From Phaeacidiphilus oryzae TH49 (lineage in GTDB: Bacteria > Actinomycetota > Actinomycetes > Streptomycetales > Streptomycetaceae), in contig NZ_JQMQ01000005.1 in the NCBI RefSeq assembly GCF_000744815.1, forward strand, positions 6,467,801 through 6,531,800: 64,000 nt of DNA. Direction: 5' to 3'. The notes under the pieces are model-generated. The model saw nothing but the letters and a program-made list of their open reading frames with translations, made no database searches and was not told where the DNA came from. Position 1 is the stretch's first letter. Every line of letters begins with the position of its first letter. The position numbers and the translations under genes were made by a program. Below are positions 1-64,000 of this stretch, one piece after another.

Positions 1-1
1 C

Positions 2-985
2 GCCGCCGGCCGCCTCCACCTCGTCGCCCGTACGCCCCCGGCCTGGGCGGCCGGCGGGCAGCGGATCAGCCTCGCGCTGTGGGAGGGGGGAGGGGGCCGG
101 CATCCCGACCGCCGGTTCCGGCTCGACCTGCACCGCCACCTCTGGGATGCGGACCGAGCCGGCGAGCTGCGCCTGCGCAGCGGTGCGGACCGGACGTCTG
201 CCGGGGGCGCCGAGGCCGCCGAGCTCGCCGAGGCCGCCGGGCTGGCCGAGTGGGAGTTCGCGCGGTGCGCGGTGGAACGCTGGTCGGAGGAGGCGCGGAT
301 CCTCCTGCGTGCCGAGGGGGGCCTCCCCGGGCCGGTCGCGGTCCGCCTCGGACGAGGTCGCCGACTGCTGCTGACCCCGGACGGGGGCCGCACCGAGGAG
401 GACGGCCGGAACGGGCCGCCTCCGCCCCTGCTCCCCGACGCCGCGACCTGGGGGCTGCCCGATCTGGCGCTGCTGCGGGCCGGGTTGATCGAGCCCGACC
501 GGCTGCATCCGCTGGTCGCCGAGGCGTTGGCGCCGCAGGCGCAGGCGCAGGCCCGGCGGGGGCCGCAGACCCGCCGACCGGGCGCGACCGGCCCCGGCCG
601 GGATCCGCTGCTGGTCGACTGCCGGGGTGTCGAGCACCGCGTCGCCCTGGTCGGCGGCCGGCTCACCGCCCTCGACCACGGTCCTGAGGAGATCCGCCGA
701 GAGGAACTGCTCGCCGCGCTGTCCGGCCGGCCGCTGCCCTGCCTGGACTTCATCGACCGAGCGCACCGTGCACCGGAGGAACTGGCCGACATCCGCGAGC
801 GACTGCGGCACGGCGACACCTCAGGCGCCCTGGCGGTCGTCGAGGCCCTGCTGGGCGCGGACGCACTGCTCCGGGACGGCCCCCTGCGGGACGCGCTGGA
901 GGAAGCAGTGCGGGGGCGGATCGCCCACGGGCTCTTCCGCGCCGGCCTCGCCTGTTCGGGCCCGCCACCCGGGCGCCGATACTGA
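2..985 (+). CDS. Hypothetical protein, 5' end outside the window
   Basis: The frame is open from the first bases of the window to the TGA at 983-985, so at least 327 C-terminal residues are present and the start lies upstream. No family is recognised. The product is Arg/Ala/Leu-rich, with short beta-like segments near the visible start and an acidic helical C-terminal part. It ends 20 bp before a MoxR-type ATPase gene, which in turn overlaps a VWA-like gene. The three probably form one operon, and this protein may be a partner of the ATPase/VWA pair. That role is inferred from position only. Confidence 0.6.
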   Translation, partial: AAGRLHLVARTPPAWAAGGQRISLALWEGGGGRHPDRRFRLDLHRHLWDADRAGELRLRSGADRTSAGGAEAAELAEAAGLAEWEFARCAVERWSEEARILLRAEGGLPGPVAVRLGRGRRLLLTPDGGRTEEDGRNGPPPPLLPDAATWGLPDLALLRAGLIEPDRLHPLVAEALAPQAQAQARRGPQTRRPGATGPGRDPLLVDCRGVEHRVALVGGRLTALDHGPEEIRREELLAALSGRPLPCLDFIDRAHRAPEELADIRERLRHGDTSGALAVVEALLGADALLRDGPLRDALEEAVRGRIAHGLFRAGLACSGPPPGRRY

Positions 986-1005
986 CCCCCCGTCACCGAC
1001 CCCCC

Positions 1006-2295
1006 ATGAGACCGATGCCGCATATGAATGGAGTCACCATCACCGCAAGCGCAACCGCCCCCACCGCCTCCCGCCCCCGCCCCCGGGTCGACGTGGCCGA
1101 AGCCCTCCTCGCGCTCCTCGGCGACACCCGCACCGAACCGCGCCCCGACACCCAGTTGGAGGCGCTCACCCTCGCCGTCGCCGCCGACCTCCCGGTGCTC
1201 CTCTGGGGAGAGCCGGGGATCGGCAAGACCGCGGCGATCACCCAGCTCGCCGAGGCCCTGGAGATGCCGCTGACCACCGTCATCGCCAGCGTCCACGAGC
1301 CCTCCGACTTCGCCGGACTGCCGGTGGTCGGCGCCGATCCGACGACCGAGGGCGTCCCGATGGCCCCACCCGACTGGGCGGTCCGACTGGTGCGGGACGG
1401 GCGCGGGCTGCTCTTCCTCGACGAGCTGTCCACGGCCCCGCCGGCCGTGCAGGCCGCCCTGCTCCGGCTGGTGCTGGAGCGCAGGGTCGGCTCGCTCCGG
1501 CTCCCGCCCGGGGTGCGGATCGTGGCCGCCGCCAACCCCAGGGCCTCGGCGGCCGACGGCTGGGAGCTGAGCCCGCCGCTGGCCAACCGCTTCGTCCACC
1601 TCCCCTGGGCGCACGACCACGAGGTGGTGGTCCGCGGCCTCGGCGGTGTCTGGCCGCGGGCCGACCTGCCCGCGCTGGACCCGGACCGGCTGCCCGCCGC
1701 GGTCCCCTTCGCCCGCCGCGCGGTCTGCGGACTGCTCGCGGCCCGGCCCGCTCTCGTCCACCGGCTGCCGAGCCGGGAGACCCAGCAGGGCGGGGCCTGG
1801 CCCTCGCCCCGCAGCTGGGAGATGACGCTCCGTCTGATCGCCTTCGCCGAGGCCGCCGGCACCTCCCGGGAGGTGCTGTCGCTGCTGGTCAGGGGGGCGG
1901 TCGGGGACGGCCCCGGCCTGGAACTGCTGGCCTCGATCGACCGGATGGACCTCCCCGATCCGGAGGCGCTGCTCGCCGACCCGCTGTCCGCCGAGCTTCC
2001 CGAGCGCGGCGACCTCCGGCAGGCCGTACTGGACGGGGTGGTCGCGGCGGTCCGCGCCCGTCCGGAGCGGGCACGCTGGGACGCCGCCTGGCGGGTGCTG
2101 GTGCGCGCGGTGGAGACCGGCGCGCCGGACCTGGTGGTGGTCCCGGCCACCACCCTGGCCTCGCTGCGCCGCGAGGACTGGCAGGTTCCCGCGGCCATCG
2201 AGCGCCTGACCGGAGTCGTCTCCCTCTCCCACCGCGCCGACCGGGCGGGCCCTTCGGGCCGTGCGGACCGCGCGGCAAGAAAGGCGGGCCGATGA
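1006..2295 (+). CDS. MoxR-family AAA+ ATPase
   Basis: About 429 residues. The Walker A motif GEPGIGKT lies near residues 68-75 and Walker B LLFLDEL near 135-141. A sensor-1-like VAAANP and the 'NRFVHLPW' segment follow, as in MoxR and denitrification-regulator (NorQ-type) AAA+ proteins. Such ATPases act as chaperones that remodel or activate partner complexes, usually with a VWA-domain protein. The stop codon overlaps the start of exactly such a VWA gene (ATGA at 2292-2295), so the two are translationally coupled. Two in-frame ATGs (1006 and 1024) are possible starts; neither has an obvious strong ribosome site. The client protein is unknown. Confidence 0.85.
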   Translation: MRPMPHMNGVTITASATAPTASRPRPRVDVAEALLALLGDTRTEPRPDTQLEALTLAVAADLPVLLWGEPGIGKTAAITQLAEALEMPLTTVIASVHEPSDFAGLPVVGADPTTEGVPMAPPDWAVRLVRDGRGLLFLDELSTAPPAVQAALLRLVLERRVGSLRLPPGVRIVAAANPRASAADGWELSPPLANRFVHLPWAHDHEVVVRGLGGVWPRADLPALDPDRLPAAVPFARRAVCGLLAARPALVHRLPSRETQQGGAWPSPRSWEMTLRLIAFAEAAGTSREVLSLLVRGAVGDGPGLELLASIDRMDLPDPEALLADPLSAELPERGDLRQAVLDGVVAAVRARPERARWDAAWRVLVRAVETGAPDLVVVPATTLASLRREDWQVPAAIERLTGVVSLSHRADRAGPSGRADRAARKAGR

Positions 2296-3542
2296 CCCCT
2301 GCCGCCTCCTGCTCCTACGACGAGGAGAAGCTCTTCGCCGCCCGCCTGTACGCCGCCCGCGCGCGCCCGTACCTGGCCACGGCTCTCTTCGCGCTGCACA
2401 CCGTCGGGTCCCGGCTGGTCCCGACGATGGCCGTGGACCGCCACTGGCGCTGCTACGTCTCGCCCGCTTTCGTCGACCGCACCCCCCTCGAAGAGCTGGC
2501 CGCGGTCTGGGTGCACGAGGTCTCCCACCTCCTCCGCGACCACCACGGCCGCAGCGACCGCTACGCCCGCGAACACGGGCTGACCGGTCCGGGCGAGCGG
2601 CTGCGGATGAACATCGCCGCCGACTGCGAGATCAACGACGACGCCTACGGCGAGGGCCTGCCCACTCCCGAGGGCGCCGTCCGACCGGCCCATCTGCGTT
2701 TGGCGGAAGGCCAGTTGATGGAGGACTACCTCCGCTGCTTCCGCCTCGGACCGTACACCCAGCACCTGGCCTGGCTGGACTGCGGCAGCGGTGCCGACGG
2801 CCGGGAGCGCGGCTGGGAGCTCGGCCCGGACGGCGCGCACGGCCTGACCGACCAGGAGCGGGACGCCGTCCGCTTCCGGGTGGCCCAGGGCATCACCGGC
2901 AGCCCGGGCAGCGTGCCCGCCGGCTGGCGGCGCTGGGCCGAGGAGGCCTTCCAGTCGGCGCAGCCCTGGCGGCAGTTGCTCGGCTCGGCGCTCCGCTCGG
3001 CGATCAGCTCCGCCGGCGCCGGCGACGACTACTCGTACGGGCGCCCCTCCCGCCGCTCTTCCGGGATCCCGGGCGGGGTCCTGCTGCCCAGCCTGCGCCG
3101 CAGGCCGCCGCGGGTCTCCGTGGTGATCGACACCTCGGGCTCGGTCAGCGACGCCGAACTCGGCGCCGCCCTGCGTGAGGTGGCGGCGATCGCCCGGGCC
3201 GTCGGCGGCCGCCGCGACCTGGTCGGCGTGGTGCCCTGCGACGCCGCCGCCGACACCGTGCACCGCCTCTGCGGCGCCGAGAACGTCCCGCTGATCGGCG
3301 GTGGCGGTACGGACCTCCGCGCGGGCTTCTCCCGCGCGCTCCGCACCCGCCCCGACGTCCTGGTCGCCCTCACCGACGGCCAGACCCCCTGGCCGGACGC
3401 ACGCCCCCCGTGCCGTACCGTCATCGGCCTCTTCCCACGGGCCCCGGCCTCCCGCGGCCGTATCGAGGACCACCCGGACTACTGCCCCGACCCCCCGCCC
3501 GCCTGGGCGCGCGTCGTCACCATCGCGACCGGCCGCGGCTGA
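2292..3542 (+). CDS. VWA-like (DUF2201-type) putative metallopeptidase
   Basis: About 416 residues. The N-terminal half carries HEVSH at about 75-79, a zinc-protease HExxH motif, followed by an HH pair and a conserved 'NIAADCEIND' stretch. The C-terminal part has a von Willebrand factor A fold with the MIDAS motif DTSGSVS near residue 280, plus 'GGGGTDLR' and 'ALTDGQ' segments. This is the layout of the vWA-MoxR-associated DUF2201 proteins. Its start overlaps the stop of the MoxR ATPase, so the two are almost certainly partners. Whether the HExxH site hydrolyses peptides is not established. Confidence 0.82.
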   Translation: MTPAASCSYDEEKLFAARLYAARARPYLATALFALHTVGSRLVPTMAVDRHWRCYVSPAFVDRTPLEELAAVWVHEVSHLLRDHHGRSDRYAREHGLTGPGERLRMNIAADCEINDDAYGEGLPTPEGAVRPAHLRLAEGQLMEDYLRCFRLGPYTQHLAWLDCGSGADGRERGWELGPDGAHGLTDQERDAVRFRVAQGITGSPGSVPAGWRRWAEEAFQSAQPWRQLLGSALRSAISSAGAGDDYSYGRPSRRSSGIPGGVLLPSLRRRPPRVSVVIDTSGSVSDAELGAALREVAAIARAVGGRRDLVGVVPCDAAADTVHRLCGAENVPLIGGGGTDLRAGFSRALRTRPDVLVALTDGQTPWPDARPPCRTVIGLFPRAPASRGRIEDHPDYCPDPPPAWARVVTIATGRG

Positions 3543-3589
3543 ACCCGGAGGCCGCGGCCGCCCCCCAGGGCCCCGGCCTCGGCGCCGGC

Positions 3590-3640
3590 CGGGTGGACGT
3601 GCTGGTCAACGACGCCGGCGGGGCCTTCGGCGCGGAGTCG
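3590..3640 (+). pseudogene. Short-chain dehydrogenase fragment
   Basis: A stretch of about 17 codons reads RVDVLVNDAGGAFGAE. This is the NNAG-region core of classical short-chain dehydrogenases, with the first Asn kept and the second changed to Asp. There is no Rossmann glycine motif upstream and no YxxxK downstream; the frame collapses on both sides. It looks like the last recognisable scrap of a deleted SDR gene, sitting near a TetR regulator, a common pairing. Confidence 0.5.
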
Positions 3641-3661
3641 TGGTCGCGTCCGCGGTCGCGG

Positions 3662-3829
3662 TCACAGCATCGTGAACGGGTCCCGGGGCTCGGTGGCCAG
3701 TGCCCGGAGCACTGCCGCCGCGCGGCGGGCGCGGGCGCGCAGGCGGCGGGCGGCCGGTGGCGCGGTGGTCTGCGACCCCGGCCGCTTTCGTTGCTGCGGG
3801 CGGGGGGCGGTGCGGGTGAAAGCGCTCAT
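3662..3829 (-). CDS. Small basic hypothetical protein (55 aa)
   Basis: A 55-codon frame whose ATG (3827-3829) overlaps the TGA of the upstream TetR gene as ATGA, implying translational coupling. The product is Arg/Ala-rich and ends in DPFTML. It resembles no family I can name. Support comes from the exact overlap and a clean stop. Its high Arg content could also arise by chance in GC-rich DNA, so confidence is moderate to low. Confidence 0.4.
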   Translation of the reverse strand: MSAFTRTAPRPQQRKRPGSQTTAPPAARRLRARARRAAAVLRALATEPRDPFTML

Positions 3830-4452
3830 GACGTGCTCCCGTTCAGGTCCTGGTCCCCGTCGGGGACGGTGGAGAGGCCGGCGAGCGCCGAGCCGACCGC
3901 GGCGCGCAGTGCCCCCGCGTCGGCCCCCGCCCGAGACCGCAGGTTGATGCCGTAGGCCAGCAGTGCGAGCTGGTCCGCGGCCCCGGAGACGTCGACTCCG
4001 GGCCGCAGTGCACCGGTCCGCCCGGCGTCGCCGAGCGCCGCGGCCAGCGCGGCGTGGAGTCGGCGGTGATGCTCGTCGAGGATCTCGCGGATCTCGGGCG
4101 GGGCGTCCGCTGCGGCCGCGTGGGCGTTGGAGACCATGCAGCCCCAGCGCGCGTACGGACCACTGCACCGGGCGTCGATCAGTCCGTCGAAGAAGGCCGC
4201 GATCGCTCGCAGCCCGCGTCCGTCGCCGGCCAGCCGGTCGAACGCGGGCTGCGAGCGCTGCTCCACATAGCGGCGCAGCGCGGCGCGGTAGAGGTCCTGC
4301 TTGCCGCCGAAGGTGGAGTACAGGCTGGACCGGTTGAGCCCGGTGGCGCCGACGATGTCCTGGACACCGGTCGACGGCTCCCCCTGGCGCCAGACCAGGT
4401 CGACGACCGCGTCCAGCACGCGGTCCGGATCGAAGTGCTTGATATCCGGCAT
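3826..4452 (-). CDS. TetR/AcrR family transcriptional regulator
   Basis: 208 residues. The N-terminal helix-turn-helix includes 'GVQDIVGATGLNRSSLYSTF' followed by GGKQDLY, the hallmark of the TetR DNA-binding domain in which the F/Y-G-x-K turn follows the recognition helix. The C-terminal two thirds is a helical ligand pocket with a 'RWGCMVSN' segment, as in the AcrR-like group near short-chain dehydrogenases. A near-palindrome at 4470-4487, just upstream, is a likely autoregulatory operator. The SDR fragment at 3590 may be the remains of its former target. Confidence 0.88.
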   Translation of the reverse strand: MPDIKHFDPDRVLDAVVDLVWRQGEPSTGVQDIVGATGLNRSSLYSTFGGKQDLYRAALRRYVEQRSQPAFDRLAGDGRGLRAIAAFFDGLIDARCSGPYARWGCMVSNAHAAAADAPPEIREILDEHHRRLHAALAAALGDAGRTGALRPGVDVSGAADQLALLAYGINLRSRAGADAGALRAAVGSALAGLSTVPDGDQDLNGSTS

Positions 4453-4469
4453 GCCTCACCCCGAAGAAC

Positions 4470-4487
4470 TTGGAACGATCGTTTCAA
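4470..4487. promoter_or_regulatory. Probable TetR operator
   Basis: TTGGAACGATCGTTTCAA is an 18-bp inverted repeat with one mismatched pair, 17 bp upstream of the TetR start. Its centre, GAACGATCGTTT, matches the usual form of operators bound by AcrR-like TetR dimers. It is unusually AT-rich for this DNA. Binding is inferred. Confidence 0.6.
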
Positions 4488-4527
4488 GATAGCTCCAAGT
4501 CCGGTCCCGGGCAAGGCCACGCCCAGC

Positions 4528-5561
4528 TCAGGCGGCTCGCCGTCGCACCAGCAGGACCGCGGCGGCGAGCAGCAGGAGTGAGAGGAGGACCAGACCGCCG
4601 CCCTCGATGAGCTGGAAGTCCCAGAAGCGGCTGCCCGGCTGGTAGCTGACGCTGTGGTGGTAGCCCTCGCGGGCCAGGTAGGCGGTCGTGTCGAACTTGT
4701 GGCCCCGCTGGGCGGCCTGGTACTGCAGCTCCGCGATGCGGGCCCGGCCGACCGCTCGGCCGGCGGCGTCCGTCCAGCTCTGGCTGAGTGCCCAGGCGCC
4801 GCTCGGGGCATCGGCGTCGGTGACGTGGAGCGGGGGCATCAGGTGTGCCCGGAACCACGCCGTGGTGGCGATGGTCAGGCCGGTCCAGATCGCGAGGGTC
4901 ACCCCGATCGCCGGTACCACCCGGCGCAGTACCGCCCCGGCGCAGATGCCGAGCGCCAGCGCGAAGAGCGCGCGGGCGACGAAGACCACGCCGTAGATCT
5001 CGTAGACCGCGCTGCCGCTCAGCCGGCCGTCGAGGGGGACCAGGGGCGCGAACCACCAGATCACGGTCAGGGTGAAGCCGAGGGCGGTGAGCACGGTGAA
5101 GACGGAGAGCAGGGAGATCTTCGTGACCAGCCACCGGGTGCGGCCGGCGCCCTGGGTGAAGGCGAAACGGTAGGTGCCCGACTCGAACTCGCGGGCCAGC
5201 AGCGGGGCGCCGAGGAAGATCCCGAAGAGCACGGGCAGTCCGATGGAGCCGGCGATCAGCTGGGTGATGCGGCTGCGGTCATGGGCGAAGAGGCTCATCG
5301 CGGTGGGGCAGCCCCGGCTGAGGTGAGCGAGCGGCAGGCAGGCGGCCATGCCGAAGTTGCGGAAGTCGGCGTGTTCGGAGAGCCCGTAGAGGAGGAGCGC
5401 CAGCGCCCCGGCGGCGAAGACGCCGAACAGCCCGAGGACGGCCGTGCGGTGCTGGCGCCAGGTGACCCAGGCGAGCCGGAGGAGCGGGGGCGGGGCGGCC
5501 GGCGCCGGGCCGGGGCGGCGGCGCCGGCCGGGCCCGCGGCGGCGGTGATCGAGGCGCTCAT
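4528..5561 (-). CDS. ABC transporter permease, apparent frameshift near the N terminus
   Basis: The start ATG (5559-5561) overlaps the stop of the ATPase gene as ATGA. The first 16-20 codons read in one frame. From about 5514 downward the membrane-protein reading continues in another frame (LLRLAWVTWRQHRTAVLG...), which has no start codon of its own before the Met at 5347-5349. Adding one base to the C/G run at 5511-5514 joins the two exactly. The body has about six hydrophobic segments and is the type of permease found in YtrA-controlled ABC exporter operons. It is probably intact in the organism; otherwise it is a recent pseudogene. Confidence 0.72.
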
Positions 5562-6571
5562 GCGGACACGCTCCTTCCGGAGGCGGACGGTTCGGCTGCC
5601 CCCGGGAGGGCGGAGGCGGCGGGCTGCCGCAGGTAGGAGAGGATCAGCTCCTCCAGTCCGACCGGATGCGCCTGCCAGCCGGGCGGCGGCCAGGCCGGCA
5701 GCTCGCCGGCCGACAGCCCGGCCGGTCCCGCGACCGGTCCTGCGGCAAGTCCCGCGGCCGGCCCCGCACCCAGTCCCGCGGCCGCGTCGTCCGTACGCAC
5801 CAGCAGATGGGCCTGCGAGCCCGCCCGGCGCTCGCGGACCACCGTCAGCACGGAGCCGACGCCGTCGGCGAGTTCGGCCGGTCCGCTGTACACGGCATGG
5901 GTGGCCAGGAGCACCTCGACGTCGTCGGCGATCTGCACCCGGCCGCCGTTGAGGACGACCAGGTGGTCGCAGACCCGCTCCAACTCGGAGACCACGTGCG
6001 AGGAGTACAGCACGGTGATCCCGTCCTCGGCGACCGCCGCCATCAGTGCCGCGGTGAACTCGTGCCGGGCCAGCGGGTCCAGGCTGGACAGCGGCTCGTC
6101 CAGGATCAGCAGCCGCGGCCGCTTGGCCAGTGCCAGGGTGAGCGCGATCTGGGCGCGCTGGCCACCGCTGAGCCGTCCCACCTTCCGGCTCAGCGGGAGG
6201 TCCAGCTCGGCGACGCGGGCCCGGGCGCGTGCCGCGTCGAAGCCGGAGTTGAGGTTGCGGGCGAGGTGGATGGTGTCGGCGACGGACAGGTTCGGGTAGA
6301 GCGCCGCGTCCTGCGGCACGAAGCCGACGGCGGCGAGCGCCTCGGGGCCGCCGGCGGCGAGTCCGCCCTGGACGGTGATCCTCCCGGTGGTCGCGGTGAC
6401 CAGTCCCACGGCCAGGTGCAGCAGGGTGGTCTTGCCCGCGCCGTTCGGGCCGACCAGTGCGATCACCTTGCCCTCGGGCAGTGCGAGGGTGCAGTCGCGC
6501 AACGCCCAGGTGGAGCGGTAGCGCTTGCCCAGCGCCTCGGTCTCCAGGGCGAGTCCGGGTATGTCGATCAT
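5558..6571 (-). CDS. ABC transporter ATP-binding protein
   Basis: 337 residues. Walker A GPNGAGKT near 41-48, Q-loop 'FVPQD', signature LSGGQ followed by Walker B LLILDEP and a switch His in 'YSSHV'. The nucleotide-binding domain ends near residue 210. The C-terminal extension contains a Gly/Ala/Pro-rich repetitive linker before a last 'PVGLEELILSYL' segment, typical of exporter ATPases in YtrA-regulated operons. It lies between the GntR regulator (ATGA overlap at 6568-6571) and the permease (overlap at 5558-5561). The substrate is unknown; antibiotic or cell-envelope stress export is common for this class. Confidence 0.9.
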   Translation of the reverse strand: MIDIPGLALETEALGKRYRSTWALRDCTLALPEGKVIALVGPNGAGKTTLLHLAVGLVTATTGRITVQGGLAAGGPEALAAVGFVPQDAALYPNLSVADTIHLARNLNSGFDAARARARVAELDLPLSRKVGRLSGGQRAQIALTLALAKRPRLLILDEPLSSLDPLARHEFTAALMAAVAEDGITVLYSSHVVSELERVCDHLVVLNGGRVQIADDVEVLLATHAVYSGPAELADGVGSVLTVVRERRAGSQAHLLVRTDDAAAGLGAGPAAGLAAGPVAGPAGLSAGELPAWPPPGWQAHPVGLEELILSYLRQPAASALPGAAEPSASGRSVSA

Positions 6572-7011
6572 CTCGTCGCTACCCCCGTTCTTCCGGTCCG
6601 AAAGGAATGCAGTGTGCTGGTGAAGAGGGCGACCATGCCGTCCGGGTCCAGCCCGGCCTCCTCGGCCGAGCGCATCCAGCCGAGGAGGTCCTCGCGCAGG
6701 GCGCCCTGGTCGCCGGAGGGCAGTTCGCCGAGGGTGGCCCGGACGAAGGTGCCCTGGCCGGGCCGGCCGACGGCCAGCCCCTTCACCTCCAGGTCGCGGT
6801 AGGCCTTCAGTACGGTGTTGGGGTTGATGGCCAGCTCGGCCACCACGTCCTTCACCTTGGGGAGGCGGTCGCCGACGGCGAGGTAGCCGAGTCGCAGGGC
6901 GTGCTCGACCTGCTGGACGAGCTGGAGGTAGGTCGGCACACCGGAGGAGGGATCGAGCCGGAACTCGATCGGCGACCCCCGCCCGCCGCTTTCTGCTTTA
7001 TCTACTCTCAT
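6568..7011 (-). CDS. GntR family regulator, YtrA type
   Basis: 147 residues: a winged helix (GVPTYLQLVQQVEHALRLG...INPNTVLKAYRDLE...GQGTFV) followed by a short helical tail of about 50 residues, the length and layout of the YtrA subfamily. First gene of a three-gene operon with an ABC ATPase and permease, as is usual for YtrA repressors. Its ATG (7009-7011) lies inside a perfect inverted repeat that is almost certainly its own operator, so the gene should be autorepressed together with the transporter. Confidence 0.9.
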   Translation of the reverse strand: MRVDKAESGGRGSPIEFRLDPSSGVPTYLQLVQQVEHALRLGYLAVGDRLPKVKDVVAELAINPNTVLKAYRDLEVKGLAVGRPGQGTFVRATLGELPSGDQGALREDLLGWMRSAEEAGLDPDGMVALFTSTLHSFRTGRTGVATR

Positions 7012-7020
7012 AGATAAAGC
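6995..7020. promoter_or_regulatory. YtrA-type operator, perfect inverted repeat
   Basis: GCTTTATCTA, a 6-bp spacer CTCTCA, then TAGATAAAGC. The 10-bp arms are exact reverse complements and form an AT-rich island in very GC-rich DNA. The repeat covers the regulator's start codon, so a bound dimer would block the start region itself. This also suggests a very short or leaderless transcript. Confidence 0.8.
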
Positions 7021-7178
7021 ATGAGATGACGCCCCGTCACTTGTCCAGGGGTTCGCGCGAAATGGCCGCAGGAGAAATTCGCTGGCGCGGGGGAGCGGTG
7101 CCGGGCACGATGATCGGCATGTTCCGGTACGCCATCGCAGAGTCCCCCGCAGCCGCGGGCGCGATGGCCGCTGCCCCG

Positions 7179-7223
7179 GCAGCCGCAGCACTGGCAGCCG
7201 CAGCACTGGCAGCCGCAGCGCTG
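7179..7223 (+). repeat. Three tandem 15-bp repeats
   Basis: The unit GCAGCCGCAGCACTG occurs three times (the third has one change). The repeats lie inside a possible small frame, 7110-7256, that would encode an Ala-rich peptide starting [13 protein letters not shown] cannot tell whether that frame is translated. Confidence 0.6.
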
Positions 7224-7353
7224 GCGTTCGCAGCCCTCGACGGCGCGCGAAGCTGACCTTCTCCGGGAAGTCCCGGGACCTCGGACGGGGAAGGTCGGCC
7301 CGTCGCTGAGGTCCCGTCAGGCACGTCCCACGACTACCGGAGAGCATCCCGCC

Positions 7354-8556
7354 ATGGCCAAGCAGGCCTTTCTGCGGACCAAGCCGCATCTGAACATCGG
7401 CACCATGGGTCACGTCGACCACGGCAAGACCACCCTCACCGCCGCCATCACCAAGGTCCTCGCCGAGCGCGCGGCCGCGGCCGGCGAGGGCGCCGCCGCC
7501 CGCTACGTCCCCTTCGAGCGCATCGACCGCGCCCCGGAGGAGGCCGCCCGCGGCATCACCATCAACATCGCCCACGTCGAGTACGAGACCGCCGCCCGCC
7601 ACTACGCCCACGTGGACATGCCCGGCCACGCGGACTTCGTGAAGAACATGATCACCGGCGCCGCGCAGCTGGACGGCGCGATCCTGGTGGTCTCCGCGCA
7701 GGACGGCGTCATGCCGCAGACCGCCGAGCACGTCCTGCTGGCGCGGCAGGTCGGTGTGGAGCACGTGGTGGTGGCCCTCAACAAGGCCGACGGCGCCGAC
7801 CCCGAGCTGCTCGAACTGGTCGAGCTCGAGGTCCGCGAGCTGCTCTCGGCGCACGGCTACGACGGGGCCGGCCTGCCGGTCCTCCCGGTCTCCGGCCTGC
7901 GGGCGCTGGAGGGCGACCCGAGGTGGACGGCGGCACTGCTCCGCCTGCTGGACGAGGTGGACGCGTATCTGCCCACCCCGGTGCGCTACACCGACGCCCC
8001 GTTCCTCCTCCCGGTGGAGAACGTCCTCACCGTCACCGGCCGCGGCACGGTCGTCACTGGTGCGGTCGAGCGCGGCCGGATCGCGCTCGGCGAGAGGGTC
8101 CAAGTACTGGGCTACGACGCCGGGTTGGAGACGGTGGTGACCGGCGTGGAGACCTTCGGCCGGACCATGGAGAGCGCCGAGGCTGGCGACAACGTGGCGC
8201 TGCTGCTGCGCGGTGTGCAGCGCGGGCAGGTGCGGCGCGGAATGGTCGTCGCCGCGGTCGGCAGTGTCTCGGTGCACACCCGCTGCACCGCGCGGCTGCA
8301 CCTGCTGTCGGCCGCCGAGGGCGGCCGGCGGACGCCGGTCACCACCGGCTACCGGCCGCAGTTCTACCTGCGGACGGGGGACGTGGTCGGCGACATCACC
8401 CTCGGCGGGGGGCTTGCCCGGCTCCTGCCCGGGGAGACCGCCGAGGTCTCGGTGGTGCTGGGCCGGCCGGTCCCGCTGGAGCCGGGACTGGGCTTCGCCG
8501 TCCGCGAGGGCGGCCGCACGGTGGCGGCGGGCACCGTCCTGGAGGTCAGGGGGTAG
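7354..8556 (+). CDS. tuf3: Elongation factor Tu, divergent third copy (EF-Tu3 type)
   Basis: 400 residues. All GTPase motifs are present: [19 protein letters not shown] and NKAD. It differs from the main EF-Tu in telling places: the G3 motif has Met for Cys, the G5 region reads SGL instead of SAL, the G1-G2 insert is Ala-rich, and the whole protein is enriched in Leu/Ala/Arg. This is the picture of the streptomycete tuf3 product, a poorly expressed accessory EF-Tu reported to be induced under starvation. The gene stands alone rather than in the rpsL-rpsG-fus-tuf operon. A GGGACCTC/GAGGTCCC inverted repeat (7275-7315) lies in its leader. Confidence 0.9.
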
Positions 8557-8575
8557 CGCCCACGCGTCAGCGCGC

Positions 8576-8636
8576 GGGAGCGCACCCGCCAGTTCACGGG
8601 GAGCGCACCCGCCAGTTCGCGGGGAGCGCACCCGCC
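8576..8636 (+). repeat. Tandem 23-bp repeat between convergent genes
   Basis: Two full copies and 15 bp of a third of a unit beginning GGGAGCGCACCCGCCAGTTC, filling the gap between tuf3 and the convergent TetR gene. No stable hairpin was seen, so this is not a clear terminator. It looks like replication slippage in intergenic DNA. Confidence 0.7.
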
Positions 8637-8665
8637 GGCGCAGGCCCCTGTCGGGCGCCCTCTGC

Positions 8666-9280
8666 TCAGCCCCGCGGGCGGAGGGCGTCCACCAGCAGGT
8701 CGAGCAGCCGCGCGGTCTGCCCGGGGTCGTCGGTGGCGGCGGAGGTGGAGAGGACGACGCCGAGCAGCATGGAGGTGACGTCCTCGGGCGGAACGTCCGA
8801 GCGGAGCGTTCCGGTGGCCGCGCCCGCGGTCAGGAAGCCGGCGAGCGCGGCGGTGACCCGCTCGCGGGTGGCGGGGGTGGCGATCCGGCCGGAGGCCCAG
8901 CCGGCCCGCAGGGTGGCCATCATCCCGCGCTTGGTGGCGACGAACCGCGCATAGCGGTCCAGCCAGGCGCGCAGCGCGGCCTCCGGCTGCTGGGGCCGGT
9001 CGGCCAGCAGGGCCGGGGCGCTCGCCGTGACCTCGTCGAGCTCGGCCGCGTAGACGGCCTCCACCAGGGCCTCCCGGCTGGGGAAGTGGCGGTAGAGGGT
9101 GCCGATGCCGACCCCGGCCTCGCGGGCCACGGTCTCCAGTGGGACGGCGTCGCCCGAGCTGGTGAAGACCGCGCGGGCGGCCTCGACCAGCTTGTCGCGG
9201 TTGCGCCGCGCGTCGGCACGCCCGGGGCGCCCAGGGCGCGGGGCGATGGGCGGGTTCGGCGCGGAATCGGGCGGAGTCAA
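8666..9280 (-). CDS. TetR family transcriptional regulator
   Basis: About 204 residues. The helix-turn-helix reads 'VAREAGVGIGTLYRHFPSRE', followed by a helical ligand domain with 'PPEDVTSMLLGVVLS'. I chose the TTG at 9278-9280 because GGAGG lies 10 bp upstream and the protein then begins shortly before the conserved R-R-N-R-D-K-L helix. The frame stays open further upstream without homology. It is divergent from an aldo/keto reductase gene, with two copies of one inverted repeat between them, so it probably represses both itself and the reductase. Confidence 0.87.
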   Translation of the reverse strand: MTPPDSAPNPPIAPRPGRPGRADARRNRDKLVEAARAVFTSSGDAVPLETVAREAGVGIGTLYRHFPSREALVEAVYAAELDEVTASAPALLADRPQQPEAALRAWLDRYARFVATKRGMMATLRAGWASGRIATPATRERVTAALAGFLTAGAATGTLRSDVPPEDVTSMLLGVVLSTSAATDDPGQTARLLDLLVDALRPRG

Positions 9281-9282
9281 AG

Positions 9283-9331
9283 CGGAGGTTCCTCCGTTTC
9301 TGCTATCGTCGACTAGGCGGAGGTTCCTCCG
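9283..9331. promoter_or_regulatory. Twin operators between TetR and reductase genes
   Basis: CGGAGGTTCCTCCG occurs twice, at 9283-9296 and 9318-9331, 35 bp apart. Each copy has 6-bp inverted arms (CGGAGG/CCTCCG) around a TT centre. A TATCGT hexamer at 9304-9309, between them, could be the -10 box of the reductase promoter. The left copy also supplies the GGAGG in front of the TetR start, so repression could act on both transcription and translation. Confidence 0.75.
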
Positions 9332-9363
9332 CTTCGCCCATGGTCTCACGAGAGGGTGCTTCG

Positions 9364-10241
9364 ATGACATCCGCTGCACACCCAACCCCCGCCCCGGCGG
9401 CACCGGCCGGCTCGCCGGCCGCACCGTCTCCCGGATCGGCTACGGCGCCCTCCAGCTCCGGCGCTTCAACGAGGACCGCGCCTCGGCCGTCGCACTGATC
9501 CGGCGGGTGGTCGAGCTCGGTGTCGACCACATCGACACCGCCGAGTTCTACGACTGCGCCAACGAGGTGCTGCGCGAGGCGCTGCGGCCCGAGGACGGCG
9601 TCCTGGTCGTCAGCAAGGTCGGCGCCGACCCGGACCCCGGCGGCGACTTCCCCATCCGCCCGGCCCAGCGCCCGGAGCAGCTCCGGGCCAGTGTGGAGGA
9701 CAACCTCAAGAGCCTCGGGGTCGAGCAGGTCCCGGTGGTCAACCTGCGCCGGATGGACACCGGTCCGGGCCTGCGCGCCGAGGGCGACCAGATCGTCGAC
9801 CTGGACGACCAGCTCGCCGAGATGACCGCACTGCGCGACGAGGGCAAGATCGGCGCGATCGGTCTGGGCAGTGTGGACATCGAGGGCCTCCGCCGGGCGC
9901 TCCCGGCCGGGATCGTCTGCGTGCAGAACTCCTACAGCCTGGTGTCCCGGGAGAACGAGGACATGCTGGAGCTCTGCCGCGCCGAGGGCATCGCCTGGGT
10001 GCCGTTCTTCCCCCTCGGTGGGACCTTCCCCGACCACCCCAAGGTGGCCGAGCAGCCCGCGGTGCGCGCCGCCGCCGAGCGCCTCGGCGCCACCCCGCAG
10101 CAGGTCGGCCTCGCCTGGATCCTCCACCGCGCCCCGAACACCCTCCTCATCCCCGGCACCGCCGACCCCGCTCACCTGGAGGCGAACGTCGCGGCCGGCT
10201 CGCTGACCCTGGACGCGGAGGCGCTGGCCGCCCTCGGCTGA
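9364..10241 (+). CDS. Aldo/keto reductase, apparent frameshift near the N terminus
   Basis: The body, from about 9420, reads 'TVSRIGYGALQL...', then 'HIDTAEFYDCANEVLREAL', an SK motif in 'VLVVSKVG', and a C-terminal 'GLAWILHRAPNTLLIPGT'. This is an AKR (pyridoxal reductase/oxidoreductase-like) TIM barrel using NADPH. The natural start, ATG 9364 after AGAGGG, is one frame away. One extra base in the C runs at about 9388-9400 joins MTSAAHPTP to the barrel. The usual catalytic His of the 'HR' motif is replaced by a 'NLRRMD' segment. It is divergent from and probably controlled by the TetR protein at 8666-9280. Confidence 0.75.
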
Positions 10242-10366
10242 TCCGGTCGGCCGATGCCGTCGGCCCATGGAAATGGGGGCTTTCGTCCCGGGTTGCGAGG
10301 TTTCGGTACGGCCAAGAGAGTGAGCAGAGACCGCTGACCGATGGAGAGAGAGCAAGAGGAGTCACG

Positions 10367-10879
10367 ATGACCACCACCACCGCCACCTCCGGCAAGCGCC
10401 GCACCGAGGCCGACGCCTCGGTGGGCTTCACGGCGAGCCGGCATCTGGCCGAGGCGCTGCAGCAGGTCCTGGTGGACCTGGTGGAGCTGCATCTGCAGGG
10501 CAAGCAGGCGCACTGGAACGTCATCGGCCACAACTTCCGCGATCTCCACCTCCAACTGGACGAGGTGGTCGACGAGGCCCGCGGGCAGAGCGACACCATC
10601 GCCGAGCGGATGCGGGCCCTGGGCGCCGTCCCGGACGCCCGTACCGACGTGGTGGCGGCGACCACCACGCTGCCGGCCTTCCCGGAGGGCGAGCTGGACG
10701 TGCCGAAGGTGGTCGACCTGACCGCCACCCGGCTGCACGCCGCGGCCGACACCTGCCGCAAGGTGCACGACGGGGTCGACTCCGAGGACCCGACCACCGC
10801 CGACCAGCTCCACCAGATCATCGAGAACCTGGAGAAGCTCGCCTGGATGGTCCGCGCGGAGAACCGCAGCACGGCCTGA
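10367..10879 (+). CDS. dps: Dps family DNA-binding ferritin-like protein
   Basis: 170 residues. The intersubunit ferroxidase residues are visible in 'GKQAHWNVIGHNFRDLHLQLDEVVDEA': His, then His/Asp/Glu spaced as in Dps. The N-terminal tail has Lys/Arg residues (SGKRRTEADAS) that may bind DNA. Dps dodecamers oxidise and store iron with peroxide and protect DNA in stationary phase. The ATG follows GAGGAG by about 6 bp. It is monocistronic, with a hairpin terminator at 10903-10940. Confidence 0.93.
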   Translation: MTTTTATSGKRRTEADASVGFTASRHLAEALQQVLVDLVELHLQGKQAHWNVIGHNFRDLHLQLDEVVDEARGQSDTIAERMRALGAVPDARTDVVAATTTLPAFPEGELDVPKVVDLTATRLHAAADTCRKVHDGVDSEDPTTADQLHQIIENLEKLAWMVRAENRSTA

Positions 10880-10902
10880 CGAAGACGGCGGAACCGCACC
10901 AC

Positions 10903-10940
10903 CGGCGCCCGGGACGGACACACCACCGTCCCGGGCGCCG
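10903..10940. terminator. Hairpin terminator, dps and convergent operon
   Basis: Perfect 15-bp stem (CGGCGCCCGGGACGG / CCGTCCCGGGCGCCG) with an 8-base loop. It lies 23 bp after the dps stop and 36 bp beyond the end of the convergent operon, so it can serve both strands. No U tract follows, as is usual in streptomycetes. Confidence 0.8.
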
Positions 10941-10976
10941 CGCGCGTCCGGCCGCGCGGCGGGGCCCCGCCCCGGC

Positions 10977-11972
10977 TCAGATCACGAAGGACTCCAGCGT
11001 CTCCGGAGCGAACAGCTCCTCCGGCCGGTACTCCCGCGCCGAGAGGCCCTGCTCGTGGTGGTAGCGGAGGAAGGCGGAGAGCGTGCGGCGGTTGGCCTCG
11101 TCGAGGCCGTAGGACCAGAAGTCCCCGCCCAGCAGCTCGCGCGCCTCCTCCAGCTGGGGGATCAGCCAGGGCAGCATGAAGCGGAGCGCCGAGGTGTCGT
11201 AGAGGGCGTCGCGAGCCGCGTCCTTGGCCGCGGTGAACGCCTTGTACAGGGATTGCGCGACCCACGGGTGGCGCTCGTAGACGTCCCGGCGGACGACGGC
11301 GACATGCATGATCGGAAAGATCCCGGTCCGCGACCAGTAGTCCTGCTCCGCCGCGACCACGTCCGGGAAGAGCCGGCGGACCCGCGGGTCGCCGGCCGCG
11401 AACGGGGAGGGGACGCGCGGGGTGCAGAGGGCGTCGATCCCGCCCTCGGCCAGCAGTTCGGAGAGCGTACGGCCCTCGGGGGCGCGGGTGAGCCGGATCG
11501 ACTCCGGCAGATCGATCCCGGCCTTCTCCGGGCGGCCGGTGGCCTCCTGCCCGCCCGTCACATGCTCGACCGAGTCGACCGGCACGCCGTACTCGTCGGC
11601 CAGCACCCCGCGCATCCAGACGCAGGCGGTGAGCTGGTACTCGGGCGTGCCGACCCGTTTTCCGCGCAGGTCGGCGGGGGAGTCGACGCCTGCGTCCCGG
11701 TGGACGTAGAGCGAGCTGTGCCGGAACATCCGGGAGGGGAAGACCGGCAGGGCCACGAAGGGCGAGGGGTCCTGACGGAGCGACAGCACATAGGAGGAGA
11801 GGGAGAGTTCGGCGACCTCGAACTCCTGGTGCCGCATCATCCGGAAGAAGGTCTCCTCCACCGGCAGCCGCAGGCAGGTGAGGTCGATGCCGTCCGGGCG
11901 GACGGCGCCCTCGGCGAGGGCCCGGGTGCGGTCGTAGTCGCCGCAGGCGAGGGTGAGTCGGAGCCGGGACAT
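10977..11972 (-). CDS. 4,5-dihydroxyphthalate decarboxylase-like (Pht5-like) protein
   Basis: 331 residues. The opening 'LTLACGDYDRTRALAEG' followed by 'EFEVAELSLSSYVLS', 'ALPVFPSRMFRHSSLYV' and 'GKRVGTPEYQLTACVWMRG' is the pattern of the Pht5 family. That family has a periplasmic-binding-protein fold but decarboxylates 4,5-dihydroxyphthalate to protocatechuate. There is no signal peptide, so it is cytoplasmic, which favours an enzyme over a transport protein. It is the last gene of the operon adh-ligK-ligJ-pht5-like. The real substrate may be a different ortho-dihydroxy aromatic acid. Confidence 0.8.
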   Translation of the reverse strand: MSRLRLTLACGDYDRTRALAEGAVRPDGIDLTCLRLPVEETFFRMMRHQEFEVAELSLSSYVLSLRQDPSPFVALPVFPSRMFRHSSLYVHRDAGVDSPADLRGKRVGTPEYQLTACVWMRGVLADEYGVPVDSVEHVTGGQEATGRPEKAGIDLPESIRLTRAPEGRTLSELLAEGGIDALCTPRVPSPFAAGDPRVRRLFPDVVAAEQDYWSRTGIFPIMHVAVVRRDVYERHPWVAQSLYKAFTAAKDAARDALYDTSALRFMLPWLIPQLEEARELLGGDFWSYGLDEANRRTLSAFLRYHHEQGLSAREYRPEELFAPETLESFVI

Positions 11973-11982
11973 GGGGGAGCGG

Positions 11983-13002
11983 TCACCGTCCTTCCGCGGT
12001 CAGCCGGGCGTGGAGGCGCGGGTACACCCGGCGGGCGTTCGCCTCGAATATCGACTCCCGTTCCCCGGCGCTCAGTTCCAGCCGGTCCAGGTACCGCTTG
12101 GTGTCGTCCCAGGCGATTCCGGTGGCCGGATCGGCGCCGCGGACCGCGCCCAGCATCTCGGAGGCGAAGAGGATGTTCTCCGCCGGGACGACCTTCCGCA
12201 GCAGTTCGATACCGGGTTGGTGGTAGACGCAGGTGTCGAAGTACACGTTGCGCAGCAGCTCGGCCGGGTCCGGCCGGCCGAGCCGCATGGCCAGCCCCCG
12301 GTAGCGCCCCCAGTGGTACGGCACGGCGCCGCCGCCGTGCGGGATCACCAGGCGGAGGCCGGGGAAGCGTTGGAACAGGTCGTCCTCCACCAGCTGCATG
12401 AAGACCGAGGTGTCGGCGTTGAGGTAGTGGGCGCCGAGGGTGTGGGCGTTCGGGTTGCAGGAGCCGGAGACGTGCACCATGGCCGGGACGTCCAGCTCCT
12501 CCAGGGCCTCGTAGAGCGGGTACCAGTACGGGTCGGTGAGCGGGAGGGTCTGCCAGTTCCCGCCGGAGGGGTCGGGGTTGAGGTTGGCCCCGACGAAGCC
12601 CAACTCCTCGACGCAGCGACGGAGTTCGGCCACCACCGGGGCGAGGTCGCCACCCGGCGTCTGGGGCAGCTGGGCGGCCGAGGCGAAGTGGGCGGGGAAG
12701 AGCCGCTCCACCCGGTGCACCAGGTCGTTGCTCGCCCGCGCCCAGGCGGTGGCGGTGGCCTGGTCGGTGAGGTGGTGGCCCATCGAGGAGGCGCGCGGGG
12801 AGAAGACCATCAGGTCGCCGCCGCGCTCGCGGAGCAGCTTCAGCTGGTGGCGCTCGACGCTCTCGCGGATCTCCTCGTCGCTGACGGCGGCGGGGGAGGG
12901 GACCGGTCGCGAAGGGTCGTCCAGGCGGGCCAACTGGGCGTCCCGATAGGCCTGGTGGGCGGCCGGGGCGGTGGTGAAATGGCCGTGGACGTCGATGATC
13001 AT
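11983..13002 (-). CDS. ligJ: 4-oxalomesaconate hydratase (LigJ-type amidohydrolase)
   Basis: 339 residues. 'MIIDVHGHFTTAPAAHQAY', 'LMVFSPRASSMGHHL', 'FVGANLNPDPSGG', 'HYLNADTSVFMQLV', 'VIPHGGGAVPYHWGR' and 'ILFASEMLGAVRG' match remembered LigJ of the protocatechuate 4,5-cleavage pathway almost segment by segment. The amidohydrolase metal ligands (HGH, the central His residues, a late acidic residue) are present. LigJ hydrates 4-oxalomesaconate to 4-carboxy-4-hydroxy-2-oxoadipate, the substrate of the aldolase encoded immediately upstream. The start overlaps that gene's stop (ATGA). Cytoplasmic. Confidence 0.9.
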   Translation of the reverse strand: MIIDVHGHFTTAPAAHQAYRDAQLARLDDPSRPVPSPAAVSDEEIRESVERHQLKLLRERGGDLMVFSPRASSMGHHLTDQATATAWARASNDLVHRVERLFPAHFASAAQLPQTPGGDLAPVVAELRRCVEELGFVGANLNPDPSGGNWQTLPLTDPYWYPLYEALEELDVPAMVHVSGSCNPNAHTLGAHYLNADTSVFMQLVEDDLFQRFPGLRLVIPHGGGAVPYHWGRYRGLAMRLGRPDPAELLRNVYFDTCVYHQPGIELLRKVVPAENILFASEMLGAVRGADPATGIAWDDTKRYLDRLELSAGERESIFEANARRVYPRLHARLTAEGR

Positions 13003-13709
13003 CGAGGGTCCTCCGCGGGTTTCGCCGTCTCCGGATGGTCGACGTAGACGAGTCCCTTGCGGGCCAGCCGCTCGCGCATTCCGTTGACGTCCAGGCCCAG
13101 TTCGCCTGCGGCGTACCTGCGGCGCAGGGCGGCCTCCTTCTCCTCGCGGGCCCGGGAGGCGGCCAGCACCTCGGCGGCCCGCAGGCGCGGAACCACCACC
13201 ACGCCGTCGTCGTCGGCGAGCAGTACGTCGCCGGCCTCGACCCGCTGGCCGGCGCAGACCAGCGGCAGGTTGACGTCGCCCAGCGTCTCCTTGACCGTGC
13301 CCAGCGCGGAGACGTGCCGGGCCCACACGGGGAAGCCCATCCGCCGGAGGTCGGCGACGTCCCGGCAGCCGCCGTCGATCACCAGGCCGCGCACCCCGTG
13401 GGCGCGGGCCGAGGTGGCCAGCAGGTCGCCGAAGTAGCCGCCGGTGGACGGCGAGGTGGGCGCGACGACCAGGATGTCGCCCTCCCGGCACTGCTCGACC
13501 GCCACATGCACCATCCAGTTGTCGGCCGGCGCCACGCTGACCGTGACGGCGGTGCCGGCGATCCTGGCGCCGGGCCAGACCGGGCGCAGCGCGGGATCCA
13601 GCAGGCCGGTGCGGCCCTGGGCCTCGTGGACGGTCGCGACGCCGAACTCGGAGAGGGCGTCCACCACTGCGGGCTCGGGGCGCGGGGGGTTGCGGATCAC
13701 GGTGCTCAT
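12999..13709 (-). CDS. ligK: 4-carboxy-4-hydroxy-2-oxoadipate aldolase (LigK/RraA-like)
   Basis: 236 residues of the HMG/CHA aldolase-RraA fold. 'ATVHEAQGRTG' starts the N-terminal part; 'GGYFGDLLATSA' and 'GLVIDGGCRDVADLRRMGFPVWAR' carry the conserved Gly-rich loop, the metal-binding Asp and the catalytic Arg; 'GDVLLADDDGVVVVP' closes the site. The enzyme splits 4-carboxy-4-hydroxy-2-oxoadipate to pyruvate and oxaloacetate and usually also decarboxylates oxaloacetate. It overlaps ligJ downstream and the zinc dehydrogenase upstream (13706-13709), so the three are translationally coupled. Confidence 0.9.
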   Translation of the reverse strand: MSTVIRNPPRPEPAVVDALSEFGVATVHEAQGRTGLLDPALRPVWPGARIAGTAVTVSVAPADNWMVHVAVEQCREGDILVVAPTSPSTGGYFGDLLATSARAHGVRGLVIDGGCRDVADLRRMGFPVWARHVSALGTVKETLGDVNLPLVCAGQRVEAGDVLLADDDGVVVVPRLRAAEVLAASRAREEKEAALRRRYAAGELGLDVNGMRERLARKGLVYVDHPETAKPAEDPR

Positions 13710-14848
13710 GCGGCCTCCGCCTCCCGGGGGGCGCCCCAGGGCAGCAGCGAGACATGGATGACGTCGCCCAGCTCCTCGGCGAGTTCGCCGCCCACGGCCC
13801 GGATCGCCCGGTCGGCGCCGCCGAGGTCGAAGGTGTGGGTGCCGAGGCGCTCCAACGGGTAGCGCCGCGAGGCGAGTTGGTCCAGGGCCAGTTCGCATGA
13901 GCGGTAGCTGTGGCCGCGCGCGCTGCGCAGGCTGATCGACTTCTCGGTGAGCTTCTTCAGCGGGAAGTCCGGGAAGGCGGCCAGCTCGCCCTGGACCACC
14001 ATGGTGCCCTCGCGGCGCTTGAGGGCGTCGATGCCCAGCAGGACGGGGGCGGTCCCCGCGCCTGAGGTGCAGTCCAGCACCACGTCGACACCTCGACCGC
14101 CGGTGATCTCGCGGATCCGCTCCAGCGGGTCGTCGGTCAGCACGTCGATGGTGTCGGTGGCGCCCAACTCCTCGGCCAGCGCCAGGCGGGCGGCGTCCCG
14201 GGTGGTGCCGGTGACGATGATCCGGGCGGCGCCGGCCTGGTGGCAGGCCACCACCTGGGACAGCCCCTGCTGGCCGGGGCCCTGGATCAGGACGGTGGAG
14301 GCATAGCCGACCCCGCCGGTGACCAGCGCCCACTCGATGCCGTTGGAGAGCGGGGTGACCAGGCCGGCCAGCTCGGCGGTGACGTTGCCCGGGACCCGGT
14401 GGGTGACCGCGTTCCAGGGCAGGTAGAGGTACTGGGAGAAGCCGCCCCACAGGTGGTACGGGTGCTCCGCCGAGGTGTAGCCGTAGCGGCGGGCGTCGGG
14501 GTTGGTGCGCCAGTCGGTGAGCTCGCAGTGGCGGTACTCGCCGGCGTGGCACCAGTCGCAGCGGAAGCAGCCCACATAGTGCTCGACGAAGACCCGGTCG
14601 CCCTCGACCAGGCCCTTGCGCGCGGTGAACTCCCGGCCGGCGCGGGCGATCACGCCGACGTTCTCATGCCCCATGATCACCGGGTCCTCGAACGGAGGCT
14701 TCCGGTACATCTTCACGTCGGTGCCGCAGATCCCCGCGACCTCGACCTTCAACAGGGCCCCGTCCGGGGGCACTTCGGGCATCGCGAACTCACGCAGCTC
14801 GGTGGTACGCGGGGCGGTGCGCACCGCCGCAAGAACGGTCTCGGCCAA
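13706..14848 (-). CDS. Zinc-dependent alcohol/diol dehydrogenase (MDR family)
   Basis: About 380 residues. GICGTD and GHEN hold the catalytic zinc ligands. 'CFRCDWCHAGEYRHC' supplies the four structural-zinc Cys. 'IQGPGQQGLSQVVACH' is the nucleotide-binding Gly motif. The TTG at 14846-14848 is preferred as start because AGGAG lies about 7 bp upstream and the homologous part begins there; the frame extends 16 codons further without it. First gene of an operon with ligK, ligJ and the Pht5-like gene. It may oxidise a cis-dihydrodiol made by the Rieske oxygenase, although such dehydrogenases are usually SDRs. Confidence 0.85.
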   Translation of the reverse strand: MAETVLAAVRTAPRTTELREFAMPEVPPDGALLKVEVAGICGTDVKMYRKPPFEDPVIMGHENVGVIARAGREFTARKGLVEGDRVFVEHYVGCFRCDWCHAGEYRHCELTDWRTNPDARRYGYTSAEHPYHLWGGFSQYLYLPWNAVTHRVPGNVTAELAGLVTPLSNGIEWALVTGGVGYASTVLIQGPGQQGLSQVVACHQAGAARIIVTGTTRDAARLALAEELGATDTIDVLTDDPLERIREITGGRGVDVVLDCTSGAGTAPVLLGIDALKRREGTMVVQGELAAFPDFPLKKLTEKSISLRSARGHSYRSCELALDQLASRRYPLERLGTHTFDLGGADRAIRAVGGELAEELGDVIHVSLLPWGAPREAEAA

Positions 14849-14905
14849 CGGACTTCTCCTCGGTCTCCTCAGCGGGCGGTCGGGCTCTCGGCTCACCGTA
14901 GCCTA

Positions 14906-14924
14906 TGGACTAATGGCCTGACCA
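14906..14924. promoter_or_regulatory. Operator-like site A, divergent promoter
   Basis: On the minus strand it reads TGGTCAGGCCATTAGTCCA. It is one of several related 19-bp sites in the catabolic locus (TGG-N5-CCA followed by NTNAG-N-CCA). It lies between the dehydrogenase operon and the divergent Pht5-like gene and overlaps or abuts candidate -10 boxes (TAGCCT at 14899-14904 and the opposing TAGGCT). Confidence 0.65.
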
Positions 14925-14939
14925 TGCTACCTTTCGAGC

Positions 14940-15902
14940 ATGGCTGACACCGATCGGGAACTGCTGCTGCGGACGGTCACCCGCACGCAGGGCGCCAACG
15001 CGGCGCTCAAGGACGGGGGCGTGGAGCCGAAGGGCTTCCGCTTCGACTTCGAGGAGGTGCCGGTGCTGGTACAGGGCTTCCGGCGGATGGTCCGCGGACT
15101 CGAGTTCGACGTCAGCGAGATGGCGCTGACCACGTATCTGGTCGCCAAGGCGCACGGAGTGCGGTTCACCGCGCTGCCGGTCTTCCTGGTCCGCGGCTTC
15201 CACCACGGCGCGATCCGCTACGACCCGAGGTCGAGCGAGGTGCGCGGACCGGCGGACCTGGCCGGCCGGCGGGTCGGGGTCAACCGCGGCTACACGGTCA
15301 CCACCGGGGTGTGGGCGCGGTCGGTGCTCGCCGAGGAGCACGGCGTCGACCTGGACGGGATCACCTGGGTCTGCTCCGGGGACGAGCACGTCGAGGCCTA
15401 CCGGCCGCCGGCCAACGTGGTCTCCGAGCCCGGTGCCGACCTGGTCGAGCGGGTCCTCTCCGGGGAGCTCGCGGCGGTGGTCGGCGCCGGCGCCGACGAC
15501 CCGAGGCTGGCCCCCCTCATCCCGGACCCGGAGGAGGCCGGGCTCGCGGCCCTCCGCTCCCGAGGCCACTACCCGATCAACCACCTGGTGGTGGTGCGGG
15601 ACGAACTCCTCGAACGGGAGCCCTGGCTGGCCCCGGAGATCTTCGACACCTTCGCCCGCGCCAAGCGGTGCTACGTCGAGCGGCTGCGTGCCGGAGCGAT
15701 CGAGTCCCCCTCCCGGAGCGACCGCCTGCTGCGGCGGGTGATGGAGGCCACCGGCGGCCGCGACCCCCTCCCGTACGGGGTCGAGCTGAACCGGGCGGTC
15801 CTCGCGGAGCTCCAGCGGCATGCCGTGGCCCAGCACATCCTGGACCGGCCGCTCCCGCTGACGGAGCTGTTCGCCGCCGGCACCCTCGACCTGTCCGCCT
15901 GA
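14940..15902 (+). CDS. Second Pht5-like protein (decarboxylase or binding-protein fold)
   Basis: 320 residues, a distant paralogue of the protein at 10977-11972. Shared segments are 'GLEFDVSEMALTTYL', 'ALPVFLVRGFHHGAI', 'DLAGRRVGVNRGYTVTTGVWAR' and 'HYPINHLVVV'. There is no signal peptide or lipobox. The Pht5 family includes 4,5-dihydroxyphthalate decarboxylases and uncharacterised relatives. Two copies in one locus suggest two decarboxylation steps or two substrates. The ATG follows the divergent promoter with operator A, and the stop overlaps the next gene (TGATG). Confidence 0.72.
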   Translation: MADTDRELLLRTVTRTQGANAALKDGGVEPKGFRFDFEEVPVLVQGFRRMVRGLEFDVSEMALTTYLVAKAHGVRFTALPVFLVRGFHHGAIRYDPRSSEVRGPADLAGRRVGVNRGYTVTTGVWARSVLAEEHGVDLDGITWVCSGDEHVEAYRPPANVVSEPGADLVERVLSGELAAVVGAGADDPRLAPLIPDPEEAGLAALRSRGHYPINHLVVVRDELLEREPWLAPEIFDTFARAKRCYVERLRAGAIESPSRSDRLLRRVMEATGGRDPLPYGVELNRAVLAELQRHAVAQHILDRPLPLTELFAAGTLDLSA

Positions 15903-16351
15903 TGCGGATCGCGATCGCCGCCGACCACAACGGCTGGGCGCTCCGGGACCGCCTGGCCGAGCGGCTCCGTGCGGACGGCCACACCGTCCACGACCTGGGC
16001 GGGCGACCCGACCCGGACGGCGGGCGGGTGGTCGACTATCCGCCGCTGTGCGCCGCGGTCTGCGCGGAGGTGACCGCCGGCCGCGCGGACCGCGGCATCG
16101 TCCTCGGCGGCAGCGGCCTCGGCGAGACCATCGCCTGCAACAAGGTGCGCGGCATCCGGGCCGGCCTCTGCCACGACGAGTGGAGCGCGCGGATCTCCCG
16201 CGCCAACAACGACTCCAACGTGCTGGTGCTGGCCGCGAAGCGGCTGCCGCAGGAGACCGCCGAGTCCCTCACGGCGACCTGGCTGACCACCGCCTTCAAG
16301 GGCGGCGTCCACGCCCGCCGCCTCGCGCAGATCGCCGAACTGGAGCGCTGA
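15902..16351 (+). CDS. RpiB/LacA/LacB family sugar-phosphate isomerase-like protein
   Basis: 149 residues. 'IAIAADHNGWALRDRL', 'DYPPLCAAV', 'GIVLGGSGLGETIACNKV' and 'GLCHDEWSARISRANNDSNVLVL' are RpiB-fold hallmarks. The base that is Cys in E. coli-type RpiB is absent; the Glu of 'GSGLGE' sits where actinobacterial RpiB uses Glu. The start overlaps the stop of the Pht5-like gene, so it belongs to the catabolic unit. A role as an isomerase of a pathway intermediate is possible, but ribose-5-phosphate isomerisation cannot be excluded. Confidence 0.8.
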   Translation: MRIAIAADHNGWALRDRLAERLRADGHTVHDLGGRPDPDGGRVVDYPPLCAAVCAEVTAGRADRGIVLGGSGLGETIACNKVRGIRAGLCHDEWSARISRANNDSNVLVLAAKRLPQETAESLTATWLTTAFKGGVHARRLAQIAELER

Positions 16352-16431
16352 CCGCAGCCGGCGGCGGAGGAGCGGGCGCGCCCCCACCGTCGCCGGTACG
16401 GCTGGACGGCGGCCCAGCGCCCGCCGCCGCG

Positions 16432-17289
16432 TCAGGCGCCCGGGATGCCGGCCAGGAAGGCCAGCACGCGGGCCGGGGCGGTCGACGCCGTCCGGGCGGC
16501 GGGAGGGAGCGCCCAGGTCTCCGCGTGGGGCAGGCACTCCTGGAGGTACGCGGCCGCCGACGGGGCGTGGGAGGTGTCCTGGCCCGGGACGATCAGGGTG
16601 GGGACGTCCAGCGTCAGCAGGTCCTCCGGTTCGACGCCCGGGACGGTGTCGCGGTCGAAGAGGAGGCGGGCGCTGGCGGAGGCCAGGGTGGAGTAGCGCT
16701 CGGGCGGCGTGGCGGCGTAGTGCTCGGCGAAGTCGGGGTGGCGGCGGAGTGGCGCCGCCCAGGGGCCCACCCGGGGGTCGGCGCTGAAGCCGGCGTCCGT
16801 GCGGAGGGCCAACTCCCTTACCCCGGCCGGCCCGTGCTCCTCCGCGTAGGCCAGGTGGGCGCGGAAGCGGGCGTGCTGCTTCATACGGTAGAGAGGGCCG
16901 CCGGCGGGGGAGTAGAGGACCAGGCCGAGCACCCGGGAGGGCTGCTCCACGGCCAGCGCGGCGGCGGTCGAGCAGCCGACGCAGCCGCCCATCAGGAAGG
17001 CCCGCTCGATGCCGAGGGCGTCCAGGAGCCCGGCCGCCTGGCGGGCGTAGCCGGCCCAGGAGAGGCGCTCCAGGCGGGCGCCGGACTCACCCGACTCGCG
17101 GCGGTCGAAGGTGATGCAGGTGTAGTGCTCGGCGAGCCGGTCCAGCAGGGCGAGTTCGCGGTACGAGGCGATCGTCCGCCAGTTCTCCAGGGCGGCGTCG
17201 AAGCCGCCGGGCGAGAACATCAGCAGCGGCGGACCCGAGCCCTCCACCCGGTAGCGGGTGGGGATCCCGTCGGCGAGGGTCGTCGGCAT
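16432..17289 (-). CDS. Alpha/beta hydrolase
   Basis: 285 residues. 'GSGPPLLMFSPGGFD' is the oxyanion-hole strand. The nucleophile elbow is 'LMGGCVGCSTA', with Cys in place of Ser, an unusual nucleophile or an inactive site. 'YSPAGGPLYR' follows. The acid is probably in 'PTLIVPGQDTSHAPSAA', which is also the segment before the expected C-terminal His. Last gene of the operon ferredoxin, Rieske oxygenase, 18140, PanB-like, hydrolase; its ATG overlaps the PanB-like stop. It could act on a ring-cleavage or ester intermediate. Confidence 0.8.
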   Translation of the reverse strand: MPTTLADGIPTRYRVEGSGPPLLMFSPGGFDAALENWRTIASYRELALLDRLAEHYTCITFDRRESGESGARLERLSWAGYARQAAGLLDALGIERAFLMGGCVGCSTAAALAVEQPSRVLGLVLYSPAGGPLYRMKQHARFRAHLAYAEEHGPAGVRELALRTDAGFSADPRVGPWAAPLRRHPDFAEHYAATPPERYSTLASASARLLFDRDTVPGVEPEDLLTLDVPTLIVPGQDTSHAPSAAAYLQECLPHAETWALPPAARTASTAPARVLAFLAGIPGA

Positions 17290-18110
17290 CAGCGGATCCC
17301 GCCCGCGATCTGGCGGGCCGCGCGGACGTCCTCGGCGTAGGCGGCGATCGCGTCGTGGGCGATCCGGGCGACGTTGGCGTAGGTGTCCGGCGGGGTGTCG
17401 AGCCCGGAGGCGGCATAGCCGACGGCGGCGTTGGCCATCCGCATCCGGCCGTCCAGCCAGGGGCCGCCGCCGAAGCCGCCGAGGACCGGGACGGAGACCG
17501 CCTCGGCCACCGCCTTCCCCACCACAGGACCGGAGTTGGTGAAGTTGAGCAGCGCGGCCCCGGCCTCCTCCAGCAGCCTGGCCTCGGCGACCAGGGCCTC
17601 GGTCATCTCCTCCGGCACCCTGTCGTCCGGGGAGGGCACGGCCCGGTAGGCGACGCCGTACCGCAGGGCGGTCTGCGGGGTGATCCCGAACTGGGCGAAG
17701 ACCGGGATGCCGGCCCGGACCACCGCCCGTACCGCCTCCGGGTAGTCGGCCGCGCCGTCCAGCTTGACCAGGTCGACCCCGGCCTCCTTGACGAAGCGGA
17801 CGGCCGCCCGGACCGCGCTGTCCGCCCCCTCCTGCAGCGGGCCGAACGGGAAGTCCACGCTGACCAGCGCGCGCCGCACCCCGCTGCGCACCGCCCGGGC
17901 CACGGTGACCATCTGATCCATCGTCACCTCGAAGGGGTTGGCGTGGCCCCAGAGGTTGACGCCGACGGTGTCGCCGACCGAGACCAGGTCCACCCCGGCG
18001 CGGTCGACGATCCTGGCCATCTGGTGGTCCCAGGCGACCACGCCGACGATCTTGCGGCCCTCGGCCTTCATGCCTTGCAGGGCGGGGAGGGTGATCCTGT
18101 CCTCCGGCAT
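17289..18110 (-). CDS. PanB-like (ketopantoate hydroxymethyltransferase family) protein
   Basis: 273 residues of the PanB/ICL-PEPM barrel. The first metal Asp is kept in 'LVSVGDTVGVNLWGH', the second in 'VSVDFPF', and the substrate Lys in 'VDLVKLDG'. The catalytic Glu of the canonical 'LECVP' segment is missing; the segment reads 'LLNFTNSGP'. Loss of that base, and placement in a catabolic operon away from panC/panD, argue against pantothenate synthesis. It more likely performs a C-C lyase or related reaction on a keto acid. Start ATG 18110 has AGAGGAG upstream. Confidence 0.75.
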   Translation of the reverse strand: MPEDRITLPALQGMKAEGRKIVGVVAWDHQMARIVDRAGVDLVSVGDTVGVNLWGHANPFEVTMDQMVTVARAVRSGVRRALVSVDFPFGPLQEGADSAVRAAVRFVKEAGVDLVKLDGAADYPEAVRAVVRAGIPVFAQFGITPQTALRYGVAYRAVPSPDDRVPEEMTEALVAEARLLEEAGAALLNFTNSGPVVGKAVAEAVSVPVLGGFGGGPWLDGRMRMANAAVGYAASGLDTPPDTYANVARIAHDAIAAYAEDVRAARQIAGGIR

Positions 18111-18139
18111 CGGGGTTCTCCTCTGGTCGCTGGTCGGTC

Positions 18140-18712
18140 TCAGGCCCGCAGCGCGGTCAGCAGCTCGACCACGTCGCGGGCGTCGGCGGTGTGCAGCAGT
18201 ACCCGGGCGTACGGGCGGAGGGCGAAGACGGCGTCGTCGGCGACCGGGCCGTCGCCGACCACCACGGCCGCCGTGGTGGTGCCGGCCCGGAGGCAGCGCT
18301 CGCCGATCGCGGCGGCGCGCTCCCGCCCGCTGTCCTCGGTGGCCACCACCACGCAGAGGTCCGCGTCCTCGAGCACGGCGGTGAGGGCGGCGGGTTCGCC
18401 GCCGAGGCCGCACAGGCCGGTGTCGTCGGCGCGTTCCGGGCGGCCCGCTGCCTCGCAGGTGTAGAAGCGGGCGCGGGCCCAGTCCAGCGCGGCCGCCCGG
18501 CGGACCAGTACGGCGGCGCCGCCGTCCAGGGCGACCACCCGGGGCGCGCGGGCGGGGGCGATGGGGACGTCGATGCGGTAACGCTCCTCGCCGGGCGCGG
18601 TGGCCCGGGCGCAGGCGCTGAGCTGGGGCCGGGAGGTCGGCGTGGGCGTCTGCGCAGGCGCAGGCGCAGGCGTGGGCGTAGGCGCAGGCGTCGGGGTGGG
18701 CGTGGGCTCCAC
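18140..18712 (-). CDS. Hypothetical protein with Pro/Thr-repeat N terminus
   Basis: 190 residues from a GTG 4 bp after the Rieske oxygenase stop. The first 26 residues are alternating Pro/Thr/Ala repeats encoded by degenerate 6- and 12-bp repeats, so the true start may be further in. The rest looks like an alpha/beta domain: 'APRVVALDGGAAVLVRR', 'DADLCVVVATEDSG' and 'TTTAAVVVGDG' suggest alternating strands and Gly loops like a nucleotide- or cofactor-binding fold. No family is recognised. Its place between oxygenase and PanB-like genes implies a function in the same pathway. Confidence 0.6.
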   Translation of the reverse strand: MEPTPTPTPAPTPTPAPAPAQTPTPTSRPQLSACARATAPGEERYRIDVPIAPARAPRVVALDGGAAVLVRRAAALDWARARFYTCEAAGRPERADDTGLCGLGGEPAALTAVLEDADLCVVVATEDSGRERAAAIGERCLRAGTTTAAVVVGDGPVADDAVFALRPYARVLLHTADARDVVELLTALRA

Positions 18713-18716
18713 GGGC

Positions 18717-20003
18717 TCAGACCGTCGTCTGCGGGGTGCCGGGCACCACCCGCACCGCGTCCCGGCAGGAGTCCAGGAAGGACTCCGCGACCGGGAGGAC
18801 GATCGCGGCCGAGCGCACCCGGTGGTGCTCGGGGTCGACGCCCGGCGGGGTCGTGCCGTGGTCCCGCAGCGCCTCGGCGGCCCGCCGGAGCTTCTGCCGG
18901 GCCTTGATGATCCCGCTGTCCGCGGGGACCAGGCGCTCCTTGGTGCGGTCGACGATCGGGCCCATGCTCTCCTGGAGGGAGGCGTCCTGCATCGCGATCC
19001 CGGCCACTCCGGAGTAGGTCTCGCCGCGCTTCTGCGCCGCCCGGTCGATCAGGTAGTCGTTGTCCATGTTGGCGGCCGGCCGGTAGGTGCCGGGGATGTT
19101 CCTGCTGTGGACCCCGTGCCCGTCGATCATCGCCTGCCGCTCGGCCGCGGTGAGCGCCCGCACCGGGTGGTAGTCGAAGGAGTACGTCCAGCAGTTCTCG
19201 TCGTCGATCGGCACCCAGAAGTGGCCGTGCACCGGATGGTCGCCGCGCGGCGGCACCATCGTGAAGGCGGGCATCACATACGGGGTGATCCGCCAGTAGT
19301 AGCTGCCCTCCTCGGCGTTCCGGCGGGCGCCGACGAAGAGCCCGCCGTCGCTCTCCGCCACCTCGAAGAAGGGCTTGGTGTCCCTCATGTTGTACTCGTT
19401 GCCCTTGGCGCCCTTGAACAGCGGGTCGCTCCTCAGGCCGCCGCTGTGGAGGAAGGTGACATGGCTGGAGTCGATACCGCCCTCGAAGGCCTGCAGCCAG
19501 TTGCACTGCTGCCAGCGCTTGGAGGTGTAGGTCTGCTCCGCGGGCACGGTGGCGAACTCGAACTCGGGCAGCGGCGGCCGCTTCGCCGGGTCGCCCATGT
19601 GGGTCCACAGCACGTCGCCGATCCGCACCAGCGGGTACGCGGTGAGCTTCACGTTGGCGCAGAAGCTGGGGTTGTCGGCCTCCGAGGGGACCTCCACCGC
19701 CTGCCCGGTGACGTCGTACTTCCAGCCGTGGTACGGGCAGCGCAGCCCGGAGCCCTCGTTCCGGCCGAACCAGAGGGAGGCCCCGCGGTGGGCGCAGAAC
19801 TCGTCGACCAGGCCGAGGCGGCCGGCGCTGTCCCGGAAGGCGACCATCCGTTCGGAGAGGAGCTTGACCCGCACCGGCGGGCAGTCGTCCTCCGGCAGTT
19901 CCTCGGCGAGCAGTGCCGGTATCCAGTACTGCCGGAAGAGCTCGCCCATCGGCGTGCCGGGACCGGTCTGGGTGAGCAGCTCGTTGATGTCCTGCCTCAA
20001 CAT
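18717..20003 (-). CDS. Rieske non-heme iron oxygenase, large subunit (phthalate 4,5-dioxygenase type)
   Basis: 428 residues. The Rieske cluster ligands are in CAH...CPYH (about residues 70-92, 17 residues between the pairs). The mononuclear iron site is in DSSHVTFLH (Asp-x2-His-x4-His). 'QCNWLQAFEGGIDSSH', 'GHFWVPIDDENCWTY' and the long C-terminal 'SMGPIVDRTKERL' are typical of the phthalate 4,5-dioxygenase/vanillate-demethylase group, which works as alpha-only trimers. Electrons would come from the ferredoxin encoded directly upstream and the FAD reductase at 23.5-24.8 kb. It hydroxylates or O-demethylates an aromatic acid; the exact substrate is unknown. Confidence 0.9.
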   Translation of the reverse strand: MLRQDINELLTQTGPGTPMGELFRQYWIPALLAEELPEDDCPPVRVKLLSERMVAFRDSAGRLGLVDEFCAHRGASLWFGRNEGSGLRCPYHGWKYDVTGQAVEVPSEADNPSFCANVKLTAYPLVRIGDVLWTHMGDPAKRPPLPEFEFATVPAEQTYTSKRWQQCNWLQAFEGGIDSSHVTFLHSGGLRSDPLFKGAKGNEYNMRDTKPFFEVAESDGGLFVGARRNAEEGSYYWRITPYVMPAFTMVPPRGDHPVHGHFWVPIDDENCWTYSFDYHPVRALTAAERQAMIDGHGVHSRNIPGTYRPAANMDNDYLIDRAAQKRGETYSGVAGIAMQDASLQESMGPIVDRTKERLVPADSGIIKARQKLRRAAEALRDHGTTPPGVDPEHHRVRSAAIVLPVAESFLDSCRDAVRVVPGTPQTTV

Positions 20004-20069
20004 GGGGCGGTTCCCCTTCTTCTGGTGGACGCGTGAACGGGGTTGCGGAGGCGGGCCTCTGACGCCGGA

Positions 20070-20390
20070 TCAGGCCTGGTCCGCCGGGACCTCGACGGAG
20101 AGGCCGTCGAGCTCCTCGGTGATCCGGATCTGGCAGGCCAGCCGGCTGGTGCCGCGCCGCTCGGCGACGGCCATGTCGAGGAGGTCCTCCTCCATGTCGC
20201 CCGGCGGCCCGACGCGCTCGGCGAACTCCTCGCCGACCCAGACGTGGCAGGTGGCGCAGGAGCAGTTGCCGCCGCACTCGCCGATGATCCCGGGCACTCC
20301 GCTGCGTACGGCGACGGCCATCACGGTGTCTCCCACCTCGGCGTCGACGGAGTACTCGGTACCGGCGCTGTTGAAGATGACCTTGGACAA
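20070..20390 (-). CDS. [2Fe-2S] ferredoxin, adrenodoxin/putidaredoxin type
   Basis: 106 residues. Cluster ligands are in CGGNCSCATC (C-x5-C-x2-C) plus the last Cys in 'SRLACQIRI'. The 'MAVAVRSGVPGIIGECGGNC' loop and the C-terminal 'LSVEVP' match adrenodoxin-like ferredoxins. It passes electrons from an FAD reductase to an oxygenase and is the first gene of the Rieske operon. It lies behind operator B and a plausible TTGTCC-N18-TCTAAT promoter on the minus strand. Confidence 0.92.
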   Translation of the reverse strand: MSKVIFNSAGTEYSVDAEVGDTVMAVAVRSGVPGIIGECGGNCSCATCHVWVGEEFAERVGPPGDMEEDLLDMAVAERRGTSRLACQIRITEELDGLSVEVPADQA

Positions 20391-20412
20391 GGTGCGTCCT
20401 CTCGACGTCCGT

Positions 20413-20431
20413 TGGTATGTCCATTAGACCA
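20413..20431. promoter_or_regulatory. Operator-like site B, ferredoxin/Rieske operon
   Basis: TGGTATGTCCATTAGACCA on the plus strand, 23 bp in front of the ferredoxin start. It is nearly identical to site D (24830-24848): TGGTWWGTCCATTRRACCA covers both. It lies across the region expected to hold the -10 box of the minus-strand promoter. Confidence 0.7.
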
Positions 20432-20464
20432 GAGCGATCGAGCGCTGGACAAGCGCCCGATTCG

Positions 20465-20501
20465 TTGACACCTCCAAAATATTGGCCTTAGGGTCCTACC
20501 A
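20465..20501 (+). promoter_or_regulatory. Promoter and operator-like site C of the bicupin/eutA operon
   Basis: TTGACA (20465-20470), 18 bp, then TAGGGT (20489-20494) is a near-consensus streptomycete sigma-70 promoter. The related operator TGGCCTTAGGGTCCTACCA (20483-20501; minus strand TGGTAGGACCCTAAGGCCA) covers the -10 box, the usual position for a repressor. Confidence 0.75.
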
Positions 20502-20529
20502 ATAGATCGTGACAGAAGGGGCCGCCCGC

Positions 20530-21672
20530 ATGCCGAAGGACGCCATCGTCAACGAGACCCTGGCCGCGAAGTTCGCCACCGAGAAGGACTCCCCGTACAC
20601 CCGCTGGGTCGCGGACGAGGGTCTGGAGATCATCGCCGCCCACTACGTCCCGGACCTCCGCACGGTCGAACTCAGGCCGTGGGAGCGGCGCGGCGGCCGC
20701 GGGGTCTTCATCAACCACGAGGCCTCCCGGACCTCCAACGACTGCTACGTCTGCGAGATCCCGGCCGGCGGGAAGCTCGCCCCGCAGCGGCAGCTGTTCG
20801 AGGAGATGATCCTGGTCCTGGACGGCCACGGATCCACCCGGGTGTGGAACGACGCGGGCCGCGAGGTCACCTTCGAGTGGGGCCCCGGCGCGCTCTTCGC
20901 CATCCCGCTCAACGCCCACCACCAGCACTTCAACGGCTCCGGCAGCGGGCCGGCCCGGTTCGTCGCCTCGACCAACATGCCGCCCGCGCTCAACCTCTAC
21001 GACGACCCGGAGTTCATCTTCGGCACCGCCCGCGACTTCCCGGGCCGCTTCGACGGCGAGCCGGACTACTTCTCGCCCAAGGGCGAGCAGAAGGGCCTGC
21101 TGCTGGACACCAACTTCGTCGCGGACGCCGCCGCGCTGCCGCTGATCGAGGCCAAGGAGCGCGGGGCCGGCGGCGGCCACATCCGCTTCGCGATGGCCAG
21201 GGGCTCGATGAACAGCCACATCTCGCAGTTCCCGATCGCCACCTACAAGAAGGGCCACCGGCACGGCCCGGGCGCGCACGTCATCATCCTCTCCGGGCAC
21301 GGCTACAGCCTGATGTGGCCGGAGGGCGAGGAGCCGCGCCGCTACGAATGGGGCCCCGGCACCCTGATCGTGCCCCCCAACATGTGGTTCCACCAGCACT
21401 TCAACACCGGTACGGAGCCGGCGCGGTACCTCGCCTTCAAGCACGAGACGGTGTCCGTGCGCAACGCCCAGGGGGTGCCCAAGGCCTGGATCAGCCGGCG
21501 GATCGGCGGCGACCAGATCGACTACGCCGACGAGGCCCCGGTGGTCCGCCGGCTGTTCAGCGAGGCGCTGGCGAAGCACGGGCTCAAGCCGGAGATGGCC
21601 GAGGCCTACGCGAACGAGCTGGCCACCCTGCCCCCGCAGCCCGGCGAGGCCGGCGCCCCGGCCTCCGCCTGA
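20530..21672 (+). CDS. Bicupin protein, possible aromatic-ring dioxygenase
   Basis: About 380 residues with two cupin barrels. The N-terminal barrel has lost the HxH pair (PQR in its place) but keeps 'HHQHFN' in motif 2. The C-terminal barrel has a full set: HRHGPGAH followed by 'FHQHFN', that is, four His. This is like gentisate dioxygenase relatives with one active barrel. I prefer ATG 20530 (GAAGGGG 8 bp upstream) over the in-frame GTG 20509, which would lie within 8 bases of the expected transcript start. The stop overlaps the eutA-like gene. It may be the missing ring-cleavage enzyme of the locus. Confidence 0.82.
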   Translation: MPKDAIVNETLAAKFATEKDSPYTRWVADEGLEIIAAHYVPDLRTVELRPWERRGGRGVFINHEASRTSNDCYVCEIPAGGKLAPQRQLFEEMILVLDGHGSTRVWNDAGREVTFEWGPGALFAIPLNAHHQHFNGSGSGPARFVASTNMPPALNLYDDPEFIFGTARDFPGRFDGEPDYFSPKGEQKGLLLDTNFVADAAALPLIEAKERGAGGGHIRFAMARGSMNSHISQFPIATYKKGHRHGPGAHVIILSGHGYSLMWPEGEEPRRYEWGPGTLIVPPNMWFHQHFNTGTEPARYLAFKHETVSVRNAQGVPKAWISRRIGGDQIDYADEAPVVRRLFSEALAKHGLKPEMAEAYANELATLPPQPGEAGAPASA

Positions 21673-23234
21673 TGCCGGAGACACCGCCGGTCTGGGCCCC
21701 GCACTGGTCGCCTGGCGACCACGACCACCACCACGACCACGACGAGGACGAACTCCCGCTGACCGGCAACCCGCTCTGGCAGCAGGACAACGTGCTGCTG
21801 CGCAGCGTCGGCATGGACATCGGCTCCTCCGGCACCCAGGTGCTCTTCTCCGAGCTCCATCTCCGCCGCATCAGCGAGGACCTGACCAGCCGTTACATCG
21901 TGGTCCGGCGGGAGACCCGGTACCTCTCCCCGGTCGCCCTCACCCCGTACGCGGACGCCGAGCTGATCGACGCCGGGGCGCTCGGCGGGATCATCGACCG
22001 GGCCTACGCCGCCGCCGGAGCGGTCCCGGAGGAGATCGACACCGGGGTGGTGATCCTCACCGGCGAGGCGCTGCGCCGCCGCAACGCCGAGGCGATCGCC
22101 GGGATCCTGGCCGAGCGGGGCGGGGAGCTGGTCACCGCGGCCGCGGGCCACCATATGGAGGCGATGCTCGCCGCCTACGGCTCGGGCGCCGCGCAGCGCT
22201 CGTACCGGAGCGGCGGCCGGATCCTCACCGTGGACATCGGCGGCGGCACCACCAAGCTCGCCCTGGTCGAGGGGGGCCGGGTGCGGCACACCGCCGCCGT
22301 GCGGATCGGCGGCCGGGCGCAGGTGGTGGACGCCGCGGACCGGATCGTCCGGCTCGACCCGGACGGCCGCCGGCACGCCCTGGCCGCGGGCTACGACTGG
22401 CGGTTGGCGGACACCGCGCCCGCCGAGGCGCGCGCCGAGGTGGCGGAGGGGATGGCCTGCGCCCTCCTCTCCGTGCTGGCCGGGGCGCCGGAAGCCGGTC
22501 TCTACCTCACCGAGCCGCTTCCCAGGGAGGCCCTGACCGGCCTGGACGGAGTGCTCTTCTCCGGCGGGGTCGCGGAGTACGTCTACCACCGCGAGCGGCG
22601 GGAGTTCGGGGACCTCGGCCCGCTGCTCGGCCGGGCGCTGCGGCGCCGGGCCGAGGCGGGGGAGCTGCCGGCCCCGCTGCTGCCGGCGGGGGAGTGCATC
22701 CGGGCCACCGCGCTGGGGGCCTCCGAGTACAGCGTCCAGCTGAGCGGGAACACCGGGGACCTGGCGGCGGCCGAGCGGCTGCTGCCGAGGCGGAACCTCC
22801 AGGTCGCCCGGGTGCACTGCGCCCTCGGCGAGGCCCCGATCGAGGCCGGCCGGGTCGCCGCGTCGGTACGGGAGGCGCTGCGCTCGCTCGACCTGCTGGA
22901 GGCCGGGCCGGCCACGGGAGACGTGGCGCTCGCTCTGGAGTGGAGCGGCCCGCCGAGCTACGAACGGGTCAGCGCCTTCGCGCGCGGTGTGCGGGACGGC
23001 GCGGCGGCCCGACTGGCCGGCGGGCGGCCGCTCTACCTGGTGCTGGACGGCGATCTGGCGATGACCCTCGGGCGGCTGCTCCGTGAGGAGCTGGGCGTCG
23101 GCGGCGACCTGCTGGTGATCGACGGGATCGCGCTGCGCGAGTTCGACTGGATCGACATCGGGCGGGTCCGCTTCCCGTCCAACACCGTGCCGGTGACCAT
23201 CAAGTCGCTGGTCTTCGGGGAGGGCGCGGACTGA
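21672..23234 (+). CDS. eutA: EutA-like ammonia-lyase reactivating ATPase, orphan
   Basis: 520 residues. 'GMDIGSSGTQVLFSEL', 'VVILTGEALRRRNAEAIAGI', 'ILTVDIGGGTTKLALVEGG', 'VLFSGGVAEYVYH' and the C-terminal 'DWIDIGRVRF...VPVTIKSLVFG' follow remembered EutA from start to end. EutA is an ASKHA-fold ATPase that expels damaged cobalamin from ethanolamine ammonia-lyase. No eutB or eutC lies in the window. The N terminus carries an extra His/Asp cluster (HDHHHDHDEDE) that may bind metal. It is translationally coupled to a bicupin gene (ATGA), which suggests it was recruited to serve another enzyme. Confidence 0.85.
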   Translation: MPETPPVWAPHWSPGDHDHHHDHDEDELPLTGNPLWQQDNVLLRSVGMDIGSSGTQVLFSELHLRRISEDLTSRYIVVRRETRYLSPVALTPYADAELIDAGALGGIIDRAYAAAGAVPEEIDTGVVILTGEALRRRNAEAIAGILAERGGELVTAAAGHHMEAMLAAYGSGAAQRSYRSGGRILTVDIGGGTTKLALVEGGRVRHTAAVRIGGRAQVVDAADRIVRLDPDGRRHALAAGYDWRLADTAPAEARAEVAEGMACALLSVLAGAPEAGLYLTEPLPREALTGLDGVLFSGGVAEYVYHRERREFGDLGPLLGRALRRRAEAGELPAPLLPAGECIRATALGASEYSVQLSGNTGDLAAAERLLPRRNLQVARVHCALGEAPIEAGRVAASVREALRSLDLLEAGPATGDVALALEWSGPPSYERVSAFARGVRDGAAARLAGGRPLYLVLDGDLAMTLGRLLREELGVGGDLLVIDGIALREFDWIDIGRVRFPSNTVPVTIKSLVFGEGAD

Positions 23235-23288
23235 GCTCACCGGCCGGCGGCCGAGCCCGGCCGGCCGCTGGTGGTCCGCACCGACCTG

Positions 23289-23332
23289 GCCCCGTACGGG
23301 CGCCGTCCCGCTGGACGGCGCCCGTACGGGGC
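23289..23332. terminator. Strong hairpin terminator after the eutA-like gene
   Basis: A perfect stem of about 20 bp with a CGCT loop. The left arm is 23289-23308 and the right arm 23313-23332. It sits between the eutA-like gene and the convergent FAD reductase. The following 23333-23507 has no supported gene. Confidence 0.85.
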
Positions 23333-23507
23333 TTGTCGCGCCGGCTGGAGTCGGTGCTCCAGGCGCACGGCGGGCACCGCTACGACCCGGACGGCGACCG
23401 GGCGCCGGGAAGCGCGCCGGAGGGCTCACCGGCACCTCCGGCGCGCGGGCCTCGCCGCGCCGTATCGCGGGCTCTCCTCCAACGACCCGTACGCGTCCGC
23501 GGCGCGG

Positions 23508-24811
23508 TCAAGCCGCCGTCGCCTCCTTCGGGGGGGAGGGGAGAAGGGTCTTCAAGGGGACCGATACGTCGGCCGCCGCCCGCGGCGGGAACGTCGCGCC
23601 CTGGTCCAGCGCCCGTCGCGCGGCCATGTAGTCGGCGGGAGAGTTGACGCACTCGGCGCACAGGAGGCGCTCGGCGCGGTAGTAGAGGACGGAGAAGCGC
23701 TCGGTGGCCGGATCCCCGCGGAGGACCGTACGGTCGTGGCCGGTCGGCAGGCCGGCGATCTGCAGTTTCAGGTCGCCCTGGAAGGACCAGAACCAGGGGG
23801 TCGGGAGCGAGGCGGCCCCGGCGCCCGGCCGAGCAGCGCGGCGGCCGCCGCCTGCGCCTGGGCGACCGCGTTCTGCACGGACTCCAGGCGTATCCCGGCG
23901 CCCTCGCCCCCCGCCGCCCGCCGTACCGTGCAGTCGCCGGCCGCGACCACCCCGGGATTGCTGGTGCGGGAGGACTCGTCGACGAGGATGCCGCCCCGGC
24001 ACTCGAGGCCGAGGCGTTCGGCGAGCTCGGTGCGCGGGAGCGCGCCGGCGCCGATCAGCACCAGGTCGGCGGGGACGGCGGTCCCGTCGGCGAGCCGTAC
24101 GCCGGTCACCCGGCCGTCCCCGCCCTCGCCCTCGGTGAACCCCGCCACCGGCGCGGACAGCCGGACCTCCGTCCCGCGTCGCCGGTGCGCCGCCAGGAAG
24201 AACGCCGAGAGCCGGGGGCCCACCGCCCGGCCCAGCAACCGGTCGGCCGCCTCCAGGACGACGGCCTCGCAGCCCGCGGCGCGCGCGATCGCCGCCGCCT
24301 CCAGCCCGATGAACCCGCCGCCCACCACCGCGATCCGCCGCGCCCCGGACAGCCGTGAGCGCAGCTCGGCCGCCTCGTCCTGGCCGCGCAGATAGCAGAC
24401 GCCGTCGAGTCCGGCGCCCGGCAGCCGGTCGAGCCGGCGTGCGGCGGCCCCGGTGGCGAGCGCCAGCCGACGGAAGCGGACGGTGCCGCCGCCGGCCAGC
24501 CGCGCGCTCCCCGCGCCCGAGCGGCCGGGTTCGTCCAGGGCGAGGTCCTCCACCGCGGCCCCGGTGACCAGGGTGATGTCCTGGTCCCGGTAGAACTCCG
24601 GGCCGCGCAGCGCCAGCGCCGCCCGGTCCACCCGGCCGGCCAGGAACTCCTTGGAGAGCGGCGGCCGCTGGTACGGCGGATGCGGCTCGTCCCCGACCAG
24701 CACGATCGGCTCGGTGTCGCCGAACTGCCGTAGTGAGACCGCGAGTTGGAGCCCCGCCTGGCCCGCGCCGACGATCAGGGTGCCCGCACTGAGTTGTTCC
24801 CTCTCCGGCAC
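23508..24811 (-). CDS. FAD-dependent ferredoxin reductase, apparent frameshift
   Basis: The N-terminal part starts at GTG 24811 after GGGAG. It holds the FAD motif 'IVGAGQAGLQLA', 'PPYQRPPLSKEFLAG', a second Rossmann motif 'RIAVVGGGFIGLEAAA' and the late FAD motif 'NPGVVAAGDCTVR'. Near 23817-23820 the frame is lost in a run of four Gs (minus strand). One more G joins it to the C-terminal domain ('PTPWFWSFQGDLKLQIAG...FSVLYYRAERLLCAECVNSPADYMAARR'), which is typical of this reductase family. The enzyme would move electrons from NAD(P)H to the ferredoxin at 20070-20390. It is probably intact in the organism. Confidence 0.8.
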
Positions 24812-24829
24812 TGCACTCTCCCTTGATTT

Positions 24830-24848
24830 TGGTTAGTCCATTGAACCA
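24830..24848. promoter_or_regulatory. Operator-like site D, FAD reductase gene
   Basis: TGGTTAGTCCATTGAACCA lies 19 bp upstream of the reductase start. It has the same length and arrangement as site B, with TGGT/ACCA ends and a shared GTCCATT core. Confidence 0.7.
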
Positions 24849-24878
24849 TGATGGGGCCTGCCGCGGAAGGCGGATCCG

Positions 24879-24918
24879 TTGACGCTCCTAGGGTCCGTTG
24901 ATATAAACGGTTAGGCCA
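24879..24918 (+). promoter_or_regulatory. Promoter and operator-like site E of the second bicupin operon
   Basis: TTGACG (24879-24884), exactly 17 bp, then TATAAA (24902-24907): one of the best sigma-70 promoters in the window. CGGTTAGGCCA (24908-24918), an 11-bp half of the locus motif, starts directly after the -10 box, at or before the expected transcript start. The leader is about 110 bases. Confidence 0.72.
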
Positions 24919-25027
24919 ATGAAGGGTGACGTGGTCCACGCCACCGGCCGCAGGCCAGCACCGCCGCGCCGCGCGCATTCCACCCGTACGAACCGGAGCC
25001 GGACGGCCCCGGACCAAGGGGAACTTC

Positions 25028-26038
25028 ATGAGCGACAAGAAGCAGGGGCGGGTCTTCCTCCGGGGCATCACCTCCGAGAGCTACGGCCTCAACGAGTTCC
25101 GCCGGCGGCAGCTCGCCGCGGAGCGGGTGCGGGACGACTCGGTGGTGGTGGACGACGCCAAGGTCGGCCACTCCGGGGACTCCGCGCAGTCGCGCACCTG
25201 GTGGCGGATCGGGCCGGGCGACGACCCGTTCCTCACCCAGAGCCTCCAGGTGCACTTCGTCGAACTGCCGCCGCAGAGCTCCAACCACGGCCACGGCCAC
25301 CAGAACGAGGCCGCCTTCTACATCCTGGAGGGCCGCGGCTACGAGATCCACGACGACCAGAGGTACGAGTGGGAGCAGGACGACCTGGTCATCGTCCACA
25401 CCGACTCGGTGCACCGACACTTCAACCCCTATGACAGCACCGCCCGCTGCCTGATCTTCAAGGCCAAGTCGCTGTGGATGTACCTCGGCCTGGTCCAGCA
25501 GGGCCGCAGTGGGCCGATCGAGGACGCGGACCGCTACGGCCCGCGCCAGGACTGGTCGCAGCTGTGGACCCCGGACGTGGAGAAGAAGCGCAAGGTGGTG
25601 AAGTCCGCCGACACCCCGTGGGAGCTCACCCCGCTGGGCAGGGTCCGCACCATGTCCCGCCCCGGCGACGACGTCCGGACGTTCAGTGTGGACACCTACG
25701 TGCTCGACATCCCGGCGGGCAGCCGCTCCGGCCGGCGCTGGCACATGGCCGACGAGGTGCTCTATGTGAAGTCCGGCTCCGGCTACAGCCTCCACTGGCA
25801 GGTGGAGGCGGAGATCGCGGAGAAGTACCACGCCCGCGTCGCACTGGAGCCCACCCGGCACGAGTTCAAGGCCGGCGACACCGTCTATGTCCCGCACAAC
25901 ACCGTGGCCCAGCACTTCTCCGCGGACGGCGAACCGGTCAGCCTGATCTCAGGTCAGAACCGGATCTTCAAGCAGCTCGGCTACGACCGTACGGTCTACC
26001 TGGAGAACGCCCCCGAGTACGACGAGGCCAACGGCTGA
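25028..26038 (+). CDS. Second bicupin protein, possible ring-cleavage dioxygenase
   Basis: 336 residues with two cupin barrels. The first has HGHGHQNEA (HxH...E) and 'VIVHTDSVHRHFN', a complete metal site. The second keeps 'RRWHMADEVLYV' and 'GDTVYVPHNTVAQHF', a weaker site. The size and domain order resemble gentisate/1-hydroxy-2-naphthoate dioxygenases. ATG 25028 has AAGGGG about 7 bp upstream. It is followed closely by a methyltransferase and an MFS carrier in one operon. Its active barrel is the N-terminal one, the reverse of the bicupin at 20530. Confidence 0.82.
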   Translation: MSDKKQGRVFLRGITSESYGLNEFRRRQLAAERVRDDSVVVDDAKVGHSGDSAQSRTWWRIGPGDDPFLTQSLQVHFVELPPQSSNHGHGHQNEAAFYILEGRGYEIHDDQRYEWEQDDLVIVHTDSVHRHFNPYDSTARCLIFKAKSLWMYLGLVQQGRSGPIEDADRYGPRQDWSQLWTPDVEKKRKVVKSADTPWELTPLGRVRTMSRPGDDVRTFSVDTYVLDIPAGSRSGRRWHMADEVLYVKSGSGYSLHWQVEAEIAEKYHARVALEPTRHEFKAGDTVYVPHNTVAQHFSADGEPVSLISGQNRIFKQLGYDRTVYLENAPEYDEANG

Positions 26039-26074
26039 CCCGACCCGCACGAGAAGCACGAGGAGAGCCCGCCC

Positions 26075-26806
26075 ATGCCGGAACAGAGCCGTTCCGCCGC
26101 CGCCGTCTGGTCCGAGCCCGGGTTCGCCGCGGCCTGGGCGGGCGCCGATCCCGCCGGCGAGCACGATCTGCTGGCGCTGCCGCGCCGGATCGCCGCCCGG
26201 CTGATCGCCGCCGAACTCCCCGCCCCGCGGGTGGTGGTGGACATCGCCGCCGGCCCGGGCGGCTTCCTGGAAGTGCTGCTGGACGCCTTTCCGGGGGCGC
26301 GCGGGATCTGGCTGGACGCCTCGGCGCCGATGCGGGAGCTGGCCGGGGAGCGGCTCGCCCGCTTCGGCGACCGGGTCGACTTCCGGCTCGGCGACATGGT
26401 CGATCCGGCCGCCGCCGGCCTCGCCGAGGGCGGCGCCGACGTGGTGCTCAGCTCCCGCGCCAGCCACCACCTCTCCGGCGGGGAGCTGCGCGCCTTCTAC
26501 CGCGGGGCGGCCGCGCTGCTCGCCCCCGGCGGCTGGTTCGCCAACCTCGACCACATCGGCCCGGTCGACGCCTGGGACCGCCGGTACCGGGCGGTGCGGC
26601 GGGCGATGGCCCCGGCCAACCGTCAGGCCGCGCCGCCGCACCACCACGACTATCCGCTGGCCGGCGCCGCCGAGCACCTGGACGCCCTGCGCTCGGCCGG
26701 CGTCCTGGACGCCGACATCGCCTGGAAGGCCTTCTTCACCTGCCTCTTCATCGGCCGCGCGGCCCCGGCGCAGCCCGCCGCCGATCCCACCCGCCCCCAC
26801 CCCTAG
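26075..26806 (+). CDS. Class I SAM-dependent methyltransferase
   Basis: 243 residues. Motif I is 'VVVDIAAGPGGFLEVLLDAF'; the acidic residue after strand 2 is in 'IWLDAS'; 'DFRLGDMVDP' and 'GGWFANLDHIGP' follow. It lies between the second bicupin and the MFS carrier, with 36 and 12 bp gaps. The substrate is unknown. An O-methyltransferase protecting a catechol, or a detoxification step, would suit an aromatic pathway. There is no membrane segment. Confidence 0.82.
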   Translation: MPEQSRSAAAVWSEPGFAAAWAGADPAGEHDLLALPRRIAARLIAAELPAPRVVVDIAAGPGGFLEVLLDAFPGARGIWLDASAPMRELAGERLARFGDRVDFRLGDMVDPAAAGLAEGGADVVLSSRASHHLSGGELRAFYRGAAALLAPGGWFANLDHIGPVDAWDRRYRAVRRAMAPANRQAAPPHHHDYPLAGAAEHLDALRSAGVLDADIAWKAFFTCLFIGRAAPAQPAADPTRPHP

Positions 26807-26818
26807 CCGAGGACCCGC

Positions 26819-28126
26819 ATGACCGACACCTCTCCGAGACCCGCCCGCCAGTCCACGGCTCTCGCCGGCCGCCTGGGGCCGCTGCGCGGCCGGCGGGCGC
26901 AGCGCTGGCTGCACGTCAGCCTGCCGCTGCTGATCGCCTTCTCGGTGGCCCAGCTCAGCAAGTCGTCGATCGGGGTCATCGTCACCGACCCCGGCTTCAG
27001 CCACCGCTTCGGGCTCGACGTCCATCCCGGCTCGGTCGGCTGGCTGACCAGCCTCTTCCTCTACGCCTACGGACTCGCCCTGCTGGGCTGGGGGTTCGTC
27101 CTCAAGCGGCTCGGGCCGCGCACCTCGATGCTGATCGGCACCGCGCTGTGGGTGGTGGCCCTGGCCATCCCGCCGTTCGTGAACTCGCTCGGCGAGCTCT
27201 ATGCCAGCCGTGTCCTGCTGGCCGTCGGCGAGGCCTGCTTCTACCCCGTCGCCCACACCCTGACCGCCCGCTGGTTCCCGATGCACGAGCGGGCCCGGGC
27301 GAACGCCTCCTGGCTCTCCGGCATCTTCGTCGGCTCGGCGCTGGGCAGCTCGCTCACCGCTGCGATGATCTCCGGGGCCGGCTGGCGGGTCACCTTCTTC
27401 GTCCAGGCACTGGTCGCGGCGCTGTTCGCGTTCGGCGTGGTGCTGGCGCTGCTCCAGAACCGGCCGGACGAGGTGAAGGGGGTCAGCGAGGAGGAGCGGC
27501 GGCACATCGAGGCCGGGCGCTTCGAGTCGACGACCGTGATCCCCAAGCGCGGCCCCGACTCGCCGTTCCGCAACTACCGCTACTGGCTGACCATGCTGAT
27601 GTACGTGGGCACCAACGGGCCTTTCTACGGGCTGGTGACGTGGGTGCCGTTGTATCTGCGCAGCGAGCGGCACGTCCAGCTGGGCGACATCGGCCTGGTG
27701 CTGACGGTGGCCAACGTGCTGTCCATCGCGGTGATGCTGGTGGTCGGGCGGCTCTCGGACCGGAAGGTGCGGCGGGCCGGCTGGGCCGCGGTGGGCTTCG
27801 CGATCGAGGGCGTCGGCATTCTGGGGACGGCGCTGTTCGGCAACGCGACCGTGGACAGCGTCTTCATCTTCCTCGGGCTGGCCGGCAACGCCTGGTGCGT
27901 GGTGACCAACTGGTCGCTGCTGCACAGCCTGATGCCGACGCGGCAGGCGGAGAGCTCCAGCAGCCTCTTCTCCTCGCTGACCAACCTGGTGGGCGCGGTG
28001 CTGCCGGCGCTGATGGGCACGCTGCTGACCGCCACCGGCGGGTACACCGCGGGCTTCGTCCTGATGTTCGTCTTCGTGCTGATCTCCCTGGGCTGCTGCC
28101 TGGTGCTGCGGCCGCAGGGGTACTGA
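26819..28126 (+). CDS. MFS transporter, anion/aromatic acid type
   Basis: 435 residues with about 12 membrane segments. The loop 2-3 signature is 'GFVLKRLGPRTSMLIGTALW'; loop 8-9 is 'VVGRLSDRKVRRAGW'. 'RVLLAVGEACFYPVAHTLTARWF' in the fourth and fifth segments is typical of the anion:cation symporter family, which includes phthalate and hydroxybenzoate carriers. Last gene of the bicupin-methyltransferase-MFS operon. It probably imports the aromatic acid substrate by proton symport. A large inverted repeat follows the stop. Confidence 0.88.
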   Translation: MTDTSPRPARQSTALAGRLGPLRGRRAQRWLHVSLPLLIAFSVAQLSKSSIGVIVTDPGFSHRFGLDVHPGSVGWLTSLFLYAYGLALLGWGFVLKRLGPRTSMLIGTALWVVALAIPPFVNSLGELYASRVLLAVGEACFYPVAHTLTARWFPMHERARANASWLSGIFVGSALGSSLTAAMISGAGWRVTFFVQALVAALFAFGVVLALLQNRPDEVKGVSEEERRHIEAGRFESTTVIPKRGPDSPFRNYRYWLTMLMYVGTNGPFYGLVTWVPLYLRSERHVQLGDIGLVLTVANVLSIAVMLVVGRLSDRKVRRAGWAAVGFAIEGVGILGTALFGNATVDSVFIFLGLAGNAWCVVTNWSLLHSLMPTRQAESSSSLFSSLTNLVGAVLPALMGTLLTATGGYTAGFVLMFVFVLISLGCCLVLRPQGY

Positions 28127-28131
28127 GCGAT

Positions 28132-28290
28132 CGTCGGGTGCGGGCGGGTGGGTGGCTGGCCGCGCAGTTCCCCGCGCCCCCGAATCGCAGGCCCTTCGGG
28201 CCGCAATTCCGGGGCGCCCCGGGAGTTGCGCAGCAACTCAAGGGGCGCGGGGAACTGCGCGGCCAGCCACCCACCCGCCCGCACCCGACG
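28132..28290. repeat. 49-bp perfect inverted repeat between convergent genes
   Basis: Arms 28132-28180 and 28242-28290 are exact reverse complements, 49 bp each, with a 61-base loop that itself holds smaller stems (for example GAGTTGC/GCAACTC). The core, including GGGGCGCGGGGAACTGCGCG, is a familiar repeated element of streptomycete genomes. It ends 6 bp before the GntR stop and starts 6 bp after the MFS stop, so it can end transcription from both sides. Confidence 0.9.
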
Positions 28291-28295
28291 TCGGC

Positions 28296-29072
28296 TCAGG
28301 ACTTGCGCTTGCGGCCGCCCCGCGCCGGAGCGGGATGCAGGCGCCGCTCCGTGCGGGACAGGTGGTCGCTCATGATCTGCGACGCCGTCTCCGCGTCCCC
28401 CTCGCGCAGCGCCGCGAGGATCTTCCGGTGCTCGGACAGCCCCCGCCGCCCCATCTCCGGCGCGGTCGCCTGCGCGGTCTCCAGGGACATCAGCAGCGGT
28501 CCGTGGAAGGAGCGGACCAGCAGCTCGAACGCGGAGTTGTGGGTGGCGGCGGCCAGCCGGGTGTGGAACTCGACCGACAGCTCGACGTCGTAGTGGCCGG
28601 CCTTGAGCGCGGCCTCCTGCTCCTCGCAGATCCGCTCCAGATCGGCGAAGTCCTCCTCCTCGGCCGCCTCGGCGAGCACCGGCATGATGCCGACCTCCAG
28701 CACCCTGCGGACCTGCGTCACCTCGCTCGGCGAGACCGAGGAGAGGGTGAGGAGGTCGATGATGCTGGCGCCGACCCGCTCGCTGCTCGGCTGGGTGACG
28801 AAGGCGCCGCCGTGCGCCCCCACCCTGATCTCCACCAGGCCGCTGGCCTCCAGCACCCGCAAGGCCTCGCGCACGGTGACCCGGCTCACGCCGAACCGCT
28901 CGCACATCTCCCGCTCCGGCGGCAGGCGGTCGCCCGGAGTGAGCTGCCCGGAGTGGATGAGGGAGCGCACCTGGTCCACGATCAGCGCCGAGATGCGCCG
29001 GTCGTTCACCGCTGTGAGCAGGCTGCTCGAACGATCGTCCGGCGCCTTGTCGGTCGTCGCTCGACGCGGCAT
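28296..29072 (-). CDS. FadR-type GntR regulator, probable controller of the catabolic locus
   Basis: 258 residues. The winged helix reads 'LIHSGQLTPGDRLPPEREMC...FGVSRVTVREALRVLEASGLV'. The all-helical FCD domain carries candidate metal/ligand residues in 'VEFHTRLAAATHN' and 'EHRKILAALREGD'. The C terminus is basic. ATG 29072 is chosen because the upstream in-frame extension has no ribosome site. It is divergent from an ABC importer operon, and two copies of the 19-bp locus motif lie in between. Such regulators are usually repressors released by a pathway acid. Confidence 0.88.
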   Translation of the reverse strand: MPRRATTDKAPDDRSSSLLTAVNDRRISALIVDQVRSLIHSGQLTPGDRLPPEREMCERFGVSRVTVREALRVLEASGLVEIRVGAHGGAFVTQPSSERVGASIIDLLTLSSVSPSEVTQVRRVLEVGIMPVLAEAAEEEDFADLERICEEQEAALKAGHYDVELSVEFHTRLAAATHNSAFELLVRSFHGPLLMSLETAQATAPEMGRRGLSEHRKILAALREGDAETASQIMSDHLSRTERRLHPAPARGGRKRKS

Positions 29073-29122
29073 GCGAGGGTCCTCTCTGTCCTGACTGACG
29101 GCTGTCCCCAGCCTATCCGATG

Positions 29123-29218
29123 TGGTCATACCAATAGGCCCGCTGCCCCGCCGCCAATCAGCCGCCGGCCCGGAGAAAGTGCCTCCGCAGCCATTGCAAT
29201 GGTCATACCGTCAGTCCA
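29123..29218. promoter_or_regulatory. Operator-like sites F and G between gntR and the ABC operon
   Basis: Site F, TGGTCATACCAATAGGCCC (29123-29141), includes TGGTCATACCA, an ideal FadR-group palindrome of the TNGTNNNACNA form. Site G, TGGTCATACCGTCAGTCCA (29200-29218), lies 30 bp before the binding-protein start. Both begin TGGTCATACC. Together they fit autoregulation of gntR and control of the importer. Confidence 0.72.
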
Positions 29219-29247
29219 GAATGACGTTGATCCTGAGAGGGGCACCC

Positions 29248-30348
29248 ATGCACATCGCACGGAAACTCCGCAGATCCCCCCGCCGCGCGGCCGGCGCACT
29301 GGCCGGGGTGCTGCTGCTGGCGGGGCTCAGCGCCTGCGCCGGCGCGGCCTCCGCCACCGGGGTGGACGCCCGCCCGCAGCCCGCGCGCTCGCCGGCCCAA
29401 CTCCTGCCGGAGGCGCGGAAGGAGGGCTCCGTCGTCTGGTACACCACCTTCGCCGACGACGACGTCAACCACATGATCGCGGCCTTCCAGAAGACCTATC
29501 CGGGAATCCGGGTGAAGGCGCTGCGGCTCAGCGCCGACCAGCTGCCCACCCGGCTGGTCACCGAGCAGCGCGGCGGAAAGTACACCGCCGACGTGATCTC
29601 GGCCGACTGCGAGCCCGTCTACCAGCTGATCAAGGTCGGCACCCTCGCGCCCTACGCCGCTCCGCAGCAGATGGCACTGCCGCCCCAGCTGCGCGATCTA
29701 CCGGACGGTTACCGCAATGTCGTCTACGTCCTCACCAGCACCATCGCCTACAACCCGGAAGCGGTCAGGAAGGCGGGGCTGCAACCGCCGACGTCCCTCC
29801 AGGACCTGACGAAGCCCCAGTGGCGCGGCCGGTTCTCCATCGACCCGAGCGCGATCAACTGGTACGAGAGCCTGATCTCCTCGATGGGCCACGCGGCGGC
29901 ACTGCATCTGGTGGAGGAGCTCGGGAACAACGATCCGCAGCTGGTGGAGAGCCACACCCAGTCGCTCACCCAGGTGCAGAGCGGCGAGCCGGCCGCCTCG
30001 GTGAACGCCTACGGATACAAGGCGTCGGCGCTGTCGAAGAAGACGCCCACCCGGATGGCCTTCAGCAACACCGACCCACTGCCCTCCGCCGCGGCCCTGG
30101 CGGAGCTGGCGAACAGGGCACCGCACCAGGCGGCCGCGGAGCTCTTCCTGGACTGGATCATGTCGCCCGCCGGGCAGCGGATCGTCGTCCAGGTCACCAA
30201 CCACACCGTACTGGGCGAGACCGCGGCCGACGACAAGAGCGTCTGGAACCCGGCGAAGTGGAAGCCGGCCTGGTCCCTCCCGGTCATCACCGCCGACACT
30301 TACAACCGGTACCTGACGGAGTATCAGAAGGCGCTTCACGACGGGTGA
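29248..30348 (+). CDS. ABC transporter substrate-binding lipoprotein (FbpA/PotD-like)
   Basis: 366 residues. The signal peptide is basic (RKLRRSPRRAA) with a hydrophobic core and lipobox LAGLSAC, so it is lipid-anchored outside the membrane. 'EARKEGSVVWYTTFADDDVNHMIAAF' is the start of the family-1 extracellular binding proteins used for Fe3+, polyamines, phosphonates or organic acids. No Tyr pair typical of iron ligands is obvious. ATG 29248 has GAGAGGGG upstream. First gene of the importer operon; probably takes up the locus substrate. Confidence 0.88.
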   Translation: MHIARKLRRSPRRAAGALAGVLLLAGLSACAGAASATGVDARPQPARSPAQLLPEARKEGSVVWYTTFADDDVNHMIAAFQKTYPGIRVKALRLSADQLPTRLVTEQRGGKYTADVISADCEPVYQLIKVGTLAPYAAPQQMALPPQLRDLPDGYRNVVYVLTSTIAYNPEAVRKAGLQPPTSLQDLTKPQWRGRFSIDPSAINWYESLISSMGHAAALHLVEELGNNDPQLVESHTQSLTQVQSGEPAASVNAYGYKASALSKKTPTRMAFSNTDPLPSAAALAELANRAPHQAAAELFLDWIMSPAGQRIVVQVTNHTVLGETAADDKSVWNPAKWKPAWSLPVITADTYNRYLTEYQKALHDG

Positions 30349-30472
30349 CCCGCCCTCGGGCCCGGCCGGCGCCGACCGCCCCCGCCTGGCCGCCACCTCC
30401 GGATCGTCCCCTCAGGACGCCCGCCACTCCCATCCCCGCCGATCCCGGCCGCTCCGCCGATCCCGCCGCTCC

Positions 30473-30508
30473 GCCGATCCCGCCGATCCCGCCGATCCCG
30501 CCGATCCC
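30473..30508 (+). repeat. Tandem 9-bp repeat in the gap before the permease gene
   Basis: Four exact copies of GCCGATCCC, with degenerate copies upstream from about 30430. They fill much of the 177-bp gap between binding-protein and permease genes. The phase of 9 would allow translation, but no supported gene is seen. Confidence 0.75.
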
Positions 30509-30525
30509 GCCAAGGACGGACCCCG

Positions 30526-32319
30526 ATGAGCCTGACCACCAGATCCCGCTCGGCCCCGCCGCCCCCGCCGCCCGTGCCGGAAGCCGCCGCGCCGCGCGTC
30601 CCGCACCGCCGATGGGAGGCACTGCTGGGCTGGTTCCGCGACCCCCGGCACCTCCTGCTGACCGCCGTGGCGATCGTCGTCGCCTATCTGGCGGTGGTGC
30701 CCGCGGCCACCATGGCCGTCGCCAGCCTGCAGTCCTCCTTCCTCTCCGTGGGCCCGGTGCAGTGGACCTTCCGCCACTACGCGGAGACCCTGGGCGACGG
30801 CGACTTCTGGGCGATGGCCGGCAACTCCTTCGTCTACGCCGTCTCGGTCTCCGTCATCTGCACGGTCGTCGGCTTCGCCCTGGCCTGGCTGGTCACCAGG
30901 ACCAACACCCCGGCCAAGTGGTTCGCCCGACTCGCCGCGCTGATCCCGCTGATCGTGCCCGGCATCCTCAACACCGTCGCCTGGGCGCTGCTCTTCGCCC
31001 CGCACACCGGCCTGCTCAACGAGCTCTTCCGGGCGGTCGGCCTGCCCGCCTTCGACATCTACTCACTGCCCGGGATGGTGCTGGTGCAGTCGATGCACGT
31101 GGTGCCGGTGGCCTTCCTGATGGGCAGTGCCGCCTTCGCCACCATGGACTCCTCGCTGGAGGAGGCGGCGCTCAGCTCCGGTGCCCCGCCGCGGCGGGTG
31201 TTCCGGCTGGTGACCGTGCGGATGATCCGGCCCGCCGTGATGTCCGCCGCGCTGCTGATGTTCGTGCAGACCATCTCCACCTTCGAGGTGCCGCAGCTGA
31301 TCGGCGTCCCCGGGCACACCTTCGTCTTCGTCAGCCGGATCTACAAGGCGCTGCAGACCTTCCCCACCGACTACGGCTCGGTCGGCGTGATCGGCATCTT
31401 CATCCTGGTCGTGGCCGGACTGGGACTGTGGCTCTCCCGGCGGGTGGGCGGCGGCGGGGCGGCCACCCAGACCATCAGCGGCAAGGGCTTCCGCCCCGGC
31501 ACCACCGACCTGGGCCGCTGGCGCTGGCTCGGTCTCGCCGCCTCCGTGCTCTTCTTCCTGGTCGCGGTCGCCCTGCCGCTGCTGATGCTGCTCTGGTCCT
31601 CCCTGCTGCCCGGCTACGAACCGCCGTCCGCGTCCGCCCTCCGCCATCTCACCCTGGCCAACTACCGTGCCGTGCTCCACACCCCCGACCTCACCGCCTC
31701 GGTCCGCAACAGCCTGGTCACCGCGTTGATCGCGGGGGCGGTCGTGACCGTCCTCAGTTCGCTGGTCGCCTACGTCACGGTCAAGACCAAGGTGCGCGGC
31801 CGGGCCCTGCTGGACGGGCTGGCCACCGTGCCGATCGCGGTGCCCAGCGTGGTGATGGGCGTCGGCATCCTCTACTGGTACCTCACCGCGCCGATCCGGC
31901 TGCACCTGTACGGGACGCTGGCCATCCTGGTGATCGCCTTCGTCACCATCGGCCTGCCGTACGGGATGCGGTACATCGCCCCGGGAATGGCCCAGATCAA
32001 GGACGAACTGGAGGAGGCCGCCGCGACCAGTGGGGCCACCTGGTGGCGGACCTTCCGCCGGGTGGTGGTGCCGCTGCTGGCGCCCTCGCTGCTCTCCGCC
32101 TTCCTCTACACCGTGATCGTCGCCTTCCGGGAGATCTCCGCGGCGATCTTCCTCTACACCCAGGACACCCAGGTCGTCTCGGTGACGATCTATCAGCAGT
32201 GGTCCAACGGCAGCTATCCGATCGTGGCCGCGCTGGGTGTGCTGATCGTCGTGTTCCTCGCCGTCGTGGTCGGACTGGTCCGGCTGGTCGGCGGCCGGGC
32301 CGGCCTCCAGCGCGGCTGA
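30526..32319 (+). CDS. ABC transporter permease, fused two-domain (FbpB-like)
   Basis: 597 residues with about 12 membrane helices in two homologous halves. The cytoplasmic EAA loops are 'SSLEEAALSSGAPPRRVFRLVTV' in the first half and 'DELEEAAATSGATWWRTFRRVVV' in the second, so one chain replaces two permease subunits, as in FbpB/iron and 2-aminoethylphosphonate-type importers. The N-terminal 27 residues are Pro-rich and cytoplasmic. It lies between the binding lipoprotein and the ATPase genes. Confidence 0.9.
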   Translation: MSLTTRSRSAPPPPPPVPEAAAPRVPHRRWEALLGWFRDPRHLLLTAVAIVVAYLAVVPAATMAVASLQSSFLSVGPVQWTFRHYAETLGDGDFWAMAGNSFVYAVSVSVICTVVGFALAWLVTRTNTPAKWFARLAALIPLIVPGILNTVAWALLFAPHTGLLNELFRAVGLPAFDIYSLPGMVLVQSMHVVPVAFLMGSAAFATMDSSLEEAALSSGAPPRRVFRLVTVRMIRPAVMSAALLMFVQTISTFEVPQLIGVPGHTFVFVSRIYKALQTFPTDYGSVGVIGIFILVVAGLGLWLSRRVGGGGAATQTISGKGFRPGTTDLGRWRWLGLAASVLFFLVAVALPLLMLLWSSLLPGYEPPSASALRHLTLANYRAVLHTPDLTASVRNSLVTALIAGAVVTVLSSLVAYVTVKTKVRGRALLDGLATVPIAVPSVVMGVGILYWYLTAPIRLHLYGTLAILVIAFVTIGLPYGMRYIAPGMAQIKDELEEAAATSGATWWRTFRRVVVPLLAPSLLSAFLYTVIVAFREISAAIFLYTQDTQVVSVTIYQQWSNGSYPIVAALGVLIVVFLAVVVGLVRLVGGRAGLQRG

Positions 32320-32355
32320 CCGACCGGCCCGCCAACGACTCGAAGGGGAGTCTCA

Positions 32356-33453
32356 ATGATCGAGATAAGCGGACTGACCAAGCGCTTCACCGGTAGAGCG
32401 GTGACCAGGAACGCCGTGGACGCCGTGGACCTGTCCATTCCCGAGGGGCGCCTGGTGACCCTCCTCGGCCCGAGCGGCTGCGGCAAGACCACCACCCTGC
32501 GGCTGATCGCCGGTCTGGAGCGGCCGGACAGCGGCGAGATCCGGATCGGCGGCAAGCTGGTCTGCGCCCCCGGCCAGGGCGTGTACGTCGGCGCCCACCA
32601 GCGGCCGATCGGCGTGGTCTTCCAGTCCTACGCGGTGTGGCCGCACATGACCGCCGCGGAGAACGTGATGTTCCCGCTGCGCCAGGGGCAGCGCCGGGTG
32701 CCCGCCGCCGAGGCCAGGCGGAAGGCGATGGCGGCGCTGGACCTGGTCGGTCTCGCCGACCTCGCGGACCGGCCGGCGCCCGCCCTCTCCGGCGGCCAGC
32801 AGCAGCGCGTCTCGCTGGCCCGGGCGCTGGTCAGGGAGCCCGAGGTGCTGCTCCTCGACGAGCCGCTGAGCAACCTCGACAAGGGCCTGCGGGACCGGGT
32901 GCGGGACGAGATCCGCGCCGTCCAGCAGCGGCTCGGCATCACCACCGTCTTCGTCACCCACGACCAGGACGAGGCGCTGGCCGTCTCCGACGAGGTGGTC
33001 GTGATGAACCTCGGCCGGATCGTGGAGCGAGGGGCCGCCCAGGACGTCTACGCCACCCCGCGCGAGGAGTTCACCGCCCGCTTCATGGGGATCTCCAACA
33101 GCCTGCCGGGCGCGGTGATCTCGGTCGCGGACGGGGTGGCCGAGGTCGAGGTGGCGCACGGCAAGCTGAGCTGCCTGGTCTCCGACGGTCTCGGCGCGGG
33201 CGACCGGGTCAACGTCTTCGTCCGCCCGGAGAGCCTCGGCCTCTCCCGCAAGGGCGGTGCGGAGCGCGGGGGCTGGCAGGGCACCGTGGAGTTCTCCATC
33301 TACCACGGCGACTGCTGGGACTACCACGTCCGGGTCGGCGACGACCTCCTCCGCTCCCGCATCTACCGCGCGAAGGCGGGCCTGGCGCACGGCGACCCGG
33401 TGTACGTGGTCCCGGAGGAGGAGTCGGCGATCGCGCTGCCCGCGGGGGCCTGA
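32356..33453 (+). CDS. ABC transporter ATPase (FbpC/PotA-like)
   Basis: 365 residues. Walker A GPSGCGKTT, Q-loop 'VFQSYAVWPHM', signature LSGGQQQR, Walker B VLLLDEP and switch His in 'VFVTHDQDEAL'. The C-terminal TOBE domain runs from about residue 245, with 'VFVRPESLGLS'. It completes the importer with the two preceding genes (36-bp gap). Probably energises uptake of the substrate degraded by the neighbouring enzymes. Confidence 0.92.
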   Translation: MIEISGLTKRFTGRAVTRNAVDAVDLSIPEGRLVTLLGPSGCGKTTTLRLIAGLERPDSGEIRIGGKLVCAPGQGVYVGAHQRPIGVVFQSYAVWPHMTAAENVMFPLRQGQRRVPAAEARRKAMAALDLVGLADLADRPAPALSGGQQQRVSLARALVREPEVLLLDEPLSNLDKGLRDRVRDEIRAVQQRLGITTVFVTHDQDEALAVSDEVVVMNLGRIVERGAAQDVYATPREEFTARFMGISNSLPGAVISVADGVAEVEVAHGKLSCLVSDGLGAGDRVNVFVRPESLGLSRKGGAERGGWQGTVEFSIYHGDCWDYHVRVGDDLLRSRIYRAKAGLAHGDPVYVVPEEESAIALPAGA

Positions 33454-33502
33454 CGAGGGCCGGCCCAGGACCGGACCGCGCGGCGGGTTCTAAGCTGCTG
33501 GT

Positions 33503-34411
33503 ATGCGCATCCGACCGATCCTCGATACCCCGGTGTCCAGTGGCGGGCCGCGCCCGGCCGGCGGGCTCGCCGAGATCGGCGCGCAGCTCGCCGAGGGCGG
33601 GGTCGCCGTGCTGAGCGGCGCGGGGATCTCCACCGAGTCCGGGATCCCCGACTACCGCGGCGAGTCCGGCCGGCACCAGCGGCACACCCCGATGACGTAC
33701 CAGGACTTCACCGGCGACGAGGCCAATCGCCGCCGGTACTGGGCGCGCGGCTACATCGGCCGGCGGGCGATGGCCCGGGCGCGCCCCAACGACGGCCACC
33801 GCGCGGTCCAGGCGCTGCGGGCCGCCGGGCTGGTCACCGGCGTGATCACGCAGAACGTGGACGGCCTCCACCAGGCCGCGGGCACCGCCGACGCGGTGGA
33901 GCTGCACGGCAGCCTGGACCGGGTGGTCTGCCTGGACTGCCGCCGGATCACCCCGCGCGACGAGCTGGACGCCCGGCTGCTCGCCGCCAACGGCGAGTTC
34001 CTGGCCGAGACCGAGGCCGAGGGGCTCCGGGTCAATCCGGACGGCGACGTGGAGCTCCCCGACGAGCTGGTCGACGGCTTCCGGCTGGTCCCCTGCCTGA
34101 CCTGCGGCGGCGTCCTCAAGCCGGATGTGGTCTTCTTCGGCGAGAACGTCCCGAAGGAGCGGGTGGAGCGCTGCTTCGCGCTGGTCGGCTCGGCCCGCTC
34201 GCTCCTCGTCCTCGGCTCCTCGCTGGCCGTCCTCAGCGGCCTCCGCTTCGTCCGACGGGCGGCCGCGGACGCCAAGCCGGTCTCCATCATCAACCTCGGC
34301 CCCACCCGCGGCGACGAGTACGCCCACGCCCGCGTCGAACTCCCCCTGGGCGAGGTCCTCCCCCTCCTGGCCCGCCGCCTGGGGGCGCCGCTGCCCGCGG
34401 AATGGGCATAG
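33503..34411 (+). CDS. Sirtuin NAD-dependent protein deacylase
   Basis: 302 residues. 'GVAVLSGAGISTESGIPDYRG' binds NAD; 'GVITQNVDGLHQAAG' and the catalytic His in 'ELHGS' follow; zinc ligands are in 'VCLDC' and 'CLTCGG'. 'FFGENVPKERVE' and 'VLGSSLAVLSGLRF' complete the Rossmann domain. An insert of about 40 residues between the two Cys pairs is longer than in CobB. It removes acyl groups from lysines, often on acyl-CoA synthetases. It lies just after the importer operon with its own start, and no link to it is evident. Confidence 0.92.
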   Translation: MRIRPILDTPVSSGGPRPAGGLAEIGAQLAEGGVAVLSGAGISTESGIPDYRGESGRHQRHTPMTYQDFTGDEANRRRYWARGYIGRRAMARARPNDGHRAVQALRAAGLVTGVITQNVDGLHQAAGTADAVELHGSLDRVVCLDCRRITPRDELDARLLAANGEFLAETEAEGLRVNPDGDVELPDELVDGFRLVPCLTCGGVLKPDVVFFGENVPKERVERCFALVGSARSLLVLGSSLAVLSGLRFVRRAAADAKPVSIINLGPTRGDEYAHARVELPLGEVLPLLARRLGAPLPAEWA

Positions 34412-34430
34412 ATACAAGCTTGGATACAAG
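34411..34430. promoter_or_regulatory. Direct-repeat operator upstream of the GntR gene
   Basis: GATACAAG occurs at 34411-34418 and 34423-34430, 12 bp apart. The second copy lies in CTTGGATACAAG, an imperfect palindrome like the TTGTAT/ATACAA elements of FadR-group GntR proteins. It begins at the sirtuin stop and lies 19 bp before the GTG, so it should cover the promoter. Confidence 0.65.
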
Positions 34431-34448
34431 GGCTGGTACCCTCGCCGG

Positions 34449-35099
34449 GTGATCGAGGATGCCGAGCGGCCGAGGCGCGTCTCCGCGGCGCACCAGGTCT
34501 ATGCGATGACCAAGGAGCTGATCCTCAGCGGGGAGCTTCCGCCGGGGAGTCTGATCAGTGAAGGGGAGATCGCCGAGCGGGGGAGGGTGAGCCGGACCCC
34601 GGTGCGGGAGGCGTTCCTGCGGCTGGAGTCGGAGGAGCTGCTGGCGCTGCATCCCAAGCGGGGGGCGGTCGTCGTGCCGGTGCCGCCGGGGGAGGCGCTG
34701 GACGTGCTGGAACTGCGGCTGGCCATCGAGGGGTCGGCGGCCGAGCGGATCGCCAGGAGCGGGCTGGACGCCGCCGACCGGGTGCGGCTGCGGGAGACGA
34801 TCGCCGAGCAGCGCGAGCACGCCCGGTCCGGCGACGTCCGGGCCTTCGCGGTCGCGGACGAGGCCTTCCACCGCGGGGTGGTCGAGGCCTCCGGCAACGC
34901 GATCGCCGCCCGCTTCTACGCCACCCTCGGCGACCGGCAGCGCCGGATGAGCATCACCGCGCTGGGTCCGCGCCCGGACCGGCTGGCCGAACTGGCCGAC
35001 GAGCACGAGGAGTTGCTCGGCCACCTCGCCGCCGGCGACGGGGCGGCGTTCACCGCGGCCCTGCGCGCCCACCTGTCTGCGACCCACGGTTCACCGTGA
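34449..35099 (+). CDS. FadR-type GntR transcriptional regulator
   Basis: 216 residues from GTG 34449. The winged helix 'LILSGELPPGSLISEGEIAERGRVSRTPVREAFLRLESEELL' is followed by an FCD-like helical domain ('ELRLAIEGSAAERIA', 'DEAFHRGVVEASGN', 'DEHEELLGHL'). The His and Glu residues fit the FCD metal site. It is followed after 100 bp by an MFS gene that it may control. A direct repeat upstream suggests autoregulation. Confidence 0.87.
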   Translation: MIEDAERPRRVSAAHQVYAMTKELILSGELPPGSLISEGEIAERGRVSRTPVREAFLRLESEELLALHPKRGAVVVPVPPGEALDVLELRLAIEGSAAERIARSGLDAADRVRLRETIAEQREHARSGDVRAFAVADEAFHRGVVEASGNAIAARFYATLGDRQRRMSITALGPRPDRLAELADEHEELLGHLAAGDGAAFTAALRAHLSATHGSP

Positions 35100-35199
35100 G
35101 TGGTCCGGGGCGCGGTCCCGGGCCGCCCTGGCCGGATCGCAGGCCGGTTCGCTACTACGGAAAGTTCTGCCACAGATGCTCGACGTTCGAGGGATATCC

Positions 35200-36477
35200 G
35201 TGTCGTCCGCGCCTGTCGCCGCCCGGCGTTGGCCGGTCGTCGCGGCGGCCATGTTCGCCTGCGGGTGGGGTGGGAACCAGTTCACGCCGCTGCTGCTGAT
35301 GTACCGGCGGCTGGGCGGCTACTCCGCCCTCAGTGTGGACGCGTTCCTGGGGGCGTATGTGGTCGGGCTGGTGCCGGGGCTGCTGCTGGCCGGACCGGTG
35401 TCGGACCGGAGCGGTCGGCGGCGGGTGATGGTGGCCGGGACGGCCGCCTCCGTGCTGGCCAGTGCGGTGCTCTGCTTCGGTGGGCAGAGCGCCTGGGCGA
35501 TCTATGCCGGACGGCTGGTCACCGGCGTGGCGGTGGGGATCGCCATGGCGGTGGGGACCAGCTGGGTGAAGGAGCTGTCGGCCGCGGCGGACGGTGGCGG
35601 CGACAGTGGGGCCGCGGCCCGGCGGGCCTCGTTCTGCCAGACGGTCGGGTTCGGGCTGGGCGCGGGTGTCGCCGGGGCGCTGGCGCAGTGGGGGCCGTGG
35701 CCGATGGTGCTGCCGTACCTGGTGCACATGGCGATCACCGCCGCGCTGCCGGTGCTGCTGCTGCGGGTGCCGGAGACCAGGGGCGGGGCGGCGGGCGTAG
35801 AGGCGGCGGGCGCCGGGGCGCCGACCGCCGGTCCGGCGCGCGGGCTCGTCCTCGGGCTGCTGCGGGATCTGCGGATCCCGCCGCCCGCCAGGCGCCGGTT
35901 CCGGCTGGTGGTGCTGCCGATGGCGCCCTGGGTGTTCGGCGCGGCGGGGCTGGCGTACGCGGTGATGCCGCAGCTGGTCGGGGCGAAGGTCGGGCAGTGG
36001 GGGCTGGCGTACGCGACCGCGCTCACCGTGCTGATGCTGGGCACCGGCGCGGCGGTGCAGCCGCTGGCGAAGCGGCTGCGGGGAGCCGGCGGCCACGGCG
36101 GCCGGGCCCCCGTGGTGGCGATGTCGGTGATGCTGGCCGGCGCGGTGCTCTGCGCCGTGGACGCGCGGTGGCTGTCGCCGTGGGCGGCGGCGGTCGGCGC
36201 GGCGGTGCTGGGCGCCGGCTACGGGATCACCGTGGTCACGGGGCTGCTGGAGGTGCAGCGGATGGCCGGCCCGGACGACCTCGCCGGGCTGACCGGCGTC
36301 TACTTCACCCTCGCCTACGCGGGCTTCCTGCTGCCGACCGTGCTGGCGACCCTCTCCGGGCTGGTCTCCTACCCGGTGATGCTGGCCGCCGTCGCCCTGC
36401 TGGCGCTGTGCTGCCTGGGCCTGGTCTGCTTCGGGGTGCGGCGGACCGCGGCGGAGGGGATCCGCCCTCAGTCCTGA
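35200..36477 (+). CDS. MFS transporter
   Basis: About 425 residues with 12 predicted membrane segments. The signature 'GPVSDRSGRRRVMVAGTAAS' lies between segments 2 and 3. 'GRLVTGVAVGIAMAVGTSWVKEL' and a cytoplasmic Ala/Gly-rich central loop follow. GTG 35200 has GAGGGA 5 bp upstream; the in-frame ATG 35176 has no clear ribosome site. Probably an efflux carrier of the drug:proton antiporter kind, placed behind a GntR regulator. The substrate is unknown. The 3' end overlaps the convergent DUF427 gene by 10 bp. Confidence 0.85.
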   Translation: MSSAPVAARRWPVVAAAMFACGWGGNQFTPLLLMYRRLGGYSALSVDAFLGAYVVGLVPGLLLAGPVSDRSGRRRVMVAGTAASVLASAVLCFGGQSAWAIYAGRLVTGVAVGIAMAVGTSWVKELSAAADGGGDSGAAARRASFCQTVGFGLGAGVAGALAQWGPWPMVLPYLVHMAITAALPVLLLRVPETRGGAAGVEAAGAGAPTAGPARGLVLGLLRDLRIPPPARRRFRLVVLPMAPWVFGAAGLAYAVMPQLVGAKVGQWGLAYATALTVLMLGTGAAVQPLAKRLRGAGGHGGRAPVVAMSVMLAGAVLCAVDARWLSPWAAAVGAAVLGAGYGITVVTGLLEVQRMAGPDDLAGLTGVYFTLAYAGFLLPTVLATLSGLVSYPVMLAAVALLALCCLGLVCFGVRRTAAEGIRPQS

Positions 36478-36848
36478 TCGATCGTCACATGCTTGGGGTA
36501 GAAGGCGACATGGCCGGCGATCTCGGCCACCGCCGGATGCGGCTCGGGGTACGTCCACACCGCGTCGGCGATCTCCTGCCCGTCCCCGGTGCGGAGGGAG
36601 TAGTAGGAGGCCTCGCCCTTGTACGGGCAGTAGGTGTGGCTCTCGGTCCCGGTCAGCACCGCGGGGTCGACGTCCTCCAGGGGGATGTACTGGACCGGCG
36701 GGTACCCGCCCTCCAGGCCCTCGGAGAGGGTCAGTGCCCGGCGGGTGTCGGCGACCACCGCCCCGCCGGCCCGGACGACCACCCGCCTGGGGTTCTTCTC
36801 GATGGTGATCGGGTGGTCCGGTCCGGGCACCCGCGTCTCACGCGCCAT
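36468..36848 (-). CDS. DUF427 domain protein
   Basis: 126 residues. 'DHPITIEKNPRRVVVRAGG', 'VVADTRRALTLSEG', 'YPPVQYIPLEDVD', 'SHTYCPYKGEASYYS' and 'AVWTYPEPHPAVAEIAGHVAFYP' are the classic segments of the beta-barrel DUF427 family, widespread in actinomycetes and of unknown biochemical function. ATG 36848 has GGAGGAG about 6 bp upstream. It is a stand-alone gene convergent to the MFS gene. Confidence 0.92.
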   Translation of the reverse strand: MARETRVPGPDHPITIEKNPRRVVVRAGGAVVADTRRALTLSEGLEGGYPPVQYIPLEDVDPAVLTGTESHTYCPYKGEASYYSLRTGDGQEIADAVWTYPEPHPAVAEIAGHVAFYPKHVTIDQD

Positions 36849-36969
36849 CTCGCTCCTCCGGGACTCGCGGCGGTTCAGGTCCGCCCACCAGGCTACGCCG
36901 AACCGGCGCTCCGGCGGAGACCCGGCGGGGACCCGGCGGAGACCCGGCGGGACGGCGTTCACCGGCGGG

Positions 36970-37827
36970 TCACGGCTTCACGCCCACCCCGGCGTAGAGG
37001 GTGGGGGCCAGCGGCGCCGGCGGCGCCGGCTCGGGGCCGGGGGCCTTCGGCCGCCAGTCGTGCGCCAGCACCAGCCCCGGCTCGACCAGGTCGGTGCCCG
37101 CGAAGAGGCCGGAGACCTCCTCGTGGGTCCGGAAGACCAGCGGCGCGGTCGCGTTGCGGTAGATGTCCACCCCGCCGGTCCGGAGCTCGGCCTCGATGCC
37201 GTCGGCGGTGCCGTGCGAGAGGATCAGGCAGCTGCCGGGGGCCAGCGGCGCCAGGAGCTCGCGGACCAGTCCCGCCGGGTCCTCCTCGTCGCGGATGAAG
37301 TGCAGGATGGCGACCAGCATCAGCGCCACCGGGCGGTCCAGGTCGAGGACCGCGCCCGCCTCGGCGAGCAGCGTCGCCGGCTCGCGGAGGTCGCCCAGCA
37401 GCACCCGGGTGCGGCGGGACGGGTCCATTCCGGCGAGCAGGGCGCGGGCGTGGGTGAGGACGATCGGGTCGTTGTCCACGTAGACCACCCGGGCGTCCGG
37501 GGCGACCTCGGCGGCGACCTCGTTGGTGTTGCCGGGGGAGGGGATGCCGGTGCCGACGTCCAGGAACTGCCGGACGCCGCGGGCGGCGGCGAAGCGGACC
37601 GCACGGCCAAGGAAGGCGCGGTTGGCCCGGGCCACGTCCCGGGTCTGCGGGTAGAGGGCGATGGCCTGCTCGGCGGCCTCGCGGTCGGCGGCGAAGTTGG
37701 TCTTGCCGCCCAGGTAGTAGTCGTACATCCGGGCCGGGTGCGGCAGATGGGTGCGCAGGTCGACGCCCTGCTCGTACTCCTCGCCGGGCTGCTCCCCGGC
37801 CTCGGCCCCGGTGGTCTGGTCCGCCAC
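36970..37827 (-). CDS. SAM-dependent methyltransferase, DUF574 family
   Basis: 285 residues. 'HPARMYDYYLGGKTNFAADREAAE' is the diagnostic opening of the DUF574 (PF04672) family, which is highly expanded in streptomycetes. The SAM site is 'RQFLDVGTGIPSPGNTNEVA' with acidic residue in 'VVYVDND'. 'ILHFIRDEEDPAGLV' follows. Substrates are unknown for almost all members. The gene is alone on its strand between DUF427 and a metallo-hydrolase. Confidence 0.93.
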   Translation of the reverse strand: MADQTTGAEAGEQPGEEYEQGVDLRTHLPHPARMYDYYLGGKTNFAADREAAEQAIALYPQTRDVARANRAFLGRAVRFAAARGVRQFLDVGTGIPSPGNTNEVAAEVAPDARVVYVDNDPIVLTHARALLAGMDPSRRTRVLLGDLREPATLLAEAGAVLDLDRPVALMLVAILHFIRDEEDPAGLVRELLAPLAPGSCLILSHGTADGIEAELRTGGVDIYRNATAPLVFRTHEEVSGLFAGTDLVEPGLVLAHDWRPKAPGPEPAPPAPLAPTLYAGVGVKP

Positions 37828-37912
37828 GCGCGTTCCGCCTTGTCCTCAACTCCGCCGCGCCGAACGGTTCTTCGGGCGGCACCGGAAATGAATCATGCCA
37901 CGCGGAGGCCGG

Positions 37913-38863
37913 TCAGGCGCAGCAGCGCAGCGGAGTGCCGCCGTTGAGGGCGATCATGTGGGAGAGCGCGGGACCGAGCGGGAGCGGGGCGCCGGGCGGG
38001 GTGCCGTCCAGGTCGGCGAGGGCGCGGAGGAGGTTCGCGCCCAGGCGCTCGCTCTCGCCGAGGGCGCTGTGCGGGCCGAGGTCGGCGGCGCGCGCCGCCG
38101 CCAGCGGGTCGGTTCCCTCGGCCCGGGTCCGCCGGGCGAGTTCGAGGAGGCGGTGGAAGTAGTCCGCGGCGTCGTCGATCGCCTCCGGTCCGCAGACCGG
38201 TCCGTGGCCGGGGACGATCACCGCCGGGTCCAGCTCGCGGAGCACCTGAAGGGCCGTCAGCATCCCGGTGGCGGAGCCCATGAAGCAGAACGGGCTGCGG
38301 CCCGGCATCAGCAGGTCGCCGGCGAAGGCGATCCGCTGCTCGGGCAGCCAGACGATGGTGTCGCCGGTGGTGTGCGCGACCCCGGGGTGGATCAGCTCGA
38401 TCCGCAGCTCGGGGTGCGGAAGCCGGTGGACGGTGGTGGAGTACGTGGTGGTGGGCGGCGCCAGGATGATCTCGCCCCAGTCGATGTCCGGCCAGATCTG
38501 GTGGAGTTGGAGCCCGGCGGCCAGCAGCTGCTCGGCGCACTCGGCGTGGCCGACGACGGTGGCGTGCGGGAGGAACACCGAGTTGCCGTAGGTGTGGTCG
38601 CCGTGGTGGTGGGTGTTGACGACGGTCCGCGGGGCCGCGCCGCCGCACAGCCGCAGGGCGGTGTCCCGGAGCGCGGTGGCCCGGGCGATGGTGGCGGCGG
38701 TGTCCACCAGGACCGGGCCGCTCGGGGCGTCGATGACGCCGGCGTTGCTGATGCACCAACTGCCGGGCGGCTGGAGGTAGGCGTGCACGCCGGGAGCGAG
38801 CTCCTCGGTGAACGGCGCGGTGGCTTGGTCGTACGCGGTGCTGCGGGAGATCGACGCGGGCAT
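37913..38863 (-). CDS. MBL-fold metallo-hydrolase
   Basis: 316 residues. Zinc ligands: 'VNTHHHGDHTYGN' (HxHxDH), His in 'HPGVAHTTGD', Asp in 'IAFAGDLLM' and His in 'IVPGHGPVCG'. The N-terminal 'GVHAYLQPPGSWCISNAGVI' is typical of the group related to quinoprotein relay-system and cyclase-like hydrolases. Cytoplasmic, with no signal peptide. Substrate unknown. Separate from its neighbours by 48 and 85 bp. Confidence 0.88.
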   Translation of the reverse strand: MPASISRSTAYDQATAPFTEELAPGVHAYLQPPGSWCISNAGVIDAPSGPVLVDTAATIARATALRDTALRLCGGAAPRTVVNTHHHGDHTYGNSVFLPHATVVGHAECAEQLLAAGLQLHQIWPDIDWGEIILAPPTTTYSTTVHRLPHPELRIELIHPGVAHTTGDTIVWLPEQRIAFAGDLLMPGRSPFCFMGSATGMLTALQVLRELDPAVIVPGHGPVCGPEAIDDAADYFHRLLELARRTRAEGTDPLAAARAADLGPHSALGESERLGANLLRALADLDGTPPGAPLPLGPALSHMIALNGGTPLRCCA

Positions 38864-38911
38864 GGGCCAAGCCTGCCGTACCCCGAGCCGCGGTGGTGAC
38901 CGGGGGGTCGG

Positions 38912-39850
38912 TCAGGGGGTGCGGAAGCGGCGGTGGAAGCCGAGGCCGAGCCAGGGGCGCCGGCCGTAGGCGAAGGACCGTCCGGTGGCTATCGTCCGCC
39001 AGACCGGCTCCCGGGCGAAGCCGATCAGCAGGGCGGCGTCGGCGCTGAGCGAGAGGGTGCAGTCGACGGGCCCGGCCGCCGGCCCGCAGTGGGCCCGGCC
39101 GTCGGCGCTACGGAGGTCGAAGGGCCGGGCCCCGCGGATGCGCAGCCGGAACGCGACCGGCGGCCCGCCGGTGGCGGCCTCGTCGGCCAGCAGCGGCAGC
39201 ATCGCGCCGAGCACCACCGGCGCGGCGGCGCGCGCGGACTCGGGCGGCAGGCGCCGGTCGGCGCCGAGGGCGCCGGCCAGGTCGCGGCCGTGGACCAGGG
39301 TCTCGCTGACCGCCAGGGCGGCGAGGACCGCCGCCGGGAGTTCGACGCCGGCCCCGTACCAGGGGGCCGGCAGCGGGGCGGCCGGGTCCGGGTGGGCGTC
39401 CAGGGCGGCGAGGAGGGCGGCCGCGGCGGCGCGCAGGGCCTCGGCCGCCTCGGCCGGCGTGGGCTGCTGGAAGAGCGGCAGGGAACGGGAGTTGATCTCG
39501 GCCAGCCGCTCCGGGCGGAGGCCGGGGGCGGCGCCGTGGGTGTCGTCGTGGGCGGCGCCGCCGTGGGTGTCGGCCTCGGCGTCTGCCACGGCGGTCGCGC
39601 TCGCGGCGGCCAGCTCGGCAGGGAGGTCCTCGCCGCGGATCGCCAGGCCGAAGGCGTGGTACGCGGCGCACAGGTGGGCGGCCAACTGGCCGACGTTCCA
39701 GGCCAGTCCGGGCACCGGCCGGTCCGGATCGGGGGCCCCGGCGAGGAGCCGGGCCACCCGTTCGGCCTCCCGTTCGACGGCCAGGCGGAGGGCGGGCACG
39801 TCGTAGTCGGCTGCGGGGGCGAGGGCGGTCGGGCCGGGCTGGGAGGGCAT
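38912..39850 (-). CDS. Maleylpyruvate isomerase N-terminal (DinB-like) domain protein
   Basis: 312 residues. 'AWNVGQLAAHLCAAYHAF' is the first helix with the metal His of the mycothiol-dependent maleylpyruvate isomerase/DinB fold. A second His is in 'AVSETLVHGRDLAGAL'. The C-terminal part ('CTLSLSADAALLIGFAREP') looks like an SCP2-type domain. Such proteins use mycothiol, the actinomycete thiol, in isomerisation or detoxification. The central part holds a His/Asp/Gly-rich stretch. The exact substrate is unknown. Confidence 0.78.
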   Translation of the reverse strand: MPSQPGPTALAPAADYDVPALRLAVEREAERVARLLAGAPDPDRPVPGLAWNVGQLAAHLCAAYHAFGLAIRGEDLPAELAAASATAVADAEADTHGGAAHDDTHGAAPGLRPERLAEINSRSLPLFQQPTPAEAAEALRAAAAALLAALDAHPDPAAPLPAPWYGAGVELPAAVLAALAVSETLVHGRDLAGALGADRRLPPESARAAAPVVLGAMLPLLADEAATGGPPVAFRLRIRGARPFDLRSADGRAHCGPAAGPVDCTLSLSADAALLIGFAREPVWRTIATGRSFAYGRRPWLGLGFHRRFRTP

Positions 39851-39882
39851 GCGGGGAAGTCTGGGGACTCGCCTGGACACCG

Positions 39883-40461
39883 TCAAGACTTGCCGACCGG
39901 ACCCGCCGGACCGTCGGGTCCCACCGGCCCCACCGGCCGGCCGTCCAGCAGCTCGACGGCCCGGCCGCCGGCGGCGGAGAGGGCGACCGAGCGGGCGGCG
40001 GCGAGCCGGGCCGCGGACTGGGGGCGGAGGAGCTCCTCCGCCTCGGCCGCCGTGACCAGCCGCCACTCCGTCAACTCGTCCTCCTGGAGCCGGATCCCGG
40101 CCAGGTCCCCGGCGTCCGCGAGGCCGCCGTCGTAGACGTGGATCAGATGGTGCTCGGGGCCGCTGCGGGTGGACCAGTCCACGGCCAGCAGCCGGCCGGG
40201 GCGGCGGGACCAGCCCAGCTCCTCGGCCAACTCGCGGACGGCGGCCTGCCGGGGGTGCTCCCGGTCCGGCTCCAGGGTGCCGCCCGGCAGCACCCAGGGC
40301 GCGGCGGCGTCCGCCGAGCCGTCCGCCGGACGGACCCGGACCAGCAGGACGCGGCCGTCGGCGTCCCGGATCAGCGCCCGCGCCTTGACCAGGATCCGGG
40401 GGCGGGAGGCGAGGTACGCCGCGAACGGCTGCAGCACGGGCGGGGGCTCCGGCGGGGCCAC
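39883..40461 (-). CDS. NUDIX hydrolase domain (C-terminal half of a probable tandem NUDIX protein)
   Basis: The Nudix box is 'GGTLEPDREHPRQAAVRELAEELGW' read in pieces: Gly, then the REL..EELG core. The C-terminal tail is Gly/Pro-rich. The GTG at 40461 has no ribosome site in front. The homologous reading continues upstream of it in the same frame (Ala-rich, then 'AERAPLTLAV'), and the preceding NUDIX gene runs into it one frame away. Adding one base near 40500-40555 would fuse both into a single two-domain protein. As deposited it reads as a separate 192-residue protein. Confidence 0.65.
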   Translation of the reverse strand: MAPPEPPPVLQPFAAYLASRPRILVKARALIRDADGRVLLVRVRPADGSADAAAPWVLPGGTLEPDREHPRQAAVRELAEELGWSRRPGRLLAVDWSTRSGPEHHLIHVYDGGLADAGDLAGIRLQEDELTEWRLVTAAEAEELLRPQSAARLAAARSVALSAAGGRAVELLDGRPVGPVGPDGPAGPVGKS

Positions 40462-41129
40462 CGCGAGGGTGAGCGGGGCCCGCTCAGCGGCGGCGGCGTC
40501 CGGCCCGGCGGGTCGGCCGGCGGCGGGCCGGCCGGCAGGGCCGCAGCGGAGTGGTCGGCGAGGTGGCCGTTGACCAGTTCCAGCGGCCCCGCGCCGGGCC
40601 CGGCGGCCAGGCAGGCGGTGATCCGGCGGGCGATCCGCGGGGTGGCGGCGGCCCGGACCTCCTCGGCGGTCAGATGGCCGCAGGCCGCGATCTCCCGGGG
40701 CTGGAGGACCAGCCGGCCCTCCTCCGCCGCGGTGAGCGGCTCCGCCCAGTAGACGGTGGTGGCGATCGGCGGCCGGCCCGGGGCGGCCGACCAGTCCACG
40801 GCGGCGAGCTCGCGCAGCCGCGGGGTGACGCCGATCTCCTCGCGGCATTCGCGGGCGGCGGTCTCCCGCGGGGACTCGCCGGGGTCCTGACCGCCGCCGG
40901 GGAGGGCGATCCGGTGCGGCCCGTAGGTGAGGCGGACACAGAGCACCCGGCCCTCCCGATCGGGGATCAGCACCGAGCTGGAGGCGAGGACGCCGTTCGG
41001 CCGCGGCCGCGCTCCGGGCGGGAGGCCGGTCGCCGTCCCGCTCTCGGCCTCGCTTCCGCCCGCGCTTCTGCCCGCGTCCGCGCCCGCGCTCTCGGTCTCG
41101 GTTGCGGTTTCGGTCTCGGAAGGTTGCAT
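40371..41129 (-). CDS. NUDIX hydrolase (N-terminal half of a probable tandem NUDIX protein)
   Basis: ATG 41129. About 30 Thr/Glu/Gly/Ser-rich residues precede 'ASSSVLIPDREGRVLCVRL' and a Nudix box with 'GGGQDPGESPRETAAREC' then 'REEIG'. It hydrolyses a nucleoside diphosphate derivative. After 'ELVNGHLADHSAAAL' the frame turns into a Pro/Arg/Ser-rich tail, typical of out-of-frame GC-rich DNA, while a second NUDIX domain continues one frame away. The true product is therefore probably a tandem NUDIX protein of about 415 residues spanning 39883-41129. Confidence 0.75.
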   Translation of the reverse strand: MQPSETETATETESAGADAGRSAGGSEAESGTATGLPPGARPRPNGVLASSSVLIPDREGRVLCVRLTYGPHRIALPGGGQDPGESPRETAARECREEIGVTPRLRELAAVDWSAAPGRPPIATTVYWAEPLTAAEEGRLVLQPREIAACGHLTAEEVRAAATPRIARRITACLAAGPGAGPLELVNGHLADHSAAALPAGPPPADPPGRTPPPLSGPRSPSRWPRRSPRPCCSRSRRTSPPAPGSWSRRGR

Positions 41130-41333
41130 CAGCGAACCACGTCCTCGTCGTCCTCGTCTTGGTCCTCGACCGGCACGGAGCACGTTACCCGCCGTCGGCA
41201 AGGGTGTTGACGGAGTGTCAGGGAACGTGCGGGCTTGGTGACGAGCCCTCCGGCGGGCGAAGATCCGCCGCCCCCTATGCTGGGGGCGGCCGGGACGGAG
41301 ACCTGTGGATCGGCACAGGACACAGGAGGATGA

Positions 41334-43469
41334 GTGGCAGCGCTGGAGTCGGACGACCCGCGTTCCATCGGCGACTACCAGCTGGTCGAGCGTCTGGGCG
41401 CGGGCGGGATGGGCCGGGTTTTCCTGGGCAGGTCGCCGGGCGGACGCCGGGTCGCGGTCAAGGTGGTGCACACCGAGCTGGTACGCCAGCCGGAGTTCCG
41501 CTCGCGTTTCCGGCGCGAGGTGGCGGCCGCCCGCGCGGTCAGCGGAGCCTTCACCGCCCCGGTGATCGACGCCGATCCGGACGCCCCCCAGCCCTGGCTG
41601 GTCACCAGCTACATCCCCGGGCCCTCGCTCGCGGACGCGGTCAACGGGCAGGGCGCGATGCCCGCCGACTCCGTCTTCTCGCTGGCCGCGGGGCTCGCCG
41701 AGGCGCTGGTCTCGATCCACGCGGCGGGCCTCGTCCACCGCGACCTCAAGCCCTCCAACGTGCTGCTGAGCGACGACGGCCCGCGGGTGATCGACTTCGG
41801 CATCGCCCGGATCCTGGAGAACCCCGGCTCCACCATGACCGGGCTGGTCGTGGGCTCGCCCGGGTTCATGTCCCCGGAGCAGGTGAACACCGGGGAGATC
41901 ACCCCGGCCAGCGACGTCTTCTCGCTCGGTGCGGTGCTGGCCTTCGCCGCCACCGGCGCCAACCCGTTCGGCATGGGCGCCACCCCGTCGCTGCTCTACC
42001 GGGTCGTCCACGCCACCCCCGAGCTGAACGGGATCGACGATCCCGAGCTCCTCGGCCTGATCACCGACTGCCTGGCCAAGGAGCCGGAGCAGCGCCCGAC
42101 CCCCCGCCAGGTGCTGGACCGCGCCCGTGCCCGCGGCAGCGCGGCAGACCCGGGCTTCGGCGGCGGATTCGCGGGGGGCGCGGCGGGATCCACCAGGGCG
42201 GGTGGCGGTTTCGCGGAAGGCGCGGCCGGGCCCACCGGGGCTGGCGGCGGTTTCCCGGGGAGTGCGGCAGGAGCCGCCGGGACCGGTGGCTTCGCCGGGG
42301 GCGATGGGGACGCGGCCGGCGGTACCGGGGCCGGCTTCCCGGCAGCCGGTGCGCCGATGCCCGCGCCCTACCCGCCGGCCGGTACGGAGAGCTGGCCGCT
42401 CGCTCCGCCGATCGCCGCTCCCGGCGGACCGGGCGCCCCCGGCGGCTACGGCGGCCCGGGCGTCCCGGGCGGCTACGGCACTGCCGGGGCCGGCGGATCG
42501 GCCACGCCCCCCGGCGGTCACGGCGGCGCCCCCGGCCAGCCCGGGTACGGAACGCCGTACGCCGTGCCGGGCCAGGGCGGGCCGGCCACGCCGTATCCCG
42601 CGCCAGGCTTCGGCGCGCCGGGCGCGCCGGGCGCGCCGGGCGCTCCCGGCGCCCCCGCCACGCCGTATCCGGCTCCCGGTGGCTTCGGCGGCGACGGCCC
42701 GTCGGGGCCCCGCCGGCGCGGGCCCGCCCGGCGCACCCTGCTGCTCTCCGGTGCCGGGCTGGCCGTCGTGCTGGCGCTCGTGGTGGTGCTCGGGCTCCGG
42801 GCGACGGGCGGGGGCGGAGCCGACGGCCGGGCCGCCGCGGGGCAGTCCGTGCCGGCCCCGACCGGAGCCTGGACGCTGACCTCGCACACCGGGGACCGGG
42901 TGCCGGACACCGCGGGCGGGCATCCGGCCACCGCCACCGACGTCCGCTGGCCGGTGGTGAAGAGCCGCGGGGCGATCTTCAACGGCCGTAGCAGCTCGAT
43001 CACGACCTCGGGACAGGTGCTGGACACCGGCGCCGGGCACAGCTTCACCGTCTCCGCGTGGGTGCGGATCGACCGCGTCGCAGACCAGTTCGCCACCGCG
43101 GTCAGCCAGGACAGCGGCGGCAGCGGGGGCAGCGGCTTCTACCTGCAGTACTCGGGGAGCGACCGGCGCTGGGCCTTCGCGCGGCCCGGCGTCCGCGCGC
43201 TCTCCACCGGCAAGCCGGTGGCCGGCGTCTGGACCCATCTGGTCGGCGTCGACGACGGCGCGCGCGGGCTGCTGGTCCTCTACGTCAACGGCCGCGCCCA
43301 GGGCAGCGTCCGGCTGAACGACGCCCAGCAGCCCGCCTCGCACGGGCCCCTGGCGATCGGCCGCGCCCACAACGCCACCGGTCCCGCGGACTGGTTCCCC
43401 GGCGCGGTGCGGGGCGTCCGGGTGTGGAACCAGGCCCTCACCGCCGCCCAGGTGGCCGCGGTGGTATAG
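41334..43469 (+). CDS. Receptor-type Ser/Thr protein kinase with LamG-like outer domain
   Basis: 711 residues from GTG 41334, preceded by GGAGG. Kinase domain about 10-265: 'LGAGGMGRVFLG', Lys in 'VAVKVV', catalytic 'HRDLKPSN', DFG, 'GSPGFMSPEQ'. A Gly/Ala/Pro-rich linker of about 190 residues follows. One membrane helix lies near 465-485 ('LLLSGAGLAVVLALVVVLGL'). The outer part is a concanavalin/LamG-like domain: 'HSFTVSAWVRIDR', 'WTHLVGVDDGARGLLVLYVNG'. It probably senses a cell-surface carbohydrate or protein. It ends 41 bp before the convergent conservon. Confidence 0.92.
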   Translation: MAALESDDPRSIGDYQLVERLGAGGMGRVFLGRSPGGRRVAVKVVHTELVRQPEFRSRFRREVAAARAVSGAFTAPVIDADPDAPQPWLVTSYIPGPSLADAVNGQGAMPADSVFSLAAGLAEALVSIHAAGLVHRDLKPSNVLLSDDGPRVIDFGIARILENPGSTMTGLVVGSPGFMSPEQVNTGEITPASDVFSLGAVLAFAATGANPFGMGATPSLLYRVVHATPELNGIDDPELLGLITDCLAKEPEQRPTPRQVLDRARARGSAADPGFGGGFAGGAAGSTRAGGGFAEGAAGPTGAGGGFPGSAAGAAGTGGFAGGDGDAAGGTGAGFPAAGAPMPAPYPPAGTESWPLAPPIAAPGGPGAPGGYGGPGVPGGYGTAGAGGSATPPGGHGGAPGQPGYGTPYAVPGQGGPATPYPAPGFGAPGAPGAPGAPGAPATPYPAPGGFGGDGPSGPRRRGPARRTLLLSGAGLAVVLALVVVLGLRATGGGGADGRAAAGQSVPAPTGAWTLTSHTGDRVPDTAGGHPATATDVRWPVVKSRGAIFNGRSSSITTSGQVLDTGAGHSFTVSAWVRIDRVADQFATAVSQDSGGSGGSGFYLQYSGSDRRWAFARPGVRALSTGKPVAGVWTHLVGVDDGARGLLVLYVNGRAQGSVRLNDAQQPASHGPLAIGRAHNATGPADWFPGAVRGVRVWNQALTAAQVAAVV

Positions 43470-43510
43470 CGCCGCCGCGCGCCGCGCCGCCGCACGCCGC
43501 GCTCCCGCGG

Positions 43511-44161
43511 CTACCCGCCGTCGCCCGGCTGGTGGCGTGACGTCAGGACGTGCTCCACCAGCCTGATCAGCACCTCCTTGCCGGACTCCCGGTCGCGTGC
43601 GTCGCACAGCACCACCGGTGCGTCCGGCCCCAGGTCCAGGGCGCCGGAGATGGACTGCTCGCTGTGCGCCTGGACGCCGTCGAAGCAGTTGACCGCGACG
43701 ACGAACGGGATGCCCCGGTCCTCGAAGAAGTCCACCGCCGGGAAGCAGTCCACCAGCCGCCGGGTGTCGGCCAGGACGACCGCGCCCAGGGCGCCGGTGG
43801 CGAGCTCGTCCCAGGCGAACCAGAAGCGGTCCTGGCCGGGGGTGCCGAAGAGGTAGACGGCGAGGTCGTCGCGGAGGGTGATCCGGCCGAAGTCCATCGC
43901 CACGGTGGTGGTGGTCTTGGTCTCCACCCCCTGGAGGTCGTCGACCGGGCGGCCGACCTCGGTGAGGTTCTCCTCGGTGGTCAGCGGGCGGATCTCGCTC
44001 ACCGCTCCGACCAGGGTGGTCTTGCCGACGCCGAAGCCGCCGGCCACCAGGATCTTGAGGGCGGTGAAGGCCGGCCGCCCGGGCCGCGCGGGCGGCTCGG
44101 ACCGGTGTGCGGACCGGCCGGTGGATCGGCCGGTGGATCGGTCAGAGTGCGCGAAGGCCAT
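43511..44161 (-). CDS. cvnD: CvnD-type small GTPase of a conservon
   Basis: 216 residues. 'KILVAGGFGVGKTTLVGAVSEI' is the P-loop; 'TTTTVAMDFGRI' and 'VYLFGTPGQDRFWF' hold the switch motifs; 'VVAVNCFDG' is the specificity element (N-C-F-D instead of NKxD, usual for this family). The N-terminal 30 residues are a Ser/Arg/Gly-rich extension. The start overlaps cvnC by 20 bp. It works with the sensor-like CvnA and with CvnB/CvnC in a membrane-associated signalling complex. Confidence 0.93.
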   Translation of the reverse strand: MAFAHSDRSTGRSTGRSAHRSEPPARPGRPAFTALKILVAGGFGVGKTTLVGAVSEIRPLTTEENLTEVGRPVDDLQGVETKTTTTVAMDFGRITLRDDLAVYLFGTPGQDRFWFAWDELATGALGAVVLADTRRLVDCFPAVDFFEDRGIPFVVAVNCFDGVQAHSEQSISGALDLGPDAPVVLCDARDRESGKEVLIRLVEHVLTSRHQPGDGG

Positions 44162-44561
44162 TGATCACGTCTCGCAGAAGTCGGGCGTCCGGGCGGTGGC
44201 TTGGGGATTCCGCCTCGGGCGGGGTGATGCGGACCAGTCCGTGGGTGACCAGTTCGCCGAGCAGTACCCGCACCACGCCGACCGGCAGCCCGGAGTCGGA
44301 CGCCAGATCGGCGACCGGCTGCGGGGCGTCGCCGCAGAGGCGGAGGAGATCGCGCTGCTCGGGGGGCAGGAAGCCGGGTGGCCGCTCGCCGGTCGGCTGG
44401 ACGATCGCCATCAGGCCGATCCGCCCGGCGCTGTCGGGCGGCCGGGCCCGGCCGGCGGTCATCGCGTAGAGGCGGACCAGCGGGCCGGCCTCCTCGTCGT
44501 AGCGGTCCCTCCACTCGTCGCCCGAGGCGGGTCCGCCGCCGTCGCTGACCTCTTCGCTCAC
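44142..44561 (-). CDS. cvnC: CvnC-type DUF742 protein of a conservon
   Basis: 139 residues from GTG 44561, which overlaps the cvnB stop as GTGA. 'GPLVRLYAMTAGRARP', 'LPPEQRDLLRLC', 'QPVADLASDSGLPVGVVRVLLGEL' (a winged-helix-like part) and 'LLRDVINGLRAL' are the DUF742 segments. Third gene of the conservon; precise role unknown. Confidence 0.92.
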   Translation of the reverse strand: MSEEVSDGGGPASGDEWRDRYDEEAGPLVRLYAMTAGRARPPDSAGRIGLMAIVQPTGERPPGFLPPEQRDLLRLCGDAPQPVADLASDSGLPVGVVRVLLGELVTHGLVRITPPEAESPSHRPDARLLRDVINGLRAL

Positions 44562-45022
44562 GGCGCGCCGTCCGTCCGGGCGGGGACGCCGAGGTGCTCG
44601 CCGACCCGCTCGACCAGGACGGCCATCTCGTAGGCGATCAGGCCGATGTCGGCGTTGCCGTGGGTGAAGACGGCGAGGCAGGAGCCGTCCCCGGCGGCCA
44701 CCACGAAGAGGAAGCCGGACTCCAGCTCGACCATCGTCTGGATGACGCCGCCCGCCTGGAAGTGCCGTCCGGCGCCCTTCGCCAGGGAGTGGAAGCCGGA
44801 GGCGATGGCGCAGAACCGCTCGGCCTCGGCGCGGTCCATCCCGGCCGAGGCGCCGACCACCAGGCCGTCCGAGGAGAGCATCACGGCGCAGCGGACCTCG
44901 CCGACCCGGGAGACCAGGTCGTCGAGGAGCCAGTCGACGCCGTCGCCGGAGCCGCTGCCGGAACCGCTGCCGGGATCCGGGGCCGGACCGCTCAGGTGGG
45001 TGATGGTGTACGGCTCGTTCAC
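44558..45022 (-). CDS. cvnB: CvnB-type roadblock/LC7 domain protein
   Basis: 154 residues from GTG 45022. A 20-residue N terminus with Gly-Ser dipeptide repeats precedes the roadblock fold: 'VDWLLDDLVSRVGEVRCAVMLSSDGL', 'ERFCAIASGFHSLAKGAG', 'GFLFVVAAGDGSCLAVF', 'IAYEMAVLVERVGEHLG'. Such proteins regulate the CvnD GTPase. It overlaps cvnA upstream and cvnC downstream by 4 bp each. Confidence 0.92.
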   Translation of the reverse strand: MNEPYTITHLSGPAPDPGSGSGSGSGDGVDWLLDDLVSRVGEVRCAVMLSSDGLVVGASAGMDRAEAERFCAIASGFHSLAKGAGRHFQAGGVIQTMVELESGFLFVVAAGDGSCLAVFTHGNADIGLIAYEMAVLVERVGEHLGVPARTDGAP

Positions 45023-47738
45023 TGGTCTTCCCCTGCCTCGGCCCGGCCCGGGCGGGGGCCCGGTTCGGGTCGGTGGTCCGGTTCCCGCGGTGCGCCTCGG
45101 CCGAGCGGCTCTGCTCGGCGGGAGCGCTCGCGCCTGTGGCTGCGCCTGCGCCTGCGTCCGCGCCTGTGGCTGCCCCTGCGCCTGGGTTCGCGCCGGCGGC
45201 GCGGGCGCGGCGCCGGCCGGAGCGGAGGGAGCTGATGGTGGCCCGGGCCGCCTCGGGCGAGCGGTACGCGGCCGGCCGCGACTGCTGCCCGCCGGCCGTG
45301 TCCGGCTGGTCCGGCCCGCCCTGCTGCCCGGTGCGGCGCAGCTCGGGCGCGAGGCTGGCCTGCCGCACCCGCTGGGGGAGGCCCTGGGCGTCCGCGGCCG
45401 CGGCGGGGGCGGCCTCGGTGGGCGCGCCACCGGAAGGCGCCGCCTCGGCGGTCGCGGGCTGGACGGTCCCGGGCCGGGCGGACGCGGAGCCCGTGCCGGG
45501 GGTCTCGGCCGCGTGCTGGCCGGCGTGCCGTGGGCGCGGGACGGAGTGCGCCGAGGCCGTCGCGCCGGTGGCTGCCGCGCGGTGCGCGCCGCCACCGGGC
45601 GCCGGTGCGGGTGCGGGCGCCGGCGTGGACGCCGGTGCGGGCGCGGACGTCGCGCCGGGTGCCCGGGTGTGCGCCTCCGGGAAGCGGAGGCCGCGGGCGC
45701 TCGCGCCCTGCGGTACCGCGCTCCGCGCCTCGCCAACGCCGCGGGCGTAGCGGGGGAGCATCGCCCGGCCCTCGCCCGCGCCGGCCGACCTGCCGCCCGG
45801 CCCCGCCCCGGACGCCGTCTCGGCCAGGCCCGGGTGGAGGGCGCCGAGGCGGTCCTTGGGGATGAAGATCACCGCGCACACGCCCCCGTACACCGAGTGA
45901 CGCAGCGTCACCCGCATGTCGAGCCGCTGGGCCAGCCGGTTGACTACGAAGAGGCCGAGCTGGCGGGAGTCGAGGAGGTTGACCTCCTCGGCGCCGATCC
46001 GCTCGTTGGCGGCCCGCAGCGCGGCGTCGCTCATGCCGAGCCCGCGGTCCTCGATCTCCAGCACCGCGCCGGTGCCGACCTCGTCGCCGCGGATGGCGAC
46101 CTGGGTGTGCGGCGGGGAGAACGCGGCGGCGTTCTCGGTCAGTTCGGCGATCAGGTGGACCAGGTCGGCGACGGCGCTGCCGTCCAGCCACAGCTGCGGG
46201 ACGCTCTCGATCCGGACCCGGCTGAGGTCGGCGGTCTCCGCCGCGCCCGCGCGCACCGCGTCCAGCAGCGGCACGGGGTTGCGCCAGGCGCGGCCCGGCG
46301 CGGAGCCGGAGAGGATCAGCAGCGACTCGGCGTGCCGGCGCATCCGGGTGGTGAGGTGGTCGAGCTTGAACAGGTCCTCCAGCTCGGCCGGGTCCTCGGT
46401 CCTCCGCTCCATGGTGTCCAGCAGGTCCAGCTGCTTGTGCAGCAGCACCTGGCTGCGCCGGGCCAGGCCGACGTACACCCCGGAGACGCCGGTGAGCGCC
46501 GCGGCCCGGCCCGCGACCGCGCGCAGCGCCGCCCGGTGGACGGTGTTCAGCGCGGCGGCCACCTGGCCGACCTCGCTGCGCCCGGCCTCGGAGTCGGCCA
46601 GCGGGGCCTCGGCCTCGACATCCAGCTCCTCGCCGTTGTGGATCCGGCGGATCGCGCCCGGCAGGCGGGAGGAGGCCAGCTGGAGCGCGGTGTTGCGCAG
46701 CCCGGTGAGGTCGGTGACCAGCCCGCGGCCGACCCGGACGGAGAGCACCAGCGAGCAGATCACGCCGAGCAGTCCCAGCACCACCGCCAGACCCGAGCCG
46801 CCCAGCACGGAGAAGGAGTACGGGCCGGCGCTCGCCCCGCGGGCCTCGGCCGCCGCCTCCGCCTGCCCGAGTCCGGACAGCGTGCTCCCGGCGGCCGCCG
46901 ACCAGTAGTCGGCGGGCACCGCGGTCAGCGCCCCGCCGGCGCCCGCGGCGGAGATCGCCTGCTGCGCCTTGGCCAGCGAGGCGGACGCGGCGGAGTCGAG
47001 CACCGCGCGGTACCCGGCCGAGTCCTGCGCGCTCAGGTCCGGCAGCGCGCCCTCGGTGAGGGACTGCTGGACGGCGCTCTGCCGGACGAAGTCCAGGTAC
47101 TGCGGCTGCTGGAGGACGCCGGCCGCCTGGGCCGCCCGGAAGTCGCCGTCCTGGCGGCTCAGCGCCTCGCGGGCGCGGGCGAGTTCGAGCACCGCCCGGG
47201 CGTCGCCGGACTGCTTGGCGCCGGCCGCGTCGGCCAGTCCGGCCTGCACCGAGAAGGCGCGCTCGACGGTCCGGTCGTAGCCGCTCGCCAGGTCCGCTGC
47301 GCCGTGGCCCGAGCGGCCGGCGGCCAGCGAACCGGCGCTGCTCATCAGGGCGTTGATCCGGGCGGGGAGGTCGGAGTCGAGGGCGGCGGTGTCCGTGCTG
47401 CTGCGGTCGACACCGCTGCGGAGTGCCGCCACGGCCCGGTCGGTGCGCTGCTCGGCGCCGTCCAGAGCGGTGCGGTCGGCGGAGTTCGGGGCCGCGCGGT
47501 AGACCAGTGCGGCGGTCCGCTCGTCCTCCACCGCGCCGGTGAGGTCGCGGATGGGGGTGGTGAGGGTGGTGTTGATGTCCCGCAGCTGCTGGGCGGCCGA
47601 CACCTGGGACGCCGTGCCCACGGCCGCATAGCCCCACAGGGCCATCAGCGACACCACGGGCACGGTGAGCAGGACGACCACCTTGGCGCGGATCGTTTTC
47701 GGACGCAGCCGCTCGGGCAGCGGAAGTCGGGTGGTCAT
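45019..47738 (-). CDS. cvnA: CvnA-type sensor histidine kinase-like protein, apparent frameshift near the C terminus
   Basis: About 900 residues. Membrane helices lie near 20-45 and 320-345 around a nitrate-sensor (NIT)-like outer domain ('AVEDERTAALVYR'). A HAMP-like segment and an ATPase domain follow: N box 'ELTENAAAFSPP', G1 'IEDRGLGM', G2 'GLFVVNRLAQRL'. The C-terminal 300 residues are low complexity. The main frame does not stop before cvnB but runs on, out of frame over cvnB, into cvnC. One extra base near 45050-45070 makes it end at the TGA 45019-45021, overlapping cvnB as GTGA, as conservons normally do. Confidence 0.85.
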
Positions 47739-47802
47739 GGGAGGGGGGTCTCCTCGGCGGTGAGCGGGGGGACGCGGGACCTCGGGGGCCGGCCGGTCGC
47801 GG

Positions 47803-48576
47803 TCAGGAGGCGGGGAGTTCGACCTCGGTCAGCGGGCCCGCGGCGGCGGCGTCCTCGGCGCGCTCCTGCGCGGTCGGTGAGAGCGCCACGAAGGCGCTGG
47901 TGAGGAAGAGGAAGGAGCCGAGCACCACGGCGAGCGGGAAGATGAAGGAGCCCGCGGTGGCGCCGCTGAGCGGGCCGTGGCCGCCGTCCACGTGCACGGT
48001 GGCGGCGAGCATCCCGGTGTAGTGCATGCAGCTGACCGCGAGGCCCATCAGGAGTGCGGCGATCGAGGTGTAGAGGGTGCCGCGGATGGTGAGGGCGGCC
48101 CAGAGCGCGGCGGCGGCGGCCACCGCCGCGATCGCCACCGAGAGCGCCACCAGGCCGGGGGAGTAGCTGATGGTGCCGTGGAGGTTGACCGCGGCCATGC
48201 CGATGTAGTGCATGGCGGCGACGCCGACCCCGGTGCCGATTCCGCCGAAGGCCACCGAGCGCACCCGCGAGCCGCCGTAGCCGGCGATGAAGACGCCGGC
48301 GCCGACCACCAGGACCGCCACCAGCAGGCTCAGCAGGGTGAGCGGGATGTCGTAGCGGATGGGGCTGCCCTCGACGGCGAAGCCGAGCATGGCGATGAAG
48401 TGCATCGTCCAGATTCCGGCCGCCAGCGCGATCGAGGCGGTGATCAGCCAGGCGCGCTTGGTACGGCCTTCGGTGCCCAGTCCGCGCACGGTGCAGCGCA
48501 GTCCCAGAGCGGAGCCGACCACTGCCATCACATAGGACAGGACCGGAGTGATCCAGCCGCCGTTCATGTGCTGCAT
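47803..48576 (-). CDS. MHYT-domain integral membrane sensor
   Basis: 257 residues with about seven membrane helices. The MHYT family motifs are 'WTMHFIAMLGF', 'AAMHYIGMAAV' and 'SCMHYTGMLAA', whose Met/His residues are thought to bind a metal and sense a diatomic gas. ATG 48576 (MQHMNGG) fits the usual start of streptomycete members. There is no attached output domain, so it must signal through partners; the conservon 60 bp downstream is a plausible candidate. Confidence 0.9.
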   Translation of the reverse strand: MQHMNGGWITPVLSYVMAVVGSALGLRCTVRGLGTEGRTKRAWLITASIALAAGIWTMHFIAMLGFAVEGSPIRYDIPLTLLSLLVAVLVVGAGVFIAGYGGSRVRSVAFGGIGTGVGVAAMHYIGMAAVNLHGTISYSPGLVALSVAIAAVAAAAALWAALTIRGTLYTSIAALLMGLAVSCMHYTGMLAATVHVDGGHGPLSGATAGSFIFPLAVVLGSFLFLTSAFVALSPTAQERAEDAAAAGPLTEVELPAS

Positions 48577-48919
48577 ATGACCCACAAAAAACCCCTGGCT
48601 CGCGTCGTCGGCCCCCGAACGACACGGGAACGTAACACGTTGACCCGGTGCGGGTTGTGGGGATTCTGTATAGCCGGAGGGGGTTACCGATGCGTAGCCC
48701 CCGAAAGATGAGGGCTGGATGAAGATCGCGACCGTCGGCCGGGAAATCCCGGCTGAGATCCATCTCACCCCGCCGGGCAGCGTTATCGCCGCGGAATAGC
48801 GGACATCTCCGCATTTCCCTGCGCTTGTCGGCCCTCCGCCCGGGGCGGCCCATTCGAAAGCCGCCGGAATCCCCTCCGGACCGGGCGGACCGGGCGGCCC
48901 GAACGGAACCGGGAGCGGA
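48577..48919 (-). other. 343-bp intergenic region, no gene
   Basis: Between the end of a GntR gene and the start of the MHYT gene on the same strand. It is less GC-rich than its surroundings, with a minus-strand TACGTT hexamer near 48630 that could be a -10 box. Short inverted pieces are present but no clear riboswitch or small RNA was recognised. Confidence 0.5.
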
Positions 48920-49690
48920 TCAGCGCGCGGACTCCGGGTCCACCGGAACGGTCCCGGTGGTGTCCCAGAACGCCGGGTCGGCGTCCTGCAGCCGGCTCGC
49001 CGCCCGCTTGAGGTGGCGGCGGGCGGCCGAGCGGGCCCGGCGGGCGTCCCGCGCCTCGACCGCCTCCACGATCGCCTGGTGCTCCCGGCGGACGGCCTCC
49101 GCGAAGTCGCCGCGCCTGGCCTCGTTCGCCCTGGTGACCCTGATCCCTCGGCGGGACACCTCGCCGAGGTAGCGGGCGGTGGCGACCAGGACCGCGTTGC
49201 CGGTGGACTCGGCGATCGAGCGGTGGAAGGCCAGGTCCTCGTCGGTGCCGTCGCCGCCGGCGGCCACCGCGGCGTCGATCGCGTCCAGCGCGGCCCGGAT
49301 ACGGGCGAGGTCGGCGGCGGTCGCCCGGGACGCCGCCAGCTCCGCGGCCTCGCCCTCGATGGCCCGGCGGACCTCCACGATTTTCAGGACATTTGACTTG
49401 GCGTCGGCTCCCAGCGGGTCGTCCGCAGCGGCGGCCTCGAGGTCGAGCGGCCGGGTGCGGCGGGCCAGGACGAAGACCCCGCGGCCCTGGCGCGGTTCGA
49501 CCAGGCCCGCGTTGCGCAGCCGGGACACGGCCTCGCGGACCACCGTCCGGCTGACCCCGAGCTGACTGACGAGCTCGACCTCGGTCGGCAGCCGGTCCCC
49601 CTCGGCCAGCCGCCCGGACTCGATCTCCTCCGCCAGCAGCGCGGCCACCCGGTCCGTGAGCCGAACCGGGCCGCTCAGCTTGGAGAACAT
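48920..49690 (-). CDS. FadR-type GntR regulator of the four-carbon acid sugar locus
   Basis: 256 residues. 'LAEGDRLPTEVELVSQLGVSRTVVREAVSRLRNAGLV' is the winged helix; the FCD domain holds 'EVRRAIEGEAAELAA', 'DLAFHRSIAESTGN' and 'EHQAIVEAVEARD' with the usual Asp/His metal ligands. It is the last gene downstream of denD (10-bp gap), so it may be transcribed with the catabolic operon. GGTCATATGATGACC upstream of ltnD is its likely target. It probably responds to an acid-sugar intermediate. Confidence 0.88.
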   Translation of the reverse strand: MFSKLSGPVRLTDRVAALLAEEIESGRLAEGDRLPTEVELVSQLGVSRTVVREAVSRLRNAGLVEPRQGRGVFVLARRTRPLDLEAAAADDPLGADAKSNVLKIVEVRRAIEGEAAELAASRATAADLARIRAALDAIDAAVAAGGDGTDEDLAFHRSIAESTGNAVLVATARYLGEVSRRGIRVTRANEARRGDFAEAVRREHQAIVEAVEARDARRARSAARRHLKRAASRLQDADPAFWDTTGTVPVDPESAR

Positions 49691-49700
49691 GGCCGGCAGT

Positions 49701-50720
49701 CTAGCGAGGGGTGATCGCGGAGCCGGTGGCGGCGAGATGCCCGCGGACCACCGACTCGAAGTCCGGGTCGGGGGTCAGGCCGAGGGCCGCGGCCCGGCGG
49801 TGGTCGAAGTCCGCCGGCCAGGAGCCGACGATGGCCTCGACCGCCGGGTCCGGCGCCACCGTGACCAGGTCGGCCACCGCGTCGCCTGCCACCCGGCGCA
49901 GGGTCGCCAGCATCTCCGCGACCGACACGGTGAGCGCCGGCAGGTTGACCGGCAGCCCGCCGGCCAGCCGCCCCGGCTCCGGGCCGCGTTCGGCCTCGGC
50001 CACCCGCAGGATGCCGGCGACCGTCCGGGGCGGGGAGGCCAGCGCCACCCGCAGGCCGGTGTCCACCGGGCAGACGGCGGGCAGTCCGGCCAGCGGCTCG
50101 CGGATGATCCCGGAGAGGAAGCCGGAGGCCGCGGCGTTCGGCTTCCCCGGCCGCACCGCGACGGTCATCAGCCGGGCCACCCGGCCGTCCAGGAAGCCCC
50201 GCCGGGTGTACTCGGCGACCAGCTGCTCGCAGACCAGCTTCTCCGCGCCGTAACTGGACCTCGGGGTGGGCAGGGTGGACTCGTCGACCACCGCCGGCAG
50301 GGGGAGGGCCGGGTCGGAGCCGTAGACGGCGACGCTGCTGGAGAAGAGGAGCAGCGGAAGCGGGGAGCCTCCGCCGGCCCGCGCGGTCTGCGCCCTCAGC
50401 GCCTCCAGCAGGGCGCGGGTGGTCTCCACGTTGCCGCGCATCCCGAGGTCGAAGTCGGCCTCGCACTCCGCCGAGACGGCGGCCGCGAGATGGATCACCG
50501 CGTCCACCGGCTCGGCCAGCAGCTCCGGCAGACGCTCCGTCAGATCGCCTTCGACGGTCTCCACCAGCCGGTGGGCGGTGAGCGGCGAGCCGGGGTCGGT
50601 GACGCGGTCGGCCAGCAGCAGCCGGTCGATCGGCGCACCCCGGAAGGTCCCGCGCTCCAGCAGGGCGCCGGCCACCCGCCGGCCGAGGAAGCCGAAGCCT
50701 CCGGTGATCAGGATCCTCAT
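49701..50720 (-). CDS. denD: D-erythronate dehydrogenase (DenD-type SDR epimerase family)
   Basis: 339 residues. '[19 protein letters not shown]' binds NAD; '[18 protein letters not shown]', 'SSSVAVYG', catalytic '[11 protein letters not shown]' (YxxxK) and '[13 protein letters not shown]' match DenD. It oxidises D-erythronate to 2-oxo-tetronate, the substrate of OtnI encoded just upstream. The 4-bp overlap with otnI (50717-50720) shows coupling. NAD is the expected acceptor. Confidence 0.87.
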
Positions 50721-51535
50721 GCGCTCGCCCCTCCGTGGTCGCCGATCCAGTGGAGGCCCTCGCCGGTCCCCGCGCGCGGGTGGTACTCGCAGCCGATCCA
50801 GCCCCGGTAGCCCTGTTGGTCGATGACGTCGAGGAGGTGGCGGAGGTTCAACTCGCCGGTGTGCGGCTCGTGGCGGTCCGGGACGCCGGCGATCTGGATG
50901 TGGGCGACCCGGCCGGTGGGGAGGTCGCGGCGGAGGGTGGTGGTGAGGTCGCCCTCGACGATCTGGCAGTGGTAGAGGTCGAGTTGGACCTTGAGGTTCT
51001 CCGCCCCGACCGCCTCCAGCACGGCGTGGGCGTCGGCCTGGTGGTTGAGGAGGTAGCCGGGCATGTCGCGGGGGTTGATCGGCTCGATCAGGATCCGTAC
51101 CCCGGCCGCGGCGGCCCGCTCGGCGGCCCAGGCGAGGTTCTCCAGGTAGGTGGCGTAGGCCGGACCGGTGCGGTCGATCCGGGCACCGGGCTCCCGTCGG
51201 GCGTCCGGGACGAGACCGGCCATCATGTGCACCTGGTCGCAGCCGAGTTCGGCCGCGTACTCCAGGGCGCGGTCGGTCCCGGCGCGGGTCTCCGCCTCCC
51301 GGCCGGGCAGCGCGGCGGTGCCGCGCTCGCCCGCGGCCCAGTCGCCCGGCGGCGCGTTGAAGAGCACCTGCCGCAGGCCGTTGTCGTCCAGCCGGCGGCG
51401 CAGCTCGGCGGCCGGCCAGGGATAGGGGAAGAGGTACTCCACGGCCCGGAAGCCGTGGGCGGCGGCCGCGGTGAAGCGGTCCGGGAACTCGTGCTCGGTG
51501 TACATCAGGCTCAGGTTCGCTGCGAAGCGCGGCAT
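50717..51535 (-). CDS. otnI: 2-oxo-tetronate isomerase (OtnI, hydroxypyruvate isomerase family)
   Basis: 272 residues of the xylose-isomerase-like barrel. '[18 protein letters not shown]', 'VEYLFPYPW', '[11 protein letters not shown]', '[17 protein letters not shown]', '[16 protein letters not shown]' and '[14 protein letters not shown]' contain the metal-binding Glu, Asp, His and Glu. It converts 2-oxo-tetronate to 3-oxo-tetronate for OtnK. ATG 51535 is followed by family-conserved residues directly. Confidence 0.9.
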
Positions 51536-51559
51536 TCCGGTCTCCTCACTCCGGTCTCC

Positions 51560-52357
51560 TCACCAGGCTGCGCCGAAGGCGGACTTCAGCTCGTCGAGGG
51601 CGGTCTCGGGCAGCGGGTCCGGCCGGCGGCCGGTGAGCAGCCAGAGCTTGGCGGTCTCCTCCAGCTCCTCCAGGACGGCGAGTGCGGCGGAGGCGTCCGG
51701 ACCCCAGACGACGGGGCCGAGCCGCTCCAGCAGTACCGCGCGGATCGGCGTCCCGGCCGCCGCCCGCTCGGCGATCCGCTCTGCCACCAGGTCGGCCACC
51801 CGCGGATCGCCGGGGCGGTGGTAGGGGATCAGCGGGACGTGGCCGACCTTCATCACGTAGTACGGAGTGATCGGCGGCAGCACGTCCTCCGGTTTCCACA
51901 CGCCGGTGAGGGTGAGGCCGACCAGGTGGGTGGAGTGGGTGTGGACGACGAAGGTGGCCGTGCGGTCGGCCGCGCGGATCCGCTGGTGGAGGGCCAGGGT
52001 CTTGCTGGCGCGGTCGCCCGCGAGCTGCCGGCCCTCGGCGTCGACCAGGGCCAGCCGCTCGGGCCGGAGGAAGCCGAGGGCGGCGTCGGTGGGGGTGATC
52101 AGCTGGGCGTCGCCGACCCGGGCGCTGATGTTGCCCGCGCTGGCGTGGACGTAGCCGCGGGCGAAGAGGCTGCCGCCGACCCGGACGATCTCGGCGCGGG
52201 CGGCGTCGAGGGCGGTGGGGTCCGGGCCGGCGGTGGGGTCCGGTCCGGCGGCGGGGTCCGGCCAGGGGGCGGGGCCCGGCTCGACGGGGGCGTCCGGCCG
52301 GCCGGCGGTGCCGTCCCGCTGGGCGGTTCCGGTGCTGTGGTCGGGCTCGGGGCTCAT
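51560..52357 (-). CDS. otnC: 3-oxo-tetronate 4-phosphate decarboxylase (OtnC, class II aldolase family)
   Basis: 265 residues. After an N-terminal extension of about 50 residues with Pro-Asp repeats, 'LFARGYVHASAGNISAR' and 'LALHQRIRAADRTATFVVHTHSTHLVGL' show the zinc-binding His pair, and a third His is in 'VGHVPLIPYHRPGD'. Class II aldolase/adducin fold. It decarboxylates 3-oxo-tetronate 4-phosphate to dihydroxyacetone phosphate. The start overlaps the otnK stop (ATGA). Confidence 0.88.
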   Translation of the reverse strand: MSPEPDHSTGTAQRDGTAGRPDAPVEPGPAPWPDPAAGPDPTAGPDPTALDAARAEIVRVGGSLFARGYVHASAGNISARVGDAQLITPTDAALGFLRPERLALVDAEGRQLAGDRASKTLALHQRIRAADRTATFVVHTHSTHLVGLTLTGVWKPEDVLPPITPYYVMKVGHVPLIPYHRPGDPRVADLVAERIAERAAAGTPIRAVLLERLGPVVWGPDASAALAVLEELEETAKLWLLTGRRPDPLPETALDELKSAFGAAW

Positions 52358-53643
52358 CGGGGCTCCCAGGTCTCGAACGCGTCGGTGAAGAAGGCCGGGC
52401 CGCCGAAGTTGCCGGACTTCAAAGCGATATGGAGGGTCTCCGGGGGTTCCGAGCCGCCCGGCAGCGTCGCCGCGCACCAGGGCACGCCGGGGTCGATCTG
52501 CGGGCCGATCCGCAGCCCGGTGAGGCCGAGTTCCTGCACCACCGCCCCCGAGGTCTCGCCGCCGGCCACCACCATCCTGCGCACCCCGCGGTCCACCACC
52601 AGTCCCCGGGCGATCCGGGCGAGGGTCCGCTCCACCAGCTCGCCCGCCTCGGCGGCGCCCAGCCTGCCCTGCACCTCGCGTACCGCCTCCGGACCGGCGG
52701 TCGAGTAGAACAGCACCGGTCCCTTCGCGAGATGCCCGTCGGCGAAGGCCAGCGCCTCCGCGACGAGATCCGCGCCGGAGGCCGCGCGCAGCGGGTCCAC
52801 CCCGAAGGCCGGCCGGCCCTCCGCGAGGAAGGCGGCGACCTGGCCGTTGGTCGCGGTGGAGACCGAGCCGGAGACGATCGCCCGCGACTCCCCCGAGGGG
52901 GGCGGGAGTTGGGCCGCGGCCGGGGAGGGGGCGAAGCCCCAGTTGGCGGGGAGGCCGATGGCGAGGCCGGAGCCCGCGGTCACCAGCGGGAGGTCGCGGA
53001 CGGCGGCGGCCAGCCGCAGCAGGTCCTGGTTGTCGACTGCGTCCGCGACGGCCAGGCCGATCCCCTCCGCGCGCAGCGCCCGGATCCGCCCCCGGACGGC
53101 CTCGGCGCCCTCGGCCACCGTGCGGTGCCCGATCAGGCCGACCGGGCGGGTGGTCTGCGCGCCGAGCACCCGGACCAGGTTGGAGTCGGTCATCGGGGTG
53201 AGCGGGTGGTCGCGCATCCCGCTCTCGCCGAGCAGCACGTCGCCGACGAAGAGGTGGCCCTTGAAGACCGTGCGGCCGTTGTCCGGGAAGGCCGGGGTGG
53301 CGATGGTGAAGTCGGTGCCCAGCGCGTCCATCAGCGCCTCGGCGACCGGGCCGATGTTGCCGGCCGGGGTCGAGTCGAAGGTGGAGCAGTACTTGAAGTA
53401 GATCTGCTCGGCGCCGGCCGAGCGCAGCCGGTCGAGCGCCCGCAGGGACGAGCGCACGGCCTCCTCGGCGGGCACGGTACGGGACTTGAGGGCGATCACC
53501 ACGGCGTCCGCGTCCAGCGCGTCCGCGTCCGGCGGGGGCGTGCCGATCAGCTGGACCACTCGCATGCCGGCCCGTACCAGGTTGTTGGCCAGGTCGGTGG
53601 CGCCGGTGAAGTCGTCGGCGATGCAGCCGAGCCGGATTCCCAT
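52354..53643 (-). CDS. otnK: 3-oxo-tetronate kinase (OtnK, four-carbon acid sugar kinase family)
   Basis: 429 residues. 'GCIADDFTGATDLANNL' is the N-terminal substrate-binding start of the DUF1537 family. 'YFKYCSTFDSTPAGNIGPV', 'PAFPDNGRTVFKGHLFV' and the C-terminal nucleotide domain 'MVVAGGETSGAVVQEL' with 'ALKSGNFGG' follow. It phosphorylates 3-oxo-tetronate for OtnC. Two bases separate it from the ltnD stop codon region. Confidence 0.92.
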   Translation of the reverse strand: MGIRLGCIADDFTGATDLANNLVRAGMRVVQLIGTPPPDADALDADAVVIALKSRTVPAEEAVRSSLRALDRLRSAGAEQIYFKYCSTFDSTPAGNIGPVAEALMDALGTDFTIATPAFPDNGRTVFKGHLFVGDVLLGESGMRDHPLTPMTDSNLVRVLGAQTTRPVGLIGHRTVAEGAEAVRGRIRALRAEGIGLAVADAVDNQDLLRLAAAVRDLPLVTAGSGLAIGLPANWGFAPSPAAAQLPPPSGESRAIVSGSVSTATNGQVAAFLAEGRPAFGVDPLRAASGADLVAEALAFADGHLAKGPVLFYSTAGPEAVREVQGRLGAAEAGELVERTLARIARGLVVDRGVRRMVVAGGETSGAVVQELGLTGLRIGPQIDPGVPWCAATLPGGSEPPETLHIALKSGNFGGPAFFTDAFETWEPR

Positions 53644-53644
53644 C

Positions 53645-54619
53645 TCAGGCCCCTCCGTTCGGGCCGGTGTCCTCGCCGGCCGGCCGGGGCAGTGTGATCC
53701 CCGGGAAGATCTTGATCACCGCGCTGTCGTCCTCGCCGCCCAGGCCGCCGGCGGCGGCCTGGAGGAACATCTGATGGGCGGTGGCCGCCAGCGGCAGCGG
53801 GAAGCGTTGCGGACGGGCGGTGTCCAGCACGATGCCGAGGTCCTTGACGAAGATGTCCACCGCCGACCGCGGGGTGTAGTCGCCGGCCAGCACATGCGCC
53901 ATCCGGTTCTCGAACATCCAGGAGTTCCCCGCGCTGTGGGTGATCACCTCGTAGAGGGTCTCGGGCGGCACGCCCGCCTTGACGCCCAGCGCCATCGCCT
54001 CCGCGGCGGCGGCGATGTGGACGCCGGCCAGCAGCTGGTTGACCGCCTTGACCGTGGAGCCGAGCCCGGGCTCCGCGCCCAGGCGGTAGACGGTGGCGCT
54101 GAGGGCCTCGAGCACCGGATCGGCGAGGGCGTACGCGTCGGCCGAGCCGGAGGTCATCATGGTCAGCTCCCCGGCGGCGGCGCGGGCGGCGCCGCCGGAG
54201 ACGGGCGCGTCCAGGTAGTGGACGTTCAGTTCGGCGAGCCGGGCGGCCAGTTCGGCGGAGCGTTCCGGGGCGATCGTCGAGCACATCACGTACACCGCGC
54301 CGGGGCGGAGCCGCGCGGCGGCGCCGCCCTCGCCGAAGAGCACCGCCTCCACCTGCTCCGCGTCGACCACCACGCCGACCAGGACGTCCACGGTGGCGGC
54401 GAGTTCGCCCGCGGTGGCGAAGGCCTCCCCGGCCTCGCCGACCTCCCCGCCCTCGCCGCCCTCCGCGGCGAACCGCTCGGCCACCTCGGCGCGGACGTCG
54501 TGCACCCCGGGCCGGAGGCCGGCCCTGCGGAGGCTGCGCGCCATGCCGAGGCCCATCGTGCCGAGCCCGACCAGGCCCACCCGCGGGCCGGTCACCGTCC
54601 GCCGTTCCTCTTCCGCCAT
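53645..54619 (-). CDS. ltnD: L-threonate dehydrogenase (LtnD, beta-hydroxyacid dehydrogenase family)
   Basis: About 324 residues. 'VGLVGLGTMGLGMARSL' binds NAD; 'YLDAPVSGGAARAAAGELT' and the catalytic Lys in 'GLGSTVKAVNQLLAG' are family signatures. It oxidises L-threonate to 2-oxo-tetronate, so with DenD the pathway can take both epimers. ATG 54619 has GAGGG about 6 bp upstream and is preferred over ATG 54631. First gene of the operon, behind a palindromic operator. Confidence 0.88.
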   Translation of the reverse strand: MAEEERRTVTGPRVGLVGLGTMGLGMARSLRRAGLRPGVHDVRAEVAERFAAEGGEGGEVGEAGEAFATAGELAATVDVLVGVVVDAEQVEAVLFGEGGAAARLRPGAVYVMCSTIAPERSAELAARLAELNVHYLDAPVSGGAARAAAGELTMMTSGSADAYALADPVLEALSATVYRLGAEPGLGSTVKAVNQLLAGVHIAAAAEAMALGVKAGVPPETLYEVITHSAGNSWMFENRMAHVLAGDYTPRSAVDIFVKDLGIVLDTARPQRFPLPLAATAHQMFLQAAAGGLGGEDDSAVIKIFPGITLPRPAGEDTGPNGGA

Positions 54620-54650
54620 GTCCGCCCTCATCCAGCCGCTGCAGCGATCG

Positions 54651-54665
54651 GGTCATATGATGACC
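54651..54665. promoter_or_regulatory. Palindromic operator upstream of ltnD
   Basis: GGTCATATGATGACC has 6-bp exact inverted arms (GGTCAT/ATGACC) around ATG. It lies 32 bp before the ltnD start in the promoter region. This is the form expected of a FadR-type GntR site, so the regulator at 48920-49690 is the likely ligand. Confidence 0.7.
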
Positions 54666-54682
54666 TGAGGATGATCTTTCGT

Positions 54683-54706
54683 CCAGGGCCAGGGCCAGGG
54701 CCAGGG
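54683..54706 (+). repeat. Four tandem CCAGGG hexamers
   Basis: CCAGGG repeated four times without change, between ltnD and a broken gene. Probably slippage; no function seen. Confidence 0.7.
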
Positions 54707-54716
54707 CCCGCGCGCC

Positions 54717-55061
54717 TCAATCCGCCGGTTTCCGCCCCGCGCCGCCACCGCCCACGAACATCAGGGCCTCTCGCGGGCGAGTCGGGCCCACGGCAGCGCT
54801 GAGGCCGGATCGAGGCTGAGCCACTCCCTCATCGGCCTCCCCTTGTGTCGAAGCGCCCCCCTCGCCCGCCGCCACGAGCGCGTCCACCCGCGCCTCCGGC
54901 GGCTTCAGCACCGGCCGCGCCCGCACCGGCACCGCGAGGATCCGCCGGTCGACCCGCAGCGCGGTGCGCCCGAACCCGGACCCGCCGTCCGGCGGCGTCA
55001 CCCCGGACTCCCCGAGGAGGTCGTCGACCAGTCGCTCGTACCGCTCCTGAGGGATCGTCAC
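54717..55061 (-). pseudogene. Decayed TfoX/YjbR-like protein gene
   Basis: GTG 55061 has a good GGAGG site. 'IPQERYERLVDDLLGESGV', 'GSGFGRTALRVDRRI' and 'PEARVDALVAAGEGG' resemble TfoX/Sxy N-terminal or YjbR-like small proteins. After that, familiar pieces (RPMREWLSLDPASALPW, then EALMFV) occur only in other frames, requiring about three missing bases that together restore the frame. Several changes in the N-terminal half (Leu to Pro in 'VPVRARPVLKPPEAR') also look degenerative. Either a decaying gene or a badly read segment. Residual 55062-55366 shows no gene. Confidence 0.45.
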
Positions 55062-55366
55062 ACCCACCTCCGCTCCTCGCCGGCCGGCTGCCGCAAGCTT
55101 GGCACGGGGGTACGACAGTCCGGGCGCGGCGCGCGGCGGCGGCCCAGGTCGAAGCCGTGTTGTTGAACGATTCATGAAGACGGCGGCGGCCGGGCAGCCC
55201 GCCCCCGCCGCCGCTGCGGGCCCGCGTCGGCCCGGTGTTCGTGCGGCCCCGGCGATAACAGTCCTGCGACGGAAGGGAGTTGACGAGGGGTCGGTTCGCC
55301 GGGCCGGTGGGGAGGGCGATCCCCGGCCCGCCCGGTGGCCGCCTGCGGCGGAGTTGGACAGAAGCC

Positions 55367-55419
55367 TTGACTGCCCCGAGAGCCGGGGTCTAACGTCCGG
55401 CTCGCGTTGAAACATTTCA
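55367..55419 (+). promoter_or_regulatory. Promoter and LacI-type operator of the sugar ABC operon
   Basis: TTGACT (55367-55372), 18 bp, then TAACGT (55391-55396). TGAAACATTTCA (55408-55419), with TGAAA/TTTCA arms, follows at the expected transcript start, a classic LacI-family operator form and place. The LacI gene at the end of the operon is the likely repressor. Confidence 0.75.
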
Positions 55420-55468
55420 CATCCCCGGTACCCCACCGCGCGGTTCGCCATGCCGAGGAGCGCTCCCC

Positions 55469-57010
55469 ATGTCCCCACCTGAGCCGGACGGCCCGCAGGC
55501 CGTCGTGCCGGTGCTCGCCCTGGAAGGGGTGAGCAAGTCCTTCGGCGCGGTCCGCGCCCTCCAGGACGTCGCCCTGCGGCTGCTGCCGGGCGAGGCGCAC
55601 GCCCTCGCCGGCGAGAACGGCGCCGGAAAATCCACCCTGATCAAGGTCCTCGCCGGAGTCCACCGCCCGGACGCCGGGCGGGTGCTGCTGGACGGCGAGC
55701 CCGTCGTCTTCCACGGCCCCGGCGACGCCCGGGACGCCGGAGTGGCGGTGATCTACCAGGAGCCGACCCTCTTCGCCGACCTCTCGGTCGCGGAGAACAT
55801 CTTCATGGGCCGCCAGCCCCGCCGCTCCTTCGGCCGGGTCGACCACGCGGCCGTACGGCGGGCCGCCGCCGGGCTGTTCGACCGGCTCGGCGTCGACCTG
55901 GCCCCGGACCGGCCCGCCCGCGGCCTCTCCATCGCCGACCAGCAGCTGGTCGAGATCGCCAAGGCGCTCTCCTTCGACGCCCGCGTCCTCATCATGGACG
56001 AGCCGACCGCCGCACTGACCGGCAGCGAGGTCGCCCGCCTCTTCGGTGTGGTGCGCACACTGCTGGAGCGAGGGGTGGCGGTGCTCTTCATCTCCCACCG
56101 GCTGGAGGAGATGTTCGAGCTGTGCGGCCGGGTGACCGTGCTGCGGGACGGCCGGTGGATCGCCGAGGAACCGCTGGCCGGGCTCTCCGAGGACGACCTG
56201 GTCCGCCGGATGGTCGGCCGGGACCTCGACGAGTTCTACCCCAAGCAGGACGCCGAGATCGGCGGGGCCGCCCTCACCGTCAGCCGGCTGACCAGGGAGG
56301 GGGCGTTCACCGACGTCTCCTTCGAGGTTCGCGAGGGCGAGATCGTCGGCCTGGCCGGACTCGTTGGGGCGGGCCGCAGCGAGGTCGCCAGAGCGATATT
56401 CGGGGTGGACCGCTGGGACGCCGGCGAGGTCCTGGTGGACGGCCGCCGGCTGACCGCGGGCGCGCCCAGCGTGGCGATGGCCGCCGGGGTCGCGCTGGTC
56501 CCCGAGGACCGCCGGGCGCAAGGGCTGGTGATGGAGATGTCCATCGCCCGCAACATCGGCCTGACCGGTCTGAAGGCCACCTCCACCGCCGGGCTGATGC
56601 GGCGCGGCGCCGAGCGCGACCGGGCCCGGGACTGGGCGGTGAGGCTCCAGGTCAAGTACGCCCGGCTGGCCGATGCCGTGGGCACCCTGTCCGGCGGCAA
56701 CCAGCAGAAGGTGGTCCTCGCCAAGTGGCTGGCCACCGGCCCGCGGGTGCTGATCGTGGACGAGCCCACCCGCGGCATCGACGTCGGCACCAAGGCCGAG
56801 GTGCACCGGCTCCTCTCCAGCCTGGCGGCGGAGGGCGTGGCGGTGCTGATGATCTCCTCGGACCTGCCGGAGATCCTGGGGATGGCGGACCGGGTGCTGG
56901 TGATGCACGAGGGCCGGCTCACCGCCGACATCCCGCGGGCCGAGGCCACCGAGGAGTCGGTGATGTCCGCGGCCACCGGCCGGGACCGGCGGGAGGGGGA
57001 CGCGGCATGA
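55469..57010 (+). CDS. Sugar ABC transporter ATPase, double domain (RbsA/RhaT-like)
   Basis: 513 residues with two nucleotide-binding domains. The first has [11 protein letters not shown]-loop 'VIYQEPTLF', '[15 protein letters not shown]' in place of a strict LSGGQ, and [10 protein letters not shown]. The second has a degenerate Walker A ([10 protein letters not shown]) but 'LSGGNQQK' and '[15 protein letters not shown]', as normal for this family. First gene of a four-gene importer, overlapped by the first permease (ATGA at 57007-57010). Powers uptake of a sugar or sugar acid. Confidence 0.93.
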
Positions 57011-58074
57011 CCTCGATGACCGAACCCGCCCAGCAGGGCCAGGGCCGCGACCGCGCCTCGACCGCGGCCGGCGGCGGCCGCACCGGGCTGCTGGACTGGG
57101 TGCTGAAGGTGCGCGAACTCGCCATCGCCGCAGTGCTGGTGCTGATGCTCGGCGCCACCCAGCTGGCCAACGGCGACTTCCTCTCCGTGCAGGGCGTCAA
57201 GGACCTGCTGCTCAACGCGGCCATCCTGGTGCTGGTGGCGACGGGGCAGGCGATGGTGGTGATCACGCGCAACGTCGACCTCTCGGTCGGCTCGGTGCTG
57301 GGCATCACCGCCTTCGCGGCCGGCGACTTCCTCCAGGGCGGCGGCGACCCGGTGCTCGGGGTGGTGATCGCGGTCGCCGTCGGGGCCGGCTTCGGGGCGG
57401 TCAACGGTCTGCTGGTGAGCATCGGCCGGGTGCCCGCGCTGGTGGTCACCCTCGGCACCCTCTACATCATCCGCGGGCTGGACTCGATCTGGGTCGGCTC
57501 CCGGGAGATCACTGCCAATCAACTTCCCTCCGGCTTCTCCGAGTTCGGCCACTCGGGGCTCTCCGCGATCCCCTATCTGGGCGTGCTGGCCGCGGTGGTC
57601 CTCGCCGCCGTCGCCTATTACCTCCGCAGCTACCGCAGCGGGCGGGAGCTGTACGCGATGGGGTCGAACCAGGAGGCCGCGCTGCTGGTCGGGGTGCCGG
57701 TCCGGAAGCGGCTGCTGGCCGCGTACGTGGCCTGCGGGGCGCTGGCCGGGCTGGCCGGGGCGCTCTACCTGGCCCGCTTCGGGAACGTGGACTCGGGCAC
57801 CGGCAGCGGCTACGAACTGACCGTGGTGAGCGCCGTCGTGGTCGGCGGTGTCGCCTTCACCGGCGGCTCCGGCAGCGTCTACGGCGCGGCGCTCGGCGCG
57901 GTGCTGCTCACCTCCATCAACAGCGTGCTGCCCGCCATCGGGGTCAGCTCGGTCTGGGTGCTCGCCATCGACGGCGTGATGCTGCTGCTGGCGATCGCCG
58001 TGGACCGGCTGGTGGCCCTGCGGGTGGCCAGGATCCTCCGCGAACGCGCGGCACAGACGAGGAGTGGCCGCTGA
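57007..58074 (+). CDS. Sugar ABC transporter permease 1 (RbsC/RhaP-like)
   Basis: 355 residues with about 9-10 membrane helices after a cytoplasmic Gly/Gln-rich N terminus. '[21 protein letters not shown]' and '[25 protein letters not shown]' are the signature segments; '[22 protein letters not shown]' is the coupling loop. Overlaps both neighbours by 4 and 1 bp. Confidence 0.92.
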
Positions 58075-59156
58075 TGACCACCGACGCCGCACACGCCACC
58101 CCCCTGGACGGCGGTGCCACCGGGCACCGGCTCGGCGGGCTGGTCCGCTGGGACACCGCGGTCGGGGCACTGCTGATCGTGCTGCTGCTCTTCTCCTTCG
58201 GCTTCGTCTCCGACTTCGGCAACGCCCTCAACCTGTCCTTCCTGATCGGCAACACGCTGCCGATCGCGCTGATCGCGCTGCCGATGACGATGCTGGTGGC
58301 GGCCGGTGAGATCGACCTGTCGGTGGGCTCCACCGCCGGGCTCTCCGGGGCGCTGATGGGCGCGCTGTGGAACCACGGGATGGCGATCGAGACGATCATC
58401 CCGCTCTGCCTGTTGCTGGGCCTGGCCTGCGGACTGGTCAACGGCCTGCTGGTGACCCGGCTCGGACTGCCCTCGCTGGCCGTCACCATCGGCACCATGG
58501 CGGCCTACCGGGGCATCGCGCAGATCGTCCTCGGCTCGAACTCGGTGACCGACTTCCCGCAGCAGTACCTGGACTTCGGCTCCGGCCGGATCGCCGGCAC
58601 CTTCATCCCGTACGCGGCCGTCCCCTGGGCGGTGCTGGCGGTGGTCGCCGCCGTGGTGCTGCACGCCACCGGCATCGGCCGCTCGCTCTTCGCGATCGGC
58701 GCCTCCGAGGAGGCGGCGTACTTCGTCGGGATCCGGGTGAAGCGGCTGCGGCTGTGGATGTTCGCCGCCACCGGTCTCGTCTCCGCGCTGACCGGCGTCT
58801 TCTGGGCGCTGCACTACGCCAGCGCGCGCTACGACAACGCCACCGGGCTGGAGCTGTCGGTGATCGCCGCGGTGCTCCTCGGCGGCGTGGACTTCGACGG
58901 GGGCAGGGGCACCCTCGGCGGGGCGATCGCCGGCGTCTTCCTCCTCGGTGCGCTGCAGAACACGATGAGCCTGGTCAACCTCTCGGCGCAGTCCCAGATC
59001 CTGGTCACCGGGGTGCTGCTGGTGATCTCCGTGCTCGCGCCGCGGGTGGGCCGCCAGATCGCGGCGGCCCGCGCGCGCCGGGCAGCGGCGCCGGGCTCCT
59101 CCACCAGCGCCGCCACCAGCGCCGCCCCTTCGGCCTCGAACGAACCCTCCGTCTAG
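58074..59156 (+). CDS. Sugar ABC transporter permease 2 (RbsC/RhaQ-like)
   Basis: 360 residues, a second and different permease with 'MTMLVAAGEIDLSVGSTAGLSG', 'NGLLVTRLGLPSLAVTIGTMAAYRGI' and the coupling loop 'GASEEAAYFVGIRVKRLRLWMF'. Two non-identical permeases, rather than one forming a homodimer, is the arrangement of the rhamnose-type importers. The C terminus is Ala/Ser-rich and cytoplasmic. Confidence 0.92.
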   Translation: MTTDAAHATPLDGGATGHRLGGLVRWDTAVGALLIVLLLFSFGFVSDFGNALNLSFLIGNTLPIALIALPMTMLVAAGEIDLSVGSTAGLSGALMGALWNHGMAIETIIPLCLLLGLACGLVNGLLVTRLGLPSLAVTIGTMAAYRGIAQIVLGSNSVTDFPQQYLDFGSGRIAGTFIPYAAVPWAVLAVVAAVVLHATGIGRSLFAIGASEEAAYFVGIRVKRLRLWMFAATGLVSALTGVFWALHYASARYDNATGLELSVIAAVLLGGVDFDGGRGTLGGAIAGVFLLGALQNTMSLVNLSAQSQILVTGVLLVISVLAPRVGRQIAAARARRAAAPGSSTSAATSAAPSASNEPSV

Positions 59157-59172
59157 GACAAGGAAGTCCGCC

Positions 59173-60273
59173 ATGACCGCAGTCGCCAGACCCGCCACGC
59201 CCTCCGTCCGCCGTGCGGCGGCCGCGCTCGCCCTCTCCGCCGCCGTCGTCCTGACCGCCGCGGCCTGCGGCGGCACCACCAAGCAGTCCACCGACAAGGC
59301 CGCAGGGAAGGCCGCCGCCGGGGGCTCGGCGAACCCGGCCGCGCCCACCAAGAAGGGCCTGACCGTCGCCTACCTGCCCAAGCAGGTCAACAACCCGTAC
59401 TTCACCATCGCCGACCAGGGCGGCAAGAAGGCGCTGGACGACCTCGGCGAGAAGTACAAGGAGGTCGGCACCAGCAGCGGCACCGACACCGCCGGCCAGG
59501 TCTCCTACGTCAACACCCTGACCCAGCAGCAGGTCAGCGCGATCGCGGTGTCCGCGCAGGACCCGGGGGCGCTGTGCACCGCGCTGAAGCAGGCGATGAG
59601 CAACGGCATCAAGGTGGTCACCTACGACTCCGACACCGACGCCGCCTGCCGGCAGATCTTCGTCTCCCAGGCGAGCGCCGAGGCGCTGGGCCGTACCGAG
59701 GTGCAGCTGATCGCCAAGCAGATCCACTACTCCGGCCAAATCGCGATCCTGTCCGCCGCGCAGACCGCGACCAACCAGAACACCTGGATCGGCTATATGA
59801 AGGACGAGTTGAAGAAGCCGGCCTACAGGAACATGAAGCTGGTCACCACCGCCTACGGCAACGACGACCCGCAGCTCTCCTTCCAGCAGACCCAGGGCCT
59901 GCTGCAGCAGTACCCCGACCTGAAGGGGATCATCGCCCCGACCACGGTCGGCATCAAGGCCGCGGCGCAGTACCTCTCCGGCTCCAAGTACAAGGGCAAG
60001 GTGATGCTCACCGGCCTCGGCACGCCCAACGACATGCGGGCGTACGTGAAGAACGGGACGGTCGCCGCCTTCGAGCTGTGGGACCCGGCCAAGCTCGGCG
60101 AGCTGGCCGGCTACGCCGCCACCGCGCTGGCCTCCGGGCAGGTCAGTGGGGCCCAGGGGCAGACCTTCAAGGCCGGTGAGCTGGGCTCCTTCACCATCGG
60201 CGCCGGCAGTGTGGTGACCCTCGGCCAGCCCACCGTCTTCGACGCCGCCGACATCGACCAGTACCACTTCTGA
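59173..60273 (+). CDS. Sugar-binding lipoprotein (RhaS-like)
   Basis: 366 residues. Signal peptide with lipobox LTAAACG, then a flexible Lys/Gly/Ala stretch. 'VAYLPKQVNNPYFTIADQGGKKALDDLG', 'QQQVSAIAVSAQDPGALCTALKQAMSNGIKVVTYDSD' and 'GLGTPNDMRAYVKNG' are like the rhamnose-binding group of the periplasmic-binding class I fold. Rhamnose is the family-based guess; the neighbouring threonate/erythronate genes make a four-carbon acid sugar another candidate. Confidence 0.9.
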   Translation: MTAVARPATPSVRRAAAALALSAAVVLTAAACGGTTKQSTDKAAGKAAAGGSANPAAPTKKGLTVAYLPKQVNNPYFTIADQGGKKALDDLGEKYKEVGTSSGTDTAGQVSYVNTLTQQQVSAIAVSAQDPGALCTALKQAMSNGIKVVTYDSDTDAACRQIFVSQASAEALGRTEVQLIAKQIHYSGQIAILSAAQTATNQNTWIGYMKDELKKPAYRNMKLVTTAYGNDDPQLSFQQTQGLLQQYPDLKGIIAPTTVGIKAAAQYLSGSKYKGKVMLTGLGTPNDMRAYVKNGTVAAFELWDPAKLGELAGYAATALASGQVSGAQGQTFKAGELGSFTIGAGSVVTLGQPTVFDAADIDQYHF

Positions 60274-60288
60274 GCCGGCAGCCGGCTG

Positions 60289-61412
60289 GTGCGAAGCGCG
60301 CGTGCGGTGGGTATCAAGGACGTCGCCCGGCGGGCCGGGGTCTCGGTCGGCACCGTCTCGAACGTGATCAACAGACCGCAGCGGGTCTCCGCGGAGACCC
60401 GGCGGCGGGTCGAGGCAGTGATCGCCGAACTCGGCTACGTCCGCAGTGAGTCGGCCCGGCAGCTGCGGGCCGGGCGCAGCCGGGTGATGGCGCTGCTGGT
60501 GCTGGACATGGGCAACCCGTTCTTCGCCGACATCGCCCACGGTGCGGAACGGGCCGGCCGCGAGGCCGGACTCGTGGTGATGGTCTGCAACAGCGGCCAG
60601 AACCGTGAGCGCGAGCGGGAGTACCTGCGGTACTGCGCCCAGCAGCAGGTGCTCGGCGTGCTGCTCAGCCCGGTGGACGGTGGCGGCAACGGCGGTGGTG
60701 GCGGTGGTGGTGGCGGTCGCGGCGGCGGTCGCGGTGCCGGTGGTGCGGGCGGTGGGGTCGGTGGTACCGACGTCGGCGTGCTGCGCGGCAGCGGGATCCC
60801 GGTGGTGTGGGTGGACCGGGGGCCGGGACGGACGAGGGCTGCTCGGTCTCGGTCGACGACGTCCTCGGCGGCCGGCTGGCGGCCCGCCACCTCCTCGACA
60901 CCGGGCACACCCGGATCGGCTTCGTCGGCGGGCCGCTGACCCTGCATCAGGTCCGCAACCGGCTGGACGGGGCCCGGCAGGCGCTGGCCGGGGCCGGGCT
61001 GCCGGCGGAGGCGCTGATCGGCCTGCCCACCGAGCGGCTGGACGTGGCCGCCGGCCGGGACGCCGGGGAGCGCTTCCTCGGGCTCGGCCCCGACCGGCGG
61101 CCCACCGCGGTGTTCTGCGCCAACGACCTGCTGGCGCTGGGCCTGCTGCAGACGATGTTCGCGGCGGGGGTGCGGGTGCCGGAGGAGCTGGCCATCGTCG
61201 GCTACGACGACATCGAGTTCGCGGCCGCGGCCGCGGTCCCGCTCACCTCGGTCCGCCAGCCGGCCCGCCGGATCGGCCGGACCTCCGCGGAACTCCTCAT
61301 CGAGGAGTCCCTGGCCGCACCCGGCGAGCACACCCACCGACGGGTGGTCTACGACCCCGAACTGGTCGTCCGCGCCTCGACGCTGACCCGCGGCGCTTCG
61401 GGGCTCCGCTAG
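60289..61412 (+). CDS. LacI-family regulator with glycine-rich insert, apparent frameshift
   Basis: From GTG 60289: 'GIKDVARRAGVSVGTVSNVI' is the DNA-binding helix-turn-helix; 'FFADIAHGAERAGREAGL' starts the ligand domain. After 'VLGVLLSPVDG' a Gly-rich insert of about 30 residues appears, then 'GIPVVWVDRGPG'. Near 60826-60830 the frame is lost; one more G in the run restores 'TDEGCSVSVDDVLGGRLAARHL' and the rest ('PTAVFCANDLLALG', 'IVGYDDIEF', 'PLTSVRQP'). It probably represses the importer through TGAAACATTTCA. Confidence 0.82.
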
Positions 61413-61437
61413 CGCGAGGAGGCTCGGCGCGGGAAGG

Positions 61438-61491
61438 CTCCGCCGCGCGGGCGGGAGCGGGCGCACTCCGCCGCGCGGGCGGGAGCGGGCG
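61438..61491 (+). repeat. Direct repeat of 26 bp, period 28
   Basis: Two exact copies (61438-61463 and 61466-61491) of a G/C-only sequence starting CTCCGCCGCGCGGGCGGG, between the LacI gene and the convergent ftsH. Each copy contains CCGCCGCGCGGGCGG, able to fold back on itself, so the pair may end transcription. Confidence 0.7.
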
Positions 61492-61494
61492 GGC

Positions 61495-63462
61495 TCAGCC
61501 GCCCGACGCGGCCCGCGGATGCGGGGCCACCGTCGCGCCCGGGGCCTGGTCCTGCTCCGGGCGCGGCAGGCCGAGGATGTCGTAGACGGCCGAGCCGTCC
61601 ACCGTCTCGTCCTCCAGCAGGAGTTCGACCAGCCGGTCGAGGGAGCCGCGATGGGTGGCGAGGAGGTCGACGGCCTGCTGCTCGGCCTCCCGCAGCAGCC
61701 GGGAGACCTCGCCGTCGATCAGGGCCTGGGTGCTCTCCGCGTACGGCCGCCCCGCGCCGCCGGGGAGGCCGCCGGAGCCGGGGAGGAAGGCCGGGCCCGG
61801 ATGCGGGTAGCCGACCGGTCCGAGCGCGGGGGAGAGGCCGAACTCGCGGATCATCCGGCCGGCCAGCTCGGTGGCCCGGGCGAGGTCGTTGGCGGCCCCG
61901 GTGGAGCCCTGCCCGAGCGCCGTCAACTCGGCCGCCCGGCCCGCCAGCTGGACCGACAGCGTCTGCCGGAGGTAGTCCTCCCCGTGGAGGTGCCGCTCGA
62001 CCAGCGGGAGCTGCTCGGTGGCGCCGAGCGCCTGCCCGGCGGGCAGGATGGTGACCTTCGCCACCGGGTCCGCCTGCGGCTGCAGCGCGGCCACCAGCGC
62101 GTGTCCGGCCTCGTGCACCGCCACCGCCCGCTTCTCGGCCGGCAGCAGCACGTTGGAGCCCTCCCGGCGGCCGAGCAGGATGCGGTCCCTGGCCTGGTCG
62201 AAGTCGGTCGCGGTGAGGGTGTCGCGGTCCGCGCGGGCGGCGGTGATGGCCGCCTCGTTGGCGAGGTTGGCCAGGTCGGCGCCGGAGAACCCGGGCGTCG
62301 CCCGGGCCACCCGCTCCAGGTCCACGTCCAGATCGAGGCGCTTGCCCAGGCAGTGCCGGGTGAGGATGGCCCGGCGCTCGGCCAGCGTCGGCAGCGGGAT
62401 GACGATCTGCCGGTCGAACCGGCCCGGCCGCAGCAGCGCCGGATCCAGCACCTCGGGCCGGTTGGTGGCGGCCAGCACCACGATGCCGGTGGTCGGCTCG
62501 AACCCGTCCATCTCGGAGAGGAGTTGGTTGAGGGTCTGCTCGCGCTCGTCGTTGCCCCCGATCGCCCCCGGCGCGGCCCGCCGCCCGCCCAGCGCGTCCA
62601 CCTCGTCGACGAAGACGATCGCCGGGGCGCGCTTGCGGGCCTCCGCGAACAGGTCGCGGACCCGGGCCGCCCCGACGCCGACGAACATCTCCACGAACCC
62701 GGAGCCGACCACCGAGAGGAACGGCACCTCGGCCTCCCCGGCGACCGCCCGGGCCAGCAGGGTCTTGCCGGTGCCGGGCGGGCCGACCATCAGCACCCCG
62801 CGCGGCGCCGTCGCCCCGGCCCGCCGGTAGCGGTCGGGATGCCGCAGGAAGTCCACCACCTCGGCGATCTCCTCCTTCGCCCCCTCGTACCCGGCCACGT
62901 CCTCGAAGGTGGTCTGCGGCCGCTCGGTGTCGAAGACCCGGGCCCGCGCCTTGCTCACCCCCAGCGCCCCCTGCATCTGACCGGAGGCCCCGCGGGAGAG
63001 CCGCCGCCAGAACCAGATGATCAGCAGGAACGGCCCCAGGATCAGCACCCAGTCCAGGATCTGCACGCCGACCGAGGGGGAGGAGGAGGGCGCGGTCGCC
63101 GTCACCGCGACATGCTTCGCGGCCAGCCGGTCCAGCAGCGCCGGGCCGGCGAGCTGGACCGGGATGACGGTGGTGTAGTCGCTGCCGTCGGTGAACCGCC
63201 CGCTACTGCGGCCGTTGCTCCCCTCGATGCTGACCGTGCTGATCCGCCCGGCGTCGACGTCCGAGAGGAACTGGGAGTACGTGAGGTCGGTGGGCGCCGC
63301 GCCGCCGCCGCGAGTCTGCGGCAGCGCGAACCACAGCCCCAGCGCGAGGAGGATCGCCATCGGCCACAGCCAGTGCCGCCAGGCCGGCGGCGGCGGGGGC
63401 GCGGTCGGCGCGGGGCGGTCATGCGGTGGGGGAGGGGTGGCCTGCTTGGTCATTCCGGCCAC
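61495..63462 (-). CDS. ftsH: FtsH family ATP-dependent zinc metalloprotease
   Basis: About 655 residues from GTG 63462 (ATG 63453 is also possible). A Pro-rich N terminus is followed by a membrane helix ('[17 protein letters not shown]'), an outer domain of about 80 residues, and a second helix ('[18 protein letters not shown]'). AAA domain: GPPGTGKT, '[11 protein letters not shown]', '[18 protein letters not shown]'. Protease: '[12 protein letters not shown]' (HEAGH) with Asp ligand in '[12 protein letters not shown]'. Hexameric membrane quality-control protease. It lacks the long acidic tail of the main actinomycete FtsH, so it is probably an accessory copy. Confidence 0.93.
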
Positions 63463-63574
63463 CGCCCCCTCGGGCAGCTGCTCTGACGAACCGTCACCCG
63501 CCCCACGCTAGGCGGCAGGAGAGGGGTGGCCGTAGGGCCGATGGGCTCCAAATGCCCGTGGGCCCGGGGAGGTC

Positions 63575-64000
63575 TCAGTCGAGGCAGAACTCGTTGCCCT
63601 CGACGTCCTGCATGACGATGCAGGAGTCGATGCCGTCGTAGAGGAGCTCCACGCGTACCGCGCCGAGCGGGAGCAGCCGGGCGCACTCCGCCTCCAGCGC
63701 GGCCAGCCGCTCCTCGCCCACCAGCCCGGTGCCGACCCGCACGTCCAGGTGCACCCGGTTCTTGACGACCTTGCCCTCGGGAACGCGCTGGAAGTAGAGC
63801 CGCGGACCGACCCCCGAGGGGTCGGTGCAGGCGAACCAGGAGCCGCGCTCCTCGGGCGGCTGGGCGCGCTGGTAGTCGTCCCAGGTGGCGAACCCCTCGG
63901 GTGGCTGCGGTAGGACGTATCCCAGCACCTCGCACCAGAACCGCGCGACCCGCTCCGGCTCCGCGCAGTCGAAGGTGACCTGGACCTGCCTGATCGATGT
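63575..64000 (-). CDS. VOC-family (glyoxalase-like) protein, 5' end outside the window
   Basis: At least 141 residues, open to the window edge. 'VQVTFDCAEPERVARFWCEVLGY' is the usual start of the glyoxalase-like/VOC group in actinomycetes, so only a few N-terminal residues are missing. 'WFACTDPSGVGPRLYFQRVPEGK', 'KNRVHLDVRV' and 'MQDVEGNEFCLD' give His and Glu candidates for metal binding. Function unknown; members include resistance and detoxification proteins. Confidence 0.88.
   Translation of the reverse strand, partial: TSIRQVQVTFDCAEPERVARFWCEVLGYVLPQPPEGFATWDDYQRAQPPEERGSWFACTDPSGVGPRLYFQRVPEGKVVKNRVHLDVRVGTGLVGEERLAALEAECARLLPLGAVRVELLYDGIDSCIVMQDVEGNEFCLD

What the first reader, a model, noticed from the sequence alone, without database searches (positions are those of the whole stretch)
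21672..23234. EutA-like reactivase without ethanolamine ammonia-lyase, coupled to a bicupin
Full-length EutA similarity including the C-terminal VPVTIKSL segment, but no eutB/eutC in 64 kb. The gene overlaps the bicupin start-stop, shares the locus operator, and has an added His/Asp-rich N terminus (HDHHHDHDEDE). An ATPase that clears damaged cofactor in an aromatic pathway is unexpected. It may reactivate a metal enzyme such as the bicupin or Rieske oxygenase.
Basis: partly seen in the sequence, partly recalled or inferred. Interest (0 to 1): 0.75.

Follow-up and report, generated by a model that had tools for sequence, protein, structure and literature searches.

The report
EutA-like ATPase paired with a bicupin
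A protein annotated as a repair factor for a vitamin-B12 enzyme looks instead like the constant partner of a different metal enzyme (a bicupin) in soil bacteria; its histidine-rich, metal-binding-type ends suggest an unrecognised ATP-driven helper that loads or renews that enzyme's metal.

Summary
In detail: 21672-23234 encodes a full-length EutA-family ATPase, start-stop coupled to a bicupin, with a His/Asp-rich N terminus. The genome (7.8 Mb, 99.9% complete) has no EutB or EutC match. It is no strain oddity: in 297 Streptomycetaceae genomes the gene and this bicupin occur in exactly the same 12. For 79 of the 80 closest relatives kept from a genome-wide scan (Actinomycetota, Pseudomonadota) the genome carries a bicupin of this family; in six it lies on another contig. 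EutA and bicupin subtypes match in 58 of 58 linked pairs. A 100/100 branch separates these EutAs from five eutBC-linked EutAs and one unannotated. 77 of 80 carry an N-terminal His/Asp motif; 47 of 48 pseudomonadotal ones also end in long HGHSHDH-type tails, rare elsewhere in the clusters (9 of 1046 other genes reach 6 His in 20). Thirteen betaproteobacterial loci and one Phyllobacterium plasmid have a nickel/cobalt-transporter-type gene nearby (two with NikR); three encode EutA-His linker-ABC permease fusions. Most likely an ATP-driven metallochaperone/reactivase of the bicupin, probably for nickel or cobalt. Partnership is well supported; metal and mechanism are inferred.

The parts
21672..23234 (+). 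EutA-family (ASKHA) ATPase, 520 aa, partner of the bicupin
21717..21752 (+). His/Asp-rich N-terminal segment DHDHHHDHDEDE (residues 16-27)
   Evidence: His/Asp motif at this place in 77 of 80 relatives;
21810..21839 (+). phosphate-1 motif GMDIGSSGTQ (D49, G51 invariant in 58 rows; motif name recalled)
22230..22256 (+). phosphate-2 motif VDIGGGTTK (D188, G190, G191, T193 invariant in 58 rows; motif name recalled)
22560..22571 (+). adenosine motif SGGV (residues 297-300, invariant in 58 rows; motif name recalled)
20509..21672 (+). bicupin1, the EutA partner (an ATG at 20530 may be the true start; inference)
21256..21279 (+). C-terminal cupin metal motif 1: H250, H252, and H257 in the usual Glu place (assignment by the recalled cupin motif)
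21391..21399 (+). C-terminal cupin metal motif 2: H295-Q-H297
20413..20431 (+). palindromic operator TGGTATGTCCATTAGACCA before bicupin1-EutA
24830..24848 (+). same operator before bicupin2
24926..26038 (+). bicupin2 (metal ligands kept in the N-terminal cupin, often lost in the C-terminal one)
18717..20003 (-). Rieske oxygenase with LigXa_C domain
20070..20390 (-). 2Fe-2S ferredoxin
23768..24811 (-). pyridine nucleotide-disulphide type reductase
28296..29129 (-). GntR/FCD regulator, candidate binder of the operator
   Evidence: the link to the operator is inferred
29122..30348 (+). ABC solute-binding protein
30526..32319 (+). ABC permease (BPD_transp_1); relatives are fused to EutA in three betaproteobacterial loci
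32356..33453 (+). ABC ATPase

Best explanation
This is a member of a distinct EutA clade that has left ethanolamine ammonia-lyase and become the dedicated helper ATPase of a bicupin, probably an oxygenase. Proposed mechanism: the His/Asp-rich ends capture a divalent metal, most likely nickel or cobalt, which in some lineages is brought in by a NicO-type transporter of the same gene cluster and/or by the cluster's ABC importer. The actin-fold ATPase core docks on the bicupin and, using ATP as EutA does on its B12 enzyme, opens the 3-4 His site of the C-terminal cupin to insert metal or to exchange a wrong or oxidised metal. Shown here: gene, intact ATPase motifs, partnership, conserved metal-binding-type ends, intact bicupin metal site. 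Inferred: the bicupin's reaction, metal identity, physical docking, ATP-driven insertion or exchange.
For: Co-occurrence: 12 of 297 Streptomycetaceae have the EutA and exactly those 12 have the bicupin. Of the 80 closest relatives (at least six of these loci are contigs also met, so the sets overlap), 63 have a bicupin (150 bits or more) in the fetched stretch; of the other 17, 16 have one in the genome (11 of 12; 5 of 5, which also held L070 and L113). Matching subtypes in 58 of 58 pairs on one strand within 3.5 kb, distance correlation 0.95. Separate clade, 100/100. His-rich ends: C-terminal in 47 of 48 pseudomonadotal and 0 of 32 actinobacterial relatives, N-terminal motif in 77 of 80, none in the core; 9 of 1046 other genes in these loci reach 6 His in 20 aa, three of them CobW-family. 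NicO-type gene in 13 of 80 loci, same strand, at most 3.2 kb away (Pfam confirmed for the five tried); in 12 genomes searched it is the only PF03824 match in 11. CobW/HypB/UreG-family GTPase with a His-rich stretch in L074, L080, L115. NikR in L115 and with HoxN in Phyllobacterium. Three EutA-His linker-permease fusions. Bicupin H250, H252, H295, H297 in 40 of 40 rows. PMC4416304 (abstract and passages seen): a nickel cupin dioxygenase of Streptomyces works with a 3His/1Glu or a 4His site.
Against: NicO was found in only 13 of 80 loci, all betaproteobacterial, so perhaps one event; none in the 32 actinobacterial loci. Four of 41 genomes with this EutA have no PF03824 match anywhere (G312, G322, G329, G333), so NicO is not required. 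In Phyllobacterium HoxN is on the opposite strand and next to EutA_p1, the subtype without a His tail; neither HoxN/NikR nor the YjbE-type gene was labelled near the same pairs in two Sinorhizobium records. EutA_p1 (0 of 17 with 6 His in 20) is also paired with a bicupin (12 of 16 adjacent), so the tail is not strictly required. In actinobacteria the tail is short (27 of 32 reach 4 His in 20 aa, 6 of 32 reach 6). Only 36 of 78 EutA genes are directly beside a bicupin on the same strand. One genome of 80 (a 3.1-Mb bin) has no bicupin match. His tails also bind Zn, Co or Cu (recalled). Co-occurrence of linked genes is partly co-inheritance. The permease fusions could mean that the transporter is the physical partner.
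Confidence: 0.6

Rival explanations
1. Metal buffer coupled to uptake: the EutA-like protein works mainly with the ABC importer or NicO transporter, receiving or sensing incoming metal (or a metal-chelating substrate), and the bicupin is only the downstream beneficiary.
For: EutA-permease fusions through the His-rich linker in L069, L073, L087; the permease gene follows EutA directly in a number of pseudomonadotal loci; NicO in the cluster in 13 of 80.
Against: 23 of the 63 loci with a bicupin have no separately labelled permease in the fetched stretch (L087 among them carries it fused to EutA); EutA_p1 and EutA_p2 sit beside their own bicupins; subtypes match the bicupin pair by pair.
Confidence: 0.17
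2. Repair only: it renews an oxidised iron centre of the bicupin (or of the Rieske oxygenase), and the His tail is a side function.
For: Inherited EutA mechanism (removal of damaged cofactor with ATP; PMC5821096, passages seen); a Rieske label in 36 of the 63 loci with a bicupin.
Against: No Rieske label in the other 27 (whole genomes not searched for it); His tails and NicO/NikR/CobW neighbours are not explained by pure iron repair.
Confidence: 0.12
3. It is a genuine ethanolamine ammonia-lyase (or other B12-enzyme) reactivase that was separated from its enzyme.
For: PF06277 membership; EutB present in 6 of 41 relatives' genomes tested, one of them a 50-residue fragment.
Against: No EutB and no EutC match in the own genome; no EutB/EutC label in any of the 80 loci; 12 of 14 EutB-bearing Streptomycetaceae lack this EutA; separate clade; equivalog cut-offs not met.
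Confidence: 0.03
4. The fold is used for a different ATP chemistry, e.g. as a kinase or ligase on a pathway intermediate.
For: ASKHA folds include kinases (recalled); the gene lies in a catabolic-looking cluster.
Against: Subtype matching with the bicupin and the His-rich ends are not explained.
Confidence: 0.05

Closest known systems
EutA, ethanolamine ammonia-lyase reactivase (PF06277)
   Same: Same family over its full length, intact ATP-binding motifs, often near the metal enzyme it may serve.
   Different: No EutBC match in the genome, separate clade, partner is a bicupin, His-rich ends (at most 2 His in 20 aa in the six non-clade EutAs checked), permease fusions in three relatives.
HypB / UreE / UreG type nickel chaperones
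   Same: Nucleotide-hydrolysing core and/or His-rich metal-binding tail (HypB passages in PMC7055735; the His-rich UreE terminus and the Bradyrhizobium HypB that binds 18 nickel ions per dimer seen only as reference titles there).
   Different: HypB is a G3E P-loop GTPase (same passages); this is an actin-fold ATPase, and the client is a cupin, not urease or hydrogenase.
Nickel quercetinase QueD (cupin dioxygenase of Streptomyces)
   Same: Cupin dioxygenase whose metal site works as 3His/1Glu or 4His and which is active with Ni (PMC4416304, abstract and passages).
   Different: A word search of its main text has no hit for 'chaperone'. The present bicupins are two-domain (QueD being single-domain is recalled) and distant from solved structures (best sequence match gentisate 1,2-dioxygenase 3bu7, E 3.6e-9).
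HscA and corrinoid-activating ASKHA proteins (recalled, no call)
   Same: Actin-fold ATPases acting on metal cofactors.
   Different: They handle Fe-S clusters or corrinoids, not bare divalent metal for a cupin.

Membership tests
EutA family (PF06277) | full-length match above the curated cut-off | tested here: met
   322 bits against 27, positions 3-474/475
EutA family (PF06277) | ASKHA nucleotide-binding motifs intact | tested here: met
   D49, G51, D188, G190, G191, T193, S297-V300 invariant in 58 rows
Ethanolamine ammonia-lyase reactivase | EutB and EutC in the same genome | tested here: not met
Ethanolamine ammonia-lyase reactivase | NCBIfam equivalog score | tested here: not met
   190-244 bits against 598-952
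Ethanolamine ammonia-lyase reactivase | groups with eutBC-linked EutA in a tree | tested here: not met
   a 100/100 branch separates the two sets, but the tool warns of long branches, E. coli above all
Ethanolamine ammonia-lyase reactivase | ATP-dependent release of damaged cobalamin from EAL | not testable with these tools
   needs assay
Nickel/cobalt metallochaperone | His-rich metal-binding-type tract | tested here: met
   strong in Pseudomonadota, short in most actinobacteria
Nickel/cobalt metallochaperone | genomic link to Ni/Co transport or regulation | tested here: inconclusive
   13 of 80 loci plus a Phyllobacterium plasmid; 0 of 32 actinobacterial loci; 4 of 41 genomes have no PF03824 match at all
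Nickel/cobalt metallochaperone | binds and transfers metal to a client | not testable with these tools
   needs protein
Bicupin metal enzyme (the partner) | complete His metal site | tested here: met
   H250, H252, H295 in 40 of 40 rows; H257 in 29 of 40

The most novel reading that the evidence does not exclude
A new class of metal insertase: actin-fold (ASKHA) ATPases of EutA descent that load or exchange bare nickel (or cobalt) in cupin oxygenases, in some lineages tethered by a poly-His linker straight to the importer.
Probability: 0.38. Interest if true: 0.92.

Novelty: new variant of a known kind. Interest (0 to 1): 0.8.

Why it matters
Most metalloenzymes are presumed to take metal from buffered cell pools (start of abstract of PMC4192464, seen in the listing); a dedicated ATP-driven loader would change that for these cupins and would predict nickel or cobalt in an uncharacterised group of catabolic bicupins. 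It would also show that an enzyme-repair ATPase of the B12 world has been re-used for another metal enzyme, and it exposes a likely misannotation (the Phyllobacterium relatives are annotated as EAL reactivating factor). The idea can be tested directly with two genes.

Tried and rejected
Considered and rejected: EAL or other B12 reactivase (no EutBC match; separate clade). Rieske oxygenase as the main partner (no label in 27 of 63 loci with a bicupin). Strain-specific accident (pair found across Actinomycetota, Alpha-, Beta- and Gammaproteobacteria). Chance His tract (conserved in most relatives; absent from the core and rare in neighbours).

Led nowhere: PDB sequence search with the EutA profile gave only MreB, guanosine pentaphosphate phosphohydrolase and EutJ matches. 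Sampling the class of G334 (321 genomes) gave one genome, G334, with the bicupin at E 1e-30 and three genomes with a long EutA match, G334, G348 (39%, partial) and G482 (33%); G348 and G482 have no bicupin match. The other listed matches among its 185 matching genomes are short motif hits of about 26 bits or less, and the list was cut. Literature: ten searches for EutA with cupin, metallochaperone, nickel/histidine-rich or reactivating factor, 'EutA-like/homolog/family/domain', 'ethanolamine ammonia-lyase reactivating (factor)', and cupin or bicupin with nickel, chaperone or metallochaperone listed no paper whose title or shown abstract start describes this pairing (one search showed 20 of 650). 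The library holds open-licence PMC papers only; passages of three papers were read, the rest seen as listings. The 'EutA homolog' papers are on ectoine; taken from the listing to be a name clash, not opened.

Counting cautions: the first His count (67 of 80, from the printed fraction 0.84) used mechanically long ORFs and may include sequence upstream of true starts; one search repeats it on the 45 residues before the core. In one search, among families of at least five members, c32 (1 of 5) and TctC (1 of 29) also reach 6 His in 20. Two of the 80 EutAs (partial fit) were left out (78 used). One search used same-strand pairs within 3.5 kb, cupins of more than 300 bits, bicupin2 left out, each cupin used once, four pairs added for the distance test; a cupin_p2-labelled neighbour of one EutA seen fell out, and in some loci the cupin nearest to the EutA is a cupin_p1 on the other strand. 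Three loci (L053, L070, L085) fail the N-terminal pattern; L053 and L070 have near forms. EutB was sought in 41 of the 80 genomes, NicO in the same 41. Subtype and neighbour labels are best BLAST hits to window and Phyllobacterium proteins.
Full report
What is there. The 520-aa ORF at 21672-23234 is a full-length EutA-family protein (PF06277, 7e-96), translationally coupled by TGATG to a 387-aa bicupin. Its ATPase motifs are intact and invariant in an alignment of 58 rows. The genome, 7.8 Mb and 99.91% complete, has no EutB, no EutC and no second EutA match.

The pair is conserved. A plasmid search found the bicupin in 4 records, which are the 4 rhizobial records with two EutA places each. In 297 Streptomycetaceae genomes the EutA occurs in 12, the bicupin in the same 12, EutB in 14, two of them shared. 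63 of 80 have a bicupin in the fetched stretch. The genomes of the other 17 were searched whole: 11 of 12 and 5 of 5 have one; the miss, G299, is a 3.1-Mb bin. In six of these the closest bicupin lies on another contig, as the contig lengths differ; for L081 the EutA is over 100 kb from either end of its 231-kb contig and for L110 about 27 kb from the nearer end of a 177-kb one, so linkage alone does not explain the co-occurrence. Many of the others are short contigs where a break is as likely. EutB was found in 6 of the 41 genomes tested; no EutB or EutC is labelled in any of the 80 loci.

Matched subtypes. There are three EutA and three bicupin subtypes by best BLAST hit. In 58 pairs on one strand within 3.5 kb the subtypes match 58 times (44, 13 and 1), also in six loci that hold two pairs; distance correlation 0.95, reached by 0 of 2000 permutations (the permutation ignores shared ancestry). 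Directly beside a bicupin (600 nt, same strand) are 36 of 78 EutAs of the window's subtype and 12 of 16 of subtype p1. In Noviherbaspirillum humi (G334) three EutAs and three bicupins share the same three contigs, two pairs adjacent. A maximum-likelihood tree of 62 rows puts the bicupin-linked EutAs on one side of a 100/100 branch from five eutBC-linked EutAs and one without annotation, with a warning for long branches.

Metal signs. In Pseudomonadota 47 of 48 relatives have at least 8 His in the 90 residues after the core, for example HTHGKGHSHGHSHSHTHGHSHDHGDGHHHHH in L071; all 48 have at least 4 His in 20 in the 45 residues before the core, as have 27 of 32 actinobacterial ones, which have no C-terminal tail; the core has none. 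Among 1046 other genes called in these loci, 9 reach 6 His in 20; three of those nine are CobW/HypB/UreG-family GTPases, in L074, L080 and L115 (that such GTPases are metallochaperones is recalled). A distant streptomycetaceous relative (L030) has HGHSHGHNHSHGHSHGHGHGHHHDDH. The rhizobial EutA_p2 keeps DLDHEHE, EutA_p1 has nothing of the kind. The six non-clade EutAs have at most 2 His in 20.

Transport. In 13 of 80 loci a NicO-type gene lies on the same strand at most 3.2 kb from EutA (PF03824 confirmed for all five tried). In 12 of these genomes searched whole it is the only PF03824 match in 11. All 13 are betaproteobacterial, so they may count as one event, and four of 41 genomes with this EutA have no PF03824 match at all. 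Phyllobacterium has HoxN (opposite strand) and NikR directly after EutA_p1 and a YjbE-type gene near EutA_p2, but these were not labelled near the same pairs in two Sinorhizobium records. L115 has NikR too. In L069, L073 and L087 EutA, a His-rich linker and an ABC permease form one ORF of 1158-1198 aa.

The client. The bicupin's C-terminal cupin keeps H250, H252, H295 and H297 in 40 of 40 rows, with His at the usual Glu place in 29 of 40; the N-terminal cupin has Gln at the two HxH places in 25 and 28 of 40. Bicupin2, not adjacent to a EutA here, tends to the reverse: its N-terminal ligands stand in 18-19 of 19, while position 250 is Tyr or Arg in 17 of 19 and position 252 His in 7 of 19. A 4His site is compatible with nickel in QueD (PMC4416304, abstract and passages). 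The cluster (Rieske oxygenase, ferredoxin, reductase, amidohydrolase, RraA-like, zinc ADH, alpha/beta hydrolase, PanB-like, RpiB, ABC importer) looks catabolic for an aromatic acid; this and the bicupin's reaction are inferred, and the substrate is not known.

How it most likely works. EutA removes damaged cofactor from its enzyme with ATP (PMC5821096, passages). Keeping that ATPase cycle but with a bicupin as client, and adding metal-binding ends, gives a chaperone that opens the client's metal site and hands over or swaps the metal. Nickel or cobalt is favoured by NicO, NikR and CobW neighbours, but not shown. My odds: partnership about 0.93, metal delivery or renewal about 0.65, nickel or cobalt about 0.5.

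Limits.

Noticed in passing
L069:4486-8025, L073:10001-13477, L087:9899-13495: EutA, a His-rich linker and an ABC permease in one reading frame, in three betaproteobacterial records.
   Followed up: partly
L074:5781-6830, L080:16174-17211, L115:13100-14272: CobW/HypB/UreG-family GTPase genes with a His-rich stretch in the same loci, another sign of metal traffic.
   Followed up: partly
window 24926-26038 and its relatives: Bicupin2 keeps its metal ligands in the N-terminal cupin and has often lost those of the C-terminal one, the mirror image of bicupin1; in Pseudomonadota relatives it appears as neighbouring single-cupin genes of about 200 aa.
   Followed up: partly
Streptomycetaceae sample: 12 of 14 genomes with EutB show no EutA match with this query, so EAL there may work without EutA or with a distant one.
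   Followed up: no
window 23508-24811: The reductase is 347 aa here, while its cluster of relatives has a median of 426 aa (mechanical ORFs), and another ORF on the same strand (23508-24002) overlaps its end in another frame; possible frameshift or sequencing error.
   Followed up: no
G306, G307, G308 (bins of L096, L108, L111): 10 to 13 places matching the bicupin per genome, partial ones included: a large expansion of this bicupin family.
   Followed up: no
L018:29796-34328: Second cupin-EutA pair of Phyllobacterium lies near a gene annotated YjbE family putative metal transport protein.
   Followed up: no
L069, L073: Record names say Bordetella parapertussis, but these are metagenome bins with this catabolic cluster; the species label is doubtful.
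   Followed up: no
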